Part shown: positions 1 through 64,000 of the stretch, in pieces | Layout of the letters: the number at the start of each line of letters is the position of its first letter | Position numbering within the stretch: position 1 is the stretch's first letter | Source: an uncultured Kordiimonas sp. | Lineage (GTDB): Bacteria; Pseudomonadota; Alphaproteobacteria; Sphingomonadales; Kordiimonadaceae | Assembly: GCA_947500295.1 (NCBI GenBank) | Contig: CANMRM010000002.1 | Span: 372,001 to 436,000, forward strand | DNA length: 64,000 nucleotides | Direction: 5' to 3' | Program-made: the position numbers and the translations under genes | The notes under the pieces: model-generated | The model's database searches: none | What the model saw: only the letters and a program-made list of their open reading frames with translations | Told to the model about the DNA's origin: nothing

Positions 1-168
1 TTTTTGATCGCTGGGGCCGAACATCCGCGCGTTTTTCAGCACTGATGTCCAATGACATTTTATTCTCTTTTCTTTTCACTGCGCACCCACGCAGTTCACT
101 TGCCTTTCTATTAGCATTGATCTGCGGTCATGCCAATCGCCCAGTTTTTCATGTGCATTTCGTCTTTT
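1..168. other. Left-edge stretch without a supported gene
   Basis: No complete gene is seen. An open frame from base 1 ends at the TGA at 43-45 and could be the last 14 codons of a gene lying outside the window, but this is too short to support. Bases 58-80 and 105-180 are T-rich, leading into the LexA-box promoter that follows. Confidence 0.4.
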
Positions 169-183
169 GTTCTTTTTTTGTTC
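169..183. promoter_or_regulatory. LexA (SOS) box 1, upstream of the -35
   Basis: GTTCTTTTTTTGTTC is a perfect match to the alphaproteobacterial LexA consensus GTTC-N7-GTTC. It ends one base before the TTGACT -35 of the small membrane protein gene at 238. A second perfect box lies at 210-224. Confidence 0.8.
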
Positions 184-212
184 TTGACTGCCGCCGTTAA
201 TACAAATAAGAA
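184..212 (+). promoter_or_regulatory. Sigma-70-type promoter between two LexA boxes
   Basis: A -35 TTGACT (184-189) is followed after exactly 17 bases by a -10-like TAAGAA (207-212, three of six consensus positions). The -35 abuts LexA box 1 and the -10 overlaps LexA box 2, so LexA bound to either would block polymerase. The expected start point, near 219, gives a leader of about 20 nt before the ATG at 238. Confidence 0.6.
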
Positions 213-224
213 CAATACAAGAAC
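210..224. promoter_or_regulatory. LexA (SOS) box 2, over the -10
   Basis: GAACAATACAAGAAC is the reverse-orientation form of GTTC-N7-GTTC and a perfect match. It covers the end of the -10 and the likely transcription start. A further GAAC stands at 231-234, but its spacing of 10 does not fit the consensus pitch of 11. Confidence 0.8.
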
Positions 225-237
225 AAGGGGGAACGCG

Positions 238-435
238 ATGACCGCAGCTCACATTACGATTATTTGTCTATTCTTTCTGATGGGCGGCTTTGGCATGGCT
301 GCAATACAGGGTGCCCTTGCAACCATTTTTCGAGGTTATGTTCGCACTGTTGCCAACAAACGACAGTATGGAAATTCGGGTTTTGCGCTCAAATTGAATT
401 CGCTTGAGCCTGCGATAAAAAAACTGTCCAGCTGA
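238..435 (+). CDS. Small SOS-regulated membrane protein (65 aa), unknown function
   Basis: The 65-residue product has one hydrophobic helix at about residues 6-31, with a glycine-rich GGFG patch, followed by a basic, polar tail of about 34 residues (RGYVRTVANKRQYG and onward). I do not recognise a family. The ATG at 238 follows AAGGGGG five bases upstream; an in-frame ATG at 130 lies upstream of the promoter and is not used as the start here. Two perfect LexA boxes flank the promoter, so DNA damage should induce it. Small single-pass SOS proteins in other bacteria (SidA and DidA in Caulobacter, YneA in Bacillus) inhibit division; a similar role here is inference from size, topology and regulation, not homology. 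Confidence 0.65.
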   Translation: MTAAHITIICLFFLMGGFGMAAIQGALATIFRGYVRTVANKRQYGNSGFALKLNSLEPAIKKLSS

Positions 436-858
436 TAGACGGCCCTGTTTTTTTAGCGGTCTTTAAAGCTTCGAATAGAAATGCCATTTCGGCTTTTTTC
501 AAGTATGCAGATAGACAAAGTAAAGGCGCGGGTCACACCATATATGGCATAGACACCGCGCCTATTCCGAGCGAAACCCCCAGGTGAAGCCCGGTACCAG
601 ATTTTCGTAGGCGGCAGCAATTTCTCGCGCCTGCTAGCTGGTGTCACCTCCCCAAGTTAACCAGCCAAAGTCCTACTTCATCTGATGGAGTGCCATCGAA
701 CTGGATTCGCCCGCTCATGTCAAGTTTCGTTCATAAAAAATTAACAAAACGACAATGTTGAAGATCAAACTGTGACTTTTTTGCGTCGGACGCGCTGCTG
801 GAATGCATCACCGGGTGATGACGCACTCCATGACAGTTTGTGGCGAGGACGAAATTGG
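436..858. other. Intergenic region with a structured GC-rich block
   Basis: I find no convincing gene. Bases 514-551 can fold as a hairpin with arms GGCGCGG and CCGCGCC. Read on the minus strand, GACACC near 635 can pair with GGTGTC near 545 to enclose about 90 bases with further short stems (AGGCG/CGCCT). The plus strand also contains CACCTCCCC (637-645), an anti-Shine-Dalgarno-like tract seen in some alphaproteobacterial sRNAs. It does not match tmRNA, SRP RNA or RNase P RNA as I know them. The rest (660-858) shows nothing. Confidence 0.3.
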
Positions 859-1668
859 TCAGCCAACAGGCTCGCCCTGATACTCCGAAACCCGGCAATA
901 TTGATCAGGGCTAATACGCTTGATGCGGCTGCATAGTGCGTCGGCTTCCTGTTCATTGATAAGTGGCCCGGCTACCAGACGCATAAACGTCCCTATTCCC
1001 TCCTGACTTTGCACATACAGGAGAGGTGTAAGGCCCTGCAGGTCGCCGGCAAAAGTTTGGGCCAGGTTGCTCCATCCACTGCTGACCTGATCACGGCTGC
1101 GGAATGACGCCAGATGCACACCAAAGAATGCTTCTTCGGTCGGCTCGACATTCCCGACGGGCGTCGAGTCCGCTTCAACTGCCGGATTTGCGTCTGCCGC
1201 AGTTTCGGCCCTGCCCGTTGGCGCAGCTTCTGCGACAAAAGCGGGCTCGCTGGCGTCCGCCATTTCCACCGAAAACAGTCTGTTTTCAAGTTTCTTCAGC
1301 TGATCCCTAATGACCGAAACGTCATTGCGAACGCGATTGACGGAGGCTTCAACCTGCGGATCCTTTTCAACTGTTGCCACCTTAGAGCCCATAGCTGCAA
1401 GTTGCGCTTCCTGGGCACGAACATGCTGAACAAGTTCAACATAAAGCCGCTCAAGGGCGTTGAACCGGTCTCTCAGTTCCCTGTGGTCTTCAGACACAAC
1501 GCCGACATCCTGCGCAAGGGCCTGCTGGCGTGCCTCAACAAAGACCTCTTCGCCTTGCCACATGCTTTGGCTGGCGCAGGCTGACAGGCTTACCATTAAA
1601 CCGGCGAGCAAACATGTCCGGATTGCTTTGCCTGGTAACATGACATTTTTGTGGGGCATATGAACCAT
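859..1668 (-). CDS. SPOR-domain lipoprotein
   Basis: The 269-residue protein starts with a lipoprotein signal peptide ending in LSAC, so Cys at about residue 31 is probably lipidated and the protein anchored in the envelope. A coiled-coil-like stretch follows (residues about 45-135, charged and Leu-rich), then an Ala/Glu-rich linker, then a C-terminal domain of about 75 residues (FFGVHLASFRSRDQV onward) that resembles SPOR, the module that binds denuded septal glycan. The start is supported by AGGTCGG upstream. It sits upstream of nothing obvious and runs in the same direction as pssA-psd. A role in division or envelope maintenance is inference from the domain. Confidence 0.7.
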   Translation of the reverse strand: MVHMPHKNVMLPGKAIRTCLLAGLMVSLSACASQSMWQGEEVFVEARQQALAQDVGVVSEDHRELRDRFNALERLYVELVQHVRAQEAQLAAMGSKVATVEKDPQVEASVNRVRNDVSVIRDQLKKLENRLFSVEMADASEPAFVAEAAPTGRAETAADANPAVEADSTPVGNVEPTEEAFFGVHLASFRSRDQVSSGWSNLAQTFAGDLQGLTPLLYVQSQEGIGTFMRLVAGPLINEQEADALCSRIKRISPDQYCRVSEYQGEPVG

Positions 1669-1795
1669 CTTGCCGACCTTTCTTGGCTTTTAACCCTTTG
1701 TTTTTGCAGCATTGCCGGTCCGCAGCACTGCCAGAAACAAATTTCATGAGTTTTATAAGCAAGAGAAGTGCCAAGAAGCCACCGAGCGGGAAAGC

Positions 1796-2542
1796 TTACT
1801 TGCGACGCTCATCCCGGATAGCGAGACGACGGCGGAAGCCGAAGTATGTGAAGGGCAGGCTTACCAAATAGAATAAGCCAATACCGAACATTACGGCCCA
1901 TGTGCGCACAAACAAGCCCGCGAGTACAACACCGATGACCAGCATTACGGGCACAAAGTAGGTGCGGCGAACACGCAGTGCCTTGACCGAGATCGTTGGG
2001 ATTGTCGAAACGATAAGCAACGAAATCACGACGACAAATCCGGCAACCAGAAAACTCTGGTCACGTACCAGACTATCAACGAGTGCAAGGTCCAGCATCA
2101 TAGGCATCAACAACAGTCCTGCGCCCATGGGCGCAGGTACGCCGGTCAGGTAGCCCAAACGCTTGCGTGGCTCTTCCTCATCATCAAGACGGGCGTTAAA
2201 TCGTGCCAGCCTAAGTGCCATGGCCGTTGCATAGATGAGGGCAACGGCCCAGCCCAGTCGGTCAAGCTCCTGCAGTGTCCAGAGATATAGAATGACGGCC
2301 GGGGCAACGCCAAAGGAAACAACGTCGGAAAGACTATCGAGTTCGGCTCCAAACTTACTGGTACTTTTCAGAAGGCGTGCAACCGTACCGTCCAGGCCGT
2401 CAAAAATGCCGGCCAGCGCTATAGCGGCAACCGCAAGCTCCCATTTACCGGCCAGCGCAAACCTGATCGACGTCACACCTGCCATGAAGGCACAAAGAGT
2501 GACCACATTGGGCAGGATCGTCCGTATAGAGATAGCACGCAT
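1796..2542 (-). CDS. pssA: CDP-diacylglycerol-serine O-phosphatidyltransferase
   Basis: This integral membrane enzyme joins CDP-diacylglycerol and serine to give phosphatidylserine. The 248-residue protein carries the full CDP-alcohol phosphatidyltransferase signature: D51-G52, A55-R56, G65, D69 and D73 in the expected DG-x2-AR-x8-G-x3-D-x3-D spacing. Several hydrophobic helices follow, and the C-terminus is basic (RRRLAIRDERRK). It lies 33 bp downstream of psd on the same strand; the pair makes phosphatidylethanolamine, so substrate specificity for serine is well supported by context. Confidence 0.93.
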   Translation of the reverse strand: MRAISIRTILPNVVTLCAFMAGVTSIRFALAGKWELAVAAIALAGIFDGLDGTVARLLKSTSKFGAELDSLSDVVSFGVAPAVILYLWTLQELDRLGWAVALIYATAMALRLARFNARLDDEEEPRKRLGYLTGVPAPMGAGLLLMPMMLDLALVDSLVRDQSFLVAGFVVVISLLIVSTIPTISVKALRVRRTYFVPVMLVIGVVLAGLFVRTWAVMFGIGLFYLVSLPFTYFGFRRRLAIRDERRK

Positions 2543-2575
2543 GATTGGGTGTCCCCGACTACTTCCAGAACGAAG

Positions 2576-3238
2576 CTATCTTTTTCTGGCAATGATTGTT
2601 TCGCCGCCGATCATGGTCTGCCCGACCTCGACAGTGGCTTCGAGACCCTCATCAAGATAAATATCTGTGCGACTGCCAAATCGAATCAGTCCAAACCGGT
2701 CCCCGCGTTCGACGTCGTCGCCCTCTTTTAAATCGCAGAGAATTCGACGCGCCACCAGCCCCGCAACCTGTGCGAACGCGATGTCGTGCCCGTCTACCGT
2801 TTTCATCCTGACGAGCTGTCGCTCGTTTTCTTCGCTGGCTTCAAGCGCCGCCGCATTCAGGTATTTACCAGGCACATAGGCCAGACCGGTGATTTTGCCT
2901 GCTGCAGGCACGCGGTTGACGTGTACATTGAAGACAGACAAAAATATCGAAACACGAGTGCGCGGTTTGTCCCCCATGCCAAGTTCTGCAGGCGGAATGG
3001 CATCCATCACCGCACAAACAGTACCGTCAGCAGGACTGACTAGAACGCCCTCTTCCTGTGGCACCACCCGGTTTGGATCCCTGAAAAAATAGATACACCA
3101 GGCGGTCAGCACGATGCCTACCCAACCAAGGAACGGCGCCACGAAATAATAAAGTAACAAAGAAACCGCAAAAAATATTGCGATGTAAGTATGGCCCTCT
3201 TTGTGAATGGGCGTCATGACAACGTCTGTCGCTTTCAT
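2576..3238 (-). CDS. psd: Phosphatidylserine decarboxylase proenzyme
   Basis: It decarboxylates phosphatidylserine to phosphatidylethanolamine. The protein is of the short bacterial class (220 aa from the ATG at 3238, which has AAAGG eight or nine bases upstream; a longer reading from 3292 is less likely). Two hydrophobic helices lie near residues 15-50. The C-terminal GS pair in LIRFGSRTDIYL is the expected self-cleavage site that yields the pyruvoyl prosthetic group. It is transcribed first, then pssA. A CtrA-like box lies about 130 bp upstream, in the gap shared with the divergent gene at 3439. Confidence 0.93.
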   Translation of the reverse strand: MKATDVVMTPIHKEGHTYIAIFFAVSLLLYYFVAPFLGWVGIVLTAWCIYFFRDPNRVVPQEEGVLVSPADGTVCAVMDAIPPAELGMGDKPRTRVSIFLSVFNVHVNRVPAAGKITGLAYVPGKYLNAAALEASEENERQLVRMKTVDGHDIAFAQVAGLVARRILCDLKEGDDVERGDRFGLIRFGSRTDIYLDEGLEATVEVGQTMIGGETIIARKR

Positions 3239-3367
3239 GAAATATACCTTTAACTGGCGGCATCTAGCCGCAATACATGATTGCGCACACACTGGCGACT
3301 TTAGGCTCGCAGGTCAAGATTTGGCAGCCATAAGCTTCGGGTATTAGGGCATATTTTATTGGATATT

Positions 3368-3383
3368 GTTAACCCTTGTTTAA
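3368..3383. promoter_or_regulatory. CtrA-like binding site
   Basis: On the minus strand the sequence reads TTAAACAAGGGTTAAC, a full match to the CtrA consensus TTAA-N7-TTAAC. It lies 56 bp before the gene at 3439 and 130 bp before psd, so either could be under CtrA. The upstream kinase of that pathway, CckA, is encoded in this window at 13.2-15.6 kb. Confidence 0.6.
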
Positions 3384-3438
3384 GGCCGCCGCGCGATGCT
3401 GGTGGTGCATGGGGGTGCAATGATATTTCGGTTGGCAG

Positions 3439-3864
3439 ATGTCTATGAGGCTCCAAGATACAATTGACAAAGTGAACAGCCAGCTCAAAGCGCTGGAAGA
3501 CCGGCAATTTGATCAGCTGTCATTCGATTGGGAAGATATTCGTTTCAGTGCAGTCTCTGAAGAAAGCGCGGACGGCTCTGCCCAGATCCGGATCAGCGCC
3601 GATTTGGGCCGCCTGTATTTCACCGTTGAAAACGCGGCTCATCGCGCAGCAGCCATTGAGAGGCTGTACGCCAACAATCGGGCCATTGATGGCGCCTATT
3701 CGGTAGACAACAATGGCAATGTGCTTTTTCAGTGTCTGACCAAGACGCCTCGCAAAATGCTGGGCAATGACCTGCTGGTTGCTCTAACGACAATTATTTT
3801 GCAAACTGAAGCACACTTACGCACACTCAAATCTCATCTCAAGCCAACGCAATTGGCAGCCTGA
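3439..3864 (+). CDS. Conserved-looking protein of unknown function (141 aa)
   Basis: I do not recognise the family. The protein has no signal peptide or membrane helix and looks soluble and mixed alpha/beta: a short N-terminal helix (LQDTIDKVNSQLKALEDR), strands around residues 35-65, and a Leu-rich C-terminal helix (LLVALTTIILQTEAHLRTL). The closest general resemblance is to small chaperone-fold proteins of the YbjN/type III chaperone kind, but this is weak. A near-perfect CtrA-like site stands 56 bp upstream, which suggests cell-cycle-timed expression. Initiation could be at 3439 or at the second ATG, 3445; neither has a strong ribosome site. Confidence 0.6.
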   Translation: MSMRLQDTIDKVNSQLKALEDRQFDQLSFDWEDIRFSAVSEESADGSAQIRISADLGRLYFTVENAAHRAAAIERLYANNRAIDGAYSVDNNGNVLFQCLTKTPRKMLGNDLLVALTTIILQTEAHLRTLKSHLKPTQLAA

Positions 3865-3887
3865 ACACACCGTACCAATCAACGAGA

Positions 3888-4898
3888 TCAGCTCTTGGGT
3901 GGTAGTTTAAATACTTGCCCAGGATAGATGAGATCCGGATCAGCGATTTGCTCGCTGTTTTCCCCGAAAATCAATGTGTAGCGAACACCCGAGCCATAAA
4001 GCTGGCGTGCAATCTGCCATAGGGTATTGCCAGGCCGCACAAACACGCCGCCTTCCGCCAGGCTTTGATCTATGGGTTCGCCAGTATTGAAGGGTTGCTC
4101 AACCCTTAACTGCACCTGCCCGTCCCCTACGGTCTGGTCCACCCGGACAATATGATTTCCGGGCGTCAGGCTGTCGCCGGCAACTGCAATGCTCCACCTT
4201 CCAGCATCATCGGCGCGCGCACTATCTATATAGGTGCCGTCAAGGTAGAGCCGTACATCTACTCGCGGCAGCGACCTCCCCGTGATTACAGCACCCGACC
4301 CGGCACCATAATCAACGGTATCAACACTCAGGCTTTCTCCAACCTCGGCATATGCAGCAACCCCAGGCTGTTGCAACACCTGGCTCGCCCCTTCGCCGTC
4401 TTTTGGCGTCAGCACGGCCACGACGCCATTTTGACGGCGTTCAACAAATCTGTCGGTCTCACGCTCCGGCACCGAGACAACAACAACTTTGTCTGCTTCG
4501 CTCGGCTCCTGTGTGTCTTTGTCAATTGCTCTGAGGTTAAGCTCCACAGATCCCGCTTCCAATGGCTCATCAAGAATGATGACCCACTCTCCATCTTCGT
4601 TGGCAACCACCTCCGCAATCTTCTCGCCATTGGCAAACAAGGCAACTTCGGCGCCGGGTGCCATGCGACCGGCAATAACGCCGGTACCGCCACGGGAAAT
4701 TCTCACCAAATCAAATTCGGGGGAGACAGACGAATCATCGGGAACATCCGCAACCTGCTCAACAACTTCGTCTTCAGGTACCGACACATCGGCATTGTCA
4801 CCGGAAAAAAGATACACGAGCACCAACGCCAGTCCTAAGACTACAACAAAAAACGCAATTAGATTGTTTCTTGCAGACGCATTTGCCAGCAGGGCCAT
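3888..4898 (-). CDS. LysM-domain membrane-anchored protein
   Basis: The 336-residue protein has an N-terminal helix (about 13-31) ending in a short acidic segment, so it should be anchored in the inner membrane with the bulk in the periplasm. Two Ig-like repeats follow (about 60-140 and 195-265), recognisable as paired VxGRxxP/VxGRMAP segments. A C-terminal LysM module begins at VRPGNTLWQIARQLYG and ends at YPGQVFKLP, the usual peptidoglycan-binding fold. This layout resembles LysM/Big-domain proteins common in alphaproteobacteria; the physiological role is unknown. Confidence 0.8.
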   Translation of the reverse strand: MALLANASARNNLIAFFVVVLGLALVLVYLFSGDNADVSVPEDEVVEQVADVPDDSSVSPEFDLVRISRGGTGVIAGRMAPGAEVALFANGEKIAEVVANEDGEWVIILDEPLEAGSVELNLRAIDKDTQEPSEADKVVVVSVPERETDRFVERRQNGVVAVLTPKDGEGASQVLQQPGVAAYAEVGESLSVDTVDYGAGSGAVITGRSLPRVDVRLYLDGTYIDSARADDAGRWSIAVAGDSLTPGNHIVRVDQTVGDGQVQLRVEQPFNTGEPIDQSLAEGGVFVRPGNTLWQIARQLYGSGVRYTLIFGENSEQIADPDLIYPGQVFKLPPKS

Positions 4899-5050
4899 AT
4901 TGTCTCACTACTTACAAAGGGCGAGCGCTGTCGTCGGCTCTTTACCCGGTTTCCTTCAACTCTTAACAATCCGGTCGTTATTATTATAGATAAATTTATC
5001 ATAATCGTGTCAAAAGTTTGACTGCTATCACGCATGACAGGGAGATTTTT

Positions 5051-5641
5051 ATGAAGACCGCTGCAACCATCAAAACAGTTTGCGTCTATTGCGGCTCAAG
5101 AATGGGCAACAAGGTACTATACCAAAAGCAGGCTGAAGAAATGGGATCTCTGATCGCGGATGCTGGCCTTGCCCTGGTATATGGTGCAGGCAGCATTGGC
5201 TTGATGGGCGTGGTCGCCCGGTCTGCAAAAGACAGTGGAGCCGACGTGATTGGCATTATTCCTTCACATCTGGACGATGTGGAGATAACGCAGGAAGGAC
5301 TGGCGGAACTGCATGTTACAGATGATATGCACCAGCGAAAAAAACTGATGTTTGAGCGCTCAGATGCTTTCATTGTTTTACCGGGTGGCCTGGGCACTCT
5401 GGATGAGACCCTTGAAATGATGACTTGGGCGCAGCTCAACCTGCACGAAAAACCCATCATCATTGTCAACAGTAACAACTATTGGTCGCCATTGCTGGAG
5501 TTGGTCGATCATGTCGTAACTGACGGCTTCGCGGCGCCTGAAAACGCAAGCCTGCTGACGGTGGCTGAAACACCTGCAGGTGCGATTGATCTCATCAAAA
5601 ATATCAACGACCAGAAGAGAGTTGCCGGGCTCTCCAGCTGA
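5051..5641 (+). CDS. LOG-family (TIGR00730) phosphoribohydrolase
   Basis: The 196-residue Rossmann-fold protein carries the LOG family hallmarks: VYCGSRMG near the N-terminus, GSIGLMG in the nucleotide loop, and PGGLGTLDE in the middle. Family members hydrolyse nucleoside 5'-monophosphates such as cytokinin riboside 5'-monophosphate to base and ribose 5-phosphate. The natural substrate in bacteria like this one is uncertain. The ATG at 5051 has GGGAG seven bases upstream, so a TTG at 5018 is not preferred. It stands alone, 140 bp before icd. Confidence 0.85.
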   Translation: MKTAATIKTVCVYCGSRMGNKVLYQKQAEEMGSLIADAGLALVYGAGSIGLMGVVARSAKDSGADVIGIIPSHLDDVEITQEGLAELHVTDDMHQRKKLMFERSDAFIVLPGGLGTLDETLEMMTWAQLNLHEKPIIIVNSNNYWSPLLELVDHVVTDGFAAPENASLLTVAETPAGAIDLIKNINDQKRVAGLSS

Positions 5642-5784
5642 CCTATAATTATGACAAATTCGGTCAGTTTGTTCTTCAACAATGAAGGGCAAAATGCTAG
5701 GGTGCGCCCAAATTATCTGACAGGGTCAGTCTGACCGCGTTTTCCTAACATTCGAGACACTGAACAAAAAGACTTGAGGGACAC

Positions 5785-6999
5785 ATGAGTAAAATAGCAG
5801 TTAAAAATCCAATCGTTGAAATCGACGGTGATGAAATGACCCGCATTATCTGGCAATGGATCCGGGAACGTTTGATCCAGCCCTATATGGATGTCGACCT
5901 GCTATATTATGACCTTTCCGTTGAGAAGCGCGACGAAACTGATGACCAGATCACCATTGATGCCGCAAATGCCATTAAAGAGCATGGTGTTGGCGTAAAA
6001 TGCGCGACCATCACACCAGACGAACAGCGTGTTGAAGAATTTGACCTCAAAAAAATGTGGCGCAGCCCAAACGGCACAATCCGCAACATCCTGGGCGGAA
6101 CCGTGTTTCGTGAACCAATCATTATCAAAAACGTGCCACGCCTTGTTCCAGGCTGGACACAACCAATCGTAATTGGTCGTCACGCATTTGGTGATCAGTA
6201 TCGCGCAACTGATTTTCTCGTGCCTGGTGCTGGCAAGCTAACCATGAAATTCGAACCCGCAGATGGTGGAGAAGCCATCGAAAAGGAAGTCTATGAGTTC
6301 GCCGACTCTGGCATTGCCATGGGCATGTATAACCTGGACGAAAGCATTCGTGATTTTGCCCGCGCCTGTATGAATTATGGCCTCGCTCGCAAATGGCCGG
6401 TTTATCTCTCGACCAAAAATACGATTTTGAAAGCGTATGACGGTCGTTTCAAAGACCTGTTCGCCGAAGTGTTCGAAACCGAATTCGAGGCAAAATTCAA
6501 AGACGCTGGTGTCACATACGAACACCGCCTGATTGACGACATGGTCGCTTGCGCACTGAAATGGGCTGGTGGATTTGTTTGGGCTTGTAAAAACTACGAC
6601 GGTGACGTTCAGTCAGACACTGTAGCTCAAGGCTTCGGGTCTCTCGGCCTGATGACGTCTGTGCTGATGACACCGGATGGAAAAACTGTCGAGGCCGAAG
6701 CAGCCCACGGCACCGTTACTCGTCACTATCGCCAACACCAGGAAGGCAAGGAAACCTCCACCAATCCAATAGCGTCGATCTTCGCCTGGACACGGGGTCT
6801 GAAGTATCGCGGCATGATGGACAATACACCTGAGGTAACCGAGTTTGCTGAACTGATTGAGAAAACCTGCATCGAGACCGTTGAAAAAGGGTCCATGACC
6901 AAAGACCTGGCGCTCCTGATTGGTCCGAACCAGAGCTGGATGACCACGGGTCAGTTCTTCGACAAGATTGACTCGAATCTGAAAGATCGGATGGCTTAA
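5785..6999 (+). CDS. icd: Isocitrate dehydrogenase, NADP-dependent
   Basis: It oxidatively decarboxylates isocitrate to 2-oxoglutarate in the TCA cycle, making NADPH. The 404-residue length and the sequence ([13 protein letters not shown] at the N-terminus, [34 protein letters not shown] for substrate binding, [14 protein letters not shown] near the NADP site) mark the homodimeric eukaryote-like class typical of alphaproteobacteria rather than the E. coli class. GAGGGAC precedes the ATG. A strong terminator with a TTCG loop follows immediately. Confidence 0.96.
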
Positions 7000-7022
7000 C
7001 TGCTCCCGAAGAAAAAAATACG

Positions 7023-7050
7023 AAAGCCAACTGTTCGCAGATGGCTTTTT
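7023..7050 (+). terminator. Rho-independent terminator of icd
   Basis: AAAGCCA pairs with TGGCTTT, with an inner CTG/CAG pair closing a TTCG tetraloop, then TTTTT. It overlaps the stop codon of the convergent gene at 7049, which has no separate terminator of its own. Confidence 0.85.
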
Positions 7051-7807
7051 AGTTTGGTGTAGTATGGCCTACTGGGATAATCGCAGCGTTTATTGCCTCC
7101 ATTATTTCCTGCTGAATTCGACTGGTACAGATTATGCTGACCGTCTGAGGCGGACGCATGCCAGCAATGGATAGCACCGCAAGGTTACTCAGGTCATCTT
7201 TGGTTTGCAGGTATTCAACTTGTTCTGCGCTCATGGGCGCATAATGAACCCTGCCTCTGGCAACCATCCTTGCAAGTTCGGTGTCCGTGCCACTCAAAAT
7301 GATATGTCTTGACGAAAACAATCCCTGATTGACACCGGTGTAATCCACGTCACTCAAAAATGCACCTCGCAGGCTCTCGTCCCGAATGACCTCATCCACG
7401 TTTGAGAAACGGGAAAACAATGCACTATCTTCTCGCCGAATTGCCAATACAGAGCCTCTAAACCAGCTGATTGGCTTTGATGCTATAATCTCTTCCATAT
7501 CAGCATAAATTTTATTGTAGCCAGGGGCACAACCAGGCGCTTCTCCAAACCGAACTGCTCGAAGAAGCCGTCTGAAAGTCACCTCCTGCCAATGGATTTC
7601 AAAGCCGGCTCTGGATGCAATGTCTTTTGCCTTGTCCGCCACAGTGCCCCTCACCACCCCGTTATCGTTGAAGACAAAGGGTGGATAGTCTTCATGATAG
7701 AACTTGATGGTATGCTTTGTTGGAGGCCTGTCTTCTGACTGCGCACTTGCAATACTGGCCGCCAAAAGTACCCATGCCAAAATAGCTAATGTATTGTTTA
7801 CAGACAA
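7049..7807 (-). CDS. Periplasmic solute-binding protein, SBP_bac_3 type
   Basis: A cleavable signal peptide (about residues 1-22, ending ASA-Q) is followed by a two-lobed family 3 binding domain: FYHEDYPPFVFNDNG at the start of the mature protein, GTVADKAKDIASRAGF for the first lobe and the closing FLSDVDYTGVNQG region. Such domains bind amino acids or related small molecules. No permease, ATPase, kinase or cyclase gene is adjacent, so it is an orphan, like many PctA-like or signalling SBPs. The ligand is unknown. The TGG-rich leader near 7830 shows no clear ribosome site. Confidence 0.75.
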   Translation of the reverse strand: MSVNNTLAILAWVLLAASIASAQSEDRPPTKHTIKFYHEDYPPFVFNDNGVVRGTVADKAKDIASRAGFEIHWQEVTFRRLLRAVRFGEAPGCAPGYNKIYADMEEIIASKPISWFRGSVLAIRREDSALFSRFSNVDEVIRDESLRGAFLSDVDYTGVNQGLFSSRHIILSGTDTELARMVARGRVHYAPMSAEQVEYLQTKDDLSNLAVLSIAGMRPPQTVSIICTSRIQQEIMEAINAAIIPVGHTTPN

Positions 7808-7866
7808 TGTTTGGTGGTTTCCCTAGCCCCCACCAAAACAATATTGGGCAGCGGTAAACAAACTCT

Positions 7867-9003
7867 TTAGATTGCCCCGATAAATACACTTTGTGCTGAA
7901 AGCATGTCAGAGCGGTCCTCTACGCTCAAATGCCCGGCATCAACCAGTTCTGTTAAGCGTTCCTGTGAATACTCATTCATGCTTTCACCGATTTCGGGAA
8001 AAATGGACAACAGAGTGTGCAGGTCCATACTCTCGAGCCACAATAACCTGGTCCAGGCACGTGTCACGGTAGAAGGTTGATGCCCGTGATCATATATGAG
8101 CGCGCATTCACCGAAAAAATCTCCCGGTGAAAGTGGAACAGCCCGATGGTGGTAAAATGCGCTCACCTCCCCGGATACGACGCAGTAGAGCCCGTTTCGC
8201 ACATCCATTTTGTGTGTCAAAACTGTGCCCGGGGAAACATTCAAAGTCCGGATTCTTGCGGCCAGTTCTTTTGCAGCGGGGGTGGATAAATTGCGAAATA
8301 TTGGAAAGTCTTCCACAACTCTTACCGGCACGACAAATGCCCGTCTGTGCACCTCTTCGGAAAAACCCGAAGCAATAATGCCAATAGGCACTGCATAGAA
8401 CGCAAACCCCAGCACCATAACGACGGACCCCAAAATACGGCCTGCATCCGTTACCGGCACAACGTCGCCGTATCCTACCGTGGTGAGGGTAGCAAGCGCC
8501 CACCAAAGCCCATCTGGTATGGTTCCAAATGCTTCAGGTTGAGCGTCCTGTTCAACAAGGTGCGCCAGCGTCGCTGAAAAAAACAAAATGCCGATCATAA
8601 TCAGGAAGGCCGCTGACAATGCACGTCTTTCCAGATAGAGAACTCGGGAAAGAGATGTGATGGCGGGCGAATAGCGCACAAGTTTGAATAGCCTAAGCAG
8701 CCTGAAAATACGAAGCGCCCGCAGGTCCAAAGACGTGAATGCCCCCAGATAAAAGGGCAGTATGGCCAACAGATCAACGACAGCGAGCGGAGACGCCATA
8801 TAGCGCAGCCGCTTTTGAAGCGGTGTTCCGTCTTTTTCGCTGAAATTTTCGGCGCTTGCCCACACCCGAAGGCCATATTCGATCGTGAAAATCGCTACCG
8901 AAACTGTGTCAAAGATGACGAACCATGTGCCGTAGCTTGCCCACAAACTGGGAACTGTTTCCAGTGCCACGGCAGCGACATTGGCAAGAATGAGCCCAAT
9001 CAT
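7867..9003 (-). CDS. Voltage-gated-type K+ channel with C-terminal cNMP-binding domain
   Basis: The protein has six hydrophobic segments, an S4-like helix with regular arginines (LRALRIFRLLRLFKLVRYS), and the potassium selectivity filter TTVGYGDVVP, followed by S6 and a cyclic-nucleotide-binding domain (about residues 240-370; GDFFGECALIYDHG is the phosphate-binding cassette). It should conduct K+ across the inner membrane and may be gated by nucleotide. The first ATG, at 9003, lies inside S1, but the frame remains open upstream and encodes channel-like sequence (ASDFFELGRFSG, then FEYF), with no ATG, GTG or TTG before a stop inside alaS. The annotated start is therefore doubtful. Confidence 0.85.
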   Translation of the reverse strand: MIGLILANVAAVALETVPSLWASYGTWFVIFDTVSVAIFTIEYGLRVWASAENFSEKDGTPLQKRLRYMASPLAVVDLLAILPFYLGAFTSLDLRALRIFRLLRLFKLVRYSPAITSLSRVLYLERRALSAAFLIMIGILFFSATLAHLVEQDAQPEAFGTIPDGLWWALATLTTVGYGDVVPVTDAGRILGSVVMVLGFAFYAVPIGIIASGFSEEVHRRAFVVPVRVVEDFPIFRNLSTPAAKELAARIRTLNVSPGTVLTHKMDVRNGLYCVVSGEVSAFYHHRAVPLSPGDFFGECALIYDHGHQPSTVTRAWTRLLWLESMDLHTLLSIFPEIGESMNEYSQERLTELVDAGHLSVEDRSDMLSAQSVFIGAI

Positions 9004-9137
9004 GAAATACTCGAATGCAGCAGCAGCCGGCCCGGAGAATCGTCCGAGTTCGAAAAAATCAGATGCCCGTTTGGTCAGATTTCGATCATTCGGTTTATGT
9101 ATGATATCAGGCCTCCCCGTTCCGGCGTGTGCCAGCC

Positions 9138-11804
9138 CTAGCCTGCCAAAGTCTTCTCCACAGCGTCAAGCGCCACTTGTGCGGCATCTCCATTGGGGCC
9201 ACCCGCCTGAGCCATATCTGGTCGACCGCCGCCGCCTTTTCCGCCAACAGCCACGGAAGCAACTTTCACGAGGTCTACAGCACTGATTTGATCTGTCAGA
9301 TCATCCGTTACGCCAACCAATACGCCAGCTTTGCCGTCGTTCACTGCGATCAGAGCGACAACACCCGAGCCCAGTTTTTTCTTTGCGTCATCGGCGAGGC
9401 CCCGAAGATCCTTGGGACTCACGCCGTCCAGCACCTGGCCCAGGAATGAAACGCCATTGACAGACTTCGCCTCAGGGCCATTGGCGGTGCCGCCACCCAT
9501 TGCAATCTGTCTGCGGGCATCGGCGAGTTCTTTCTCCAACGCACGGCGCTCGGCCTGGAGAGCAGTAACGCGCTCGGTAAGTTCGTCCGGACTGGCCTTA
9601 AGCGCGCCTGACGCCTGCTTGAGCAGGTTTTGCTGCCGAAGCAGGTAGGCGTGTGCGGCAGCCCCCGTGAGCGCCTCTATGCGACGAACGCCGGATGAAA
9701 CAGCACTTTCAGATGTAATTGTGAAGAGCCCGATATCACCCAGCCGGTTTACATGTGTTCCACCGCAAAGCTCAACGGAAAAGTCAGGGCGGACTTCGTC
9801 TCCTGTCCCCATGGAGACAACACGAACTTCGTCACCGTACTTTTCCCCGAACAGCGCCATCGCGCCCGCGTCAATGGCGTCGTCATAGCTTAGCAGTCGG
9901 GTATTAACTGCGGAATTCTCGCGTATTAGCGCGTTGACAACGACCTCAATGCGTTCAAGCTCATCAGGTGTAATTGCCTTCGGATGCGAAATGTCAAACC
10001 GCAACCTGTCAGGGGCAACAAGCGACCCCTTTTGGGTCACATGCTCGCCCAGTTCACGGCGCAGCACCTCATGCAGAACATGGGTCGCTGAATGGTTTGC
10101 CTTTAGCTGGCGCCGCCGGTCTCCATCGACCCTCATATCAAGCGCCTGTCCCAAGCATAGCCCGCCATCTTCAACATGTGCGACATGAACATGTATGGCG
10201 CCGACTTTCTTTAAGGTGTCAGTCACCGAAACACGAACGCCGTCCGCCGTCAGGGTCCCTGTATCACCCATCTGCCCGCCGGATTCCCCATAAAACGGAG
10301 TCTGGTTGGTGACAATAAGGACGTCATCACCCGCATCTACCTCATCGACCAAATCACCGTCTCTCACAAGGGCAACAATCTGGCCCTCTGCTTGTTCAGA
10401 AGTGTACCCGACAAACTCTGTAGCGCCCTCCCTGTCATGAAGATCAAACCACACAGTTTCTGTCGCGGCATCACCAGAGCCAGCCCACGCAGCACGTGCC
10501 TTTGCTCTCTGTTCGTCCATTGCCGAGTTGAAACCGTCAATATCAACTTTCAGGTTTTGAGCGCGCAAGGCATCCTGGGTCAGGTCAAGCGGGAAACCAT
10601 AAGTGTCATACAGTTTGAACGCCACGTCGCCAGCGAGGGTATCACCAGAGAGATTGCTAAGCTCGTCATCCAGCAACCTTAGGCCCTTGTCCAGCATGGC
10701 GCGGAACTTCGATTCTTCGAGCTTCAGCGTTTCTTCTATGAGTTTTTCAGCTCTTCCAAGCTCTGTAAATGCTGTCCCCATTTCGGCCACAAGTGTTGGA
10801 GCAAGCCGATGCATCACCAAGTCCTTGGCACCAAGCATGTGAGCGTGACGCATGGCACGGCGCATAATGCGCCGTAACACATATCCTCTTCCTTCATTTG
10901 AAGGCAAAACACCGTCTGCTATCAGGAAACTACAGGCGCGCAAATGGTCAGCAATCACGCGGTGCGATGCACGTGTTTCATCGTTTTCTCCAGCGCCGGT
11001 GACGTCGACGGAAGCACCAATCAATCTTTTGAATGTATCCGTCTCGTAATTGTCGTGGGTTCCCTGTAACAAAGCGGCAATCCGCTCCAGGCCCATGCCT
11101 GTGTCGATGCTCGGCCGCGGAAGGCCTACTCTGTCTCCCTCTCCACGCTGTTCATACTGCATGAAAACAAGGTTCCAGATTTCGACGAAGCGATCGCCGT
11201 CTTCCTCCGGCGAACCGGGAGGGCCGCCCCAAATATGGTCACCGTGATCGTAGAATATTTCTGAACATGGTCCACATGGACCCACATCTCCCATCGACCA
11301 GAAGTTGTCGCTGGTCGCGATCCGAATGATACGATCTTCAGGTAGGCCCGCAATCTTTCGCCACAAATCAAAAGCTGCATCATCGTCATGGTATACGGTA
11401 ACCGTGAGGCGATCCGGGTTGATGGCATAGTCCTTGGTGATCAATGTCCAGGCCAATTCAATCGCGCGGTCTTTGAAATAGTCGCCGAATGAAAAGTTAC
11501 CGAGCATCTCGAAGAACGTGTGATGACGCGCCGTATAACCTACGTTATCCAGGTCATTGTGTTTGCCACCAGCCCGCACGCACTTTTGGGACGACGTCGC
11601 CTGCGTATATGGCCGTGTCTCCGCCCCCGTAAAGACATTCTTGAATGGAACCATGCCGGCGTTTGTGAACATAAGCGTCGGATCGTTGATCGGCACCAGC
11701 GGGGCCGAGGGAACGATCTCATGGCCATTTGCCGCAAAGAAATCGAGAAAAGTCTTTCTGATTTCGTTGGTGCTCTGCATTGATCCAGATGTCTGTGCGG
11801 ACAT
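9138..11804 (-). CDS. alaS: Alanine-tRNA ligase
   Basis: It charges tRNA-Ala and edits mischarged Ser and Gly. At 888 residues it is full length. The N-terminal class II catalytic core (from [20 protein letters not shown]), the editing domain with the zinc-binding [12 protein letters not shown] and CGGTH motifs, and the C-terminal DHHA1 region ending in [12 protein letters not shown] are all visible. The ATG at 11804 follows AAGAGG; an in-frame ATG at 11849 lacks a good site. recA lies upstream on the same strand with a terminator between, as in many alphaproteobacteria. Confidence 0.97.
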
Positions 11805-11953
11805 AATTTGCCTCTTGAAGTCGGTGCCCCGCCTACGCTTTGCGGACATGTTTACTCAAACCCCGACTTTGTATAGCAGGCACCATATTTCTCAAGGAAA
11901 TTGTTCCTTCAAATCGCGTATGCAGGTAACAAAAGGCTCCGAATTGAAACAGC

Positions 11954-11977
11954 AAAAAGGGCGCAGATGCGCCCTTT
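11954..11977 (-). terminator. Rho-independent terminator downstream of recA
   Basis: AAAGGGCGC and GCGCCCTTT close an AGAT or ATCT loop; on the minus strand the stem is followed by T residues. It lies 38 bp past the recA stop and 150 bp before alaS starts, so alaS is expected to have its own promoter. Confidence 0.8.
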
Positions 11978-12014
11978 AACATATTTCCACGATGAAATAC
12001 GGTTGCGAAAACGC

Positions 12015-13085
12015 CTATTCGTCTTCATCCTCTTTGGAAGGATCAACAAGCATCGCTTCGTTTACAAGGCCTGCATTCTGGCGGATAGCCCGCTCAATCT
12101 CATCTGCGATATCCGAGTTTTCAAGCAAAAACCGCTTTGCGTTTTCCCTGCCCTGCCCAATGCGCTGGCTTGAATAGCTGTACCAGGACCCAGATTTTTC
12201 AACGACACCGGCCTTGACACCAAGGTCGATGATCTCTCCCATCTTGGATACACCTTCGCCGTACATGATATCGAACTCAACCTGCTTAAATGGCGGCGCA
12301 ACTTTGTTTTTCACCACTTTTACACGGGTCGCATTACCGACGATGTCATCTTTTTCCTTAATCTGCCCAATACGCCGGATATCAAGCCGGACAGACGCAT
12401 AAAACTTGAGAGCATTACCCCCTGTTGTCGTTTCCGGGCTGCCGTACATCACACCAATCTTCATGCGAATCTGGTTAATGAAAATAACAATCGTATTGGA
12501 TTTGGAAATTGAAGCCGTCAGTTTTCTCAGTGCCTGACTCATCAGGCGCGCCTGAAGGCCAACATGACTGTCACCCATCTCGCCCTCCAGCTCGGCGCGG
12601 GGCGTAAGCGCTGCCACACTATCCACAACCAGAATGTCAATCGCACCGGAACGCACCAGCGTGTCCGCTATCTCAAGCGCCTGTTCGCCGGTGTCCGGCT
12701 GGCTGATGAGCAACTCGTTCACATCCACGCCAACTTTACGGGCATACACTGGATCAAGTGCATGTTCGGCATCAACGAATGCCGCTATACCACCAGCTTT
12801 CTGCGCTTCGGCAACTGCGTGAAGTGCCAGGGTCGTTTTACCGGAACTTTCCGGGCCGTAAATCTCGATAATACGGCCTTTTGGAAACCCACCGATACCG
12901 AGAGCAATATCAAGGTTAAGCGAGCCAGTGGAAATCGCTTCGATTTCAATGCTGCTGTCTCGCTGGCCCAGTTTCATAACTGACCCTTTGCCAAACGCGC
13001 GGTCAATCTGACCGAGCGCCGCCTCGAGCGCTTTGCTCTTGTCCATGGATGCTCCTTTAACCAACTGAAGATCTGGCATAGCCAT
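12015..13085 (-). CDS. recA: Recombinase RecA
   Basis: RecA forms filaments on single-stranded DNA, drives strand exchange and stimulates LexA self-cleavage. The 356-residue protein has the Walker A box GPESSGKT, the Walker B region [10 protein letters not shown], the loop L2 region ([19 protein letters not shown]) and an acidic C-terminus (DPSKEDEDE). Two starts are possible: 13085, with GGAGA seven bases upstream, or 13046 ([13 protein letters not shown]), with a stronger AAAGGAG; the second matches the usual RecA N-terminus better. Degenerate LexA half-sites lie upstream at 13170-13195. Confidence 0.97.
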
Positions 13086-13169
13086 TATCGGGTCTCCTTA
13101 TTCCATAGGCAGTGTGTGCTTGCAATGGAATGTTTGTACACACTTTGTTCTCATTTGCCAAGAAGAAAT

Positions 13170-13195
13170 ATTCACCTTTTGTTCTCGCGACGTTA
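13170..13195 (-). promoter_or_regulatory. Degenerate LexA-like site upstream of recA
   Basis: On the minus strand a GAAC (13184-13181) has a TAAC 11 bases upstream and a GAAT 11 bases downstream, each one mismatch from the GAAC-N7-GAAC pattern. It lies 85-110 bp before the recA start. recA is expected to be SOS controlled, but this site is weaker than the two perfect boxes at the left edge of the window. Confidence 0.35.
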
Positions 13196-13248
13196 GCCAC
13201 CCGAATCCTAAAAGCTATAACATTGATTTATTGGTGGTTTTAAACGTT

Positions 13249-15645
13249 TCAGCCTAGAATTTCTTTGACGTTTTCGGCCAGATCCTTGAGCGTAAAGGGT
13301 TTCGGCAGAAACTGAAACTCCTCCGCCTCAAGGTCTTTACGGAACATATCTTCTGCATAACCGGAAATGAAAATCACCGGCACGTCCGGGCGCTTCTTGC
13401 GCGCTTCATTCACCAGAGCCGGACCATCCATATTGGGCATCACCACGTCAGTGATCAGGAGATCGATTTCCCCTTCCGTGGAATTCAGGATGTCCAGACC
13501 TGCTTCACCGGAATCAGCCTCCAGAACCCGATAGCCTTTGTTTTCAAGCGCCCGCCGTGCAAACATGCGCACCGGGTCTTCGTCCTCGACAATCAGAATG
13601 GTTCCCTTGCCGGTCAAATCCTGAGCGGGCGCATCCACAGGCACACTCTCCCTGTCCTCGGACTCGTTTTCACTCTCGTGCGCTTTCAGCAACAGCAAAA
13701 ACTTGGTGCCCTTGCCCACTTCCGATTCCACAAAAACAAACCCACCAGTCTGTTTGACAATGCCGTATACGGTTGCCAGCCCGAGGCCTGTCCCCTCTCC
13801 CACTTCCTTGGTGGTAAAAAACGGTTCAAATATCTTGGTGAGGTTACTCTCGGGAATACCGCACCCCGTATCCTCCACTTCAATGAGGATGTAAGTGTCG
13901 GGCACCAGCACATCGTATTTTTCCACCAAAGGGTCGTCTTGCTTGACAAGCTGGGTACGCATTTCAAGCCGCCCCCCGCTTGACATGGCGTCGCGCGCGT
14001 TCACGGCAAGATTGATAATCACCTGCTCCAACTGTCCCTGGTCAACCTTGACTGCCGGCAGATCCCGCCCATGGATAACTTTCAGCTCTATGGTCTCGCC
14101 AATCAGTCGGCGGATCAGGCTCGACAGATCCGCAAGAACATCAGTTACATCCAGCACTTTTGGCCGCAGTGTCTGCTGGCGCGAGAACGCCAACAGTTGC
14201 CGCACAAGATTGGCCGCGCGGTTGGCATTCTGTTTGATCTGAATAATGTCGGAGAAGGACTGGTCACCTGCGTCGTGGCGGACCAGCAACAAATCACAAA
14301 AGCCTATAATTGCTGTCAGCAAATTGTTGAAGTCGTGAGCCACGCCGCCGGCCAGCTGACCAACCGCCTGCATCTTCTGCGCTTGCACAAATTGTCGCTC
14401 AAAGCTTTTTTCCTGCGTCGTGTCCACCAAATATAAAATGGCATATTTGGCGTCACCTTTAGCAATTGAGGTGGAATATACCTGCCCTACCCGCTCTGGC
14501 AAACCACTATAGGTTACATCCAGCGGCGCGGATGCCGGTCTGCCGTCATGCGCAAACTCGATGAGCTCCTTCAGGGCTTCCCTGTCTTCTTCAACAACGA
14601 TTTCAAGGATGTCAGCCCCCCCTCTCACCCTTACGCCTGACGGGTGCAACTTAAGCGGCTGGTTAAACTCCTTGAGGCTAGCGTCTCGTTCGACAATAGC
14701 GATGGCAATCGGGGCAGCATCCAGAATGGGATCAATCAGAAATTCGCGTTCGATGGGCATCAAACTGCTGCGCATTTGATCCAGGCGTCGGACAAACCGA
14801 TACTGCCCAATTTTCCGGCCCTCTTCCCGCGCACTCAGGGGAATATTGGTGACTTCCACATCAATGCGCTGCCGACCTCCAACGAGCAACTGGCTGTTTT
14901 GAGCTTTTAACTGAATTTTCAGCGGCAGGGTTTCCTTGTCCTCAATGCCAAGCCAACCCAAAATCACGTCATTTGCGTAATGAATGCGACCGCTGGAGTC
15001 TTCCAGCACAACACCACACTCAAGTTTTTCAAACACCGGCGCCGCCCAGCCCGATACCATGGTTTTCTCTCGGTCCAGCCGCGCCCGTTCATTTTGACGC
15101 GACACTTGCCAGATCAGGTGATTGCCAACACGCTTACCCACGAGCGTGAGCTCATCATCGATATCCTCTGACAAGTCGATCTGCGCTGCGCCGTTTCCGG
15201 CCTGTCTGACAGTATTTAAAACAGCGTTGATCGCCTGCCGCCCTTCGTCGCCAACCACCATGTCCTGCAATCGCTGTACGGGTTTTTCATTGAGCTGTTC
15301 GAACGCGAGATTGGCAGCAAGGGCAACGCCATCCAGCTGGGTCACGATCAACGCACGCCGGTCCATTGCCACAAGATTCTGCAGGAGTTCCCGATCCACG
15401 CGTTCTCCGCCTACCATAGGTCGGTCCAGACTTCTGAGCGCCTTTATCAGGATAAGCGCGGTTATGACAAGTGTGAGACCACCAACGCCTACGGCGGCAG
15501 CATCCCCCCAAAACAAATAGACAATAACCGAGACTCCACCGGCGCCCAGCAACCCGGAGAGCGCCATTGCCAGCAAGCGCAAGCCAGACTTGACTTCATT
15601 GTTCATCAAAGCGTCGCGAATGGGCTGGGGAAGCTGACTATCCAT
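13249..15645 (-). CDS. cckA: Cell-cycle hybrid histidine kinase CckA
   Basis: CckA phosphorylates ChpT, which passes phosphate to CtrA and CpdR. The 798-residue protein has two N-terminal membrane helices (about 26-75), PAS-like sensor regions (about 95-420), a HisKA domain with the CckA-typical LAGGVAHDFNNLLTAIIGF around the phosphorylated His, an HATPase with GTGLGLATVYGIV, and a C-terminal receiver whose Asp is in LLITDVVMPNMDG. The receiver ends with the conserved KPFTLKDL. The ATG at 15645 is preferred to a TTG at 15660; neither has a clear ribosome site. A CtrA-like box is seen elsewhere in the window at 3368-3383. Confidence 0.94.
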   Translation of the reverse strand: MDSQLPQPIRDALMNNEVKSGLRLLAMALSGLLGAGGVSVIVYLFWGDAAAVGVGGLTLVITALILIKALRSLDRPMVGGERVDRELLQNLVAMDRRALIVTQLDGVALAANLAFEQLNEKPVQRLQDMVVGDEGRQAINAVLNTVRQAGNGAAQIDLSEDIDDELTLVGKRVGNHLIWQVSRQNERARLDREKTMVSGWAAPVFEKLECGVVLEDSSGRIHYANDVILGWLGIEDKETLPLKIQLKAQNSQLLVGGRQRIDVEVTNIPLSAREEGRKIGQYRFVRRLDQMRSSLMPIEREFLIDPILDAAPIAIAIVERDASLKEFNQPLKLHPSGVRVRGGADILEIVVEEDREALKELIEFAHDGRPASAPLDVTYSGLPERVGQVYSTSIAKGDAKYAILYLVDTTQEKSFERQFVQAQKMQAVGQLAGGVAHDFNNLLTAIIGFCDLLLVRHDAGDQSFSDIIQIKQNANRAANLVRQLLAFSRQQTLRPKVLDVTDVLADLSSLIRRLIGETIELKVIHGRDLPAVKVDQGQLEQVIINLAVNARDAMSSGGRLEMRTQLVKQDDPLVEKYDVLVPDTYILIEVEDTGCGIPESNLTKIFEPFFTTKEVGEGTGLGLATVYGIVKQTGGFVFVESEVGKGTKFLLLLKAHESENESEDRESVPVDAPAQDLTGKGTILIVEDEDPVRMFARRALENKGYRVLEADSGEAGLDILNSTEGEIDLLITDVVMPNMDGPALVNEARKKRPDVPVIFISGYAEDMFRKDLEAEEFQFLPKPFTLKDLAENVKEILG

Positions 15646-15789
15646 AGGGTTTCGTTTCAAACATCTTCATTGTTGATTGCCGCCCGCATGGGGTCATGCA
15701 AACCTTAACCGTGATAGAAACATCGACGCAAGGTCTCAGTCCGCTCAACAGTGCTTCCGGATGCGATACAGTTCCATCTGATTCTGGAA

Positions 15790-16878
15790 TCAGGACGCTT
15801 TTACCCGTGGCGCAAGACCCGAGCGCCTGAGCTTCATAACGTAACTGATAACTTCCGCGACTGCTTTATAGTGATCTGGCGGCACTTCCTGATCCAGCTC
15901 TACCGATGCGTAAAGCGCTCGAGCAAGCGGTGGGTTTTCGACGAAAGGTACACCATGCTCGGCGGCGACCTCCCGAATGCGCATGGCAACATCGTCAATA
16001 CCCTTGGCAATCAACACCGGCACATCCATCTCACCATGCCTGTATTCAAGCGCAACCGCGAAATGGGTCGGGTTTGTGATAACAACGTCAGCGCGCGGGA
16101 CTGCGGCCATCATACGTTGCATATGCCGCTCCATGCGGATCGAACGCAGCCTCTGTTTAACTTTGGGGTCACCGTCAGTTTGTTTGCGCTCGTCTTTCAC
16201 TTCCTGCTTGGTCATGCGCAGCTTTTTATGATGCTGATACTTCTGATAGGAATAGTCACTGGCAGCAATGATAGTGAGCAGGATCAACACGCCCAAAACC
16301 AGTTTGATCGCCATCACATGGATAAATTTTACCACCTCGATGGGTGGCAGCAGCATAATCACGTCAAGCCGTGATCGCTCAGGATACACAATTATGAAGA
16401 CGATCACCGACAGCGCCGCAAGTTTGCCGATCGTCTTGGCAAAATCCACCGGCATTTTTGAAGACGTAAATTTCTTCAAACCGTTAACCGGGTTCAGTTT
16501 CGAAATATCCGGCTTCAGCTTTTCCAGCGTGAAGACACCCGAATGCTGCACCCGGTTACCTACGAGCGCTGCCACAATAAACACACTGAAAGGGATCATC
16601 AGCACGAGAAACACATCATACATCAACCCCATCAACACATTGAGGGTACCCGTTCTCTCCAACTCAATCTCGTGGATGCGGCCCATGTAGCCCATCAGCG
16701 GGTTCCGTATACCAACAGCTATCGTGGATCCGGCACCGGCCAGCACTGCCGCACCTGCTGCGAGCATAAACCAGGTTTTAAGTTCCTGGCTTTGCGTCAC
16801 CTCACCCTTCTTACGTGCCTCTTCCAGTTTTTTGGGCGTGGGCTCTTCGGTCTTCTGGCTGTCGTCTTCGTCGGCCAT
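15790..16878 (-). CDS. flhB: Flagellar export switch protein FlhB
   Basis: FlhB belongs to the membrane export gate and switches substrate specificity from rod-hook to filament. The 362-residue protein has the family N-terminus (DEDDSQKTEEPTPKKLEEARKKGE), four membrane helices and the cytoplasmic domain with the autocleavage motif NPTHFAVAL. The start is four bases past the fliR stop codon, so translation is probably coupled. It is the last gene of the leftward flgB-flgC-fliE-fliQ-fliR-flhB set. Confidence 0.95.
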   Translation of the reverse strand: MADEDDSQKTEEPTPKKLEEARKKGEVTQSQELKTWFMLAAGAAVLAGAGSTIAVGIRNPLMGYMGRIHEIELERTGTLNVLMGLMYDVFLVLMIPFSVFIVAALVGNRVQHSGVFTLEKLKPDISKLNPVNGLKKFTSSKMPVDFAKTIGKLAALSVIVFIIVYPERSRLDVIMLLPPIEVVKFIHVMAIKLVLGVLILLTIIAASDYSYQKYQHHKKLRMTKQEVKDERKQTDGDPKVKQRLRSIRMERHMQRMMAAVPRADVVITNPTHFAVALEYRHGEMDVPVLIAKGIDDVAMRIREVAAEHGVPFVENPPLARALYASVELDQEVPPDHYKAVAEVISYVMKLRRSGLAPRVKAS

Positions 16879-16881
16879 CTT

Positions 16882-17640
16882 CTACCCCAGAAACGAAAGC
16901 AAATGCGCTTCAAAGCGCTCAAGAAACAGCTGTATAATACCGCCAATCAACAAGGACATCAAAACGAACCCCATGAAAAGATTCAGAGGCATTCCGATAA
17001 AAAACACCTGAAAGCCCTGAACCATACGAGCGACCAGTCCCAGGCTGAGATTGAAAATCATGGCGTACACAATGAAGGGGGCTGCCAGCTGGAAACCTAG
17101 TGTAAAGCTGTCTGCAACGAATCTTGTAATGATCGACGCAAAATCCTCGTAGGGGATTACCTCTCCCACTGGAAATTTGATGTAGCTATGCGCAAACCCC
17201 TCAATCATCACATGATGTAAATCGGTCACGACAATCATTGTTATCGCGGTTAGTGAAACGAACGATGCAACAATCACGCTCTGGCTGCCCTGGGCCGGGT
17301 CAAAGGATTGCGCCGCGGCAAGGCCGGATTGGAAAGCAATAACGGTGCCCGCAGTATGTGTCGCGCTCAGGAGAATTCTTGCAGTGAGAGCCAGCATTGA
17401 TCCGATCAGCAGCTCTTGAACCATAAGTGTAAACAGCTCGAAAGTCTGCGCAGGCATTGGCGGAATTTTATCGCCATGAATACCGTAGAGAATGACGGAC
17501 AATGCAAGCGCAAACCCGGTACGCACACGCGGCGGTATGGAGCGGTCGCCCAATACTGGCATCAGCATGACAAGTGGTGCCATGCGCATCATGATAAGCA
17601 TAAAGGTAAAAGCCTCAGCTGGCAGAACCTCGCCGAGCAT
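16882..17640 (-). CDS. fliR: Flagellar export gate protein FliR
   Basis: FliR is an inner-membrane component of the type III export gate with FliP and FliQ. The 252-residue protein has the expected hydrophobic helices and the family features: the N-terminal LIMMRMAPLVMLMPVLG, the mid-protein AFQSGLAAAQSFDP and the C-terminal RMVQGFQVFFIGMPLNLF region. It starts four bases past the fliQ stop and ends just before flhB. Confidence 0.95.
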   Translation of the reverse strand: MLGEVLPAEAFTFMLIMMRMAPLVMLMPVLGDRSIPPRVRTGFALALSVILYGIHGDKIPPMPAQTFELFTLMVQELLIGSMLALTARILLSATHTAGTVIAFQSGLAAAQSFDPAQGSQSVIVASFVSLTAITMIVVTDLHHVMIEGFAHSYIKFPVGEVIPYEDFASIITRFVADSFTLGFQLAAPFIVYAMIFNLSLGLVARMVQGFQVFFIGMPLNLFMGFVLMSLLIGGIIQLFLERFEAHLLSFLG

Positions 17641-17643
17641 ACT

Positions 17644-17910
17644 CTATCCGCCCGCCGCTATGCGATCGGTTATCTGGACCATCAAGTCCGCAAGATTGCG
17701 CCCCATATAGGGAAACAGGATCAGCAAGGATAAGAACACGGCGATGATCTTGGGCACGAAGGTCAGCGTCATTTCCTGAAGCTGGGTAATAGTTTGGAAC
17801 AGAGCAATGGAAAGGCCAACTGTGAGCCCAACGGCCAAAATGGGCCCGGAGGTTGTGATCAGTGTGACAAGCGCAAGGCGGGCTACATCTAAAACTTCTG
17901 GGCCGGTCAT
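17644..17910 (-). CDS. fliQ: Flagellar export gate protein FliQ
   Basis: The 88-residue protein has the two membrane helices and the motif LTVGLSIALFQTITQLQEMTLTFVPK split across the loop, which is diagnostic for FliQ. It forms the export gate with FliP and FliR. It lies between fliE (43 bp upstream) and fliR in one operon. Confidence 0.95.
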   Translation of the reverse strand: MTGPEVLDVARLALVTLITTSGPILAVGLTVGLSIALFQTITQLQEMTLTFVPKIIAVFLSLLILFPYMGRNLADLMVQITDRIAAGG

Positions 17911-17952
17911 GGGTGTCTTTTCCCGATGTTGTTCGCCGACATGGCCTTAACG

Positions 17953-18279
17953 CTAGATCGGCATCTTCAGGATGTCATTATAGGCGCCGATGACCTTATC
18001 ACGAACCGTGACCACAGTCTCTACGACTGTTTCAGCGTTTGAAACCGCAGTTGCCACGTCAACAATATCTGCCTGATCCACAAGAGCTTTTGCGCTTGTT
18101 GCCTCCAGCCCATGTGCAGCCTGCTTCACCTCACCCAGTGATTCCGTCACCAGTGACGAAAAAGCCGACTCGCCTTTAAGGCCATCCTGTGCGCCGTCAC
18201 TCGCACCGCCAAGACCTTGCTGCATTTGCTTCGACGCCTGAGCGTAAGCGTTTACAGCATCCATTTGTTTTACGTTCAT
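17953..18279 (-). CDS. fliE: Flagellar hook-basal body protein FliE
   Basis: FliE links the MS ring to the rod. The 108-residue protein ends in the family signature region (VAAVSNAETVVETVVTVRDKVIGAYNDILKMPI-like, here from VATAVSNAETVVE to NDILKMPI). The N-terminal third is Gln/Gly-rich and low in conservation, as usual. Its order after flgB and flgC matches the common flgB-flgC-fliE operon. Confidence 0.94.
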   Translation of the reverse strand: MNVKQMDAVNAYAQASKQMQQGLGGASDGAQDGLKGESAFSSLVTESLGEVKQAAHGLEATSAKALVDQADIVDVATAVSNAETVVETVVTVRDKVIGAYNDILKMPI

Positions 18280-18316
18280 ACCCCTGCTCCCAACACGCAG
18301 TATTTACCTCGGATTA

Positions 18317-18724
18317 TTAGCGCAACAGATCAAGTGTCAACGTCATCATACGACGGCTTGCTTCCATTGCATTGAGGTTGGACTGATAGGTCCGCTGAGC
18401 CTGACGCATGTCCATCATTTCAACCAGACCATTGACGTTCGATTGCTTCACATATCCTGCAGGGTCAGCTGCAGGATTACCCGGGTCGTATTTCTTTGTG
18501 AATTCTTTCTGGTCAAACGCGATATCGCCCGCTTTAACCACCTCAACGCCGTGCGTTCGATCAAGTTCAGACTGGAAGGTTACAATTTTGCGCCGGTACG
18601 GGTCGTCGTCCGGCGAAGAAGCGACCGAATTCTGGTTAGCTATATTTTCAGAAATAACCCTCATCCGCACCGACTGCGCCCGCAAACCGGACGCCGATGC
18701 CAACATCGCCTTTTTTAGATCCAT
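18317..18724 (-). CDS. flgC: Flagellar rod protein FlgC
   Basis: FlgC is a proximal rod subunit. The 135-residue protein has the rod N-terminal motif (ASGLRAQSVRMRVISENIANQNS) and a C-terminal flagellar basal-body helix (RTYQSNLNAMEASRRMMTLTLDLLR) of the hook/rod family. It follows flgB after 50 bp. Confidence 0.95.
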   Translation of the reverse strand: MDLKKAMLASASGLRAQSVRMRVISENIANQNSVASSPDDDPYRRKIVTFQSELDRTHGVEVVKAGDIAFDQKEFTKKYDPGNPAADPAGYVKQSNVNGLVEMMDMRQAQRTYQSNLNAMEASRRMMTLTLDLLR

Positions 18725-18774
18725 ATGACCCTCAGCACCGCGACAAAAGCCGCCTATCGTGCGCCAACCGCCTT

Positions 18775-19212
18775 CTAGCGGCCGCCACCTTTACCCAAAG
18801 CTATTTTCAATAGCCCCATGTTCTTTTTGTATAAGTTGACCACCATGCCATATTGCATCTGGTTGTCAGCTACCTTCAACATTTCCTCTTCCAGGACAAC
18901 AGTGTTGCCTGTGGGCGATTCCTCGCCGCCTTTCATCTCTTTCGCATCCGGTGAGTCCGCCATGGATCCCCCAGGTGCCATGTGGCGTGCATCAGTTGTC
19001 CTTAATTTTGTAGACGGCGCTGTGCGCATGCCTTTTTCCGAGCCTGACAGATCATCCACCAAGCTTGAAAAGTCCTGCTTTTCCAGTTCTTGCGCCTTGT
19101 AACCAGGTGTATCTGCATGGGCTACATTCTGGCTGAGAACGGACTGATTGCTGTGCAACCATTGCATTCGCTTCTTGAGTGCCGCCATCAAGGGGATCGA
19201 TGTCAGGTCCAT
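18775..19212 (-). CDS. flgB: Flagellar rod protein FlgB
   Basis: FlgB is the most proximal rod subunit. From the ATG at 19212 (the longer reading from 19278 is not favoured) the protein is 145 residues, starting MDLTSIPLMAALKKRMQWL, with the rod N-terminal motif NQSVLSQNVAHADTPGYKA and a C-terminal helix around MQYGMVVNLYKKNMGLL. It is the first gene of the leftward operon. A CtrA-like site stands about 75 bp upstream. Confidence 0.93.
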   Translation of the reverse strand: MDLTSIPLMAALKKRMQWLHSNQSVLSQNVAHADTPGYKAQELEKQDFSSLVDDLSGSEKGMRTAPSTKLRTTDARHMAPGGSMADSPDAKEMKGGEESPTGNTVVLEEEMLKVADNQMQYGMVVNLYKKNMGLLKIALGKGGGR

Positions 19213-19283
19213 GTTATTTTCTTTCACCGGGCATAGCCGGTTTTCCGGTATTCTTTTTTCGAGCGTACCATGACACAAATAAG

Positions 19284-19299
19284 GTTAACAAGTTGCAAA
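19284..19299. promoter_or_regulatory. Partial CtrA-like site in the flgB/flhX divergent region
   Basis: On the minus strand the bases read TTTGCAACTTGTTAAC, where TTAAC is perfect and the first half is TTTG rather than TTAA. The site is 73 bp from the flgB start. CtrA control of flagellar operons is known in alphaproteobacteria, so the position is sensible, but the mismatches make this a modest prediction. Confidence 0.35.
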
Positions 19300-19385
19300 C
19301 GCGGCAAATGCATTCCTAATTTTTTTTGGCGTAACATAGCCGTCGTTTGCTTGCATTTTGTTCGGAACTAGCGCTCTATTGCGCC

Positions 19386-19823
19386 ATGAACTCCGACGAC
19401 AAAAGCATTGACAAGCCGGTCAAGGCTGTTGCGATCAAAGCAGCGCAACAGGGCCATGAGCTTGACACGCCAACGCCGCCCAGGATTGTTGCCAAAGGCG
19501 AGGGAGAAGTCGCAGAACGTATTCTCGACATTGCTTTTGCCGAAGGCGTGAAGGTTCGCCAAGACAAGGATTTGACGGAACTTCTGGACGCCTTTGACGT
19601 TGATAGCCCTGTGCCCCTTGAGGCTCTTCATGCGATTTCGCTGGTGCTCGAAAGAGTGTATTCGGAGAATCAGAAACTTGCTGGAGCCAACGATGACAAC
19701 CTTGAAGAGGAAATACCGCAAGCCACGCGAAGCGCTGCCGATGCAATGGTTGACGGAGAGACCGGCGAGTTGGTTATGACTGACAAAACCAGCGATAGTT
19801 CTCAAGCGAAAGGTTCAACCTGA
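19386..19823 (+). CDS. FlhB C-terminal-domain paralogue (FlhX-like)
   Basis: The 145-residue protein has no membrane helix. Residues about 15-100 resemble the cytoplasmic C-terminal domain of FlhB (VAIKAAQQGHELDTPTPPRIVAKG, then EVAERILDIAFAEGVKVRQD and LEALHAISLVLERVYSE), but the NPTH cleavage motif is absent; the equivalent place reads DTPTPPR. This is like FlhX/YlqH-type proteins that pair with or replace FlhB-C. Its stop overlaps the fliO start as TGATG, so it is coupled to fliO. The ATG at 19386 is preferred to a TTG at 19347, though no clear ribosome site is seen for either. Confidence 0.75.
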   Translation: MNSDDKSIDKPVKAVAIKAAQQGHELDTPTPPRIVAKGEGEVAERILDIAFAEGVKVRQDKDLTELLDAFDVDSPVPLEALHAISLVLERVYSENQKLAGANDDNLEEEIPQATRSAADAMVDGETGELVMTDKTSDSSQAKGST

Positions 19824-20125
19824 TGGTGGAGGATGTTTTTGGCGCATTTGCTGCCTTGATCTTTGTGCTCGGGTTACTTGGTCTGTTCGCCTGGAGTATA
19901 CGCCGCTTTGGTTTTATGCCGGGACAACCCAAGTTTGGAAAGTCAACCAAAGAGCTCGAGATTCTCGAAAGTAAAATGATCGATGCTCGCACTAAACTGG
20001 TCGTCGCCCGTTGGCGGGGCACCGACTATCTGCTTGCTTTCGGCGCCGACGGGGTAAAACAGGTAGCAGAAAAAGAAGCGCCACCGACACCACCAGGAAT
20101 GGAGATGCCAAGTGGCCGTGACTAG
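19823..20125 (+). CDS. fliO: Flagellar biosynthesis protein FliO
   Basis: FliO is the small assembly factor for FliP. The 100-residue protein has one N-terminal membrane helix (ALIFVLGLLGLFAWSIRRFG) and a short cytoplasmic tail with the FliO-like KLVVARWRGTDYLLAFGADG. It is translationally coupled at both ends: TGATG with the gene before, and overlap or near-contact with fliP after. Confidence 0.88.
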   Translation: MVEDVFGAFAALIFVLGLLGLFAWSIRRFGFMPGQPKFGKSTKELEILESKMIDARTKLVVARWRGTDYLLAFGADGVKQVAEKEAPPTPPGMEMPSGRD

Positions 20126-20924
20126 AATGAATGTTAAAACCCCGCTACCCAGCAGGAAAACCCTCTGGAGATTAGGGCTTTTCGCCGCACCGTTGGCGAT
20201 CATTCTGATGATTTTTGGTGCAGGTGATGCGCTGGCTCAATCCATCAATCTGGATTTGGGGGATGAAGGCAATCTCTCGGGACGGGTAGTCCAGCTTATT
20301 CTGCTCATGACTGTTCTCAGCCTGGCGCCCAGTATTCTCGTTATGATGACAAGCTTTACACGCATGATCATTGTATTTTCACTTCTGAGAAGTGCGATGG
20401 GCACACAGCAGAGCCCGCCCAATATCGTTTTGATTTCGCTTTCCCTGTTTTTGACAGGCTACATTATGGCTCCAACCCTGACAGCAGCCTACAACGCAGG
20501 CGTGGAACCATTGATCAACCAGGAGATTGACGAGACGGAAGCCTTTACCCGCGCAACAGCCCCTCTAAAGGATTTTATGCTCACGCACGTACGAGAGAAG
20601 GATCTGGCACTGTTTGTCGATATGTCTGGAGGCGACAGCTCGACAGTGAACGCCGCCGACGTACCGCTTACAACGATTGTTCCCGCTTTTATGATCAGCG
20701 AAATCAGGCGCGCCTTCGAGATTGGCTTTCTGCTCTATGTGCCCTTTATCGTCATTGACATGGTGGTTGCGTCAATCCTGATGTCCATGGGCATGATGAT
20801 GCTGCCGCCCGTGATGATTGCCATGCCATTCAAATTGATTTTCTTTGTGCTGGTAGACGGCTGGAATCTGGTTGTCGGTTCCCTTGTACAGAGTTTTGGC
20901 ACGCCGCCGCCGGGCGCAGGCTAA
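20112..20924 (+). CDS. fliP: Flagellar export gate protein FliP
   Basis: FliP is the main export-gate subunit. The 270-residue protein has a signal peptide-like N-terminus, the family motifs SFTRMIIVFSLLRSAMGTQQ and PPNIVLISLSLFLTGYIMAP, and the C-terminal signatures FLLYVPFIVIDMVVASILMSMG and MMMLPPVMIAMPFKL. The GTG at 20112 overlaps fliO by 14 bp and has GGAG upstream; an ATG at 20127 is an alternative start. No fliL, fliM or fliN is present in the window. Confidence 0.94.
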   Translation: MAVTRMNVKTPLPSRKTLWRLGLFAAPLAIILMIFGAGDALAQSINLDLGDEGNLSGRVVQLILLMTVLSLAPSILVMMTSFTRMIIVFSLLRSAMGTQQSPPNIVLISLSLFLTGYIMAPTLTAAYNAGVEPLINQEIDETEAFTRATAPLKDFMLTHVREKDLALFVDMSGGDSSTVNAADVPLTTIVPAFMISEIRRAFEIGFLLYVPFIVIDMVVASILMSMGMMMLPPVMIAMPFKLIFFVLVDGWNLVVGSLVQSFGTPPPGAG

Positions 20925-20933
20925 ACGCTCTCC

Positions 20934-22001
20934 CTAACGCAAGTCTTCCAGTTTCATTCGCGCGACAAAAGGCGCCTCCAGACTGCCGAGATACAGATAA
21001 TCCCCGACTTCTTCAACGGAGGTGATCATATACACGCGGTCTCCGGCCGAGTCATGATACGCAGCCGTCACCTGTCCTTGCTCATTGAGCGCAACGACTG
21101 TCCCGCGGCGGATAGCCCCCGGTTGCATCCATGTAGGCAGTTTGGTCACAAGTTTTTTCGTAAAGGTGCTGGGGTGCATCTCATCCATTTTGGGGTTTCT
21201 GGGCGACGGCAATGCCAGCCAGAAAGTTCCCTGCCGATTTGACGACACGCCGTCCGGAAATCCGGGCAAATTATCGACAAATATATCGCTTGTTCCCGCT
21301 TTTTCCCCTTTCAACCAGTAACGGGTTATTCGGTAACAGCCCGTTTCATTCACCAGAACAAAATCCTCGTTTTGCGAGAGCGCGATGCCGTTGGCGAAGT
21401 ACAGGTTGTCAAGCAGCATATCGGTTTCGCCCGTTGACGGATCAAAAACCAGCAATCGTCCGTGAGGACGCGCTTCAACCAAATCCAAGAGATAGTCAGG
21501 CTGATTATAGGTGTCGCTGGCATCGGAGAAGTAGATCTTACCATCGGATGCGATATCAAGGTCATCTGCAAAGGCAAATGGCCTGCCACCATGCCCGGTT
21601 GAAAGAACAGATATGGTGCCGTCTTCATCTATGGACAAAAGGCCTTTCCAGGCGTCCGCAACAATCAGGTTGCCACCTGCATCGAAGTGCAGGCCAAGCG
21701 GCCGTCCGCCTTCTATCGTTGCGAATGTTTCCTGAACAACACCATCGTAGCTGAAGCGCACTATGCGACCGTCATGCAATCCACCGTAGATGCGTCCATA
21801 CCGGTCAACAGCAACATCCTCTGGTCCCTGGCTTTCCAGAACCGGGAAAACCTCAGCATTGGTCAGAACATCGTTTTCTTCGAATTCTTCAACAAACCCC
21901 CTATCCTTGGGCGGCTGCCACGAAACCGGATCTATTGGTGCCGGGCTGAACAAAAACCACAAAATCAGCAGTACTGCGCCAAGCGCGACAATTTTCTTCA
22001 T
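20934..22001 (-). CDS. SMP-30/strictosidine synthase-like beta-propeller protein
   Basis: The 355-residue protein begins with a membrane-anchor helix (about 5-21) and has a six-bladed propeller: EDVAVDRYGRIYGGLHDGRI, the LHFDAGGNLIVADAWKGLLSI blade, DLDIASDGKIYFSDASDTYN and the metal-site-like FANGIALSQNEDFVLVNET. This is the SMP-30/strictosidine synthase (adipocyte plasma-membrane protein-like) superfamily, many of which are lactonases or carboxylesterases. The substrate is unknown. It starts with AAGGGG upstream and is convergent with fliP, 10 bp away. Confidence 0.75.
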   Translation of the reverse strand: MKKIVALGAVLLILWFLFSPAPIDPVSWQPPKDRGFVEEFEENDVLTNAEVFPVLESQGPEDVAVDRYGRIYGGLHDGRIVRFSYDGVVQETFATIEGGRPLGLHFDAGGNLIVADAWKGLLSIDEDGTISVLSTGHGGRPFAFADDLDIASDGKIYFSDASDTYNQPDYLLDLVEARPHGRLLVFDPSTGETDMLLDNLYFANGIALSQNEDFVLVNETGCYRITRYWLKGEKAGTSDIFVDNLPGFPDGVSSNRQGTFWLALPSPRNPKMDEMHPSTFTKKLVTKLPTWMQPGAIRRGTVVALNEQGQVTAAYHDSAGDRVYMITSVEEVGDYLYLGSLEAPFVARMKLEDLR

Positions 22002-22172
22002 GCCGTCATCCCCTTCGGCAGCAAATGTTAGGCTTCACGGCTGCAAGATACAGAAGTCGGAACTTCAATACAATTCTTGTCAGCCAGCACGTGAAATGAC
22101 ACGCTAACAACAAACGGCACAAAGCCTGCATTGCCGATGGTCAGCCGACAATACTCAGTACAGGGAACTGAA

Positions 22173-22514
22173 ATGAAATATCTTGTAGGACTAATTTTGC
22201 TGATTGGCACACCCATGGCGACCGCTCAGCCGGACCAGGCCGCCCGATTTATCGAGTTTTCGAAACAGCTGGAGCGCATGTGTAACAATGAGTTTGTCAC
22301 GCTTGAGCAGGCACGCGCTTGCAAGACCGGCGGCACGCTCGTGTTTGGAGCCCCCAGAACAGAGGCAATGAACGACTATCTTGTCCTGCTCGATCAATGC
22401 TCGGCAACCTATCAGGACGCGGGTGCCCAGTTTGCGCCCGCTATTCCCGCAGCAGAGCTTCGCGCGGCCTGCCAGACCGGGCTGGTGTGGGCACGCAGTT
22501 TTTTGGGTTCCTGA
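22173..22514 (+). CDS. Small secreted protein of unknown function
   Basis: The 113-residue protein has a signal peptide (MKYLVGLILLIGTPMATAQ) and four mature cysteines at about residues 39, 52, 77 and 100 (CNNEF, CKTGG, CSATY, CQTGL), which could form two disulfides in the periplasm. I do not recognise the family. The ATG at 22173 has AGGGA seven bases upstream. Confidence 0.6.
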   Translation: MKYLVGLILLIGTPMATAQPDQAARFIEFSKQLERMCNNEFVTLEQARACKTGGTLVFGAPRTEAMNDYLVLLDQCSATYQDAGAQFAPAIPAAELRAACQTGLVWARSFLGS

Positions 22515-22543
22515 ATCCGTGCGGCGCGGTATGCGACCGCTCT

Positions 22544-22960
22544 CTAAACCCCTTCCGGATTGGTCTCTGGCACTGGACCAACCTGTTCCCATAGCTCAAG
22601 CTTTGTTCCTTCAGGGTCAACAATCCAGGCGAACTTGCCATAGTCATGACTTTCTCGCGGTTTGACTTCCTTAATACCTGCAGCCAACAACCGCTCCATC
22701 AAAGCATCCAGATTGCGCACCCGCAAATTGATCATGAATTCTTTGTCGGACGGCGCAAAATAGTCAGTATCTGCTTTGAAGGGACCCCAGACATTGTACC
22801 CTTCTGAATCCGGCTCATCGTGCTCGCGCATCAGGAAACTTGCCCCATAGCCATCAAAGGGGAAACCAAGAACTTCCCGATACCATTTCACCAGGGCTTC
22901 CGTGTCTTTGCTTTTAACAAAAACACCTCCAATACCTGTAACCTTACCCTCTTCCGCCAT
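22544..22960 (-). CDS. VOC-fold glyoxalase/bleomycin resistance-like protein
   Basis: The 138-residue protein shows the VOC pattern: GIGGVFVKSKDTEALVKWYREVLGF at the N-terminus, and KFAWIVDPEGTKLELWE at the C-terminus, where DPEG and the terminal Glu are typical. It may be a metal-dependent lyase, dioxygenase or antibiotic-binding protein; the family cannot be pinned down by sequence reading. The start at 22960 has a near-perfect CAGGAGG site. Confidence 0.8.
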   Translation of the reverse strand: MAEEGKVTGIGGVFVKSKDTEALVKWYREVLGFPFDGYGASFLMREHDEPDSEGYNVWGPFKADTDYFAPSDKEFMINLRVRNLDALMERLLAAGIKEVKPRESHDYGKFAWIVDPEGTKLELWEQVGPVPETNPEGV

Positions 22961-23041
22961 GTTGACCTCCTGCTTTGATCTAATGGCGTAGGGTAACATG
23001 CAGACGCCGGAATGCCCTCACCCAAACGGGTGACGCGATGT

Positions 23042-24100
23042 TCAAATCTGAATTTCCGAGGGGGTGTGATCGTCCTCATCGCTCAGCGCCATGGTTTCCA
23101 TCACATAAAACAAGCAGTCCTGTTCAATGATGGTGGTATCGAGCGTCGCCATAGAGGGAGTAACCGGCTTTTTGACCAACAGCCGACCTTGTTTTAATTC
23201 AAAAAGGCGGTCACCAATTTCGTCACCGTCATCATTAAAAACCTCTATGGGTATAGGCATATCCGGCGCTAAATCAGCCAGAAATTCTCCTGGCTCAAGC
23301 TGACTGAAATTTAGCTTATCCAGATCAGCCCTGAAGCGAACATCGGCACTGGCATCCCCAAACCCAAAACTCACACCTTGCCTCATCTTTGCGACAGCAA
23401 CCGTCTTCAGCAGGGTAACATCGTGTGGTGACACGGCATGTTTTGGAATGTGATGCAAATGCAAACAGGCATCCACAAATTCGGTGGCATGCTGGAGGGC
23501 AGCATTTTCGCCAGCCTGACCACATTCAAGTGTCACTGCCGGGCAGTGTTGAGCCATGGCCAGTGACTGCACACCCAGCGGTTGCTGGAAAAATACAACG
23601 GTACGGGCAAACAGGGTTGCAAGCTGCAAAAAGGGAGGCGAAAGGTGATTGACGCACCCATAGTGAGGATTGCTGCCGGTATTATTGTGCAGGTCAACGC
23701 TGGCAAAAAGTGGCCCTGCAGCGACGGTATCAACTACCTCACGCATCAGGCTGGCTTCTGGAGATTGTGCGGCGGGAGTTCCTGGCCAGGATCGATTATA
23801 GTCCTGTTGCTTCGGCAGCGTGCGCAGTCCACTGGCAGCCGCATCGACGTTGGCAACAAAGAGCCACATGGTGCGTGGGAGTTTTTTCCCCTGATACTTC
23901 CGCAGGATCAGCTGAACAGCCTCGAAGCCGGTCGGTTCGTTGCCGTGTTGCAGTACAGTCACAAACAGTGGTGGTGTCCGCGCGCCTTCAAGATATAGAA
24001 GTGAAGGCCCCCCCAGGACTTTGGCAGCTTCAATTGAAGTCGCATCAAGGAGACCGTCTGGCACACCGTCATAATGGCGCAGTACCGTCACAATGGCCAC
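23042..24100 (-). CDS. AstE/AspA-like M14 zinc-dependent deacylase
   Basis: The 352-residue protein has the succinylglutamate desuccinylase/aspartoacylase zinc-binding pattern: HGNEPTGFEA (His and Glu of HxxE) and, about 100 residues on, VDLHNNTG with the third ligand. A second typical part is ECGQAGENA. Family members hydrolyse N-acyl amino acids. It overlaps the end of the GCS2-like ligase gene by 13 bp and starts with GTG, so the pair is one operon; the real substrate is likely a small acylated or glutamyl compound made or used with that ligase. Confidence 0.75.
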   Translation of the reverse strand: MAIVTVLRHYDGVPDGLLDATSIEAAKVLGGPSLLYLEGARTPPLFVTVLQHGNEPTGFEAVQLILRKYQGKKLPRTMWLFVANVDAAASGLRTLPKQQDYNRSWPGTPAAQSPEASLMREVVDTVAAGPLFASVDLHNNTGSNPHYGCVNHLSPPFLQLATLFARTVVFFQQPLGVQSLAMAQHCPAVTLECGQAGENAALQHATEFVDACLHLHHIPKHAVSPHDVTLLKTVAVAKMRQGVSFGFGDASADVRFRADLDKLNFSQLEPGEFLADLAPDMPIPIEVFNDDGDEIGDRLFELKQGRLLVKKPVTPSMATLDTTIIEQDCLFYVMETMALSDEDDHTPSEIQI

Positions 24101-25506
24101 TCATGAACAGGGATAGCCGTTTCCTGACGGAGCATATAAGCCTCAAGCATTTCCGACATCCCTATTCCGTGCTTTTTGACAAAACTACGCTGCCAACTGG
24201 CGCCGTTTTGTCCCGTTTTACATCGTTGTTCAATTACGCCGAGGTAACGCTGGACATCCAGCGGGTCTACTGCGTGTTGCTTCAAACCCTCTTCCGCCAT
24301 CGGTAGAAAAACGTCGAGTATGAGGTGGTCAACCCGCCGGTTATCGATGTGGTCCCACCTGATTTTTGCGTCAAGGCCATGTTTGGCACAGTCATAAAAA
24401 TTATCCCGTGTGGTGAAAAACTGTGCCCTCTCGTGAGGGGGAGTCTCGTGTTCTGCAAGGTAGGTGACCAGTCCATAGAAGAATGCCGCATTGGCCATTG
24501 AATCAAGAACGGTTGGACCCGCAGGAACAACACGCTGTTCAATTCGATAATGCGGGCTGCCATCTTCATCCCAACCAACGAGTGGTCGGTTCCAACGCCA
24601 GATCGTGCCGTTTTGCAGCCTGAGATGAGCAAGCTTGTCTGCTGGTGTATCTTTGACCTGCGGCAATAAAACCGGATAGCGCTGACGATTTGCGACAAAC
24701 ACCTCCGACAAAAAATCCTCAATGTATCGTACGCCGAACGTAACCCGCTCCGCGTAATCCCAATCCCCAACCGATACTGCCTGTTCAAACAGGGGTATGC
24801 GGGTCTCCGCCCAGAGGTTTTTGCCAAACAGGTAGGGAGAATTAGCTGATGCAGCAACCAAGGGCGCGGAAGCCAGTTTTGACGCATTATAATAATCGGC
24901 ACCTCGACCAGCCGAAACTTTCAAATGAATCTGGAAAGAGGTAGCAGCCGCTTCCAGCATGACGTCCATATGCTTGCTATCAAGCTTGTCTTCACCTTCT
25001 ATTTCAAGCCTGATCGGACGTCCCTTGCGAAGGCGGAATACCTGCTCGTTTAGGGCTTTGTATCGGTTGCCATCCGACATGTTTTCAATGCAAAGGTCCG
25101 TATCTTGAACGGTTGGCAGAATTCCTATCATGGCCAGTCTGAGGCCAATGCTATCGGCCGCCCCAACCGCATGCCGCCACAAGTCTTCCAGGTCCGTCTG
25201 AAGCCGGGAAAGGCCGTGCCCGGTCAACTGCTCAGGGTTGCCGTTGAATTCCACATTGAAGGAAGAAAGTTCCGGAACGACCATCGAATGATCAACTGCA
25301 TCCAGAAACGCCTTGTTTTGAGCTGCAGGCCTTGCATCCTTGTCTACAAGCCACGCTTCAAGTTCAAACCCCGACGTCGCCGGACCACGAGAAAACTTAC
25401 CGTCACGTTCCCACTCTCGCAGTAGGTCCGTCTCCGACCGCATTCTTGCGACGAACTCCCTGAAGTCGTCGTCGTCAAAGCTGGATCTTTCGAGTTCTTC
25501 TCCCAT
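24088..25506 (-). CDS. GCS2-family glutamate-cysteine ligase-like protein
   Basis: The 472-residue protein belongs to the glutamate-cysteine ligase family 2/carboxylate-amine ligase group: FELEAWLVD near residue 48 is the metal-binding start, and SSFNVEFNGNP and AAATSFQIHLKV follow. Related proteins include YbdK and plant-type gamma-glutamylcysteine synthetases. No gshB is in the window. Because it sits with an AstE/AspA-like deacylase rather than a glutathione synthase, its amine substrate may not be cysteine. AGGGGGGAA precedes the ATG at 25506. Confidence 0.8.
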   Translation of the reverse strand: MGEELERSSFDDDDFREFVARMRSETDLLREWERDGKFSRGPATSGFELEAWLVDKDARPAAQNKAFLDAVDHSMVVPELSSFNVEFNGNPEQLTGHGLSRLQTDLEDLWRHAVGAADSIGLRLAMIGILPTVQDTDLCIENMSDGNRYKALNEQVFRLRKGRPIRLEIEGEDKLDSKHMDVMLEAAATSFQIHLKVSAGRGADYYNASKLASAPLVAASANSPYLFGKNLWAETRIPLFEQAVSVGDWDYAERVTFGVRYIEDFLSEVFVANRQRYPVLLPQVKDTPADKLAHLRLQNGTIWRWNRPLVGWDEDGSPHYRIEQRVVPAGPTVLDSMANAAFFYGLVTYLAEHETPPHERAQFFTTRDNFYDCAKHGLDAKIRWDHIDNRRVDHLILDVFLPMAEEGLKQHAVDPLDVQRYLGVIEQRCKTGQNGASWQRSFVKKHGIGMSEMLEAYMLRQETAIPVHEWPL

Positions 25507-25694
25507 TTCCCCCCTGTTCCGCTTTCTATCTCCATGATGAAGCTCAAGTCCGGCTTGTCAATAGTTGTGGTACAGTCATCATTTGTGCCTTGACCGTTAT
25601 CAATAAACACTTCGCTCGTTGTTGGCTCAACCAAACGTTCGCAAATGGGGCACCGCGTGATAATGTTTTCGAAGCGCGAAGACCGGAGACACGT

Positions 25695-27134
25695 ATGAAG
25701 ACCCTATGGATAACCATTGCCGCGTTCTGTTTCGTCCTGCCCAACGCCGTTTTGGCGCAACAAAGCAGTGAGCCGCCAGCACGGCCCAACATTGTGCTTA
25801 TGTATGTGGATGATCTGGGCTACGGCGATCTGGCCTCATATGGTCACCCAATTATTGAAACACCTCATATCGACCAGCTTGCCAGCGAAGGATTGAGGAT
25901 GACGGCCTTTTATGCACCGTCACCCTTGTGCTCGCCTTCGCGTGCCGCCCTGTTAACCGGCCGCACACCATACCGAACCGGGATCAAAAGCTGGATACCG
26001 CAGAATACAAACGCCTATCTGTCCGAACAGGAAGTGACGCTTGCGACCTGGTTGAAAAAGGCCGGCTATGACACGGCCATTGTCGGAAAATGGCACCTGA
26101 ACGGTGGTCTCGACCGCACTGACCAAGCCCAGCCATCCGATCACGGGTTTGATCATGCCTATGTTTTGCATGCGTTTCCGTTGCCACATCAAAACAACCC
26201 GACCAACTTCTACGCAAACGGTGAACCGCTTGGCGAAGTTAAGGGGTTTGCTGCCCAGATAGTGGTAGATGAGGCAACCCGCTGGTTGCGGGAACGCAAG
26301 GAAGACAAACCGTTTTTCCTGTATGTGCCTTTCATCGAACCGCATGCCACCATCCACAGCCCGAAAGAGTTCCTCGATAAATACAAACGATATACGAAGG
26401 GTGAACCAATACCTGTAGTGAACGGCCAACCCGACTATCCTCAAGGCCTGGAAGCGCGTGGCCCTGGCGAATACTATGCCAATGTCAGTCACCTGGACAA
26501 TCAGGTGGGGCGCCTGATGGAATACCTGGATGAAGCTGACCTTTCCGACAATACAATGGTGTTTTTTCTGAGTGACAATGGCCCGGTAACAATGGACTGG
26601 CGCGCTTGGTGGGAGGTCAACCTTTACGGCGAAACAGGCGGCTTTCGCGGCCGCAAAGCCGACCTGTATGAAGGTGGCATTCGTGTGCCAGGCATTATCC
26701 GCTATCCCGGCCATATCCCGGAAGGTACCACGTCAGATGCGCCGGTCAGCGGATATGATATTTTTCCGACAATTGCCAGCTTGCTGAACCTCGGCATGCC
26801 CAAAGACAGAGCCATCGACGGTGTTGATGTATCAGCGGCGTTTGAAGGTCGCCCTATTGAACGCAGCAAACCTTTGTTCTGGGCGTTCCCGGCGGCTGCG
26901 GGGGGACCCCATTATGTGGTTCTGGACGGCGACTGGAAGTTACTTGCGGACGCAAACGCCAACCCGATGGCGCTTTACAATCTTTCCGAGGACAGGTTTG
27001 AACTGAATGATCTCAGGCAAAGCCGACCCGGGAAAGCAGAAGAATTGCATACCATCATGATCGCCTACATAGAAGATGTCGCATCCGACCCATTACGGCC
27101 AGACTGGGCGGTAGACTGGCGCCCACAGAAATAG
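25695..27134 (+). CDS. Type I sulfatase, secreted
   Basis: The 479-residue protein has a signal peptide (ending AVLAQ) and the sulfatase core: metal-binding DD39-40 in IVLMYVDDLGYGD, and C79 in PLCSPSRAALLTGR, which matches the CxPSR motif that is oxidised to formylglycine. The C-terminal alpha/beta region includes FLSDNGP and GGIRVPGIIRYPG. Sulfatases of this type remove sulfate from algal or host polysaccharides or lipids; the substrate is unknown. No formylglycine-generating enzyme gene is nearby. The start at 25695 has GGAG at the right distance, and the gene ends 4 bp from convergent prfC. Confidence 0.88.
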   Translation: MKTLWITIAAFCFVLPNAVLAQQSSEPPARPNIVLMYVDDLGYGDLASYGHPIIETPHIDQLASEGLRMTAFYAPSPLCSPSRAALLTGRTPYRTGIKSWIPQNTNAYLSEQEVTLATWLKKAGYDTAIVGKWHLNGGLDRTDQAQPSDHGFDHAYVLHAFPLPHQNNPTNFYANGEPLGEVKGFAAQIVVDEATRWLRERKEDKPFFLYVPFIEPHATIHSPKEFLDKYKRYTKGEPIPVVNGQPDYPQGLEARGPGEYYANVSHLDNQVGRLMEYLDEADLSDNTMVFFLSDNGPVTMDWRAWWEVNLYGETGGFRGRKADLYEGGIRVPGIIRYPGHIPEGTTSDAPVSGYDIFPTIASLLNLGMPKDRAIDGVDVSAAFEGRPIERSKPLFWAFPAAAGGPHYVVLDGDWKLLADANANPMALYNLSEDRFELNDLRQSRPGKAEELHTIMIAYIEDVASDPLRPDWAVDWRPQK

Positions 27135-27137
27135 TCG

Positions 27138-28721
27138 CTAGTAGACTTCTTCTTTGGTCCGCAGGAACCGTAACGACGGGAAGTCTTCCTTGGCTTTGTC
27201 GAGGTGCCAATTGTTACGCGCGAGATATACAGGTGCTCCTGCATGATCGGTTGCCATAGAGGCCCGGTTCTGGTCTGTGAAAGCCTTGACCTCCCGGGCG
27301 TCGCCCTCGATCCATTCTGCCGTCATTAGAGTGGTGGGTTCAAATTTGCAGGGAACCTGGTATTCGGTGCGAATGCGGTCTGAAAGCACATCAAACTGCA
27401 GAGGACCCACAACGCCCACAACCCAATCACTGCCCAAATACGGCTTGAATACACGCGCAGCACCCTCTTCCGCCAATTGCTCCAGAGCACGGCCGAGGTG
27501 CTTCGCCTTCATCGGGTCTTCAGCACGCACCTTTTGCAGGATTTCGGGCGCAAAGGATGGCACACCCGTGAAGCGGACCACTTCACCTTCTGTAAGTGTG
27601 TCTCCGATGCGCAGGTTTCCATGGTTGGGAAGGCCCATGATGTCGCCAGCAAACGCTTCTTCAGCCACTTCGCGGTCCTGAGCAAGAAACAGTTGCGCAT
27701 TGTGGATGGCCATTGTCTTGCCACTACGCACATGACGCAGTTTCATGCCCTTTCTGAATTTTCCTGAAACCAGCCGCAGAAATGCAATACGGTCCCTGTG
27801 TTTGGGGTCCATGTTCGCCTGAATTTTAAAAACAAACCCGGAGACTTTGTCTTCCATGGGGTCGACTGAACGCTCCAGAGCCTTTCCCGGCCTTGGTTTG
27901 GGTGCAAACTCCCCTACGCCCTTCAGAAGTTCCTGAACACCAAAATTATTGATAGCCGACCCGAAAAACACGGGTGTTTGTGTGCCCTCAAGGTAAGCCT
28001 GCAGATCAAACTCCGGGCAAAGCTCCCGAACCATTTCCACATCTTCACGCAACTTGGCTACGGCATGGTCAGGCAGCAACTCGTCCAGTTTGGGGTCGTC
28101 CAGACCACTACACTTGATGCCCTCAGCGAGTTGGTCTCCCTTGCTGCGACCAAATAAAATAAGCTGATCCAGAATCAGATCATAGCACCCGAGAAAATCC
28201 CGACCCATGCCAATGGGCCAGCTGGCGGGTGATACATCAAGCGCCAGGGTTTGCTCTACTTCATCAAGAAGCTCAAAAGGATCTTTCGCCTCCCGGTCCA
28301 TTTTGTTGATGAAGGTTGTGATGGGCATGTCGCGCAGACGACACACTTCAAACAGTTTGCGCGTTTGCGTCTCGATACCCTTGGCTGCGTCCAGCACCAT
28401 AACGGCACTATCCACCGCGGAAAGCGTACGATAGGTGTCTTCCGAAAAGTCTTCGTGGCCTGGGGTGTCCAGAAGGTTGAACGTATGGCCTTCATAATCG
28501 AATGTCATTACAGACGACGCAACGGAGATACCGCGTTCCTGCTCCACTTTCATCCAGTCAGACCGGGCGCGCCGACGTTCGCCGCGCGCCTTGACCTCAC
28601 CCGCCGCCTGAATGGCACCGCCAAAAAGCAGGAGCTTTTCCGTCAGTGTGGTCTTACCCGCATCGGGATGAGAGATGATCGCAAAAGTGCGTCTTTTTTC
28701 GATTTCCTGATCAAAGGCCAT
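27138..28721 (-). CDS. prfC: Peptide chain release factor 3
   Basis: RF3 is the GTPase that recycles RF1 and RF2 after termination. From the ATG at 28721 the protein is 527 residues (the longer frame to 28853 has no matching homology). The G domain begins EKRRTFAIISHPDAGKTTLTEKLL (P-loop), with DTPGHEDFSEDTYR (G3) and NKMD (G4). The later domains include the RF3-typical GEFAPKPRPG region and the FEPTTLMTAEWIEG C-terminal part. Confidence 0.95.
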   Translation of the reverse strand: MAFDQEIEKRRTFAIISHPDAGKTTLTEKLLLFGGAIQAAGEVKARGERRRARSDWMKVEQERGISVASSVMTFDYEGHTFNLLDTPGHEDFSEDTYRTLSAVDSAVMVLDAAKGIETQTRKLFEVCRLRDMPITTFINKMDREAKDPFELLDEVEQTLALDVSPASWPIGMGRDFLGCYDLILDQLILFGRSKGDQLAEGIKCSGLDDPKLDELLPDHAVAKLREDVEMVRELCPEFDLQAYLEGTQTPVFFGSAINNFGVQELLKGVGEFAPKPRPGKALERSVDPMEDKVSGFVFKIQANMDPKHRDRIAFLRLVSGKFRKGMKLRHVRSGKTMAIHNAQLFLAQDREVAEEAFAGDIMGLPNHGNLRIGDTLTEGEVVRFTGVPSFAPEILQKVRAEDPMKAKHLGRALEQLAEEGAARVFKPYLGSDWVVGVVGPLQFDVLSDRIRTEYQVPCKFEPTTLMTAEWIEGDAREVKAFTDQNRASMATDHAGAPVYLARNNWHLDKAKEDFPSLRFLRTKEEVY

Positions 28722-28824
28722 TAATTCGTCCAGACATGGCGGCCCGGATGCAAACCCGGCACAAAATTGCCCGCGCACCCTAGCGATTTCACCGCTGGAT
28801 GAAAGTAAAAAGTGGAGAGCAGAC

Positions 28825-28862
28825 AAAAAATGGGCCGAAGCTGAATGGTTCAACTTCGGCCC
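28825..28862 (-). terminator. Rho-independent terminator on the minus strand
   Basis: A stem GGGCCGAAG/CTTCGGCCC with an inner TGAA/TTCA pairing is followed on the minus strand by A then TTTTTT. It stands 216 bp beyond the stop of the 4-TM gene at 29079 and 104 bp before prfC. It ends either that transcript, with a long 3' UTR, or a separate small RNA. Confidence 0.85.
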
Positions 28863-29078
28863 GCTGTATCATGTCTGCCTGCCCCGAAGTGACTGAAGGG
28901 GGAGGTGGGGGAGGGTCAGCTCCAGCGCAAACAGACAGATGCAATTGCGTCGTTCATGACCTGTATATGGTCGGTTCAGCGGAAGCTTCAAGACTAAATC
29001 AGGATTAATTCAGTCAAGAATATCTAACGCCATGCAATAGCTACATAATTCTGGGTGCGACAAACGCGCACACCAAAG
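28863..29078 (-). ncRNA. Candidate small RNA or long 3' UTR with C-rich anti-SD tract
   Basis: This 216-bp stretch has no credible gene. On the minus strand it carries CCCTCCCCCACCTCCCCCT (28915-28897), an anti-Shine-Dalgarno-like C-rich tract of the sort found in loops of alphaproteobacterial sRNAs, and ends in the terminator at 28825-28862. A possible -35 TTGACT stands at 29017-29012, with only a poor -10 behind it. An sRNA of about 130-170 nt is a reasonable guess, but a 3' UTR of the gene upstream is the simpler alternative. Confidence 0.3.
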
Positions 29079-29540
29079 CTAGATGGTGTCTTGATCCCGG
29101 ACGGTTGCCTTGCCCTCCCCACCATATCGGGTACACATGTATCCAATCATCAATCCGATAATCGCACCCTCAAAAACAAACCAGAAAGGTGAAGCCAGAT
29201 TGCCTGATGTGTCGAACATCACAGTCATAAAGGCCTTCAGTTCGTCGTAAATAAATAGGGTCAGCACAAAGTTAAGCCATGCACCAACGATTGGAGCACG
29301 AAACCACCAGGGCATCGGCAATTTCAGAACCGGATGATAGGTGAAGACCCCGTAAACACCGATTATCGCGCCGAATGTCGTATACCACAGCAATATTGCC
29401 CAGCGGAACATGGGTTGAGCGTCCGGTACAATTGATGGCACGATGACAAAACCCAGAAGGCCGACAACAAATCCAATCGCCTTTCCGATACCGATCCTTG
29501 TGACCATCGAAGGGCGTTGAAGTGCATTTTCCAAGCTCAT
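29079..29540 (-). CDS. Small four-helix membrane protein, unknown function
   Basis: The 153-residue protein has four hydrophobic segments (about 15-35, 45-70, 82-105 and 120-140), with short loops, and a polar C-terminus (GGEGKATVRDQDTI). I do not recognise the family. GGGGAT precedes the ATG. The gap upstream holds strong hairpins and an 18-bp palindrome, which would make the mRNA leader about 180 nt. This organisation suggests leader-based or repressor control, but the signal is unknown. Confidence 0.6.
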   Translation of the reverse strand: MSLENALQRPSMVTRIGIGKAIGFVVGLLGFVIVPSIVPDAQPMFRWAILLWYTTFGAIIGVYGVFTYHPVLKLPMPWWFRAPIVGAWLNFVLTLFIYDELKAFMTVMFDTSGNLASPFWFVFEGAIIGLMIGYMCTRYGGEGKATVRDQDTI

Positions 29541-29721
29541 GGCTTATCCCCAAATAAACCGGCCTACCCCTAAACAGGCGTTACCATTAAACGCCTTATC
29601 GAGAAGTGGGTGGGCGACGGACCCGCGCTAGCTCGCGAACTAGGGATTCCGATGCGCCAGTGCGGGGCTCTGTGCACCCCCGCCGCCCACTATCGTCGAT
29701 AACGGACAGTGCAGCCTAGTG
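29541..29721 (-). other. Structured leader region of the 4-TM gene
   Basis: On the minus strand, two structures precede the gene: an outer stem GTGGGCGGCGG (about 29697-29687) with CCGTCGCCCACCCAC (about 29619-29605), with inner GC-rich pairs, and a second hairpin AGGCGTT/AACGCCT at 29576-29596. No ORF is present. I cannot match it to SRP RNA, 6S RNA, tRNA or a named riboswitch. It could be a leader element or an sRNA. Confidence 0.35.
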
Positions 29722-29739
29722 ATTTGACAATAGTCAAAT
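29722..29739. promoter_or_regulatory. 18-bp palindrome, possible operator
   Basis: ATTTGAC and GTCAAAT arms flank AATA, a perfect inverted repeat. It lies upstream of the structured leader of the 4-TM gene and 64 bp past the DPP gene. On the minus strand it overlaps a TTGACT that could be a -35. Confidence 0.45.
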
Positions 29740-29754
29740 GACCAAAAAACCTAT

Positions 29755-29781
29755 AAAAAAAGGCGCCAAAAAAGCGCCTTT
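29755..29781 (-). terminator. Rho-independent terminator of the DPP-IV-like gene
   Basis: AAAGGCGC and GCGCCTTT pair around a loop of seven bases, and on the minus strand the stem runs into TTTTTTT. It begins 22 bp past the stop of the peptidase gene. Confidence 0.85.
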
Positions 29782-29802
29782 CTTCATATATCTTCCGCTT
29801 TG

Positions 29803-31998
29803 CTACTTCAGGGTGCGATCAAAGAAATTAAGCGCCTGATTCCAAAGATGAGACCTTGTTTTTGAGCCGCGAATACCATGCTTCTTGCCTGGGTATGTCA
29901 TCAGTTCAAATCGTTTGCCTTTATTCTGCAAAACCGACAGCAATTTTACGGTGTGGTCAAAAAACACATTGTCGTCCGCCATACCGTGAATGAGCAAGAG
30001 CTCACCCTTGAACCCGTCCACATATTTGAACACGCTTGTGTCGGCATATACGTCTCCGGGTGCATCCGGGTGACCCAGATATCGTTCCGTGTAGGCGGTA
30101 TCGTAGAGGCGCCAATCAGTCACAGGCGATACGGAAACGCCGGCCTTGAAGACATCTGGTTCCTTGAACATGCTCATCAGCGTCATGTAGCCACCATATG
30201 ACCACCCCCAAGTGCCGATGTTGTCGCCATCAACAAATGGCAAGGTTTTGAGATACTCGGCACCCGATACCTGATCCCGAACCTCAACGGTTCCCATCGC
30301 ATTTTTTACATGCCCTTCAAACGCAAGTCCGCGGTTCCACATACCTCGATTGTCAAGCACCATCACCACATATCCGTGACGTGCCAGAATATCGTTAAAG
30401 TTCACAAGCCACTGATTGCGCACGCGCTGGCCATGCGGCCCACCATAAGGGGCGAGTATTGCAGGATACCGCCTGCCCTCTTCCATCACCGGGGGTGTAT
30501 ACATGCGGTAATAAAGCGGTGTGCCATCCTCGGCATCTATAGTGCCAAACGACTGCTGTGCAGCGCCCTCAACATAAGGAAAATAAGGATGATCTTCATC
30601 CAGTGAATTGGCCAACACTGTCGACTTCAGGCTGCCGTCAGCGAGGCTCTTGATTGTCACTTGAGGTGGCTGTTCCGGATTGGAAAAATTATCAATATAG
30701 ACATCGGAGCCAACGGTAACACTGTGCCAGCCGCGTTCCTGGCTAACCCGGGTTATCTCGCCGCCAGCCAGTGACACAGAATAAAGGTGCTGCTCAATTG
30801 GCGTGTCCATGAAGCCCGAGAAGTACACAACGCCGTTTTCTTCATCGATCTTCTTGATTTCATTCACCACCCAATCACCGGATGTCAATGCGGTAACAGC
30901 GCCTGTCGACATATCATACCGGACAATATGCTTGAAACCGGTGCGCTCGCTTGTGCGGATCATGGTGCCGTCTTTCAAAAACCGCATATTCTTGTCCAGA
31001 TTGATCCAGACGTCAGAGCTTTCCGTGTCAAATACGCGGCTGTCGCCGCCAGTGTCCGCCATCAGAATATCAAGGCGTGTTTGCTCCCGGTTCAGGCGCT
31101 GTAAAGCAATTTGCTTGCTGTCCGGTGACCAGTTGACCCGCGCCAGATAAATATCGTCTTCAGGTCCCAAATCAACCCAGGACACTGATTGGTCAGCAAC
31201 GGTTGTGATGCCCAGGCGTACCAGGACGTTTGGGCTCCCTGCCTCCGGATATCGCTGTTTCAGCGTCACAACGCCACCATCAGGCTGCACCTCGTATCGA
31301 TCCTTGATCAGCACCCGGCTTTCGTCAAATTGCTCAAAAGCCACACGGGTTTCATCGGGCGACCACCAATAGCCGGTAAATCGGCTGAGTTCTTCCTGAG
31401 CGACAAATTCTGCCATTCCGTTTGCAATCGTGTCGGTCGAGCCACTGGTCAGTTTTGTCTCAGCGCCGCTTTCAATATTTACAGCGTACAATTCCCGATC
31501 ACGCACAAACGACACATATGTGCCACCAGGGCTGAATTTGATGTCGGTTTCATAGGCGGGCGTATCGGTCAACCGCTTCACATCGCCACCCAACGGCAGC
31601 ACATAGACATCGCCGCTGATCGGGAACAACAGGGTGCTACTGTCTGCAGACCAGAAATAGCTGACTATGCCGGTCTTTCCCGTGATCGCCCGATTGCGCT
31701 CGCGCCTCGCCTTTTCCTCTTCGCTCAGGACCTCTACGCCGCCTTCAAGCAAGCTACTCGAATCAACTAAGAGACTCGATTCGCCTGATTCGATGTCAAA
31801 TTCCCAGAGATCGAGTTGAGCCGCGTTGTTTGCCTTGCCGCGCAGGAACGTAATACGCTTGCCATTCGGCGCCATCTGCAGGCCCTGCACGCTGGCTCCA
31901 TTGATATTCGGGCTGCCTTCCAGGCGCTCAATGGTGAAATCGTCAGCTGCGACGGGCAGCGTCAGCATCATGGCAACGGCCATGCTGTATTTGATCAT
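29803..31998 (-). CDS. Dipeptidyl peptidase IV-like S9 serine peptidase
   Basis: The 731-residue protein has a signal peptide (MIKYSMAVAMMLTLPVAAD), an N-terminal beta-propeller of the DPP-IV type (about 40-460; the double-Glu-like loop is in AEFVAQEELSRFTGYWWSPDE) and a C-terminal hydrolase domain with the nucleophile in TWGWSYGGYM, the Asp in HGMADDNVFF and the His in PGKKHGIRG. It should release dipeptides from the N-termini of proline- or alanine-containing peptides in the periplasm or outside. GGGGACAA precedes the start. It stands alone, upstream of the palindrome at 29722. Confidence 0.9.
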   Translation of the reverse strand: MIKYSMAVAMMLTLPVAADDFTIERLEGSPNINGASVQGLQMAPNGKRITFLRGKANNAAQLDLWEFDIESGESSLLVDSSSLLEGGVEVLSEEEKARRERNRAITGKTGIVSYFWSADSSTLLFPISGDVYVLPLGGDVKRLTDTPAYETDIKFSPGGTYVSFVRDRELYAVNIESGAETKLTSGSTDTIANGMAEFVAQEELSRFTGYWWSPDETRVAFEQFDESRVLIKDRYEVQPDGGVVTLKQRYPEAGSPNVLVRLGITTVADQSVSWVDLGPEDDIYLARVNWSPDSKQIALQRLNREQTRLDILMADTGGDSRVFDTESSDVWINLDKNMRFLKDGTMIRTSERTGFKHIVRYDMSTGAVTALTSGDWVVNEIKKIDEENGVVYFSGFMDTPIEQHLYSVSLAGGEITRVSQERGWHSVTVGSDVYIDNFSNPEQPPQVTIKSLADGSLKSTVLANSLDEDHPYFPYVEGAAQQSFGTIDAEDGTPLYYRMYTPPVMEEGRRYPAILAPYGGPHGQRVRNQWLVNFNDILARHGYVVMVLDNRGMWNRGLAFEGHVKNAMGTVEVRDQVSGAEYLKTLPFVDGDNIGTWGWSYGGYMTLMSMFKEPDVFKAGVSVSPVTDWRLYDTAYTERYLGHPDAPGDVYADTSVFKYVDGFKGELLLIHGMADDNVFFDHTVKLLSVLQNKGKRFELMTYPGKKHGIRGSKTRSHLWNQALNFFDRTLK

Positions 31999-32082
31999 GA
32001 AATTGTCCCCACTCAGACTTTTTACTGTGACTGGTTACTGTTCTAACCTGAAAATGGCCGCTGGCAAGCCTTATCGGCTGTT

Positions 32083-32616
32083 TCAAAAAGGGTTGATCGT
32101 ATAGCCATGCTGCTGCAGCAACGCATGTGCAGTCATTGCGGAAACGGCCATTTCTACGCCCGGCAACAAATCATCTATGCCAACATCCTGATAGGTAGCA
32201 GACTGGCCACAAACGACAAAACGAACACCATTTTCCTGGAGAATCCGGATCATTTCAGCATTGGGGTTAGATCCGCCGTAGCGTTGTTCGTTCGTCAGAT
32301 CCAGCACTGCTGAACCGTGAACCACAACGGCAAGTTCCATTTTTTTGGGATCAACCCCGACAGCAGCATGCATATTCAGAAAACGCGCAGCGCTCTCGAA
32401 CTTGCGGTTCAGGTTTTGGTCGTTACCTCGCGCCGTCACGTCAAAAGCCACCTTGAAACTTGTGTCAGCCGACAGCTTGGCTGCGCCAGGCACAATGGCC
32501 ACCGGACCATAGTCCTTGATCAGCGGACCGGTTGAAAAATCAGACTCTGACGCGCTTCCCCCTATTGAAAGCAGGATGCAAGTGGCCATCGCCACGCCTA
32601 ATCGTCGTGAACCCAT
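32083..32616 (-). CDS. Secreted DsrE/DsrF-like protein
   Basis: The 177-residue protein has a signal peptide (ending about SIGGSA) and a DsrE-like domain: VAFDVTARGNDQNLNRKFESAARFLNMH, VVVHGSAVLDLT and RFVVCGQSATYQDV, where the Cys in VVCGQS is the expected position of a sulfur-carrying Cys in relatives. Function is uncertain. GGGAGG precedes the start. It lies 22 bp downstream of a TetR gene on the same strand, so the two are probably co-transcribed. Confidence 0.7.
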   Translation of the reverse strand: MGSRRLGVAMATCILLSIGGSASESDFSTGPLIKDYGPVAIVPGAAKLSADTSFKVAFDVTARGNDQNLNRKFESAARFLNMHAAVGVDPKKMELAVVVHGSAVLDLTNEQRYGGSNPNAEMIRILQENGVRFVVCGQSATYQDVGIDDLLPGVEMAVSAMTAHALLQQHGYTINPF

Positions 32617-32638
32617 AGTTACCTCCCTATTTGACTAT

Positions 32639-33295
32639 TTACTGCTTGTCGCACAAACGACGAAAACCAGCCGCGACAAAGGGCACCATACGTTCATAGG
32701 CCCCCACCATATCCTCGGATTTGGCGATACCGTCAGACAACTGATCAATCCGTCCCGTGTGGGCAAACGTCAACGTCAGTGCGCCTGACAAAAAATGATA
32801 GCACCAATAAAGGTCCGCCGGGTCTGCATTTGGCAACGCTTCCTTGAGTGCGTCGATAAACTTGCGCACAAGCGGGTCGAAGTATTTGGTCATGAGCTGC
32901 CCACCCCACTCGAAGGAGCTATTGACCTGCGCAACCAGTTCAAAATAGTGACGCCAGCCTTCATCTTCCTGATAACCATGGGCGAGCATAGGTTCCAGAA
33001 AGGCATTGATAATTGCCTCAACCGTCGGGCCGCCCTCGCCTGCTTCTGCTTTACAGCGCTCCAGCGCAGCGAGCCGAGTTTCATTAAGGACCTCTGCTCT
33101 GCGCAAAAGAACAGCGTCAAACAGACCACGTTTATTACCAAAGTGGTAGCTCGACAGCGCCAAGTCCACGCCTGCGTCTTCGGCCACCTTTCTCATGGAA
33201 ACCCCATCGAACCCATGCTTGGCAAACAGAGCCTCAGCAGCATCCAGGATACGGTCCTTGCGTTTTGTCTTAGATTTTGCGCTTTCGTCAGGCAC
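32639..33295 (-). CDS. TetR-family transcriptional regulator
   Basis: The 218-residue protein has an N-terminal TetR helix-turn-helix (RILDAAEALFAKHGFDGVSMRKVAEDAGVDLALSSYHFGNK) and a long helical ligand domain. The GTG start at 33295 has GAGGAG upstream. It is divergent from the TonB receptor gene, and two TTCAAC-N4-GTTGAA palindromes lie between, which are probable operators. The effector is unknown; the adjacent acid ligase and hydrolase suggest an organic acid or ester. Confidence 0.85.
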   Translation of the reverse strand: MPDESAKSKTKRKDRILDAAEALFAKHGFDGVSMRKVAEDAGVDLALSSYHFGNKRGLFDAVLLRRAEVLNETRLAALERCKAEAGEGGPTVEAIINAFLEPMLAHGYQEDEGWRHYFELVAQVNSSFEWGGQLMTKYFDPLVRKFIDALKEALPNADPADLYWCYHFLSGALTLTFAHTGRIDQLSDGIAKSEDMVGAYERMVPFVAAGFRRLCDKQ

Positions 33296-33365
33296 GGCAG
33301 CTCCTCGTTACTCCTTGATATTCTTAGCCAAAACCCGAGGTAGCGACAATGCAGAATTTCATTTT

Positions 33366-33381
33366 TTCAACGATCATTGAA
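33366..33381. promoter_or_regulatory. TetR operator candidate 1
   Basis: TTCAACGATCATTGAA has TTCAAC/TTGAA arms with one mismatch (A for G). It is 29 bp from the second, perfect copy, and lies 71 bp upstream of the TetR start. Confidence 0.5.
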
Positions 33382-33394
33382 TTTTTGATTGACT

Positions 33395-33410
33395 TTCAAC
33401 ATTTGTTGAA
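33395..33410. promoter_or_regulatory. TetR operator candidate 2
   Basis: TTCAACATTTGTTGAA is a perfect 16-bp inverted repeat. It lies 73 bp before the TonB receptor start and shares the arm sequence with the site at 33366, which suggests one regulator binds both. A further half-site ATTGAA is at 33415-33420. Confidence 0.6.
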
Positions 33411-33482
33411 TTTTATTGAAGGCGAAATAGGACCGTGTGCCGGAATGGGAGCCAGCGCACGTTCGACATCGGGGAGAAACTC

Positions 33483-35849
33483 ATGAATTCCATAAAATTG
33501 ATCCGCACAGCCCTCCTGTCTGGCGTGGCGGCAAGCACACTGATCATCGGCGAAACAGCCATAGCCCAGCAAGAAGGGCAATCAGTTTCACTTGAAGAAA
33601 TCACTGTTACAGCGCGACGCCGGAGCGAAAGTCTGCAGGACGTGCCAATTGCTGTAACTGCCCTAACCGGCCTTGAGCTGAACAAGCTGGGCGCAACGGA
33701 TATCACCTTCCTTGCACAAACAACGCCCAACACAACACTGGAAGTTTCCCGGGGTACCAATACCACTTTGACCGCTTTCATTCGCGGCGTGGGCCAGCAG
33801 GACCCGGTTGCCGGCTTCGAAGCTGGCGTCGGCATTTACATTGATGACGTCTACCTCAACCGTCCACAAGGTGGCGTGCTGGATATTTATGATGTTGAGC
33901 GCGTCGAAATCCTTCGGGGGCCGCAAGGCACACTTTATGGCCGCAACACCATTGGTGGCGCGATCAAGTATGTCACAAAACGGCTGGGTGACGATCCTTC
34001 GCTGCGCCTGCGCCTGAATGGCGGCACATACGGCCAGCATGACATCATCGCCACAGGTGAAACACCGATCAGCGACACAGTACGCGTGGGCGGATCTGTC
34101 GCTTACCTGCAACGCAATGGTTTTGGCGAAAACATTGAAACTGGCGCCGAGCACTACGACAAGGATATCCTTGCCTTCCGCGGAACGGTTGAATTCACGC
34201 CCTCGTCGGATCTGTTCATCCGCCTCACGGGTGATTATCTCGAAGACAACTCCAATGCCAAGTCAGGGCACCGGCTAATTCCGGGACTATTCTCCGGCGC
34301 ACCCGTGCTTAACGACGTGTACGACACGCGCGCGGGCATCGACGGCAAGAACGAAGCCGAGCAATATGGTGGTTCCGCACTGATCGAATATGAAGTGAAC
34401 GATAAAATCACGATTAAGAACATCCTCGCATACCGGGAAGACGAAAGCTTTCAGCAGATCGATTTTGACAGCCTTCCTGTTGCCGACGTGGATGTGCCCG
34501 TTCTCTACAAAAACGACCAATTCAGCGAAGAGTTCCAAATTCTTTATACGGATGACGCCGTGAGTGGCGTGTTCGGCTTCTATTATCTGGACGCAACCGC
34601 CTTCAATGAGTTTGACGTTGTTTTGGGCCAAACTGGCGATTTGATCGGCCTACCAGGGTTGAACGCTAATACGCTCGGTGATGTCGAAACAGAAACCTGG
34701 TCAATCTTTGGCGATTTCAGCATTGATCTGGACGCAGCGTTTGGCATGGACAGCAACCTGGAACTGAACATTGGCGGGCGATATACCGAAGATACCCGCA
34801 ACTCCACGATCCTGCGCCGGACCTTCATTGGCGGCAACTCGGAGACCTTTGGCGGCACAGCCACATTGATCGCCACTACCTCCGACTTTAACGGCGAGGA
34901 AAAATACACCGATTTCTCTCCTCGTGTGAGCCTGTCCTGGCAGCCGAACGAAGACCAGACACTGTACCTCTCCTACAGCGAAGGCTTCAAAGGTGGCAGC
35001 TTTGACCCGCGTGCTCAAAGCACGGCAGCACCTGATCTTAACAATGACGGCACCACATCCGAGGATGAAATTTTCGACTTTATTAATTTCGACCCAGAAG
35101 AAATCAAAACCTATGAAGGTGGCGTCAAATCATCGTGGGCGGACGGCCGGGTCAATACCAATCTCGCAGTCTTCTACAGTGACTATACGAATGTGCAGGT
35201 ACCGGGCTCCATTGGCGTGGACACGACAGGTGATGGGATCAACGACAGCTTCTCAGGCATCACAACCAACGCAGGCGCCGCTGACTTCTTCGGCGTAGAA
35301 TTCGAAGGCAGCGCTATCTTAGCCCAGGATGCCAATGTCGCGGGTGATAGCGTTGTAGCGGACTTCGCACTCGGCTGGATCGACGCAGAATATGATGAGT
35401 TCATCACGGCTGTTACTGACCCGGTTTCAGGCGAAACCTCTTTGCAGGATGTATCAGACGAACGTGTTATTCAAAACACGCCGGAGTGGAGCACCAACCT
35501 GCGTTTGTCCTACAACCGTCCAACCGACTTGTTCGGCGAAAGTGGCACGCTCACAATTCTGGGGGCCTGGTCCTACAAAAGCCTGACACACCAGTTCGAA
35601 GTGGCAAACCAGTTCCTTGATCAGCCCGGTTATTCACTGTTTGACGCCAGCATTGTCTGGATTTCTGATGACGGTCGATATGAAGTAGGTGTTCACGGCA
35701 AAAACCTGACCGACAAACAATACAAAGTCGCGGGCTACAACTTCGCCAACGCTGACGGCACAGCCTCAACGCTGGGGCTGGAAGGTATTGCCTCAGCGTT
35801 CTATGGCCCGCCGCTTACAGTAACAGCAACTGTAGGTCTACGTTTCTGA
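33483..35849 (+). CDS. TonB-dependent outer-membrane receptor
   Basis: The 788-residue protein has a signal peptide (ending AIAQ), a TonB box (EEITVTARRR), a plug domain (QDVPIAVTALTGLEL, ending in the FIRGVGQQDPVAGFE and VEILRGPQGTLYGRNTIGGAIKYVTKR signature) and a beta-barrel to the terminal aromatic F in TVGLRF. The class with this plug commonly handles hydrophobic or carbohydrate-like substrates. GGGGAG precedes the ATG at 33483. It heads a set with an acid ligase, a hydrolase and threonine ammonia-lyase. The substrate is unknown. Confidence 0.92.
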   Translation: MNSIKLIRTALLSGVAASTLIIGETAIAQQEGQSVSLEEITVTARRRSESLQDVPIAVTALTGLELNKLGATDITFLAQTTPNTTLEVSRGTNTTLTAFIRGVGQQDPVAGFEAGVGIYIDDVYLNRPQGGVLDIYDVERVEILRGPQGTLYGRNTIGGAIKYVTKRLGDDPSLRLRLNGGTYGQHDIIATGETPISDTVRVGGSVAYLQRNGFGENIETGAEHYDKDILAFRGTVEFTPSSDLFIRLTGDYLEDNSNAKSGHRLIPGLFSGAPVLNDVYDTRAGIDGKNEAEQYGGSALIEYEVNDKITIKNILAYREDESFQQIDFDSLPVADVDVPVLYKNDQFSEEFQILYTDDAVSGVFGFYYLDATAFNEFDVVLGQTGDLIGLPGLNANTLGDVETETWSIFGDFSIDLDAAFGMDSNLELNIGGRYTEDTRNSTILRRTFIGGNSETFGGTATLIATTSDFNGEEKYTDFSPRVSLSWQPNEDQTLYLSYSEGFKGGSFDPRAQSTAAPDLNNDGTTSEDEIFDFINFDPEEIKTYEGGVKSSWADGRVNTNLAVFYSDYTNVQVPGSIGVDTTGDGINDSFSGITTNAGAADFFGVEFEGSAILAQDANVAGDSVVADFALGWIDAEYDEFITAVTDPVSGETSLQDVSDERVIQNTPEWSTNLRLSYNRPTDLFGESGTLTILGAWSYKSLTHQFEVANQFLDQPGYSLFDASIVWISDDGRYEVGVHGKNLTDKQYKVAGYNFANADGTASTLGLEGIASAFYGPPLTVTATVGLRF

Positions 35850-35867
35850 TAGGGCTCGGCGCAGCCA

Positions 35868-35910
35868 GGCCGGAGGGGTCCGATAGCGGACACCCTTCCC
35901 CCCTCCGGCC
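35868..35910 (+). other. Strong intercistronic hairpin
   Basis: GGCCGGAGGG pairs with CCCTCCGGCC, and an inner GTCCG/CGGAC closes an ATAG loop. No T tract follows (ACCCCAGCGG), so it looks more like a 3'-end stabiliser or partial attenuator between the receptor gene and the ligase gene than a terminator. Confidence 0.75.
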
Positions 35911-35939
35911 ACCCCAGCGGATATCTTAAGGATGATCAA

Positions 35940-37478
35940 ATGAGTACATTTGACAGCCACGCCCCTCTATTGCCTGAAATCCTGTCGCTGCACGGCAAAT
36001 GGAAAGCCAACAAGCCTGCGCTGATTGGTGATGGATACAGCCTCAGCTGGCGCGATCTTGAAGCTGAAACCAACAGGATCGCCAATGCGCTGATTGCCAA
36101 AGGCATAAGCAGAGGCACCATGGTTGGTGTTGTCATGTCAAATGGCCGGGCAATGGTAGAAGTGTTGATTGGCATCATAAAAGCGGGCGCCTGCAGTGTG
36201 CCAATCAATCTATCTGTCACTGATGACGCTCTCACCGCCATGCTTGTTGATGCTGATGTTTCAGCTGTCTTCACGACAACAGAACAAATCGAGCGCGCAC
36301 GAAGCTTCATTATTAAAAAGCCTGCGACTCTACTGATTGCCGGTGAAGCAGAGATCGAGGCCTTAAAGCAAGACGGCGCGTCTTCCTTTCCGCACCTTGA
36401 CCTGAAAGACGACGACCCGCTCAATGTGATCTACAGCTCTGGCACTACCGGCATGCCCAAAGGCATATTGCACACTCACCGCGGACGGCGAGACTGGGCC
36501 TATGACCTCTCCATAGCCCTCAGGTACAATGGCTCTGCACGTACTCTCTTCACCATCGGGCTTTATTCGAATATCAGCTGGGTCGGCATGCTTTGTACAT
36601 TGCTTGCCGGCGGCACCATGTTTGTTGAAAAGGACTTTGACGCAGCCAAGGCCCTGTCGGTGATTGAGAAGCACCGCATCACCAATTTTGCGATGGTGCC
36701 GATCCAGCTGCAACGCCTGCTTGAAGTACCCGACAGCGATCAGTTTGATTTGTCCTGCGTTCAGGCGATCATGAGTTGTGGCTCACCCCTGCATGCCGAC
36801 CTCAAGAAACAACTGTTCGAGCGCTTGGGCCCCTCTTCCGTCATCGAGCTGTTTGGCCTGACGGAAGGCATTATTACCACGCTGGAACCCGAGGAGGCTT
36901 CAGGCCGCATGGCGTCTGTCGGCAAGCCACTCATTGGCACAGACATCAAAATAGTTGACGACGATGACAACGAGGTTGATGCGGGCATTTCAGGGGAAAT
37001 CGTCGGCATCGGCCGTATTGTCATGCCTGGTTACCTCAATCGGCCTGATGCCACCGCTGAAGCATCCTGGACTGCGCCGGATGGACGCAAGTGGATGCGT
37101 ACAGGCGACGTTGGCAAGCTTGATGACGATGGGTACCTTTATATTGTTGACCGCAAGAAAGACATGATCCTCTCGGGCGGACAGAACATATTCCCACAGG
37201 ACATTGAGGCGGTTATGTTCACGCATCCGGCGGTCAATGACGTCGCCGTTATTGGCGTGCCCAGCGAGAAATGGGGCGAGACACCTCTTGCTGTTGTCGT
37301 TCTGCAGGCAGGTGCAGAAAACAACAGCTCTGATATTACCGTTTGGGCGAATAACAAGCTCGGCAAACAACAGCGCATCGCGGGTGTAATATTCACCGAA
37401 AGCTTGCCAAGAAATCCAAACGGGAAAATACTCAAACGGGAGCTTCGGGAAACCTACAAGGACTGGCAGCATGGCTGA
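35940..37478 (+). CDS. AMP-forming acyl-CoA/acid ligase
   Basis: The 512-residue protein is an adenylate-forming ligase: phosphate-binding loop YSSGTTGMPKG, the ELFGLTEG core, the MRTGDVGKLDDDGYLYIVDRKKDMI hinge, and the catalytic Lys in PRNPNGKILKREL. It activates a carboxylic acid, usually to the CoA thioester. AGGATG precedes the start, 30 bp beyond the hairpin. The hydrolase gene following overlaps it by 8 bp. The acid is unknown; the set suggests breakdown of an ester or polymer imported by the TonB receptor. Confidence 0.88.
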   Translation: MSTFDSHAPLLPEILSLHGKWKANKPALIGDGYSLSWRDLEAETNRIANALIAKGISRGTMVGVVMSNGRAMVEVLIGIIKAGACSVPINLSVTDDALTAMLVDADVSAVFTTTEQIERARSFIIKKPATLLIAGEAEIEALKQDGASSFPHLDLKDDDPLNVIYSSGTTGMPKGILHTHRGRRDWAYDLSIALRYNGSARTLFTIGLYSNISWVGMLCTLLAGGTMFVEKDFDAAKALSVIEKHRITNFAMVPIQLQRLLEVPDSDQFDLSCVQAIMSCGSPLHADLKKQLFERLGPSSVIELFGLTEGIITTLEPEEASGRMASVGKPLIGTDIKIVDDDDNEVDAGISGEIVGIGRIVMPGYLNRPDATAEASWTAPDGRKWMRTGDVGKLDDDGYLYIVDRKKDMILSGGQNIFPQDIEAVMFTHPAVNDVAVIGVPSEKWGETPLAVVVLQAGAENNSSDITVWANNKLGKQQRIAGVIFTESLPRNPNGKILKRELRETYKDWQHG

Positions 37479-38328
37479 GTATCTGGACGCATATTTCACC
37501 AATAGTGATGGACTGAAACAGCATTTCCGCGACTACAATATCGCGCCGAAAGGAGCACCGGTTATTCTCTGCATGCCAGGCCTGACCCGCAACGCCAAGG
37601 ATTTCGGCTTTATCGCCGACCATTTGAAAGGCCGGTGTCGCCTCATCTGTACAGAACAGCGTGGTCGCGGCCTTTCAGACTGGGACCCCGACCCAACACG
37701 CTACAGTCCGGCAACCTACGTTGAAGACATGATGACACTTCTGGAGCATCTCCAGCTCAAAGAGGTTATCACCATTGGCACATCGCTCGGCGGCCTGATG
37801 ACGATCATGATGAATGCCATGCACCCCGGGGTTATCAAGGCGGCAGTCATCAACGATATCGGGCCGGAAATTGACCCGAAGGGCATCGAGCGGATCAAAT
37901 CCTATGTAGGGGTCGGCACACCGCCAAAAAACTGGGATGATGCTGTCGCATCCGTCAAGGCGGCGAACCCCGGTGTGTATCCGAATTTCACAGAGCAGGA
38001 GTGGATCGACTTTACGCACATGCTCTACGCCGATGAAGGCGGCAAACCGGTCGCTCAGTATGACCCGGCGATCCGTAAAAACTTTGACGAAAACGATGAT
38101 CAGGCCGCGCCTGACCTTTGGCCTTTGTTTGCCCTGATGCACACACTGCCCATGGTGGTTCTGCGCGGCGGTGTTTCCGACATTCTTTCAGCGGAAACAC
38201 TTCAGCGTATGGAACAGGAGCATCCCGACCTTGCAGCTGTCACCGTGCCTGATGTCGGCCATGTACCGCTGATGCGCGAAAAAATAGTTCAGGACGCCAT
38301 TGATAAATTGATCAATCGCTTTCTGTAG
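37471..38328 (+). CDS. Alpha/beta-fold hydrolase
   Basis: The 285-residue protein has the hydrolase core: an oxyanion region (CMPGLTRN), the nucleophile elbow GTSLGG, the acid residue in GGVSDILS and the His in DVGHVPLM. It has no signal peptide, so it acts in the cytoplasm. The overlap with the ligase gene supports coupled expression. It might hydrolyse an ester or acyl-CoA linkage in the same pathway. Confidence 0.88.
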   Translation: MAEYLDAYFTNSDGLKQHFRDYNIAPKGAPVILCMPGLTRNAKDFGFIADHLKGRCRLICTEQRGRGLSDWDPDPTRYSPATYVEDMMTLLEHLQLKEVITIGTSLGGLMTIMMNAMHPGVIKAAVINDIGPEIDPKGIERIKSYVGVGTPPKNWDDAVASVKAANPGVYPNFTEQEWIDFTHMLYADEGGKPVAQYDPAIRKNFDENDDQAAPDLWPLFALMHTLPMVVLRGGVSDILSAETLQRMEQEHPDLAAVTVPDVGHVPLMREKIVQDAIDKLINRFL

Positions 38329-38341
38329 GTAATTTTATTCC

Positions 38342-38426
38342 AAAATTTCAAGTGCCTGCAGCTTTTTGCTGGACAGGCTTTTACGCCTGTGGCAATGCTC
38401 GCCTCCTGTAATAAAATTTCAGGTGC
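38342..38426. repeat. Imperfect direct repeat around a hairpin
   Basis: AAAATTTCAAGTGC at 38342-38355 and AAAATTTCAGGTGC at 38413-38426 differ at one of 14 positions. The second copy runs into the ribosome site of the next gene. Between them ACAGGC/GCCTGT (38373-38390) can form a small hairpin. A regulatory site pair or residual short duplication are both possible. Confidence 0.4.
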
Positions 38427-38432
38427 GCAATC

Positions 38433-39671
38433 ATGAGCGTAATTAAATTACAAGAAAATTCACCCCTGCCTGTCACCCCGAAAGACGTGTACGCAGCCGA
38501 AATTGCCATTCAGGATGCTGTGGTAAGGACGCCGCTCAACAAGTCAAAAACCCTGTCATCAATCACAGGGGCTGAATGCTACCTGAAGTTCGAGATTTTC
38601 CAGTTCACCGCCGCCTACAAGGAGCGCGGCGCACTCAACCGACTGCTGTCGCTACCCGCCGACACGAAGGGCGTGATCGCAGCATCGGCTGGCAACCACG
38701 CACAGGGCATCAGCTATCATGCAGGCCGGCTGGACATTCCCGCCACCATCGTCATGCCGGAAGGAACGCCGTTCAACAAAGTCAAACGCACCGAAGAACT
38801 GGGTGCCCGTGTTGTTCTGACAGGTGCCGATTTCGAAGCCGCAACCCAGGCCGCCTATGACATGGCAGACGCCGAGCAGCTGACGTACGTTCACCCGTTT
38901 GACGACACGCTTGTAATGGCGGGCCAAGGCACAGTTGGTCTTGAGATGCTTGAGGATGAACCCGACCTCGATACGCTCGTGGTACCCATCGGAGGCGGCG
39001 GCTTGATTTCCGGCATTGCAACAATCGCCAAGCATATCAAGCCGGATATCCGCATTGTCGGCGTGCAGACAGAAGCCTTTCCCGCCATGAAGGAGCGGGT
39101 GGATGGCTCGAAGCTTAAAGGCGATAATATCTCGATAGCGGAAGGCATTGCCGTCAACAAGCCGGGTGAGCGCACACAGGCAGTCGTTGAAGCGCTGGTG
39201 GACGAGATCGTGACCGTGTCGGAGCGCCAGATCGAGCGCGCCATCGTCACCATCATGGAAATCGAAAAAGTTATTGTCGAAGGCGCAGGTGCCATCAGCC
39301 TTGCAGCGGTCATGCAGTATCCGCACCTGTTCAAGGGCCACAAAGTGGGCATGGTGCTTTCAGGTGGGAATATCGACAGCCGAATGCTGGCAAGCGCCAT
39401 TATGCGCGGTATGGCTCGCGACGGTCGGCTGGCCCGGTTGCGCATCACCATGATGGACCAACCAGGGGCCTTGGCCAAAGTGACCGATATTGTCGCATCC
39501 GTCGGCACCAACATCCTCGAAATGCGGCACCACCGTGAATTTGGCGCCATTTCTCTCAAGCAAACCGAAATGGAACTGGTGATTGAAGCCAAAGATCAGG
39601 AGCATGCGCAAGCGCTCGTACATGCACTCGAAGCCGCCGACTTCAAAGTCGATTATGCGCTGACGGTCTGA
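38433..39671 (+). CDS. Threonine ammonia-lyase, PLP-dependent
   Basis: The enzyme deaminates threonine (or serine) to 2-oxobutyrate (or pyruvate). The 412-residue protein has the PLP lysine in FTAAYKERGALN, the phosphate-binding GGGG loop (IGGGGLISGI), and a C-terminal ACT-like domain (LRITMMDQPGALAKVTDIVAS, then EMRHHREF). Its length and short ACT region resemble the catabolic/eubacterial short type rather than long IlvA. AGGTG precedes the ATG. It follows the hydrolase gene after a 104-bp gap and may have its own promoter. Confidence 0.9.
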   Translation: MSVIKLQENSPLPVTPKDVYAAEIAIQDAVVRTPLNKSKTLSSITGAECYLKFEIFQFTAAYKERGALNRLLSLPADTKGVIAASAGNHAQGISYHAGRLDIPATIVMPEGTPFNKVKRTEELGARVVLTGADFEAATQAAYDMADAEQLTYVHPFDDTLVMAGQGTVGLEMLEDEPDLDTLVVPIGGGGLISGIATIAKHIKPDIRIVGVQTEAFPAMKERVDGSKLKGDNISIAEGIAVNKPGERTQAVVEALVDEIVTVSERQIERAIVTIMEIEKVIVEGAGAISLAAVMQYPHLFKGHKVGMVLSGGNIDSRMLASAIMRGMARDGRLARLRITMMDQPGALAKVTDIVASVGTNILEMRHHREFGAISLKQTEMELVIEAKDQEHAQALVHALEAADFKVDYALTV

Positions 39672-39680
39672 ACCCTGCTG

Positions 39681-40280
39681 TCAGCGCTGTACTTCAACAC
39701 CCAGCATACTGAGCGCCGTCTGTTTTGCTGCGCCGCGTACGTCGTCTGCAAGCTTGGTATCATCAATGGTTCGTGACAATACCATGCCGCCAACGCACAA
39801 GGCGGAGAGCGCCAGCGCCTTCTCGCGCCGTTCAGCACCGTTTTCCGCCAGATTGTTTTCAAACAACCATGACATGGCTCGCAACAGGGAAAGATAGGCC
39901 GCGCGTACTTCAGGTGAAGCGCGGGCCACATCAGACGGCAAGGCAATCATCGGGCACTGGCTATCAATATCACTGAGGTGCTCGGACGACAGATAGCTGT
40001 CAATCATGGCGCGCACTGTATCGAGACCGCCGTTCTCGGCCTCAACACCGGCCTCGTCACGCCATTGTTTGCCACGCCCGTTCAGAAAACTGGCCACCGC
40101 TTCGGCATACAGCTCTTCCTTATTGCGAAAATAGCTGTAGAAACCGCCCCTTGTCAGCCCGACAGAAGCCATCAACTGATCGATAGACACAGCAGAAAAT
40201 CCGTCGCGGTTAAACATGATGCGTGCTTGCTCGACGATGCGTTTACGCACTTCTTTCTTGTGGGCCGGACTATACGGCAT
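39681..40280 (-). CDS. TetR-family transcriptional regulator
   Basis: The 199-residue protein has a TetR HTH (RKRIVEQARIMFNRDGFSAVSIDQLMASVGLTRGGFYSYFRNKEELY) in the variant seen in AcuR/NemR-like regulators. Two Cys in CPMIALP and ALCVGG may be redox-sensitive, but this is only a possibility. It is divergent from a GST gene with a perfect 36-bp palindrome between, which is the likely operator for both. Confidence 0.87.
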   Translation of the reverse strand: MPYSPAHKKEVRKRIVEQARIMFNRDGFSAVSIDQLMASVGLTRGGFYSYFRNKEELYAEAVASFLNGRGKQWRDEAGVEAENGGLDTVRAMIDSYLSSEHLSDIDSQCPMIALPSDVARASPEVRAAYLSLLRAMSWLFENNLAENGAERREKALALSALCVGGMVLSRTIDDTKLADDVRGAAKQTALSMLGVEVQR

Positions 40281-40315
40281 GGCTTCCTCCGCTGCATTTT
40301 TTTACACCATACCCC

Positions 40316-40351
40316 AGGATCAAAATATGTTCTTGAACATATTTTGATCCT
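40316..40351. promoter_or_regulatory. 36-bp palindromic operator
   Basis: Arms AGGATCAAAATATGTTC and GAACATATTTTGATCCT are perfect inverse complements around TT. It lies 36 bp from the TetR start and 40 bp from the GST start, so TetR binding should control both genes. Confidence 0.75.
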
Positions 40352-40390
40352 GCTCACACTGCGCACAGAGTTTCGAACGAGGAGTGAAAA

Positions 40391-41008
40391 ATGAAACTAT
40401 TCAACGGCTTGTCGCCCAACGGCGCACGCGTGGAAATCTACATGGCTGAAAAGGGCATCAAGATCCCGACCCAGTCGCTCGACCTGATGGCCGGAGACGG
40501 CCAGGCAGAAGAGTTCCTGAAGGTCAATGCCCTTGGGCAGGTACCCGTGCTGGAGCTCGACGACGGGCGATACCTTTCGGAAAGCATCGCTATCTGCAGG
40601 TATCTGGAGCACTTGCATCCGAAGCCCAGCCTTTTTGGCAGCACACCCGAAGAGCAGGCTTTCATCGAAATGTGGACCCGCCGCATCGAGCTTTGGCTTT
40701 TCAATGTCGCCGGTGACGTTGGCCTTCACGAGATCGAATTCTTCAAATACCGCGTCGACCAAAACGCTGACTATGCCGCCTATTGCCGGCGCAACCTTGT
40801 GGAGCGACTGGCGTGGCTTGACGCGGAAATTGCAGACGGTCGGCCTTTCGTTGCAGGTGACAAGTTCACAATCGCCGATATCATCGGCATGACACTTTTC
40901 TTCATCATGGGCTTTACCCAGATTGCAGTGCCGGCCGAACTTACCAACGTCCTGCGTTGGCAGCAGGCGCTGGTCTCGCGGCCCACCTTCCCCAAAATGC
41001 CGGGATAA
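40391..41008 (+). CDS. Glutathione S-transferase family protein
   Basis: The 205-residue protein has a thioredoxin-fold N-terminal domain with SPNGARVEIYMAEKG (a likely Ser catalytic residue), the cis-Pro in GQVPVLELDDGRYLSESIAI and a helical C-terminal domain including GDKFTIADI. The substrate is unknown; adjacency to a TetR regulator suggests induction by an electrophile. GAGGAG precedes the ATG. A strong terminator follows 29 bp past the stop. Confidence 0.9.
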   Translation: MKLFNGLSPNGARVEIYMAEKGIKIPTQSLDLMAGDGQAEEFLKVNALGQVPVLELDDGRYLSESIAICRYLEHLHPKPSLFGSTPEEQAFIEMWTRRIELWLFNVAGDVGLHEIEFFKYRVDQNADYAAYCRRNLVERLAWLDAEIADGRPFVAGDKFTIADIIGMTLFFIMGFTQIAVPAELTNVLRWQQALVSRPTFPKMPG

Positions 41009-41037
41009 CTGACGCTAGAAGTGATCGCGAACACGCT

Positions 41038-41067
41038 GCCCGGTGAACCATGTTCGCCGGGCTTTTT
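41038..41067 (+). terminator. Rho-independent terminator of the GST gene
   Basis: GCCCGG pairs with CCGGGC, with inner GAAC/GTTC and a CAT loop, followed by TTTTT. It ends 5 bp from the stop codon of the convergent M13 peptidase gene. Confidence 0.9.
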
Positions 41068-41072
41068 CAACG

Positions 41073-43142
41073 CTACCAGATTTTCACACGGTCCTCGGGT
41101 GCCAGATACATGGCATCACCCTCACGAACATCGAAAGCTTCATAGAACTCATCCATGTTGCGAGCCATGCCGTTTACGCGCAGGTACATCGGGCTGTGCG
41201 GTGCGCTCAAAAGCCGCTGGCGCAGGCTTTCCTCTGTGCGTTTGAAACGCCTGCCCTGTGCACGGCCGAGGAAAAAGCGCTGTGCACCTGTAAATCCGTC
41301 AAGTACAGGGGCTTCTTCGCCGTCCAATGAGCGTTCCCAGGCATGAAAGGCAACGATCATGCCGGCGAGGTCGCCAATGTTTTCACCCAGGGTTTGCCGC
41401 CCGTTCACGTTCAGGCCCTCAAGCGGCTCATACTGGTCAAACTGAGCAGCAAGCCCATCGCCAAGCGCGTTGAAGGCTGCCCTGTCCTCTTCTGACCACC
41501 AGGCCTGCAACACACCGTCGCCATCGTATTTGGAGCCCTGATCGTCAAAACCATGACCAATTTCATGGCCGATGATGCTGCCAAGCGCGCCGTAGCTCAA
41601 AGCCGGGTCGGCGTTTGGGTCAAACAGCGGCGACTGGATGTAACCGGCTGGAATGAAAGCTTCATTGCGGGACGGGCTGTAGAAAGCATTTACCGTCTGC
41701 GGGCCTGCGAACCACTCGGCTTTGTCAACCGGTGTGCCAAGTCGTGCCAGATCACGGTTGCGCTCAAACTCACGGATCGCCAGCACATTGTCCATCAGGC
41801 TATCTGGCGCAATTGTGAGGGCTGAGTAATCCGTCCATTTTTCGGGATATGCGATCTTGGCAGTCATTTTGGCAAGCTTGGTGTGCGCTGCCCCCTTGGT
41901 CTCATCGGTCATCCATGTCAGGCTATCAATGCGTTCTCCAAGTTCGGCCCGAATATTCTCGAACATCTCGCCCACCAGCACCTTGCTTTCAGCCGGGAAA
42001 AACCGATCGATGTAAATGCGCCCCACGGCCTGGTCGAGCTCGCTGTTGACATAGATGACCGCTCGCTCGTCACGGGGCCGCTGTTGTTGTTGCCCCCTGA
42101 GGACAGACCCGAAGAAACCGAAGCGTTCCTCTGCCACATCGTCCGACAGGTAAGGCGCATGATTTGCAACAACATGGAATGTCAGATAGTCTTTCCATGT
42201 GGCAACAGGTGTTTCATTAAACAATGCCGCCATACCCGGAAAAGCCGTGTTTTCTCGCACCACGATTTTGCCCGTATCATTGACGCCGTATGCGCCAAGC
42301 GCAGCGCGCCATGGAAACCCGGGCGCAAATGCATCGAGCTCGTCAAGAGACATGGCGTTGTAGGTGCGGTCTGCGTTGCGCCGCTCAGCCCTGCTCCAAT
42401 GATGGGAGGCTATGGATTTTTCCAGTGCAAACACGGCTTCGGCGGCCGCTCGTGCATCCTCACGACCAAGCCGGGTGAACACGGCCTCCATATAGTCAAC
42501 ATAGGCTTCGCGCAAGGCATTAAGCCGCTCGCTATCGCGTTCATAATAGCTTTTGTCCGGCAAGGCCGTGCCTGCATGAGTTGCGTACACTGCGTAATCG
42601 GTGGGTTGCTTGCTGTCGATATTGATAAACAACCCGAAAAGAGAACGACCCCCCAATGACGCATCCATCATTGCGCGGGCGACGTCCTCATGGGAAGACA
42701 GTGCAGCCAATTCACTCAGCATGGGCTGGAGCGGTGTCATACCGGCAGCATTGATCACAGCTTCATTCATATAGGAAGCGTGCAGATCACGAATTTTCTG
42801 CTCATTGCTGCCGCTGGAAAGCTCGGCACCCTGCAATTCCGCTATCACAGACTGGATGCGTTCTTCATTGCGGTCGCGCATAATCTGGGAAAATCCGACG
42901 CCGCTCCTGTCGCCCGGGATTTCAGTGGCAGCAAGCCAGCCCCCATTGGCAAACTGATAAAGATCATCCTGCGGACGTGTGGTCCGGTCAAACGCATCCA
43001 TAGGGTAACCCCAGGGCTCAATGACAGGTTTTGCGGCCTCGGCTATCTCGATCTCCTGCCCATTTTCATTTTCCGCGCTGCATGCAACCAGCAAGACTGC
43101 CGCGCTCACACCCAGCATCCATTTTGTGATTTCGATTTTCAT
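41073..43142 (-). CDS. M13-family metallopeptidase, lipoprotein
   Basis: The 689-residue protein is neprilysin/PepO-like: HEIGH in IIGHEIGHGFDDQG binds zinc and the third ligand Glu is in ENIGDLAGM. The C-terminus ends in VKIW, the usual aromatic terminus. A lipoprotein signal peptide ends in LLVAC, so the protein is probably tethered to a membrane in the periplasm. The ATG at 43142 has GGGAGG; a reading from 43214 is not supported. Confidence 0.93.
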   Translation of the reverse strand: MKIEITKWMLGVSAAVLLVACSAENENGQEIEIAEAAKPVIEPWGYPMDAFDRTTRPQDDLYQFANGGWLAATEIPGDRSGVGFSQIMRDRNEERIQSVIAELQGAELSSGSNEQKIRDLHASYMNEAVINAAGMTPLQPMLSELAALSSHEDVARAMMDASLGGRSLFGLFINIDSKQPTDYAVYATHAGTALPDKSYYERDSERLNALREAYVDYMEAVFTRLGREDARAAAEAVFALEKSIASHHWSRAERRNADRTYNAMSLDELDAFAPGFPWRAALGAYGVNDTGKIVVRENTAFPGMAALFNETPVATWKDYLTFHVVANHAPYLSDDVAEERFGFFGSVLRGQQQQRPRDERAVIYVNSELDQAVGRIYIDRFFPAESKVLVGEMFENIRAELGERIDSLTWMTDETKGAAHTKLAKMTAKIAYPEKWTDYSALTIAPDSLMDNVLAIREFERNRDLARLGTPVDKAEWFAGPQTVNAFYSPSRNEAFIPAGYIQSPLFDPNADPALSYGALGSIIGHEIGHGFDDQGSKYDGDGVLQAWWSEEDRAAFNALGDGLAAQFDQYEPLEGLNVNGRQTLGENIGDLAGMIVAFHAWERSLDGEEAPVLDGFTGAQRFFLGRAQGRRFKRTEESLRQRLLSAPHSPMYLRVNGMARNMDEFYEAFDVREGDAMYLAPEDRVKIW

Positions 43143-43229
43143 GAGTCCCTCCCCTTGAGCCCAAACGTTCGTGGTCAAGTTAACCACCGAACCAAGCTTA
43201 AGGGAAGCCTGCAATTGGTTTGGCGGGTG

Positions 43230-43868
43230 TTAGCCAGCGATAGCCTGACCGTATGCAGCTTCCACCTGCCACAAACGCTCTTTTATGGCATCGCATGTGT
43301 CGGAGTTGACTGCCGCTTCGCACTTGGACAGTTCTTTCGCAAGGCGTCGGACATGTTTCACGGCTATCTGTGGTCGGCCCATTTCAATTTCAGCCAGCGC
43401 ATAGTCAGCGCGTGCGTCAAAATGATGACCGTTGATTTTGTAGGCCCGTTTGAAAGACCGCCTCGCGGCTGCCACATCTCCTTGGGCACGCTGTGACATG
43501 CCTTCCATATAGTGAATGATCGACAAAGCTTTTTTGACTTCCTGGTCTGCCGTGGTGGTATAAACACTGGTTGCGCCGGTCAGGTTGGCAAAGCTCCACA
43601 TATCAGCAAATTCCTGAAACGTGATCGACGCTTGCAGTTGATAGCCGGCACGTACCCGATAAAAATAGCTTTCAGCCTTTTCAAACTCGCCCGCATGAAA
43701 TGCTTCAAAGCCCCTTTTCACCTGCCGAGAGAGGTTTTTCCGTCCCTGGACAACAATCTCTTCTTCTACTTCAATACGGTCTGTTGCAGCCTGCTCCTCA
43801 GCGATCAAGCCAGAAGAGACAGCCAAGACACTGGCGGCAAAAAAAGAAACGAATGCGGAGGTGCGCAT
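43230..43868 (-). CDS. Secreted TPR-like protein, paralogue A
   Basis: The 212-residue protein has a signal peptide (about 1-22) and a helical repeat region: KRGFEAFHAGEFEKAESYF, a central pair of helices with YMEGMSQRAQGDVAAARRSF, then HFDARADYALAEIEMGRP and the C-terminal ERLWQVEAAYGQAIAG. Two Cys (SKCEAAVNSDTC) could form a disulfide. It shares repeats and this Cys pair with the neighbour gene at 43958, so they are tandem duplicates. The family is not recognised; a TPR-like scaffolding role is inference. GGAG precedes the start. Confidence 0.65.
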   Translation of the reverse strand: MRTSAFVSFFAASVLAVSSGLIAEEQAATDRIEVEEEIVVQGRKNLSRQVKRGFEAFHAGEFEKAESYFYRVRAGYQLQASITFQEFADMWSFANLTGATSVYTTTADQEVKKALSIIHYMEGMSQRAQGDVAAARRSFKRAYKINGHHFDARADYALAEIEMGRPQIAVKHVRRLAKELSKCEAAVNSDTCDAIKERLWQVEAAYGQAIAG

Positions 43869-43957
43869 GGAAATTCTCCAATTTTGTAACCAACAGACCC
43901 GTATGATAACACAATATACGTGTTCTCGAGACCAAAACCTGAACGAATGGCTGCCAA

Positions 43958-44602
43958 TCAACCGCTGACGGCTTCTCCATAAGCCACTTCAACCTGCAGC
44001 AGCCTCTCCTTGATGGAAACGCACAAGGTTTGTTCGTCATTTGCATCGCACCTGCGCAGGTCTTTGGCCAATCGTTTGATATGTTTTTCGGCCTTCTTTG
44101 GCTTTTTCAGACTAATTTGTGTCAGCGCATAATCAGCACGCGCATCAAAGTGCCTCGGGTTCATGTCGAGCGCCATCTTGAATGACCGGCTGGCGCTTTC
44201 TGTTTCGCCTTGCGCAAGCTCAGACATGCCTTCCATGTAATAGAGAATTGCATAAGCCTGCCGGCGCCAGGGATCGGACGTACGTATATCCTGATGCTTC
44301 CCACTCATGCGGTTGTTTTCGCCCGGACTGAGCCCATTGAGCCAGTCGGTAAAATTATCACCTTTTCGTCGGAATTCATCCCGCCTCACCGACTGAAAAT
44401 AGACCCGGGCAACTTCAAAGTTTCCGGCGTTAAAAGCATCAAAGCCGCGCTTCAGGCTACGGTTTAATATGCGTTCCGCTTCAACAACGATCTCGGCTGA
44501 CACTTCAGGAACAGCAGCTTCCGCCTCTTCCTGAGAGGAGGCCGGCACGGAGAATGTCAGGCAACATAAGACCGCAGTTGTGTGACGAAGCTGTCGAAAC
44601 AT
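43958..44602 (-). CDS. Secreted TPR-like protein, paralogue B
   Basis: The 214-residue protein has a signal peptide (about 1-22, ending ASSQ) and the same layout as the neighbour: KRGFDAFNAGNFEVARVYF, YMEGMSELAQGETESASRSF, HFDARADYALTQISLKKP and ERLLQVEVAYGEAVSG. The Cys pair is kept as RRCDANDEQTLC. Both are on the minus strand with 89 bp between, probably one transcript. Conservation is strongest in the C-terminal half. No other gene clue is present. Confidence 0.65.
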   Translation of the reverse strand: MFRQLRHTTAVLCCLTFSVPASSQEEAEAAVPEVSAEIVVEAERILNRSLKRGFDAFNAGNFEVARVYFQSVRRDEFRRKGDNFTDWLNGLSPGENNRMSGKHQDIRTSDPWRRQAYAILYYMEGMSELAQGETESASRSFKMALDMNPRHFDARADYALTQISLKKPKKAEKHIKRLAKDLRRCDANDEQTLCVSIKERLLQVEVAYGEAVSG

Positions 44603-44697
44603 GTTCTCGCGCCTTCTTCTGCAGCAAATGTGTCGGGTCGCCCGAAGACTACTATGTCTGCGCGTCAGCAACCAGAATTATCGCCGATAGGATTTTC

Positions 44698-47600
44698 CTA
44701 TTCCGCAGGAATACCCTTGGCTTCCTTGTCTTCATAATCCGCGAGCTCATCCGCGAGCGCACCGGGCGACCGGGTGAATTTGGCAAGCGCATCATAAAAA
44801 ACCGGAACAATGAACAGGGTAAAGAACGTCGCGATCAGCACGCCCGAAAAGACGGTTACGCCAATTGTTCCGCGGCTGTTTGCTCCCGCACCGCTGGCCA
44901 TCATCAACGGCACAGCCCCCATGGCTGTTGACAGACCGGTCATCATGATGGGGCGCAACCGGGTTTTGGCGCTGTTGATAAGGGCATCACGGACGCTCTG
45001 CCCTTCGTCCCGCAACTGATTGGCAAACTCTACGATCAGGATGCCGTTTTTGGCGGCAAGGCCGATGAGCATGATCAGCCCGAGCTGGCTATATATGTTG
45101 AGCGTGCTGCCGGCCATATACAGCCCAAACAAGCCGCCAAGGACCGCAAGCGGTACTGTAAGCATGATAATGAATGGGTGTATGAAGCTCTCGAACTGAG
45201 CTGCCAGAACCAGAAAAACAACCACAAGAGCCAACACGAAAATGAAGATCACATCATCGCCGGCTTCCTTGTACTCCCGCGTCGCGCCCTTATAGTCAAC
45301 GCTGGTAACGTCGGGCAGAACCTCCCTGACCTTATCTTCCATCCAGGTGGTTACTTCACCGATTGTATAGCCCGGCGCCAGGTTGCCAGAGATGGTAAGA
45401 GCACGCACTCGGTTGAACCGCCTGAGTGCACCAGCGCCCGAATCCTCAAAAACAGACACCAGATTTGAAAGCGGCACTAGCTCGCCGGTGCGCCCGGAAG
45501 CAACATGGATGTTTTCCATATCGAGCGGCTGGCGCCTGTCGGATTTTTGTGCCTGCAAAATCACGTCATATTCTTCGCCGTCCTGCACGAACGTCGTGAC
45601 ACGCCTGCCGCCCATCATGGTCTCAAGCGTGCGCCCGATCGACTGAATCGAAACGCCGATGTCGGCAGCCCGCGACCGGTCTATCTGCACCTTGAACTGG
45701 GGCTGTGTTTCCCGGTAATCCGCGTCCACATTAACAAGGCCGGGGTAGTTCGCGAGCTCTTCAAACATCACCTGCTTGAAACGACCGAGGTCCTCGTATT
45801 CGTCTCCCCCAACCACGAACTGAAATGCTTCCGAGCCGCCACCGCGGCGGGTCAGCCCCGAGCTTTCGATCGGGATGGCCATGGCACCCGTCACGTTACT
45901 AATCAGTTTTGGCCGCAATTCGTTCAGGATTTCTGTTGAGCTCCTGTCCCGCTCATCCCACGGCTTTAAAATCAGGAACCCAAATCCACCGTTCCCATCG
46001 ACCCGGACGAGCATGCGTTCCAGCTCACCTTTTTCGATGTAGGGCAGCACCTGCTCCTCGATCTTGACTGCCTGCTTTTGCATGAAGGCGTGGCTCGCGC
46101 CCTCTGGTCCGCGAACCCGCATAAACAGAGAACCCCGGTCCTCGACCGGAGCGAGCTCTTGCGGCACCTTTTCAAACAGGGCGAAAATCAACAAAAAGCA
46201 GGTCAGGAAGCTGGCCACGACCAATAGCTTGTTATTGACGCACACACCAAGGAAGCGGCCGTAACCCTCTTGAATAGAAGAGAAAACCCGGTCAAGGAAT
46301 TTGGCAAACGCTGGTTTTTTGTTGCGGCGGCGCACAAGCTTCGAGCACATCATCGGCGTCAGTGTTAACGCAATAAGGCTCGAGAATACAACGGCGGCCG
46401 TCATGGTGATCGCGAGTTCGCCGAACAGACGTCCAACGTTTCCTGACAGGAAAAAGATCGGCACAAATACACCGATCAACACAAGCGTCGTAGCGATCAC
46501 AGCAAAGCCTACCTGCCGTGCCCCCCTGTAGGCAGCGACAAGCCCCGGTTCACCTTCTTCAACCCGGCGATAGATGTTTTCAAGCACCACAATGGCGTCG
46601 TCCACAACAAGGCCAATCGCCAGAACCAGTCCCAACAAGGTGATCAAATTGATCGAAACACCCGTCAAGGACAGAACCCAGAAACTCGCAATAATGCACA
46701 CCGGCACTGTTACTGCGGGTACAATCACGGTCTTGACGTTGCCCAGGAACAGGTAAAGCACGAGCACCACAAGCGACATGGAAACCGCAAGCGTAAAATA
46801 TACTTCCGAAATCGCCTTTTCGATAAAAATGGACGTGTCGAACGCAACGAGAAGCTCCATGCTTTCAGGCAGCGTTTCACGAATGCGTTCCATTTCCGCT
46901 TTGGCACCTTGCGCAACAGCCAGCGTATTGCCGGTCGACTGCTTGATGATACCAAGCCCGATCACTGGCTCACCGTTACCGCGGAAAGTCCGTTCTTCAC
47001 GCTCAGCACCAAGCTCGACACTGGCCACATCACCAAGCCTGACAAAACCACCGTCTTCGCCTTCGCGGATAACCATGGTTTCAAAGTCAGACGCCTGCGC
47101 ATACTCGCGGTTCAAGCGGACAATGGTATCACGTTCAATGCTTTCAATTTCGCCTGCGGGCAGCTCCACATTCTCGGCCCGCATCACCTGCTCAATGTCC
47201 GTCACCGTTATCCCGCGCGCCGCCATTGCCTGACGGTTCAGATGCACGCGGATGGCATAGCGTTTCTGGCCGCCGATGCGCACGCCTGAAACACCGTCCA
47301 CCACAGACAGCCGGTCGACAATATTGCGTTCGGCATAATCCGTCAGTTGCAGAACGTCCATCACCGGGCTGGTAAGGTTGAACCACATGATGGGCTGGGT
47401 ATCATTGTCAGCTTTCGCCACCTCGGGTGGCTCAACTTCTTCAGGCAGGTTGTTGAGAACCCGACTGACCCTGTCCCGCACATCGTTCGCACCTGCATCA
47501 ATGTCCCTGTTCAGCAAAAACTCCACAGTGATATCAGACCGGCCGTCACGGCTGGTACTCTCAATGGTTTTGATACCCTGAACACCCGCAATTGCGCTTT

Positions 47601-47802
47601 CTATGATTTGCGTCACACGGGTTTCCACCACCGCGGCGTTGGCGCCAGGATAGTTGGTGCGCACACTGACAATTGGCGGGTCGACATCCGGCAACTCACG
47701 CACCGGAATATCACCAAAGGAAATTATGCCAAACGCCACAAGCATCAAACTGATGACTGTGGCGAAGACCGGACGCTTTACGGAAATATCGGAGAGGATC
47801 AT
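44698..47802 (-). CDS. RND efflux transporter (HAE1/AcrB-MexF type)
   Basis: This inner-membrane proton-driven pump subunit has 1034 residues, twelve membrane helices in two halves and two large periplasmic loops. Typical features are SVKRPVFATVISLMLVAFG at the N-terminus, the proton-relay Asp pair in LVVDDAIVVLENIYRR, and GARQVGFAVIATTLVLIGVFVPI. Its start overlaps the adaptor gene by 4 bp (47799-47802). No outer-membrane channel gene is in the window. Confidence 0.95.
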   Translation of the reverse strand: MILSDISVKRPVFATVISLMLVAFGIISFGDIPVRELPDVDPPIVSVRTNYPGANAAVVETRVTQIIESAIAGVQGIKTIESTSRDGRSDITVEFLLNRDIDAGANDVRDRVSRVLNNLPEEVEPPEVAKADNDTQPIMWFNLTSPVMDVLQLTDYAERNIVDRLSVVDGVSGVRIGGQKRYAIRVHLNRQAMAARGITVTDIEQVMRAENVELPAGEIESIERDTIVRLNREYAQASDFETMVIREGEDGGFVRLGDVASVELGAEREERTFRGNGEPVIGLGIIKQSTGNTLAVAQGAKAEMERIRETLPESMELLVAFDTSIFIEKAISEVYFTLAVSMSLVVLVLYLFLGNVKTVIVPAVTVPVCIIASFWVLSLTGVSINLITLLGLVLAIGLVVDDAIVVLENIYRRVEEGEPGLVAAYRGARQVGFAVIATTLVLIGVFVPIFFLSGNVGRLFGELAITMTAAVVFSSLIALTLTPMMCSKLVRRRNKKPAFAKFLDRVFSSIQEGYGRFLGVCVNNKLLVVASFLTCFLLIFALFEKVPQELAPVEDRGSLFMRVRGPEGASHAFMQKQAVKIEEQVLPYIEKGELERMLVRVDGNGGFGFLILKPWDERDRSSTEILNELRPKLISNVTGAMAIPIESSGLTRRGGGSEAFQFVVGGDEYEDLGRFKQVMFEELANYPGLVNVDADYRETQPQFKVQIDRSRAADIGVSIQSIGRTLETMMGGRRVTTFVQDGEEYDVILQAQKSDRRQPLDMENIHVASGRTGELVPLSNLVSVFEDSGAGALRRFNRVRALTISGNLAPGYTIGEVTTWMEDKVREVLPDVTSVDYKGATREYKEAGDDVIFIFVLALVVVFLVLAAQFESFIHPFIIMLTVPLAVLGGLFGLYMAGSTLNIYSQLGLIMLIGLAAKNGILIVEFANQLRDEGQSVRDALINSAKTRLRPIMMTGLSTAMGAVPLMMASGAGANSRGTIGVTVFSGVLIATFFTLFIVPVFYDALAKFTRSPGALADELADYEDKEAKGIPAE

Positions 47803-48917
47803 GCGCCTGCTCCCTGTTGCCGTTGTCGGGGTCTTCCGCCGCCCTGCTCGCGGGCACCTTCTTCGGCCTTGCCGGCCTCCCGAATGCGGATACCGGCACG
47901 GCCCAGTCGCATGGTGCCTTCGGTAACAACCCTTTCACCTTCAACGAGGCCGTCGGTTACTTCCACATAGCCGGGCCGCCGAATACCAAGGGTAACCAGC
48001 CGCCGTTCCGCAATGCCGTCACTATTCACAAACACATAGGCACGCCCTCCAGAAGGCACAACAGCTTCTTCGGGAACCGACAGGCCCTGCCAGGTGCGGC
48101 TGATCACTTCAACCGTCATCAGCAGGCCCGGACGCAGCGCACGGTCATCATTCACGACTTCCGCGCGTACAATCACGGAACGCGTAACCGGATCAACCCG
48201 GCTATCAACGGTCTTTACTATACCGTCAAAAATGCGGTCCGGGTAGGCCTCCACCCGGGCACGCACGGTCTGGCCCGTCGCAAGCGTCGCGATAAAACGC
48301 TCGGGCACGGAAAAATCAAGATTAATGGTGTCTATCGCGTCGATCGTGGTGATGGGATTATTCTGCGTAATCAGCGAGCCTTCACTCACCTGCCTGAGGC
48401 CGAGCACACCGTCAAAGGGGGCGACAATGCGTCGATCGGCAAGCCGGGCTTCTGCGGCCTCGAGCCGAAACTTGGCTTCCTGAACCTGTCGGCGTTGAGC
48501 ATCAAGCGTCGCTGTGGAGGCATTTCCGCGCGTTACAAGGTCTTCGGTTCTGGCAAACTGGCTTTCCGCTTCCTGCAGGATGGCGCGCGCTTCCTGAATT
48601 TGTGCTTGCTCCTCAGCATCCTCCAGCGCAACCAGAAGGTCACCCTTCTTCACCATCTGGCCATCATCAAAAGCAACCCTGCGGACGGTGTCGGAAACAC
48701 GCGGCGTTAAAACAACGCTCTCGCGCGCCCGGGCTGTGCCCAAAGCTTCAACAATGTCACTAAATTCGCGTTTCTCAATTGCCTGGGTTACGACCGTGAC
48801 TGTGCCACCGCCTCGGCGACCACGCTCACCTCCCGTGTTATCCTGCGACAACAACCAGCCGGCAGATGCAACAAGCGCAACCAAAACAACAACAAGCACT
48901 ATGCGGCCAGACCCCAT
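47799..48917 (-). CDS. RND efflux membrane fusion (adaptor) protein
   Basis: The 372-residue protein has an N-terminal helix (about 5-22), a lipoyl/barrel-sandwich domain with the hairpin between VGRRG...VEKREFSDIVEALG and DRRIVAPFDGVLGLRQVSEG, a beta-barrel (NLDFSVPERFIATLATGQ) and a membrane-proximal domain. The C-terminus is Gly/Gln/Arg-rich (GARE-QGGGRPRQRQQG). It precedes the pump gene with coupled translation. A LysR gene lies upstream on the same strand. Confidence 0.93.
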   Translation of the reverse strand: MGSGRIVLVVVLVALVASAGWLLSQDNTGGERGRRGGGTVTVVTQAIEKREFSDIVEALGTARARESVVLTPRVSDTVRRVAFDDGQMVKKGDLLVALEDAEEQAQIQEARAILQEAESQFARTEDLVTRGNASTATLDAQRRQVQEAKFRLEAAEARLADRRIVAPFDGVLGLRQVSEGSLITQNNPITTIDAIDTINLDFSVPERFIATLATGQTVRARVEAYPDRIFDGIVKTVDSRVDPVTRSVIVRAEVVNDDRALRPGLLMTVEVISRTWQGLSVPEEAVVPSGGRAYVFVNSDGIAERRLVTLGIRRPGYVEVTDGLVEGERVVTEGTMRLGRAGIRIREAGKAEEGAREQGGGRPRQRQQGAGA

Positions 48918-49061
48918 GGCACAACCCTCTCAAAATATTTCAACTGTTCCCTAGCGCTTAACCTGTACGGCGAAAATCACTGACAGATCATTGAGCTAGA
49001 GCAATTATCATACGGGCCGTTTCTTGTGTAACCTTTGCAATCACAATGTTGTGTTGCGATT

Positions 49062-49928
49062 TCAGGCCCAAACTTCCTGAACATGCCTGGTGAATTCAGC
49101 GCCTGCTTCAAGCGTTTCAGCAGGCAGGTCGCTGCGCGGCAAAAATAGTCCAATGCGGCGCTCGTGGTCAAACCCTATCAGCTTAACGGCGCTGACCCGC
49201 TCATCCACTAAACTTGCGGGCACCACCGTACCCCCAACACCAGCTGCCACCATTGCAACGGCTCTGCTGTCGTTAGGTGTACGATATACAAGCCGCGGGC
49301 GCACGTTACGGTCTGTGAAATAGCGGCTGGTTTCCGACAGCACCTCACACCGGCTCCGCACGATCATATACTCTTCGGCAAGATCAGTCGCCCCGACACG
49401 CGTTCGTTTTGCGAGAGCATGATCCGTTGACAGGATGAAAACATAGGGCTCTACCCCAAGTGGGACAGACCGGTCCACCGGCTCACCCCGATGCACAGAC
49501 AGCGCAAAATCAAGGCTACGATCTTCCAGCCTGTTTTCCAGTTCCTGTTCTGTGCCATCTGTTATCTCGATGGCCGCGGATGGCATTCTGTCCCGAAATG
49601 ACGCCAGCAGACTGCCAACTTTTCGATTGGATAAAGTGGTTAAAACTCCGATCCTCAACAGAGGCGTCTGCCCGGCTTCGTCCAGCACCTGCTGCGCCAT
49701 GTTGCATTCATGCAGAATTGCCTTGGCACGTGGTAGAAATCGCGTGCCGGCATCTGTCAGAAAAACACGCCTGTTGGTGCGCTCAAATAGACTGTGGCCA
49801 AGCTGTTGCTCCAGTTTTTTAATACCCGCAGAAAGCGTCGGCTGTGTTACAAAAACACGGTCCGCCGCACGGGTGAAGCTACCGGTTTCCACCACCGCAA
49901 GAAAGTAACGTAACAGATATATATCCAT
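49062..49928 (-). CDS. LysR-family transcriptional regulator
   Basis: The 288-residue protein has the LysR winged helix (YLLRYFLAVVETGSFTRAADRVFVTQPTLSAGIKKLEQQLG) and a substrate-binding-like effector domain. It lies between the efflux genes (same direction, 144 bp away) and the liu genes (divergent), so it could control either. An ATCCAT/ATGGAT inverted repeat (49923-49948) spans the start region. From the ATG at 49928 the N-terminus fits the family best; an ATG at 49940 is in frame too. Confidence 0.85.
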   Translation of the reverse strand: MDIYLLRYFLAVVETGSFTRAADRVFVTQPTLSAGIKKLEQQLGHSLFERTNRRVFLTDAGTRFLPRAKAILHECNMAQQVLDEAGQTPLLRIGVLTTLSNRKVGSLLASFRDRMPSAAIEITDGTEQELENRLEDRSLDFALSVHRGEPVDRSVPLGVEPYVFILSTDHALAKRTRVGATDLAEEYMIVRSRCEVLSETSRYFTDRNVRPRLVYRTPNDSRAVAMVAAGVGGTVVPASLVDERVSAVKLIGFDHERRIGLFLPRSDLPAETLEAGAEFTRHVQEVWA

Positions 49929-50072
49929 AATAGACACCATCTATGGATTGTATTTTTGTCTTCGATTTTACCGATACCAGACACAGCTGTATGATGCCAC
50001 CTAATTTGGGCACCTTTCGAAGGTAGACAAAGCTTGGACGGCACAGCCGTTCGGCCAACAGGAGAGACATCT

Positions 50073-51680
50073 ATGTCTGTGCTGCCGTCGGTGTTGAATA
50101 CAACATCAGATGCTTTCCGCGCAAACGCGGACCATATGCAAACGCAAATCGACGACCTGAACGCCACCATTGGCAAAATCGCGCTTGGCGGCTCCGACCG
50201 TGCGCGAGAAAAACATATTGCGCGTGGCAAACTGCTGCCAAGAGAACGAGTGAACGCCCTGCTGGATCCCGGCACTCCGTTTCTGGAGTTGTCTCAACTG
50301 GCAGCTCTAAACATGTATGACGCGGAAATAGCGGCTGGTGGTATCATTACCGGCATCGGGCGGGTGTCCGGCAGCGAATGCGTGATTGTGTGCAACGACG
50401 CCACTGTAAAGGGCGGCACCTACTATCCTATCACGGTTAAAAAACACCTGCGCGCTCAGGAAATCGCCCGTGAAAACAAACTCCCATGCGTGTATCTGGT
50501 CGACAGTGGTGGGGCCAACCTTCCGAACCAGGATGAAGTTTTCCCGGATCGGGATCATTTTGGCCGCATTTTCTATAATCAGGCTCAGATGTCTGCCGAA
50601 GGCATCCCCCAGATCGCAGTTGTCATGGGCAGTTGCACAGCCGGCGGCGCCTATGTGCCGGCCATGGCCGATGAAAGCATCATTGTTCAAAATCAGGGGA
50701 CCATCTTTCTTGGGGGCCCTCCTCTCGTGAAGGCTGCGACCGGTGAGGTCGTCAGCGCGGAAGACCTGGGAGGCGGTGACGTCCATGCCCGCACATCGGG
50801 CGTGGTAGACCATCTGGCCAAAGATGACGAGCATGCCCTGGGGGTCGCGCGCAAAATCGTTGCAAACCTGAATAGAAAAAAATCGGCGGATGTTGCTGTC
50901 CGGGAGCCTGTTGAACCGCTTTACGACCCACGCGAAATTTACGGCGTTATCCCAAAAGACGTGCGCCAACCATATGACATCCGAGAAGTCATCGCCCGGA
51001 TCGTGGACGGCAGCGAATTTGACGAATTCAAGAAACTATACGGAGAAACACTGGTTTGCGGCTTCGCCCATATTCATGGGTTCCCGGTGGGCATTGTTGC
51101 CAACAACGGCGTCCTGTTCTCTGAAAGTGCTCTGAAGGGGGCTCACTTTGTGGAGTTGTGTGCACAACGCGGTATCCCATTGGTGTTCCTGCAGAATATT
51201 ACAGGCTTCATGGTTGGTCAGAAGTATGAAAATGGCGGCATAGCCCGCGACGGCGCCAAGATGGTGACCGCTGTGGCTTGTGCCAACGTACCCAAATTCA
51301 CCGTCATCATTGGCGGTAGTTTTGGGGCAGGCAATTATGGCATGTGCGGCCGCTCCTACCAGCCACGCTTTATGTGGATGTGGCCCAATGCCCGGATCTC
51401 GGTGATGGGCGGCGAGCAGGCTGCAGGCGTGCTGTCGACCGTTAAGCGGGATGGCATGGAAGCACGTGGGGAAACCTGGTCCGCTGACGAAGAAGAAGCT
51501 TTCAAGGCGCCAATCCGTGACATGTATGAAGAACAGGGTCATCCCTATTATGCCAGCGCCCGCCTTTGGGACGACGGCGTAATCGACCCGGCGGACACCC
51601 GGCGTGTGCTTGGATTGGGTCTTTCCGCCACTATGAACGCCCCCATTAAGCCGACGAAGTTCGGCATCTTCCGGATGTAG
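50073..51680 (+). CDS. liuB: Methylcrotonyl-CoA carboxylase, carboxyltransferase (beta) subunit
   Basis: With the biotin subunit encoded at 52480, it carboxylates 3-methylcrotonyl-CoA to 3-methylglutaconyl-CoA in leucine breakdown. The 535-residue protein has the carboxyltransferase features [19 protein letters not shown] and the second-domain [26 protein letters not shown] with [18 protein letters not shown], which points to MCC rather than propionyl-CoA carboxylase. AGGAGA precedes the ATG at 50073. Together with the next three genes it forms an operon in the usual liuB-C-A-then-ivd group. Confidence 0.92.
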
Positions 51681-51685
51681 GTGGC

Positions 51686-52483
51686 ATGATGACCGAGAAC
51701 CTTCTTGTAAATATTGACGAACGCGGCATTGCGGTGGTCACCCTTAACCGGGCCGACAAGCATAATGCCTTCAATGATGAGGTGATTGCAGAACTGGACG
51801 CCATGTTCACATCGCTTGGGGCCAATAACGCTGTGAGGGTTGTTGTGCTTACGGGAGCAGGCAAAAGCTTCTCCGCAGGGGCTGATCTTTCCTGGATGAA
51901 GAAAACTGCGACCTACAGCCCCCAGGACAACGAAGCGGACGCCATGCGCCTTTCCGGCATGCTGTCCACGCTGGCCACCTGCCCCAAACCTACAATTGCA
52001 TTGGTCAACGGCGCAGCCTTTGGGGGCGGCGTTGGGCTGACGGCCTGTTGTGATATCGCGCTCGCGATGGCAACTGCCGTCTTTTCACTTTCAGAAGTGA
52101 AGCTTGGCCTGACACCCGCAACAATCTCTCCTTATGTGGTCCGCGCCATCGGCGCCCGCGCTGCCCAGCGTTACTTCCTCTCCGGCGAGCGCTTTGACGG
52201 GATCGAAGCACGCCGCATCGGGCTGGTCCATGAAATTGCCCAGACACCGGAAGAAGCAGAAATGATTCTGGAAGGCATCATCGAGCAACTGCTTTCGGGC
52301 GGACCGACCGCCCAGGCAGACTGCAAGGAATTGATTGAGCTTGTTGCAGGACGCGAAATAGATGACGAATTGCGCCAGGAAACGGCTGCGCGCATTGCCG
52401 CAAGGCGTGCCAGCCCCGAAGGACAGGAAGGCCTTTCCGCCTTTTTTGACAAACGCAAACCCAACTGGAGTGCGGATGAATGA
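51686..52483 (+). CDS. liuC: Enoyl-CoA hydratase family, probable methylglutaconyl-CoA hydratase
   Basis: The 265-residue crotonase-fold protein has the oxyanion-hole parts SAGADLSWMKK and ALVNGAAFGGGVGLTACCD and the later SEVKLGLTPATISPYVVRAIG. Its place inside the methylcrotonyl-CoA carboxylase operon makes methylglutaconyl-CoA hydration to HMG-CoA the best guess; family alone would not tell. It starts 5 bp after the beta-subunit gene and overlaps the alpha-subunit gene by 4 bp. Confidence 0.88.
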   Translation: MMTENLLVNIDERGIAVVTLNRADKHNAFNDEVIAELDAMFTSLGANNAVRVVVLTGAGKSFSAGADLSWMKKTATYSPQDNEADAMRLSGMLSTLATCPKPTIALVNGAAFGGGVGLTACCDIALAMATAVFSLSEVKLGLTPATISPYVVRAIGARAAQRYFLSGERFDGIEARRIGLVHEIAQTPEEAEMILEGIIEQLLSGGPTAQADCKELIELVAGREIDDELRQETAARIAARRASPEGQEGLSAFFDKRKPNWSADE

Positions 52484-54507
52484 GTGAAGAAACGCGAAAA
52501 ATCCGCAAACTTCTGATTGCAAACCGCGGCGAAATTGCCTGCCGCGTCATGATGACCTGCCGGTCGCTTGGCATCCGGACCGTCGCCGTCTACTCAGACG
52601 CCGATAAGGATGCCATGCACGTCGCTATGGCCGACGAAGCGGTACACATCGGGCCTCCAGCGGCCACTGAGAGCTATTTGGTAATCGACAAAATCATTGG
52701 CGCCGCCAAAGCAGCTGGCGCAGATGCTATTCACCCCGGATATGGTTTCCTTTCTGAAAATCCGACGTTTGCCAACACCTGCGCAGAAGAAGGCATCATA
52801 TTTATCGGCCCGAGTGCGGCATCAATGGATGCCATGGCCCTTAAGGGCGCGGCCAAAAAGCTGATGACTGATGCTGGCGTGCCGGTTGTGCCGGGGTATC
52901 ACGGCGATGACCAGTCACCTGAACTCCTGGCGGCTGAGGCAGAGAAGATCGGCTTCCCGGTCCTTATAAAGGCTGTTGCCGGCGGTGGCGGAAAAGGCAT
53001 GCGCATTGTCCAGCACATCGACGAACTCCCAGCCGCCATTGAGGCAGCTCGCCGAGAGGGCGAAAATTCTTTTGCGAACGGTAAGCTACTGATTGAAAAA
53101 CTGATCCAAAAGCCGCGACACATCGAGTTGCAAGTGTTCGGTGATCAGGATGGCCATGCTGTTCACTTGTTCGAACGTGACTGTTCGTTGCAGCGGCGGC
53201 ACCAGAAAGTCGTTGAAGAGGCCCCTGCTCCCGGCATGAGCCCGGAAATGCGCCGAGCAATGGGAGAAGCCGCCGTCAAGGCAGCGCAGGCAATCAACTA
53301 TGTGGGCGCCGGCACAGTAGAGTTTATCGTTGATGTGGCAGACGGCCTTGACGACGCACCCTTTTACTTCATGGAAATGAACACACGCCTTCAGGTCGAG
53401 CATCCGGTCACGGAAATGATCACTGGGCAAGACCTTGTAGAATGGCAGATCGCAGTTGCTGAGGGACAGCCTCTTCCTCTATCTCAGGATGAAGTCGATG
53501 TTCTGACCAACGGACACGCCGTCGAAGTCCGACTGTATGCAGAAGACCCCTTCAATGGTTTTCTACCGTCTATTGGCACCATCGGCCTGTTCGATCCGTT
53601 TGCCGATGTGCCCGCAAACACTCGGATTGATGCGGGTGTGCGTGACGGTGATGAGGTCTCCATCCACTATGACCCGATGATCGGCAAACTGATCGCCTGG
53701 GGGGAAACCCGCGAAGATGCAGTGCACGCGCTGTCTGGACTTTTGGCAGAAACACCTGTGATCGGGCTGGCAACAAACCGTGATTTTCTGTTGCGTGCGC
53801 TCCGGCATCCCGACTTTGTCGCAGGCGATGTGCATACGGGTTTTATCGGGCAGTATGAGGATGAGCTGCTCGCCGCGCATGAAATTGGTGTACATGACTA
53901 TTTGCTCGCTTCTGTCTCGATCTGGGCAAACCGGCAGACCGTTTATGCAGCCAGCCAGTCTAATGATCCATGGGATGCTCATGACGGTTTCCGTCTCAAC
54001 CTGCCCCACAGCGAGCTGCTGAAATTCGAAAGCGCTGACGGCGAACAGCTTGTCGTGACGTTGGAACAGACTTCAGGCCAGCTTGCAGCCCGCTCGGGAG
54101 ACAGCCAGATAACCGTCTCCGATGTCACCGTTTCCGGAAACAGCCTCAGTTTCAACGACAACGGCGTACGCAGGCAGCTGTTTATCTCGGTCAATGATGA
54201 AACGGTTGCCCTTGTTGATGCCGAGCGCACCATCAGCCTCAAGCGGCACGCCCGCGACGGTGGTGGTGGGGACGACGCTGACGGGCCCGGCACCATTGTG
54301 GCACCGATGCCCGGCAAAATTCTCGAAATCAAGGTTGCGGAAGGCGACACCGTCAGCCGCGGCGACCCATTGCTGGTGATGGAAGCCATGAAAATGGAGC
54401 AAACCATCGCTGCACCGCGTGACGGAACGATTGCAACCGTCGGTGCCAAAGACGGTGACCAGGTCGGTGACGGCAGCATACTGATCGTTATCGAGGACAA
54501 TAGCTGA
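52480..54507 (+). CDS. liuA: Methylcrotonyl-CoA carboxylase, biotin (alpha) subunit
   Basis: It carries the biotin carboxylase (LLIANRGEIACRVMMTCR onward, ATP-grasp with GGGGKGMRIV and EMNTRLQVEHPVTEMI), a middle BT domain and a C-terminal biotinyl domain with the biotin Lys in VMEAMKMEQT. At 675 residues it is a normal MCC alpha subunit. It overlaps liuC by four bases (ATGA). Confidence 0.94.
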   Translation: MSEETRKIRKLLIANRGEIACRVMMTCRSLGIRTVAVYSDADKDAMHVAMADEAVHIGPPAATESYLVIDKIIGAAKAAGADAIHPGYGFLSENPTFANTCAEEGIIFIGPSAASMDAMALKGAAKKLMTDAGVPVVPGYHGDDQSPELLAAEAEKIGFPVLIKAVAGGGGKGMRIVQHIDELPAAIEAARREGENSFANGKLLIEKLIQKPRHIELQVFGDQDGHAVHLFERDCSLQRRHQKVVEEAPAPGMSPEMRRAMGEAAVKAAQAINYVGAGTVEFIVDVADGLDDAPFYFMEMNTRLQVEHPVTEMITGQDLVEWQIAVAEGQPLPLSQDEVDVLTNGHAVEVRLYAEDPFNGFLPSIGTIGLFDPFADVPANTRIDAGVRDGDEVSIHYDPMIGKLIAWGETREDAVHALSGLLAETPVIGLATNRDFLLRALRHPDFVAGDVHTGFIGQYEDELLAAHEIGVHDYLLASVSIWANRQTVYAASQSNDPWDAHDGFRLNLPHSELLKFESADGEQLVVTLEQTSGQLAARSGDSQITVSDVTVSGNSLSFNDNGVRRQLFISVNDETVALVDAERTISLKRHARDGGGGDDADGPGTIVAPMPGKILEIKVAEGDTVSRGDPLLVMEAMKMEQTIAAPRDGTIATVGAKDGDQVGDGSILIVIEDNS

Positions 54508-54545
54508 ACATTTCTGTCAAGAAATCAAACCATTAGGGACTAAGG

Positions 54546-55712
54546 ATGTTTGAATTTCCGCACTTACAATTTAACCACGGTGAAGACGTCGACATGCTAC
54601 GTGACATGGTTCAACGTTTCGCCCGGGAAGAGATCGCGCCTCGGGCCGGCGAAATCGACGAAACCAACCAGTTCCCGATGGACCTGTGGCCAAAAATGGG
54701 AGAGCTCGGCCTTCTGGGCATGACGGCGCCTGAAGAGTATGGCGGCTCTAACATGGGCTATCTTGCGCACGTTATCGCCATTGAGGAAATCAGCCGGGCC
54801 TCAGCATCTGTTGGCCTCAGCTACGGGGCGCATTCAAACCTGTGCATCAACCAGATCGTCAAAAACGCCAACGCCGAACAACGGGAAAACTATCTGCCCA
54901 AACTGATTTCAGGTGAACATGTGGGTGCACTTGCCATGAGTGAGCCCGGTGCGGGCTCTGATGTTGTTTCAATGCGCCTGAAGGCGGAGAAGACCAATCG
55001 CGGGTATGTGCTCAACGGCAACAAGATGTGGATCACCAACGGGCCTGACGCCGATACGCTCCTTGTTTACGCCAAAACCGACATGGACGCAGGCCCCCGC
55101 GGTATAACAGCGTTCCTGATCGAAAAAGGTATGGACGGCTTTTCGACGGCGCAAAAGCTCGACAAGCTGGGCATGCGCGGTTCCAATACCTGCGAACTGG
55201 TGTTTGAAGACTGCTTTGTCCCCTTTGAAAACCGCATCGGCGAGGAAGGCAGCGGCGTGCGCGTCCTGATGTCCGGCCTTGACTATGAGCGCGTTGTGCT
55301 CTCTGGCGGTTCGCTTGGCATCATGCGCGCCTGCCTGGATACCGTTATCCCGTATGTGCACGAGCGCCAACAATTTGGCCAACCAATCGGTACATTCCAG
55401 CTTATGCAGGGCAAAATTGCCGACATGTACGCCACCTGGGCATCAACACGCGCATACGTTTACGCCGTAGCGCAAGCGTGTGATCGGGGCGAAACTACAC
55501 GCAAGGACGCCGCTGCCTGCATCCTGCTTGCCGCCGAAAAGGCCACCTGGATGGCAGGTGAAGCAATCCAGTCGCTGGGTGGCAACGGCTATATCAATGA
55601 GTATCCGACCGGCCGCCTGTGGCGTGACGCCAAGCTTTATGAGATTGGCGCCGGCACCAGTGAAATCCGCCGCATGCTGATCGGCCGCGAGCTTTTCAAC
55701 GAGACACGCTAA
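54546..55712 (+). CDS. ivd: Isovaleryl-CoA dehydrogenase
   Basis: This FAD enzyme oxidises isovaleryl-CoA to 3-methylcrotonyl-CoA and hands electrons to ETF. The 388-residue protein has acyl-CoA dehydrogenase signatures [13 protein letters not shown] and, near the end, [42 protein letters not shown]. Its location in the liu group supports isovaleryl-CoA specificity. An AAGG element precedes the ATG. Confidence 0.92.
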
Positions 55713-55734
55713 AATCGGTTGAACAGGATAGTTT

Positions 55735-56553
55735 ATGCAAAATTGGATTTTTGTTTTTACGCTGCTTTTGATGTCTTCAACATCTACTGCAACGGAAACA
55801 AGCGTATCATCAGACGCTGTTATTGTAGACGGTGTCGTAACGCAAATCCGAACCTATGAAAGTGAAGGGCTTACGGAACGTCCGGTGCTTTTGGTCGCGC
55901 TTCATGGAGACTCGCCCCGCCGCAACCCTTCGTATCAGTACGGCTTTGCGAGAACTGTTGCTGCCCAGGTTAAGAACACAATCGGCGTTGGCTTGTTGCG
56001 CCCTGGATACAGGGATGATGCGGACCGCAGATCTGACGGCGTTCGGGGGGATGCTGTTGGCGACAACTATGACAAGACGAGAATAAACCAGATTGCAGCC
56101 GCAATTCAGCAACTGGGCAAGTACCATAACGCTCAGCGGATCATATTGGCTGGCCACTCAGGCGGATCTGCAATCACGGCAAAGCTGATCGCTGCTTACC
56201 CAACGCTCATTGATCATGCCGTCGTCGTATCTTGCCCGTGCGACATCGTTGCCTGGCGGGCAGACATGTATGAATTCAGGGAGTATGAAGGGTTTAAGCG
56301 CCCTCTCGATGTAGTGTCGCCAATTGATGTTGCAGGGGCGATATCGGATGATACCTCGATCTCAATATTCGTTGGCGATAAGGACCGGGTCACACGGGAA
56401 TATCTCAGTCGGGCATATTATGAAAAGCTCATCAAGCTGAATAAAAACGCCCAACTGACCGTTTTGCCCGGAGAACACAATATTTTTCGGCACGAACAAA
56501 TAATCCGTTCGGTTGTTGGCAAAGTTTCTGAAATGAACGCCAGGCGTCAGTAA
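55735..56553 (+). CDS. Secreted alpha/beta-hydrolase-like protein
   Basis: The 272-residue protein has a signal peptide (about 1-19) and a hydrolase-like core with a nucleophile elbow AGHSGGSAITAKL, an acid in FVGDKDRVTREYL and a His in LPGEHNIF. The match to named esterase families is weak. It lies 22 bp after ivd and may share its transcript, which ends at the terminator near 56637. Role unknown. Confidence 0.65.
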   Translation: MQNWIFVFTLLLMSSTSTATETSVSSDAVIVDGVVTQIRTYESEGLTERPVLLVALHGDSPRRNPSYQYGFARTVAAQVKNTIGVGLLRPGYRDDADRRSDGVRGDAVGDNYDKTRINQIAAAIQQLGKYHNAQRIILAGHSGGSAITAKLIAAYPTLIDHAVVVSCPCDIVAWRADMYEFREYEGFKRPLDVVSPIDVAGAISDDTSISIFVGDKDRVTREYLSRAYYEKLIKLNKNAQLTVLPGEHNIFRHEQIIRSVVGKVSEMNARRQ

Positions 56554-56636
56554 AACTGTCAAAAAATCTGTCGCAAGATGTTTGACTGAGAGTTTTCAAC
56601 TAGTCCGGCAGACTCGATTACCAAAGACATTGTTAG

Positions 56637-56660
56637 GGGGTGTTTCGACGCCCCTTTTTT
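56637..56660 (+). terminator. Rho-independent terminator after the liu genes
   Basis: GGGGTGT and ACGCCCC (one G-T wobble) close a TTCG loop, followed by TTTTTT. It ends 180 bp before leucine dehydrogenase starts, so the latter should have its own promoter. Confidence 0.85.
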
Positions 56661-56839
56661 GCGGCTCCAGACAATCCTTGAAATCTTGTTACGTTTTGGT
56701 CCGCAAAAGTCGCTGTTCGTTGCTCAGCCGCGCAATATTCGTAAGTTCATTTCCTTTTTTTGGTGCCATACTGCCTGTCAATTCGCGGGGCATGGTCCGC
56801 CTCGCTTCTTCAAAACGGGATTTACGAGAGGGACGTTTC

Positions 56840-57967
56840 ATGCCCGTATTCGATTCAAGAAGTTTCAAAGATCATGAACAGGTTGTGTTTTGCGCCGACG
56901 CGGAAACCGGCTTGAAAGCCATCATTGCAGTTCATTCAACAGCGTGTGGCCCGGCGGCGGGCGGTATTCGTTTCTGGGACTATGCGGCTGCACACAAGCA
57001 TGTTGCCCCGAGCGACATCGCAGAAAGCCGCGGTGAGCAAGACGCTGTATATGATGTGCTACGGCTGTCCCGTGGCATGTCCTATAAAAATGCGATGGCA
57101 GGCTTGCGCCTCGGCGGCGGCAAATCCGTGATCATCGGCAATCCCAGAAAAATCGGCACACCAGACCTGATGCGCGCGTTCGGCCGTTACATTAACCGGC
57201 TCAGCGGCACCTATTACGCTGCAGAAGACGTGGGAACCAGCCCGGAAATGTTGGCCGCCGCGGGCCAGGCAACAAGGTATGTCTCGGGTCTGGACGCAGG
57301 CGAGTTCGCAACCGGAGACCCCTCACCTCATACAGCGCTTGGCGTGTTTGTCAGCATCCAGTCCGCTGTAAGACACCGGCTCGGGAAATCAGACCTGAAA
57401 GGTGTGCGCGTTGCCGTCCAGGGTGTTGGCCATGTTGGCCTGTATCTGGTCGAACATCTCATAGAAGCAGGCGCAATTGTCACCGTAACCGACATTGTCG
57501 ATGCCAATATCGAAGCTGCCAAATCCAAGGGTGATGTAACGGTTGTCGACTCCAAAACAATTCATGCTGTGGACTGTGATGTGTTTGCACCCTGTGCGCT
57601 GGGAGGCGGCCTGAACCCGCACACGATCCCCGACATCCGGGCGACCGTGATTGCGGGCGCGGCCAATAACCAGCTCGAGCATGAAGGGATACAGGACGAA
57701 GACCTGCGCAAACGCGGAATTCTCTATGCTCCGGACTATGTTGTGAACGCCGGTGGCATCATTTCAGTTGAAGCTGAAGTGCACCAGGAGAAAGTGTCGG
57801 ATGCCGAGCGCGAAGCAAAGGTTCTGCGCATCGGGGATACCCTGACAAAAATCTTTGAGGTCAGCGACCGCGAAAGCCGGCCAACAGGCGTGATAGCAAA
57901 CGAGATGGCAGAAGACATCATCGCAAAAGCGGCCGCCAAGAAGAAGCAGCTAAGCAGCGCCGCCTAA
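56840..57967 (+). CDS. Leucine/branched-chain amino acid dehydrogenase
   Basis: It reversibly deaminates leucine, valine or related amino acids to 2-keto acids, linked to NAD+. From the ATG at 56840 (GAGAGGGA upstream) the protein has 375 residues. The Glu/Leu/Phe/Val dehydrogenase signature GLRLGGGKSVIIG has the catalytic Lys; the Rossmann domain is VRVAVQGVGHVGLYLVEHLI. It supplies the keto acids for the bkd complex encoded convergently, and ends in a strong bidirectional terminator. A longer reading from 56582 is not favoured. Confidence 0.9.
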   Translation: MPVFDSRSFKDHEQVVFCADAETGLKAIIAVHSTACGPAAGGIRFWDYAAAHKHVAPSDIAESRGEQDAVYDVLRLSRGMSYKNAMAGLRLGGGKSVIIGNPRKIGTPDLMRAFGRYINRLSGTYYAAEDVGTSPEMLAAAGQATRYVSGLDAGEFATGDPSPHTALGVFVSIQSAVRHRLGKSDLKGVRVAVQGVGHVGLYLVEHLIEAGAIVTVTDIVDANIEAAKSKGDVTVVDSKTIHAVDCDVFAPCALGGGLNPHTIPDIRATVIAGAANNQLEHEGIQDEDLRKRGILYAPDYVVNAGGIISVEAEVHQEKVSDAEREAKVLRIGDTLTKIFEVSDRESRPTGVIANEMAEDIIAKAAAKKKQLSSAA

Positions 57968-57976
57968 TATTTCGAC

Positions 57977-58014
57977 AAAAACCCCGGCAATACAGAGTAT
58001 TGCCGGGGTTTTTT
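57977..58014. terminator. Bidirectional Rho-independent terminator
   Basis: ACCCCGGCAATA and TATTGCCGGGGT form a perfect 12-bp stem around CAGAG, with A and T runs on both sides. It separates leucine dehydrogenase from the convergent E3 gene. Confidence 0.95.
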
Positions 58015-58034
58015 AATCTATATTTTCGTCTATT

Positions 58035-59429
58035 CTAGATATGAAGTGCGTGACCAAGTGCCTTGAGCGCTGCTTCCTGGAAACCTTCACTCTGTGTCGG
58101 GTGCGCATGAATTGTGCCCGCCACGTCTTCAAGTGTTGCACCCATTTCAAGGGCCAGAGAAAAGGCAGCAGACAGTTCTGCAACACCCTTGCCCACAGCC
58201 TGAATACCCAGCACCAAATCATTGTCCTTGCGCGCTACGATACGCACAAAACCGGTCTCTGCTTCCATCGTCATGGCGCGCCCGTTGGCGGCAAACGGGA
58301 AAGTACCCACCTTGGTATCAAAACCAGCTTGTTTCGCCTCGTCCGGTGACAGCCCAGCCGTCACAATCTCGGGGTCAGTGAAACACACTGCCGGGATTGA
58401 GACCTTGTCAAATGTCCGGCTTTCACCAGCGATGATTTCCGCAACCATTTCACCCTGTGCCATGGCCCGGTGCGCGAGCATGGGCTCGCCGGTTACGTCA
58501 CCAATGGCATAGACGCCGGTCATGGACGTCTTGCACTGGTCGTTGATCCAGATGAAAGGCCCATTCATCGACAAATCAAGCTCCTGCAGGCCCCAGCCAT
58601 CCGTTTTGGCACGGCGCCCGACCGTAACCAGAATTTTGTCCGCTGCAAGCGTCTGTTCGCCGTCTCCGTTCGCCTCAACAACAAGGCCTTTACCATCCTC
58701 TGTCAAGCCTTTAGCTTTGGTATGCAGTTTTACATCAACACCCAGCGCTTTCAGGCTGGCGGAAACAGGCTTCGTCAGTTCTTTGTCATACTGCGGCAGG
58801 ATGCGTTCCATCGCCTCCACAACGGTGACCTCGGAACCCATCTTGGCGTAGGCTGTGCCAAGCTCAAGCCCAATGTAGCCTCCGCCAATGACCACAAGCT
58901 TTGATGGCACTTTGTCGAGCGACAAGGCTTCCGTCGACGAAATCACGCTGCCACCATACGGAAGGCCCGGAATTTCCACCGGCACAGATCCCGTTGCCAG
59001 AATGACGTTTTTAGCTTTGATCGTTACCGTTCCGTCCTTGGTGGTGACTTCACAGGTTTTCCCGTCAATCATCCGGCCCCAGCCCATTACAGACCGCACC
59101 TTGTTTTTCTTGAGCAAGCCGCCGATGCCGTTTGTCAGACGATCAACGATTGCGTCTTTCCAGATGACTGTTTTCTTGAGGTCAATCTTTGGCTTTCCGG
59201 CAGAAATACCCAGCGGGTTTGCGCCCGCAAAATGCGTCGCCTTTTCAAATTCCTCTGCAGCATGGATCATTGCCTTTGACGGGATACAGCCCACGTTCAG
59301 GCACGTACCACCATGCGCTTCGCCTTCCACGATTACGGTATCGAGCCCCAGTTGCCCTGCCCTGATTGCGGCGACATAGCCTCCAGGGCCAGACCCCAGC
59401 ACCAGCACGTTACAGGTTAAGGTTTCCAT
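58035..59429 (-). CDS. lpdV: Dihydrolipoyl dehydrogenase (E3) of the branched-chain complex
   Basis: E3 reoxidises dihydrolipoyl groups on E2 and reduces NAD+. The 464-residue protein has the FAD site [19 protein letters not shown], the redox disulfide [13 protein letters not shown], and the C-terminal [19 protein letters not shown]. It is the last gene of the E1a-E1b-E2-E3 operon; the E2 stop (TAG) is directly followed by its ATG. Confidence 0.94.
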
Positions 59430-60737
59430 CTAACCCTCCATAAAAAGCGTGGCGGGGTTTTCAAGAAGCCCGCGAATGCGCTGGATAAATTCAGCCGCGT
59501 CCCAGCCGTCAACAATGCGATGATCAAACGAAGACGACAGATTCATGATTTTGCGCGGCACAAAGCCACCATCCTTGAACACGGGCTGGGTCATTACTTT
59601 GTTCACACCCACAATGGCAACTTCGGGGCTATTGATCACCGGCGTTGAAACGATGCCGCCCATACGGCCAAGACTTGATATCGTGATTGTTGAACCAGTA
59701 AGCTCATCCCGGGTGATGGTGCCATCACGCGCTGCATCGGCCAGGCGCTTTGTTTCCGCGGCCAAACCCCATACGTCATGGGTTTCTGCGTGCTTGATCA
59801 CGGGAACCATCAAACCGCCAGGGGTCTGCGCAGCCATGCCGATGTGCGCTGCGCCGTATTGATACAGCATGTCATTGCCATCGTCATAGTGGGAGCTCAA
59901 CTTTGGTGATTCTTTGAGCGCAACCACCATTGCCCTCATCAGAAACGGTAGAATTGTAAGCTTTGGCTGGCCTTCCTTGCGGTTTGCATTCAGGTGCTCC
60001 CGCAGGCTCTCCACTTCAGTGACATCCACTTCCTCCACATAGGTGATGTGGGGAATGCGGCTTTTGGCATCCTGCATGCGTTCCGCGATCTTGCGACGGA
60101 GGCCAATAACCCTGATTTCTTCAACACCCATATTTGGAGCGCGGTTAAGCCCCCCCGCAACTGGTGCGCCCGCGCCTGCTAAATGGGCATCCAGGTCTTC
60201 GTGAGTGATACGCCCAGCTGGTCCTGACCCCTGGACGTAGGCAAGTTTAACACCAGCATCCATTGCGCGTTTTCTGACAGAAGGCGAAGCAATTGGTTTT
60301 TCACCTTCGGCGCGGCGGCTGGCCACTGGTGTGGCGCTACTGGTGGCAGGCCTGGCAACTTCAGCTACCTTCTTCGGTGCTGGCTTGGGCGCAGGCTCTG
60401 GTGCCGGAGCTGTTGCCGGAGCGGGAGCTGGCGCAGGTTCCGGCGATGGAGCGGGTGCAGAAGCAGCTTCTGAAATCTCCGCGGCGTTGCCCTCTCCTTC
60501 CACCTCCAGCGCGATAATAACGGTGCCAACAGCGACACTTTCGCCCACATCACCATTGATTTCCTGAACAGTGCCATCCACAGGCGAAGGAATTTCGACG
60601 GTTGCCTTGTCGGTCATCACGGCAGCGAGCACATCGTCCTCGCGCACAACGTCACCAATCTTCACATTCCACTCAACAATTTCAGCCTCAGTGATACCCT
60701 CACCGACGTCTGGCATTTGAATTTTGTGCAAACCCAT
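59430..60737 (-). CDS. bkdB: Branched-chain keto acid dehydrogenase E2, lipoamide acyltransferase
   Basis: It transfers the acyl group from lipoate to CoA. The 435-residue protein has one lipoyl domain with the lipoylated Lys in VMTDKATVEIPSP, an Ala/Pro/Glu-rich linker (about 90-145), an E3-binding domain (ASPSVRKRAMDAGVKLAYVQGSGPAGRITHEDLDAHL-like in parts) and the catalytic core with DHRIVDGWDAAEF; the usual HH is FDH. It is coupled at both ends: TGATG with E1 beta, and TAG-ATG with E3. Confidence 0.92.
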   Translation of the reverse strand: MGLHKIQMPDVGEGITEAEIVEWNVKIGDVVREDDVLAAVMTDKATVEIPSPVDGTVQEINGDVGESVAVGTVIIALEVEGEGNAAEISEAASAPAPSPEPAPAPAPATAPAPEPAPKPAPKKVAEVARPATSSATPVASRRAEGEKPIASPSVRKRAMDAGVKLAYVQGSGPAGRITHEDLDAHLAGAGAPVAGGLNRAPNMGVEEIRVIGLRRKIAERMQDAKSRIPHITYVEEVDVTEVESLREHLNANRKEGQPKLTILPFLMRAMVVALKESPKLSSHYDDGNDMLYQYGAAHIGMAAQTPGGLMVPVIKHAETHDVWGLAAETKRLADAARDGTITRDELTGSTITISSLGRMGGIVSTPVINSPEVAIVGVNKVMTQPVFKDGGFVPRKIMNLSSSFDHRIVDGWDAAEFIQRIRGLLENPATLFMEG

Positions 60738-61753
60738 CAGACTGCCTCCATCATTTCTTTAAGGGCCGCGCCCACACGGGCCGGACCAGGGAAGTAGTCC
60801 CACTCCTGAGCGTGTGGATACGGCGTATCCCAACCAGTGACGCGCTCAACAGGGACTTCAAGGTTGTAGAAGCAGCGCTCCTGCACCTGTGCCGCAAGCT
60901 CGGCACCAAAGCCGGATGTCAGTGTCGCTTCATGCAAGACCATGCAGCGTCCTGTTTTCTTCACCGATGCGACGATGGTATCGATATCCAGCGGCAGAAG
61001 AGACCTTAGATCAATGATCTCTGCGTCAATGCCGGTTTCTTCCTTCACTGTTTCAGCTACATAGACCATTGTGCCGTACGTCAGGATCGTCACGTCCGAG
61101 CCTTCGCTCACAACGTCAGCCTTTCCGATGGGCACCGTATAGTGCCCTTCCGGCACGTCACCCCTGGGGTGAGCTGACCAGTTTTTCGCGGGCCGGTCGT
61201 GGTGGCCATCGAACGGGCCGTTATAAAGCCGCTTGGGCTCGAAGAAAATCACCGGATCATCATCTTCAATCGCTGAAATCAACATGCCCTTGGCATCATA
61301 GGGATTGGAAACAATGACAGTCTTGACGCCGGAAATGTGGGTGAACAGCGCCTCCGGGCTTTGGCTGTGTGTTTGACCGCCGAAGATACCGCCGCCACAG
61401 GGCGTTCGAACCACCAGCGGGGAAGTAAACTCAGCCGACGACCGGTACCGCATGCGCGCGGCTTCGGACACGATCTGGTCGTAAGCGGGGTAGATATAAT
61501 CTGCAAACTGGATTTCGACACACGGTCTCAGGCCATAAGCAGCCATGCCGATAGCCGTGCCGACAATACCACTTTCATTGATCGGGCTGTCGAACACGCG
61601 GTTGGCACCATATTTTTCCTGCAAACCATGGGTACAGCGGAACACGCCGCCAAAGTATCCAACGTCTTCGCCAAACACGACCACATTGTCGTCTTCAGCC
61701 ATTTTTACGTCCATTGCGTCGCGAATGGCTTCAATCATGTTCATTTGCGGCAT
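60737..61753 (-). CDS. bkdA2: Branched-chain keto acid dehydrogenase E1 beta
   Basis: It is the beta subunit of the thiamin-dependent decarboxylase, with the transketolase central and C-terminal domains. Features include MIEAIRDAMDVKMAEDDNVVVFGEDVGYFGGVFRCTHGL split in the text, VRTPCGGGIFGG and HPRGDVPEGHYTVPIGKADV. No lipoyl domain is present. It starts 3 bp after the E1 alpha stop. Confidence 0.92.
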   Translation of the reverse strand: MPQMNMIEAIRDAMDVKMAEDDNVVVFGEDVGYFGGVFRCTHGLQEKYGANRVFDSPINESGIVGTAIGMAAYGLRPCVEIQFADYIYPAYDQIVSEAARMRYRSSAEFTSPLVVRTPCGGGIFGGQTHSQSPEALFTHISGVKTVIVSNPYDAKGMLISAIEDDDPVIFFEPKRLYNGPFDGHHDRPAKNWSAHPRGDVPEGHYTVPIGKADVVSEGSDVTILTYGTMVYVAETVKEETGIDAEIIDLRSLLPLDIDTIVASVKKTGRCMVLHEATLTSGFGAELAAQVQERCFYNLEVPVERVTGWDTPYPHAQEWDYFPGPARVGAALKEMMEAV

Positions 61754-61756
61754 GGG

Positions 61757-63428
<1,672 letters not shown>

Positions 63429-63875
63429 ATGAGACCTTTGATACTTGCCTTGGTGCTTACCGTAGGCACCTTACCTGTCCTTGCGGCAGACAAGACAGAA
63501 ATTATGTCTGTGGATCAGTCGTTTAGCGACATGGCAGCCAAGGTGGGAACCCGGGCGGCATTTGAGCACTATCTGGCGGCCGACGCCATCAAGCTTGATG
63601 GCGGTTCTCATCCCAGACACGGCCACGATGCGATCCTGCCAACGCTCGGTGAGCTTTCGCCAGACGTCAGTTTAACCTGGACACCCCGTGACGGCAAAGT
63701 GGCGTCATCTGGTGACCTCGCCTATACGTGGGGCACCTATGTGCTAAGGCGGGTTAGCGATGGCGAGACACGTTTAAGCTACGGTAAATACACGACAATC
63801 TGGGAAAAAAGAAACGGAGACTGGAAGGCAATCCTCGACATGGGCAACCCAAGCCCCGGGCCTTATCCAGACTAA
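63429..63875 (+). CDS. Secreted NTF2/SnoaL-like (DUF4440-type) protein
   Basis: The 148-residue protein has a signal peptide (ending LPVLAA) and an NTF2-like domain of about 110 residues: DQSFSDMAAKVGTRAAFEHYLAADAIKL, a middle GHDAILPTLGEL, and the C-terminal YGKYTTIWEKRNGDWKAILDMGN, which matches the DUF4440 pattern. No catalytic residues are evident. GGGGAGAG precedes the ATG. Function unknown. Confidence 0.75.
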   Translation: MRPLILALVLTVGTLPVLAADKTEIMSVDQSFSDMAAKVGTRAAFEHYLAADAIKLDGGSHPRHGHDAILPTLGELSPDVSLTWTPRDGKVASSGDLAYTWGTYVLRRVSDGETRLSYGKYTTIWEKRNGDWKAILDMGNPSPGPYPD

Positions 63876-64000
63876 ACAGACAGCCATATATCTATACCCG
63901 CTGCCTCGAATTTTTCCGCTAGAGCTTAGGTAAACTACTGTAGTCGCTGGTGCATCTTCGGGTAAAATTGTGTGAAAACATTGTCGTATGCCGCATTTTC
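63876..64000. other. Right-edge stretch without a supported gene
   Basis: No gene, hairpin or obvious promoter is seen in these 125 bases. Confidence 0.4.

Follow-up and report, generated by a model that had tools for sequence, protein, structure and literature searches.

A single-helix membrane microprotein gene behind a twin LexA-box promoter in Kordiimonas and its relatives

The locus and its LexA-type boxes

At the left end of the window, the whole 64,000 nucleotide stretch of an uncultured Kordiimonas sp. genome analysed here, a 65-codon open reading frame (ORF) follows a promoter-like sequence flanked and overlapped by two LexA-type boxes, and is itself placed between two conserved neighbours, one divergent and one convergent:

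1-79, minus strand: 5' end of a divergent ppx/gppA-type gene, the rest lying beyond the window; conserved neighbour
169-183, plus strand: left LexA box, GTTC-N7-GTTC (GTTCTTTTTTTGTTC), a perfect match abutting the -35 element
184-189, plus strand: -35 element, TTGACT
207-212, plus strand: -10 element, TAAGAA, assigned by eye, 17 bases from the -35 element and overlapping the right box
210-224, minus strand: right LexA box, GAAC-N7-GAAC (GAACAATACAAGAAC), perfect, reading GTTC-N7-GTTC on the minus strand
225-231, plus strand: ribosome-binding site, AAGGGGG, assigned by eye
238-435, plus strand: 65-codon ORF for a single-helix membrane microprotein, ATG at 238, stop ending at 435
250-318, plus strand: codons 5-27, conserved membrane helix with F12, G16, G19 and Q24
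859-1668, minus strand: convergent gene for a SPOR-domain protein (Pfam PF05036, E 1.6e-6); conserved neighbour

The preliminary description of this DNA had picked out two perfect LexA boxes and, between and over them, a TTGACT...TAAGAA promoter with a 17-bp spacer. The boxes are indeed present and are conserved in relatives, and the promoter elements can be seen where they had been placed, the -10 by eye; a strict promoter scan of window positions 1-900 returned no promoter-like site, TAAGAA failing its -10 rule. The two boxes are mutually inverted, their starts 41 bases apart. GTTCN7GTTC occurs in the window at chance frequency (2 matches against 2.1 expected), so we dropped the boxes alone as proof of LexA control, and the case rests on their arrangement and conservation. 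A longer, 101-codon frame from position 130 crosses the boxes and was rejected, given that the ORFs of relatives start after the right box; a BPD_transp_1 match (E 0.0028, below the cut-off) comes from that frame and not from the 65-codon ORF. The SPOR-domain gene, being convergent, is not co-transcribed with the microprotein gene. As judged from sequence, the ORF appears to be a LexA-repressed single-gene SOS unit, switched on by DNA damage.

In the 4.27 Mb genome of the same organism a strict box consensus derived from the twin-box loci has 18 matches, two of them the window's own boxes, which match by construction; the reversed control has 2. Sites precede uvrA (as far as that locus was read), yifB and a PA0069-family radical SAM gene; the remaining strict-consensus sites mostly adjoin unnamed genes. 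The genome's own lexA (TIGR00498, above the cut-off) has a box, GTTCTCTTTTAGTTC, 31 bases before its ATG (distance counted by hand). Among the 18 sites only the window's two stand less than 100 bases apart. A GTTCN7GTTC operator at the promoter is the mark of the alphaproteobacterial LexA regulon, and the putative promoter of the microprotein gene carries it.

Two similar pairs of unannotated ORFs in this genome each stand behind a LexA-type box (C2:177891, L043, and C6:323697, L056), those of their ORFs that were scanned against NCBIfam and Pfam matching nothing. Four LexA-type boxes fall within 21 kb (C3:280798-301411, L049-L052), two beside similar unannotated ORFs, and are possibly a mobile or duplicated SOS cluster. 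A 79-aa frame at C6:266612-266821 (L168), which stands among unannotated ORFs, matches the LexA model at positions 4-73 only (E 6.7e-9, below the cut-off).

Conservation of the gene and its operators

A search pattern of box, TTGAC and box has a single match in each of 14 of the genus's 19 genomes, and its reversed control has none in any of the 19. Across the order the pattern is found in 27 of 296 genomes and 12 of 79 genera (20 loci in family f1, one each in f2, f4 and f6, and four in f8), and there is none in f5, the most-sampled family of the 296 genomes. The left box and TTGAC are required by the pattern and their presence in the 27 loci is by selection. The boxes are spaced 40-43 bases start to start in 25 of the 27 loci, and in all 27 a small ORF starts 10-26 bases past the right box, twice with GTG. 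When TTGAC is not required, paired boxes occur in 5 of 387 genomes of the class (own genome included) against 3 of 387 for the control; outside the Kordiimonas-type group the box pair without TTGAC does not rise above chance level.

The protein offers a second way to examine its link with the operators. A profile built from 19 proteins gives exactly one match each in 23 of 59 relatives (own genome included), all in family f1. Three of these loci (G008, G019 and G027) were found by the profile alone and lie outside the box-pattern and profile sets; each has two perfect boxes, with TTTAC, TTGAT and TTGAT, respectively, instead of TTGAC at the -35 position, and they are an independent test of the protein-operator link. 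Three f1 loci were missed by the profile: G025, with two perfect boxes; G024, with two perfect boxes and a 34-codon ORF whose tail is nearly missing; and G026, with a perfect right box. In total 26 of the 29 f1 genomes carry the gene, 24 of them with two perfect boxes, the left box being one base off in G026 (by eye) and G004. The dual-box arrangement stressed in the preliminary description is thus conserved, and loss of the ORF or of both boxes from close relatives, which would have told against it, is not what is seen. A 34-row profile matches 17 of 387 genomes in the class, including our own; the other 16 matches were counted as chance, because 15 lie in open frames of at least 267 aa (one with two stops inside the match), the last lies in a 52-aa frame with internal stops, and a perfect LexA box stands at 0 of the 16.

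The locus itself is conserved in f1, with the divergent ppx-type gene, then rlmE and guaB, on one side and the convergent SPOR-domain gene, pssA and psd on the other. The ppx gene adjoins the microprotein gene in 26 of the 26 f1 genomes that have it and the SPOR-domain gene in 25, the sole exception being G004, where the locus ends at a contig end; all 15 named Kordiimonas-type loci in this synteny comparison duplicate genomes among 18 unnamed ones and are not independent of them. The gene is missing from three f1 genomes, none of which has a close ppx: G002 has no match at all, G005 and G009 only a match at 26-29% identity. The ppx region is there absent or unassembled.

One-helix small ORFs with LexA boxes also stand at the ppx locus of other families: in four of six f6 genomes examined, of which three have two perfect boxes and the fourth a changed base in the left box; in four of four f2 genomes, of which one has two boxes and the rest the right box or its tandem; and, with the right box, in one of two f7 genomes. 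A perfect box was found at this locus in none of the genomes examined from f5 (0/5), f4 (0/2), f3 (0/1) and f8 (0/1); G036, with its ppx match at a contig edge, and G047, with no close ppx, were left out. Four f8 genomes and one f4 genome have a twin-box ORF at loci other than ppx, one of the f8 loci with a weak SPOR-like match (E 1.3e-4). In one f2 relative (L220, 1322-1358, reverse complement) GAAC recurs at 11-base intervals ahead of the small ORF, so that LexA boxes overlap there. The proteins of the other families align with the f1 profile start to start at an hhalign probability of 86% and a score of 30.9; among the controls, 60 column shuffles did not exceed 18.1 and the reversed profile scored 13.1. 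We read the microproteins across the order as one fast-evolving family, though cautiously, since sequence separates short membrane helices poorly.

LexA control of the microprotein gene is strongly supported by this pattern of operators and ORF, and we regard it as very probable indeed that LexA binds the boxes and that the gene is induced by damage.

The same promoter layout was also sought in named genomes, where the twin-box scan returned 110 stretches; these are followed by a PA0069-like radical SAM gene in 73 cases, a tiny one-helix ORF in 28, recA in 2 and another or a cut gene in 7, classes that rest on our own motif strings and a hydrophobicity threshold. The 73 radical SAM loci (within L057-L166), by record title mostly from Acetobacteraceae, have a box span of 64-65; the PA0069-family gene of our own genome also has a LexA-type box (L042). 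A tiny one-helix ORF follows at 28 of 35 loci with spans below 64 and at 0 of 75 with spans of 64-65; the controls for the former gave 2 of 35 (opposite side) and 1 of 28 (600-base shift). Nineteen of the 28 microprotein loci are in genomes already within the 27-locus count for the order and are not independent; without these genomes a one-helix ORF is present at 9 of 16 loci. Eight of the nine (L069, L077, L092, L106, L134, L163, L087 and L096, from Rhodobacteraceae and similar MAGs, including one nearly identical pair) encode 38-41-aa ORFs with the helix towards the C-terminus, and a recG-like gene, named from sequence, adjoins at least L069, L106 and L163. Kinship of this Rhodobacteraceae-type family to the Kordiimonas family found no support, the profile comparison giving a probability of 1-2%. 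At the ninth locus, L166 from a Robiginitomaculum MAG, a one-helix ORF of 30-34 aa stands after the twin LexA boxes and directly before a dnaE-like gene (named from sequence). This ORF is a candidate counterpart of Caulobacter SidA, the gene for which, we take it, adjoins dnaE.

The microprotein and its predicted role

The 65-residue product had been described as a single-helix protein with a basic tail. AlphaFold2 predicts one helix over residues 3-44, with 33 of the 65 residues at a pLDDT of at least 90 and block means of 92, 98 and 96 for residues 1-30, falling to 56-61 past residue 40. One hydrophobic stretch lies near the N-terminus at 27 of 27 loci (19-residue mean 1.78-2.81), preceded by a neutral or negative flank and followed by a tail that is net positive in 26 of the 27. 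F12, G16, G19 and Q24 are invariant in 19 sequences and H5 is present in 16. Over residues 4-27 conservation is periodic, with its peak at 100 degrees per residue (p 0.009, or p 0.024 if any angle from 90 to 110 is allowed), and one face of the helix is therefore conserved. Differences by codon position amount to 0.50/0.31/0.69 for the helix, which is under purifying selection, and to 0.72/0.71/0.76 for the tail, where charge is kept and sequence is not. The helix so described is conserved, and the basic tail is borne out as to net charge and not as to sequence. Over the whole ORF pS exceeds pN in two close pairs (0.135 against 0.014 and 0.187 against 0.046), figures that rest on few changes (6 and 2; 7.5 and 5.5), and for the tail alone of the second pair pN exceeds pS (0.121 against 0.102).

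That the protein belongs to no known family, as first proposed, agrees with our searches. Pfam gave no family for the window protein and three DUF matches only for the 19 members, in one member each (best E 0.03); NCBIfam gave no family for 9 proteins, PADLOC and PDB no fitting one, and PHROGs 14 weak, scattered matches (best E 0.0027), none common to more than two of the 19 members. The protein is described by no curated family among Pfam, NCBIfam, PADLOC and PDB.

The arrangement of boxes, promoter and ORF suggests how such a unit could work. In an undamaged cell LexA dimers on both boxes would cover the edge of the -35 element and the -10/start region, holding the promoter closed, the box spacing of 40-43 bases, about four helical turns, placing the dimers on one face of the DNA. 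Upon damage RecA would trigger LexA self-cleavage, and an mRNA with a short leader would be translated into the 65-aa protein, which by the positive-inside rule would insert as one helix with its N-terminus out and its basic tail in. The helix face bearing H5, F12, G16 and G19 could then dock on a membrane partner in the septal wall-synthesis complex (FtsW/FtsI/FtsN) and delay constriction, as with SidA and YneA, so that division would be paused during DNA repair. The tight control that twin boxes would afford suits a product that would be harmful to growing cells.

By analogy with those two proteins, we put the probability that the microprotein arrests or delays division at roughly 0.6. This is the most likely role because of the SidA and YneA precedents and because no SulA match is found in the genome (PF03846, 0 matches, an E. 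coli control being matched), for which the microprotein is a candidate checkpoint protein. FtsW as the direct partner is a tentative proposal, rated somewhat below even odds. Against a division role stand the metabolic neighbours ppx, pssA and psd, the convergent orientation of the SPOR-domain gene, the absence of the locus from 5 of 5 f5 genomes examined, the retention of only the right box in some relatives, and the excess of pN over pS in the tail of one close pair.

A second explanation is that the protein is an SOS-induced regulator of some other membrane protein, such as a protease, transporter or envelope enzyme, with the divisome not its target. The one-sided conserved face would fit any membrane partner, and the gene's association with ppx and with pssA and psd, two phospholipid genes, is conserved; however, the microprotein gene is divergent or convergent to its neighbours, which leaves no shared operon, and the f8 members at another locus show that the ppx/pssA/psd neighbourhood is not needed. 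We consider this explanation unlikely, if the strongest of the alternatives. Less probable again is that the protein acts like TisB, the LexA-controlled small membrane protein that Escherichia coli makes from a long leader under antisense RNA control, by lowering the membrane potential and favouring dormancy. The two are alike in small size, one helix and LexA-type control, tight repression would fit a harmful product and the glycine-bearing face could self-associate, but the 10-26 bases between right box and start codon at the 27 loci make for a very short leader, with little room for TisB-like regulation, no Rfam match was found at positions 1-1800 up to E 1, and the polar Q24 is invariant and the tail nearly always net positive. 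It is most improbable that the ORF is untranslated and the boxes and promoter a decoy or the source of an untranslated RNA, for short and fast-evolving as it is, with an unconserved tail, its helix has the codon-position pattern given above, pS exceeds pN in the two close pairs (on few changes), residues are invariant in 19 sequences and its position is conserved.

The conserved unit of an SOS division checkpoint in parts of the Alphaproteobacteria could be the twin-operator promoter and not the protein. One LexA-box/TTGAC/LexA-box layout would then clamp unrelated one-helix microproteins (Kordiimonas-type, Rhodobacteraceae and the 30-aa ORF by the dnaE-like gene), and division inhibitors missed by protein search could be found from the promoter pattern alone; we hold this to be doubtful, a speculation that would more probably fail than succeed. 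The pattern is in any case a route to SOS membrane microproteins whose shortness and divergence put them beyond protein search, and the invariant helix residues make the idea of a membrane partner directly testable by mutation.

Comparison with known SOS membrane proteins

A full-text literature search on Kordiimonas LexA and on small alphaproteobacterial SOS membrane proteins, with subscription papers mostly outside it, found no account of this gene, and among the matches listed in the broader literature, taken by title and start of abstract, none describes it.

DidA of C. crescentus is, in the accessible part of PMC4211646, a 71-aa, single-helix, damage-induced division inhibitor; it differs from the Kordiimonas-type protein in being controlled by DriD, not LexA, and it binds FtsN. 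YneA of Bacillus subtilis is, like the predicted microprotein, SOS-induced, with a single helix that holds its key residues. According to the portions of PMC13396833 available, this helix binds TM7 of FtsW, yet it fails to block division alone and the extracellular LysM domain is needed, whereas Pfam found no LysM domain in the window protein or in the 19 members. The requirement for LysM besides the helix counts against a division-delay role for a helix-only protein. The YneA host is moreover Gram-positive and uses another LexA operator (PMC9578287, in excerpt). The models of the YneA authors, of low confidence, give SidA, SosA and ChiZ the same target, with SidA on the opposite side of TM7 (PMC13396833, same portions).

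SidA of Caulobacter crescentus provides another close parallel. It is a 29-aa inner membrane protein that acts on FtsW (PMC4211646, as far as its text was accessible), and the sections of PMC12700426 available report that filamentation upon lexA deletion depends on sidA. Both are LexA-type-controlled inner-membrane microproteins of Alphaproteobacteria, the Kordiimonas-type one by prediction, with the box GTTCN7GTTC, and they are likened by features, not by sequence. They differ in length (29 against 65 aa), and a single box is the rule at about 97% of SOS promoters in Caulobacter (PMC12700426, same sections), against the two here. Like SidA, the Kordiimonas-type product is a membrane protein a few dozen residues long, predicted to have one helix, and its gene follows a LexA-type operator.
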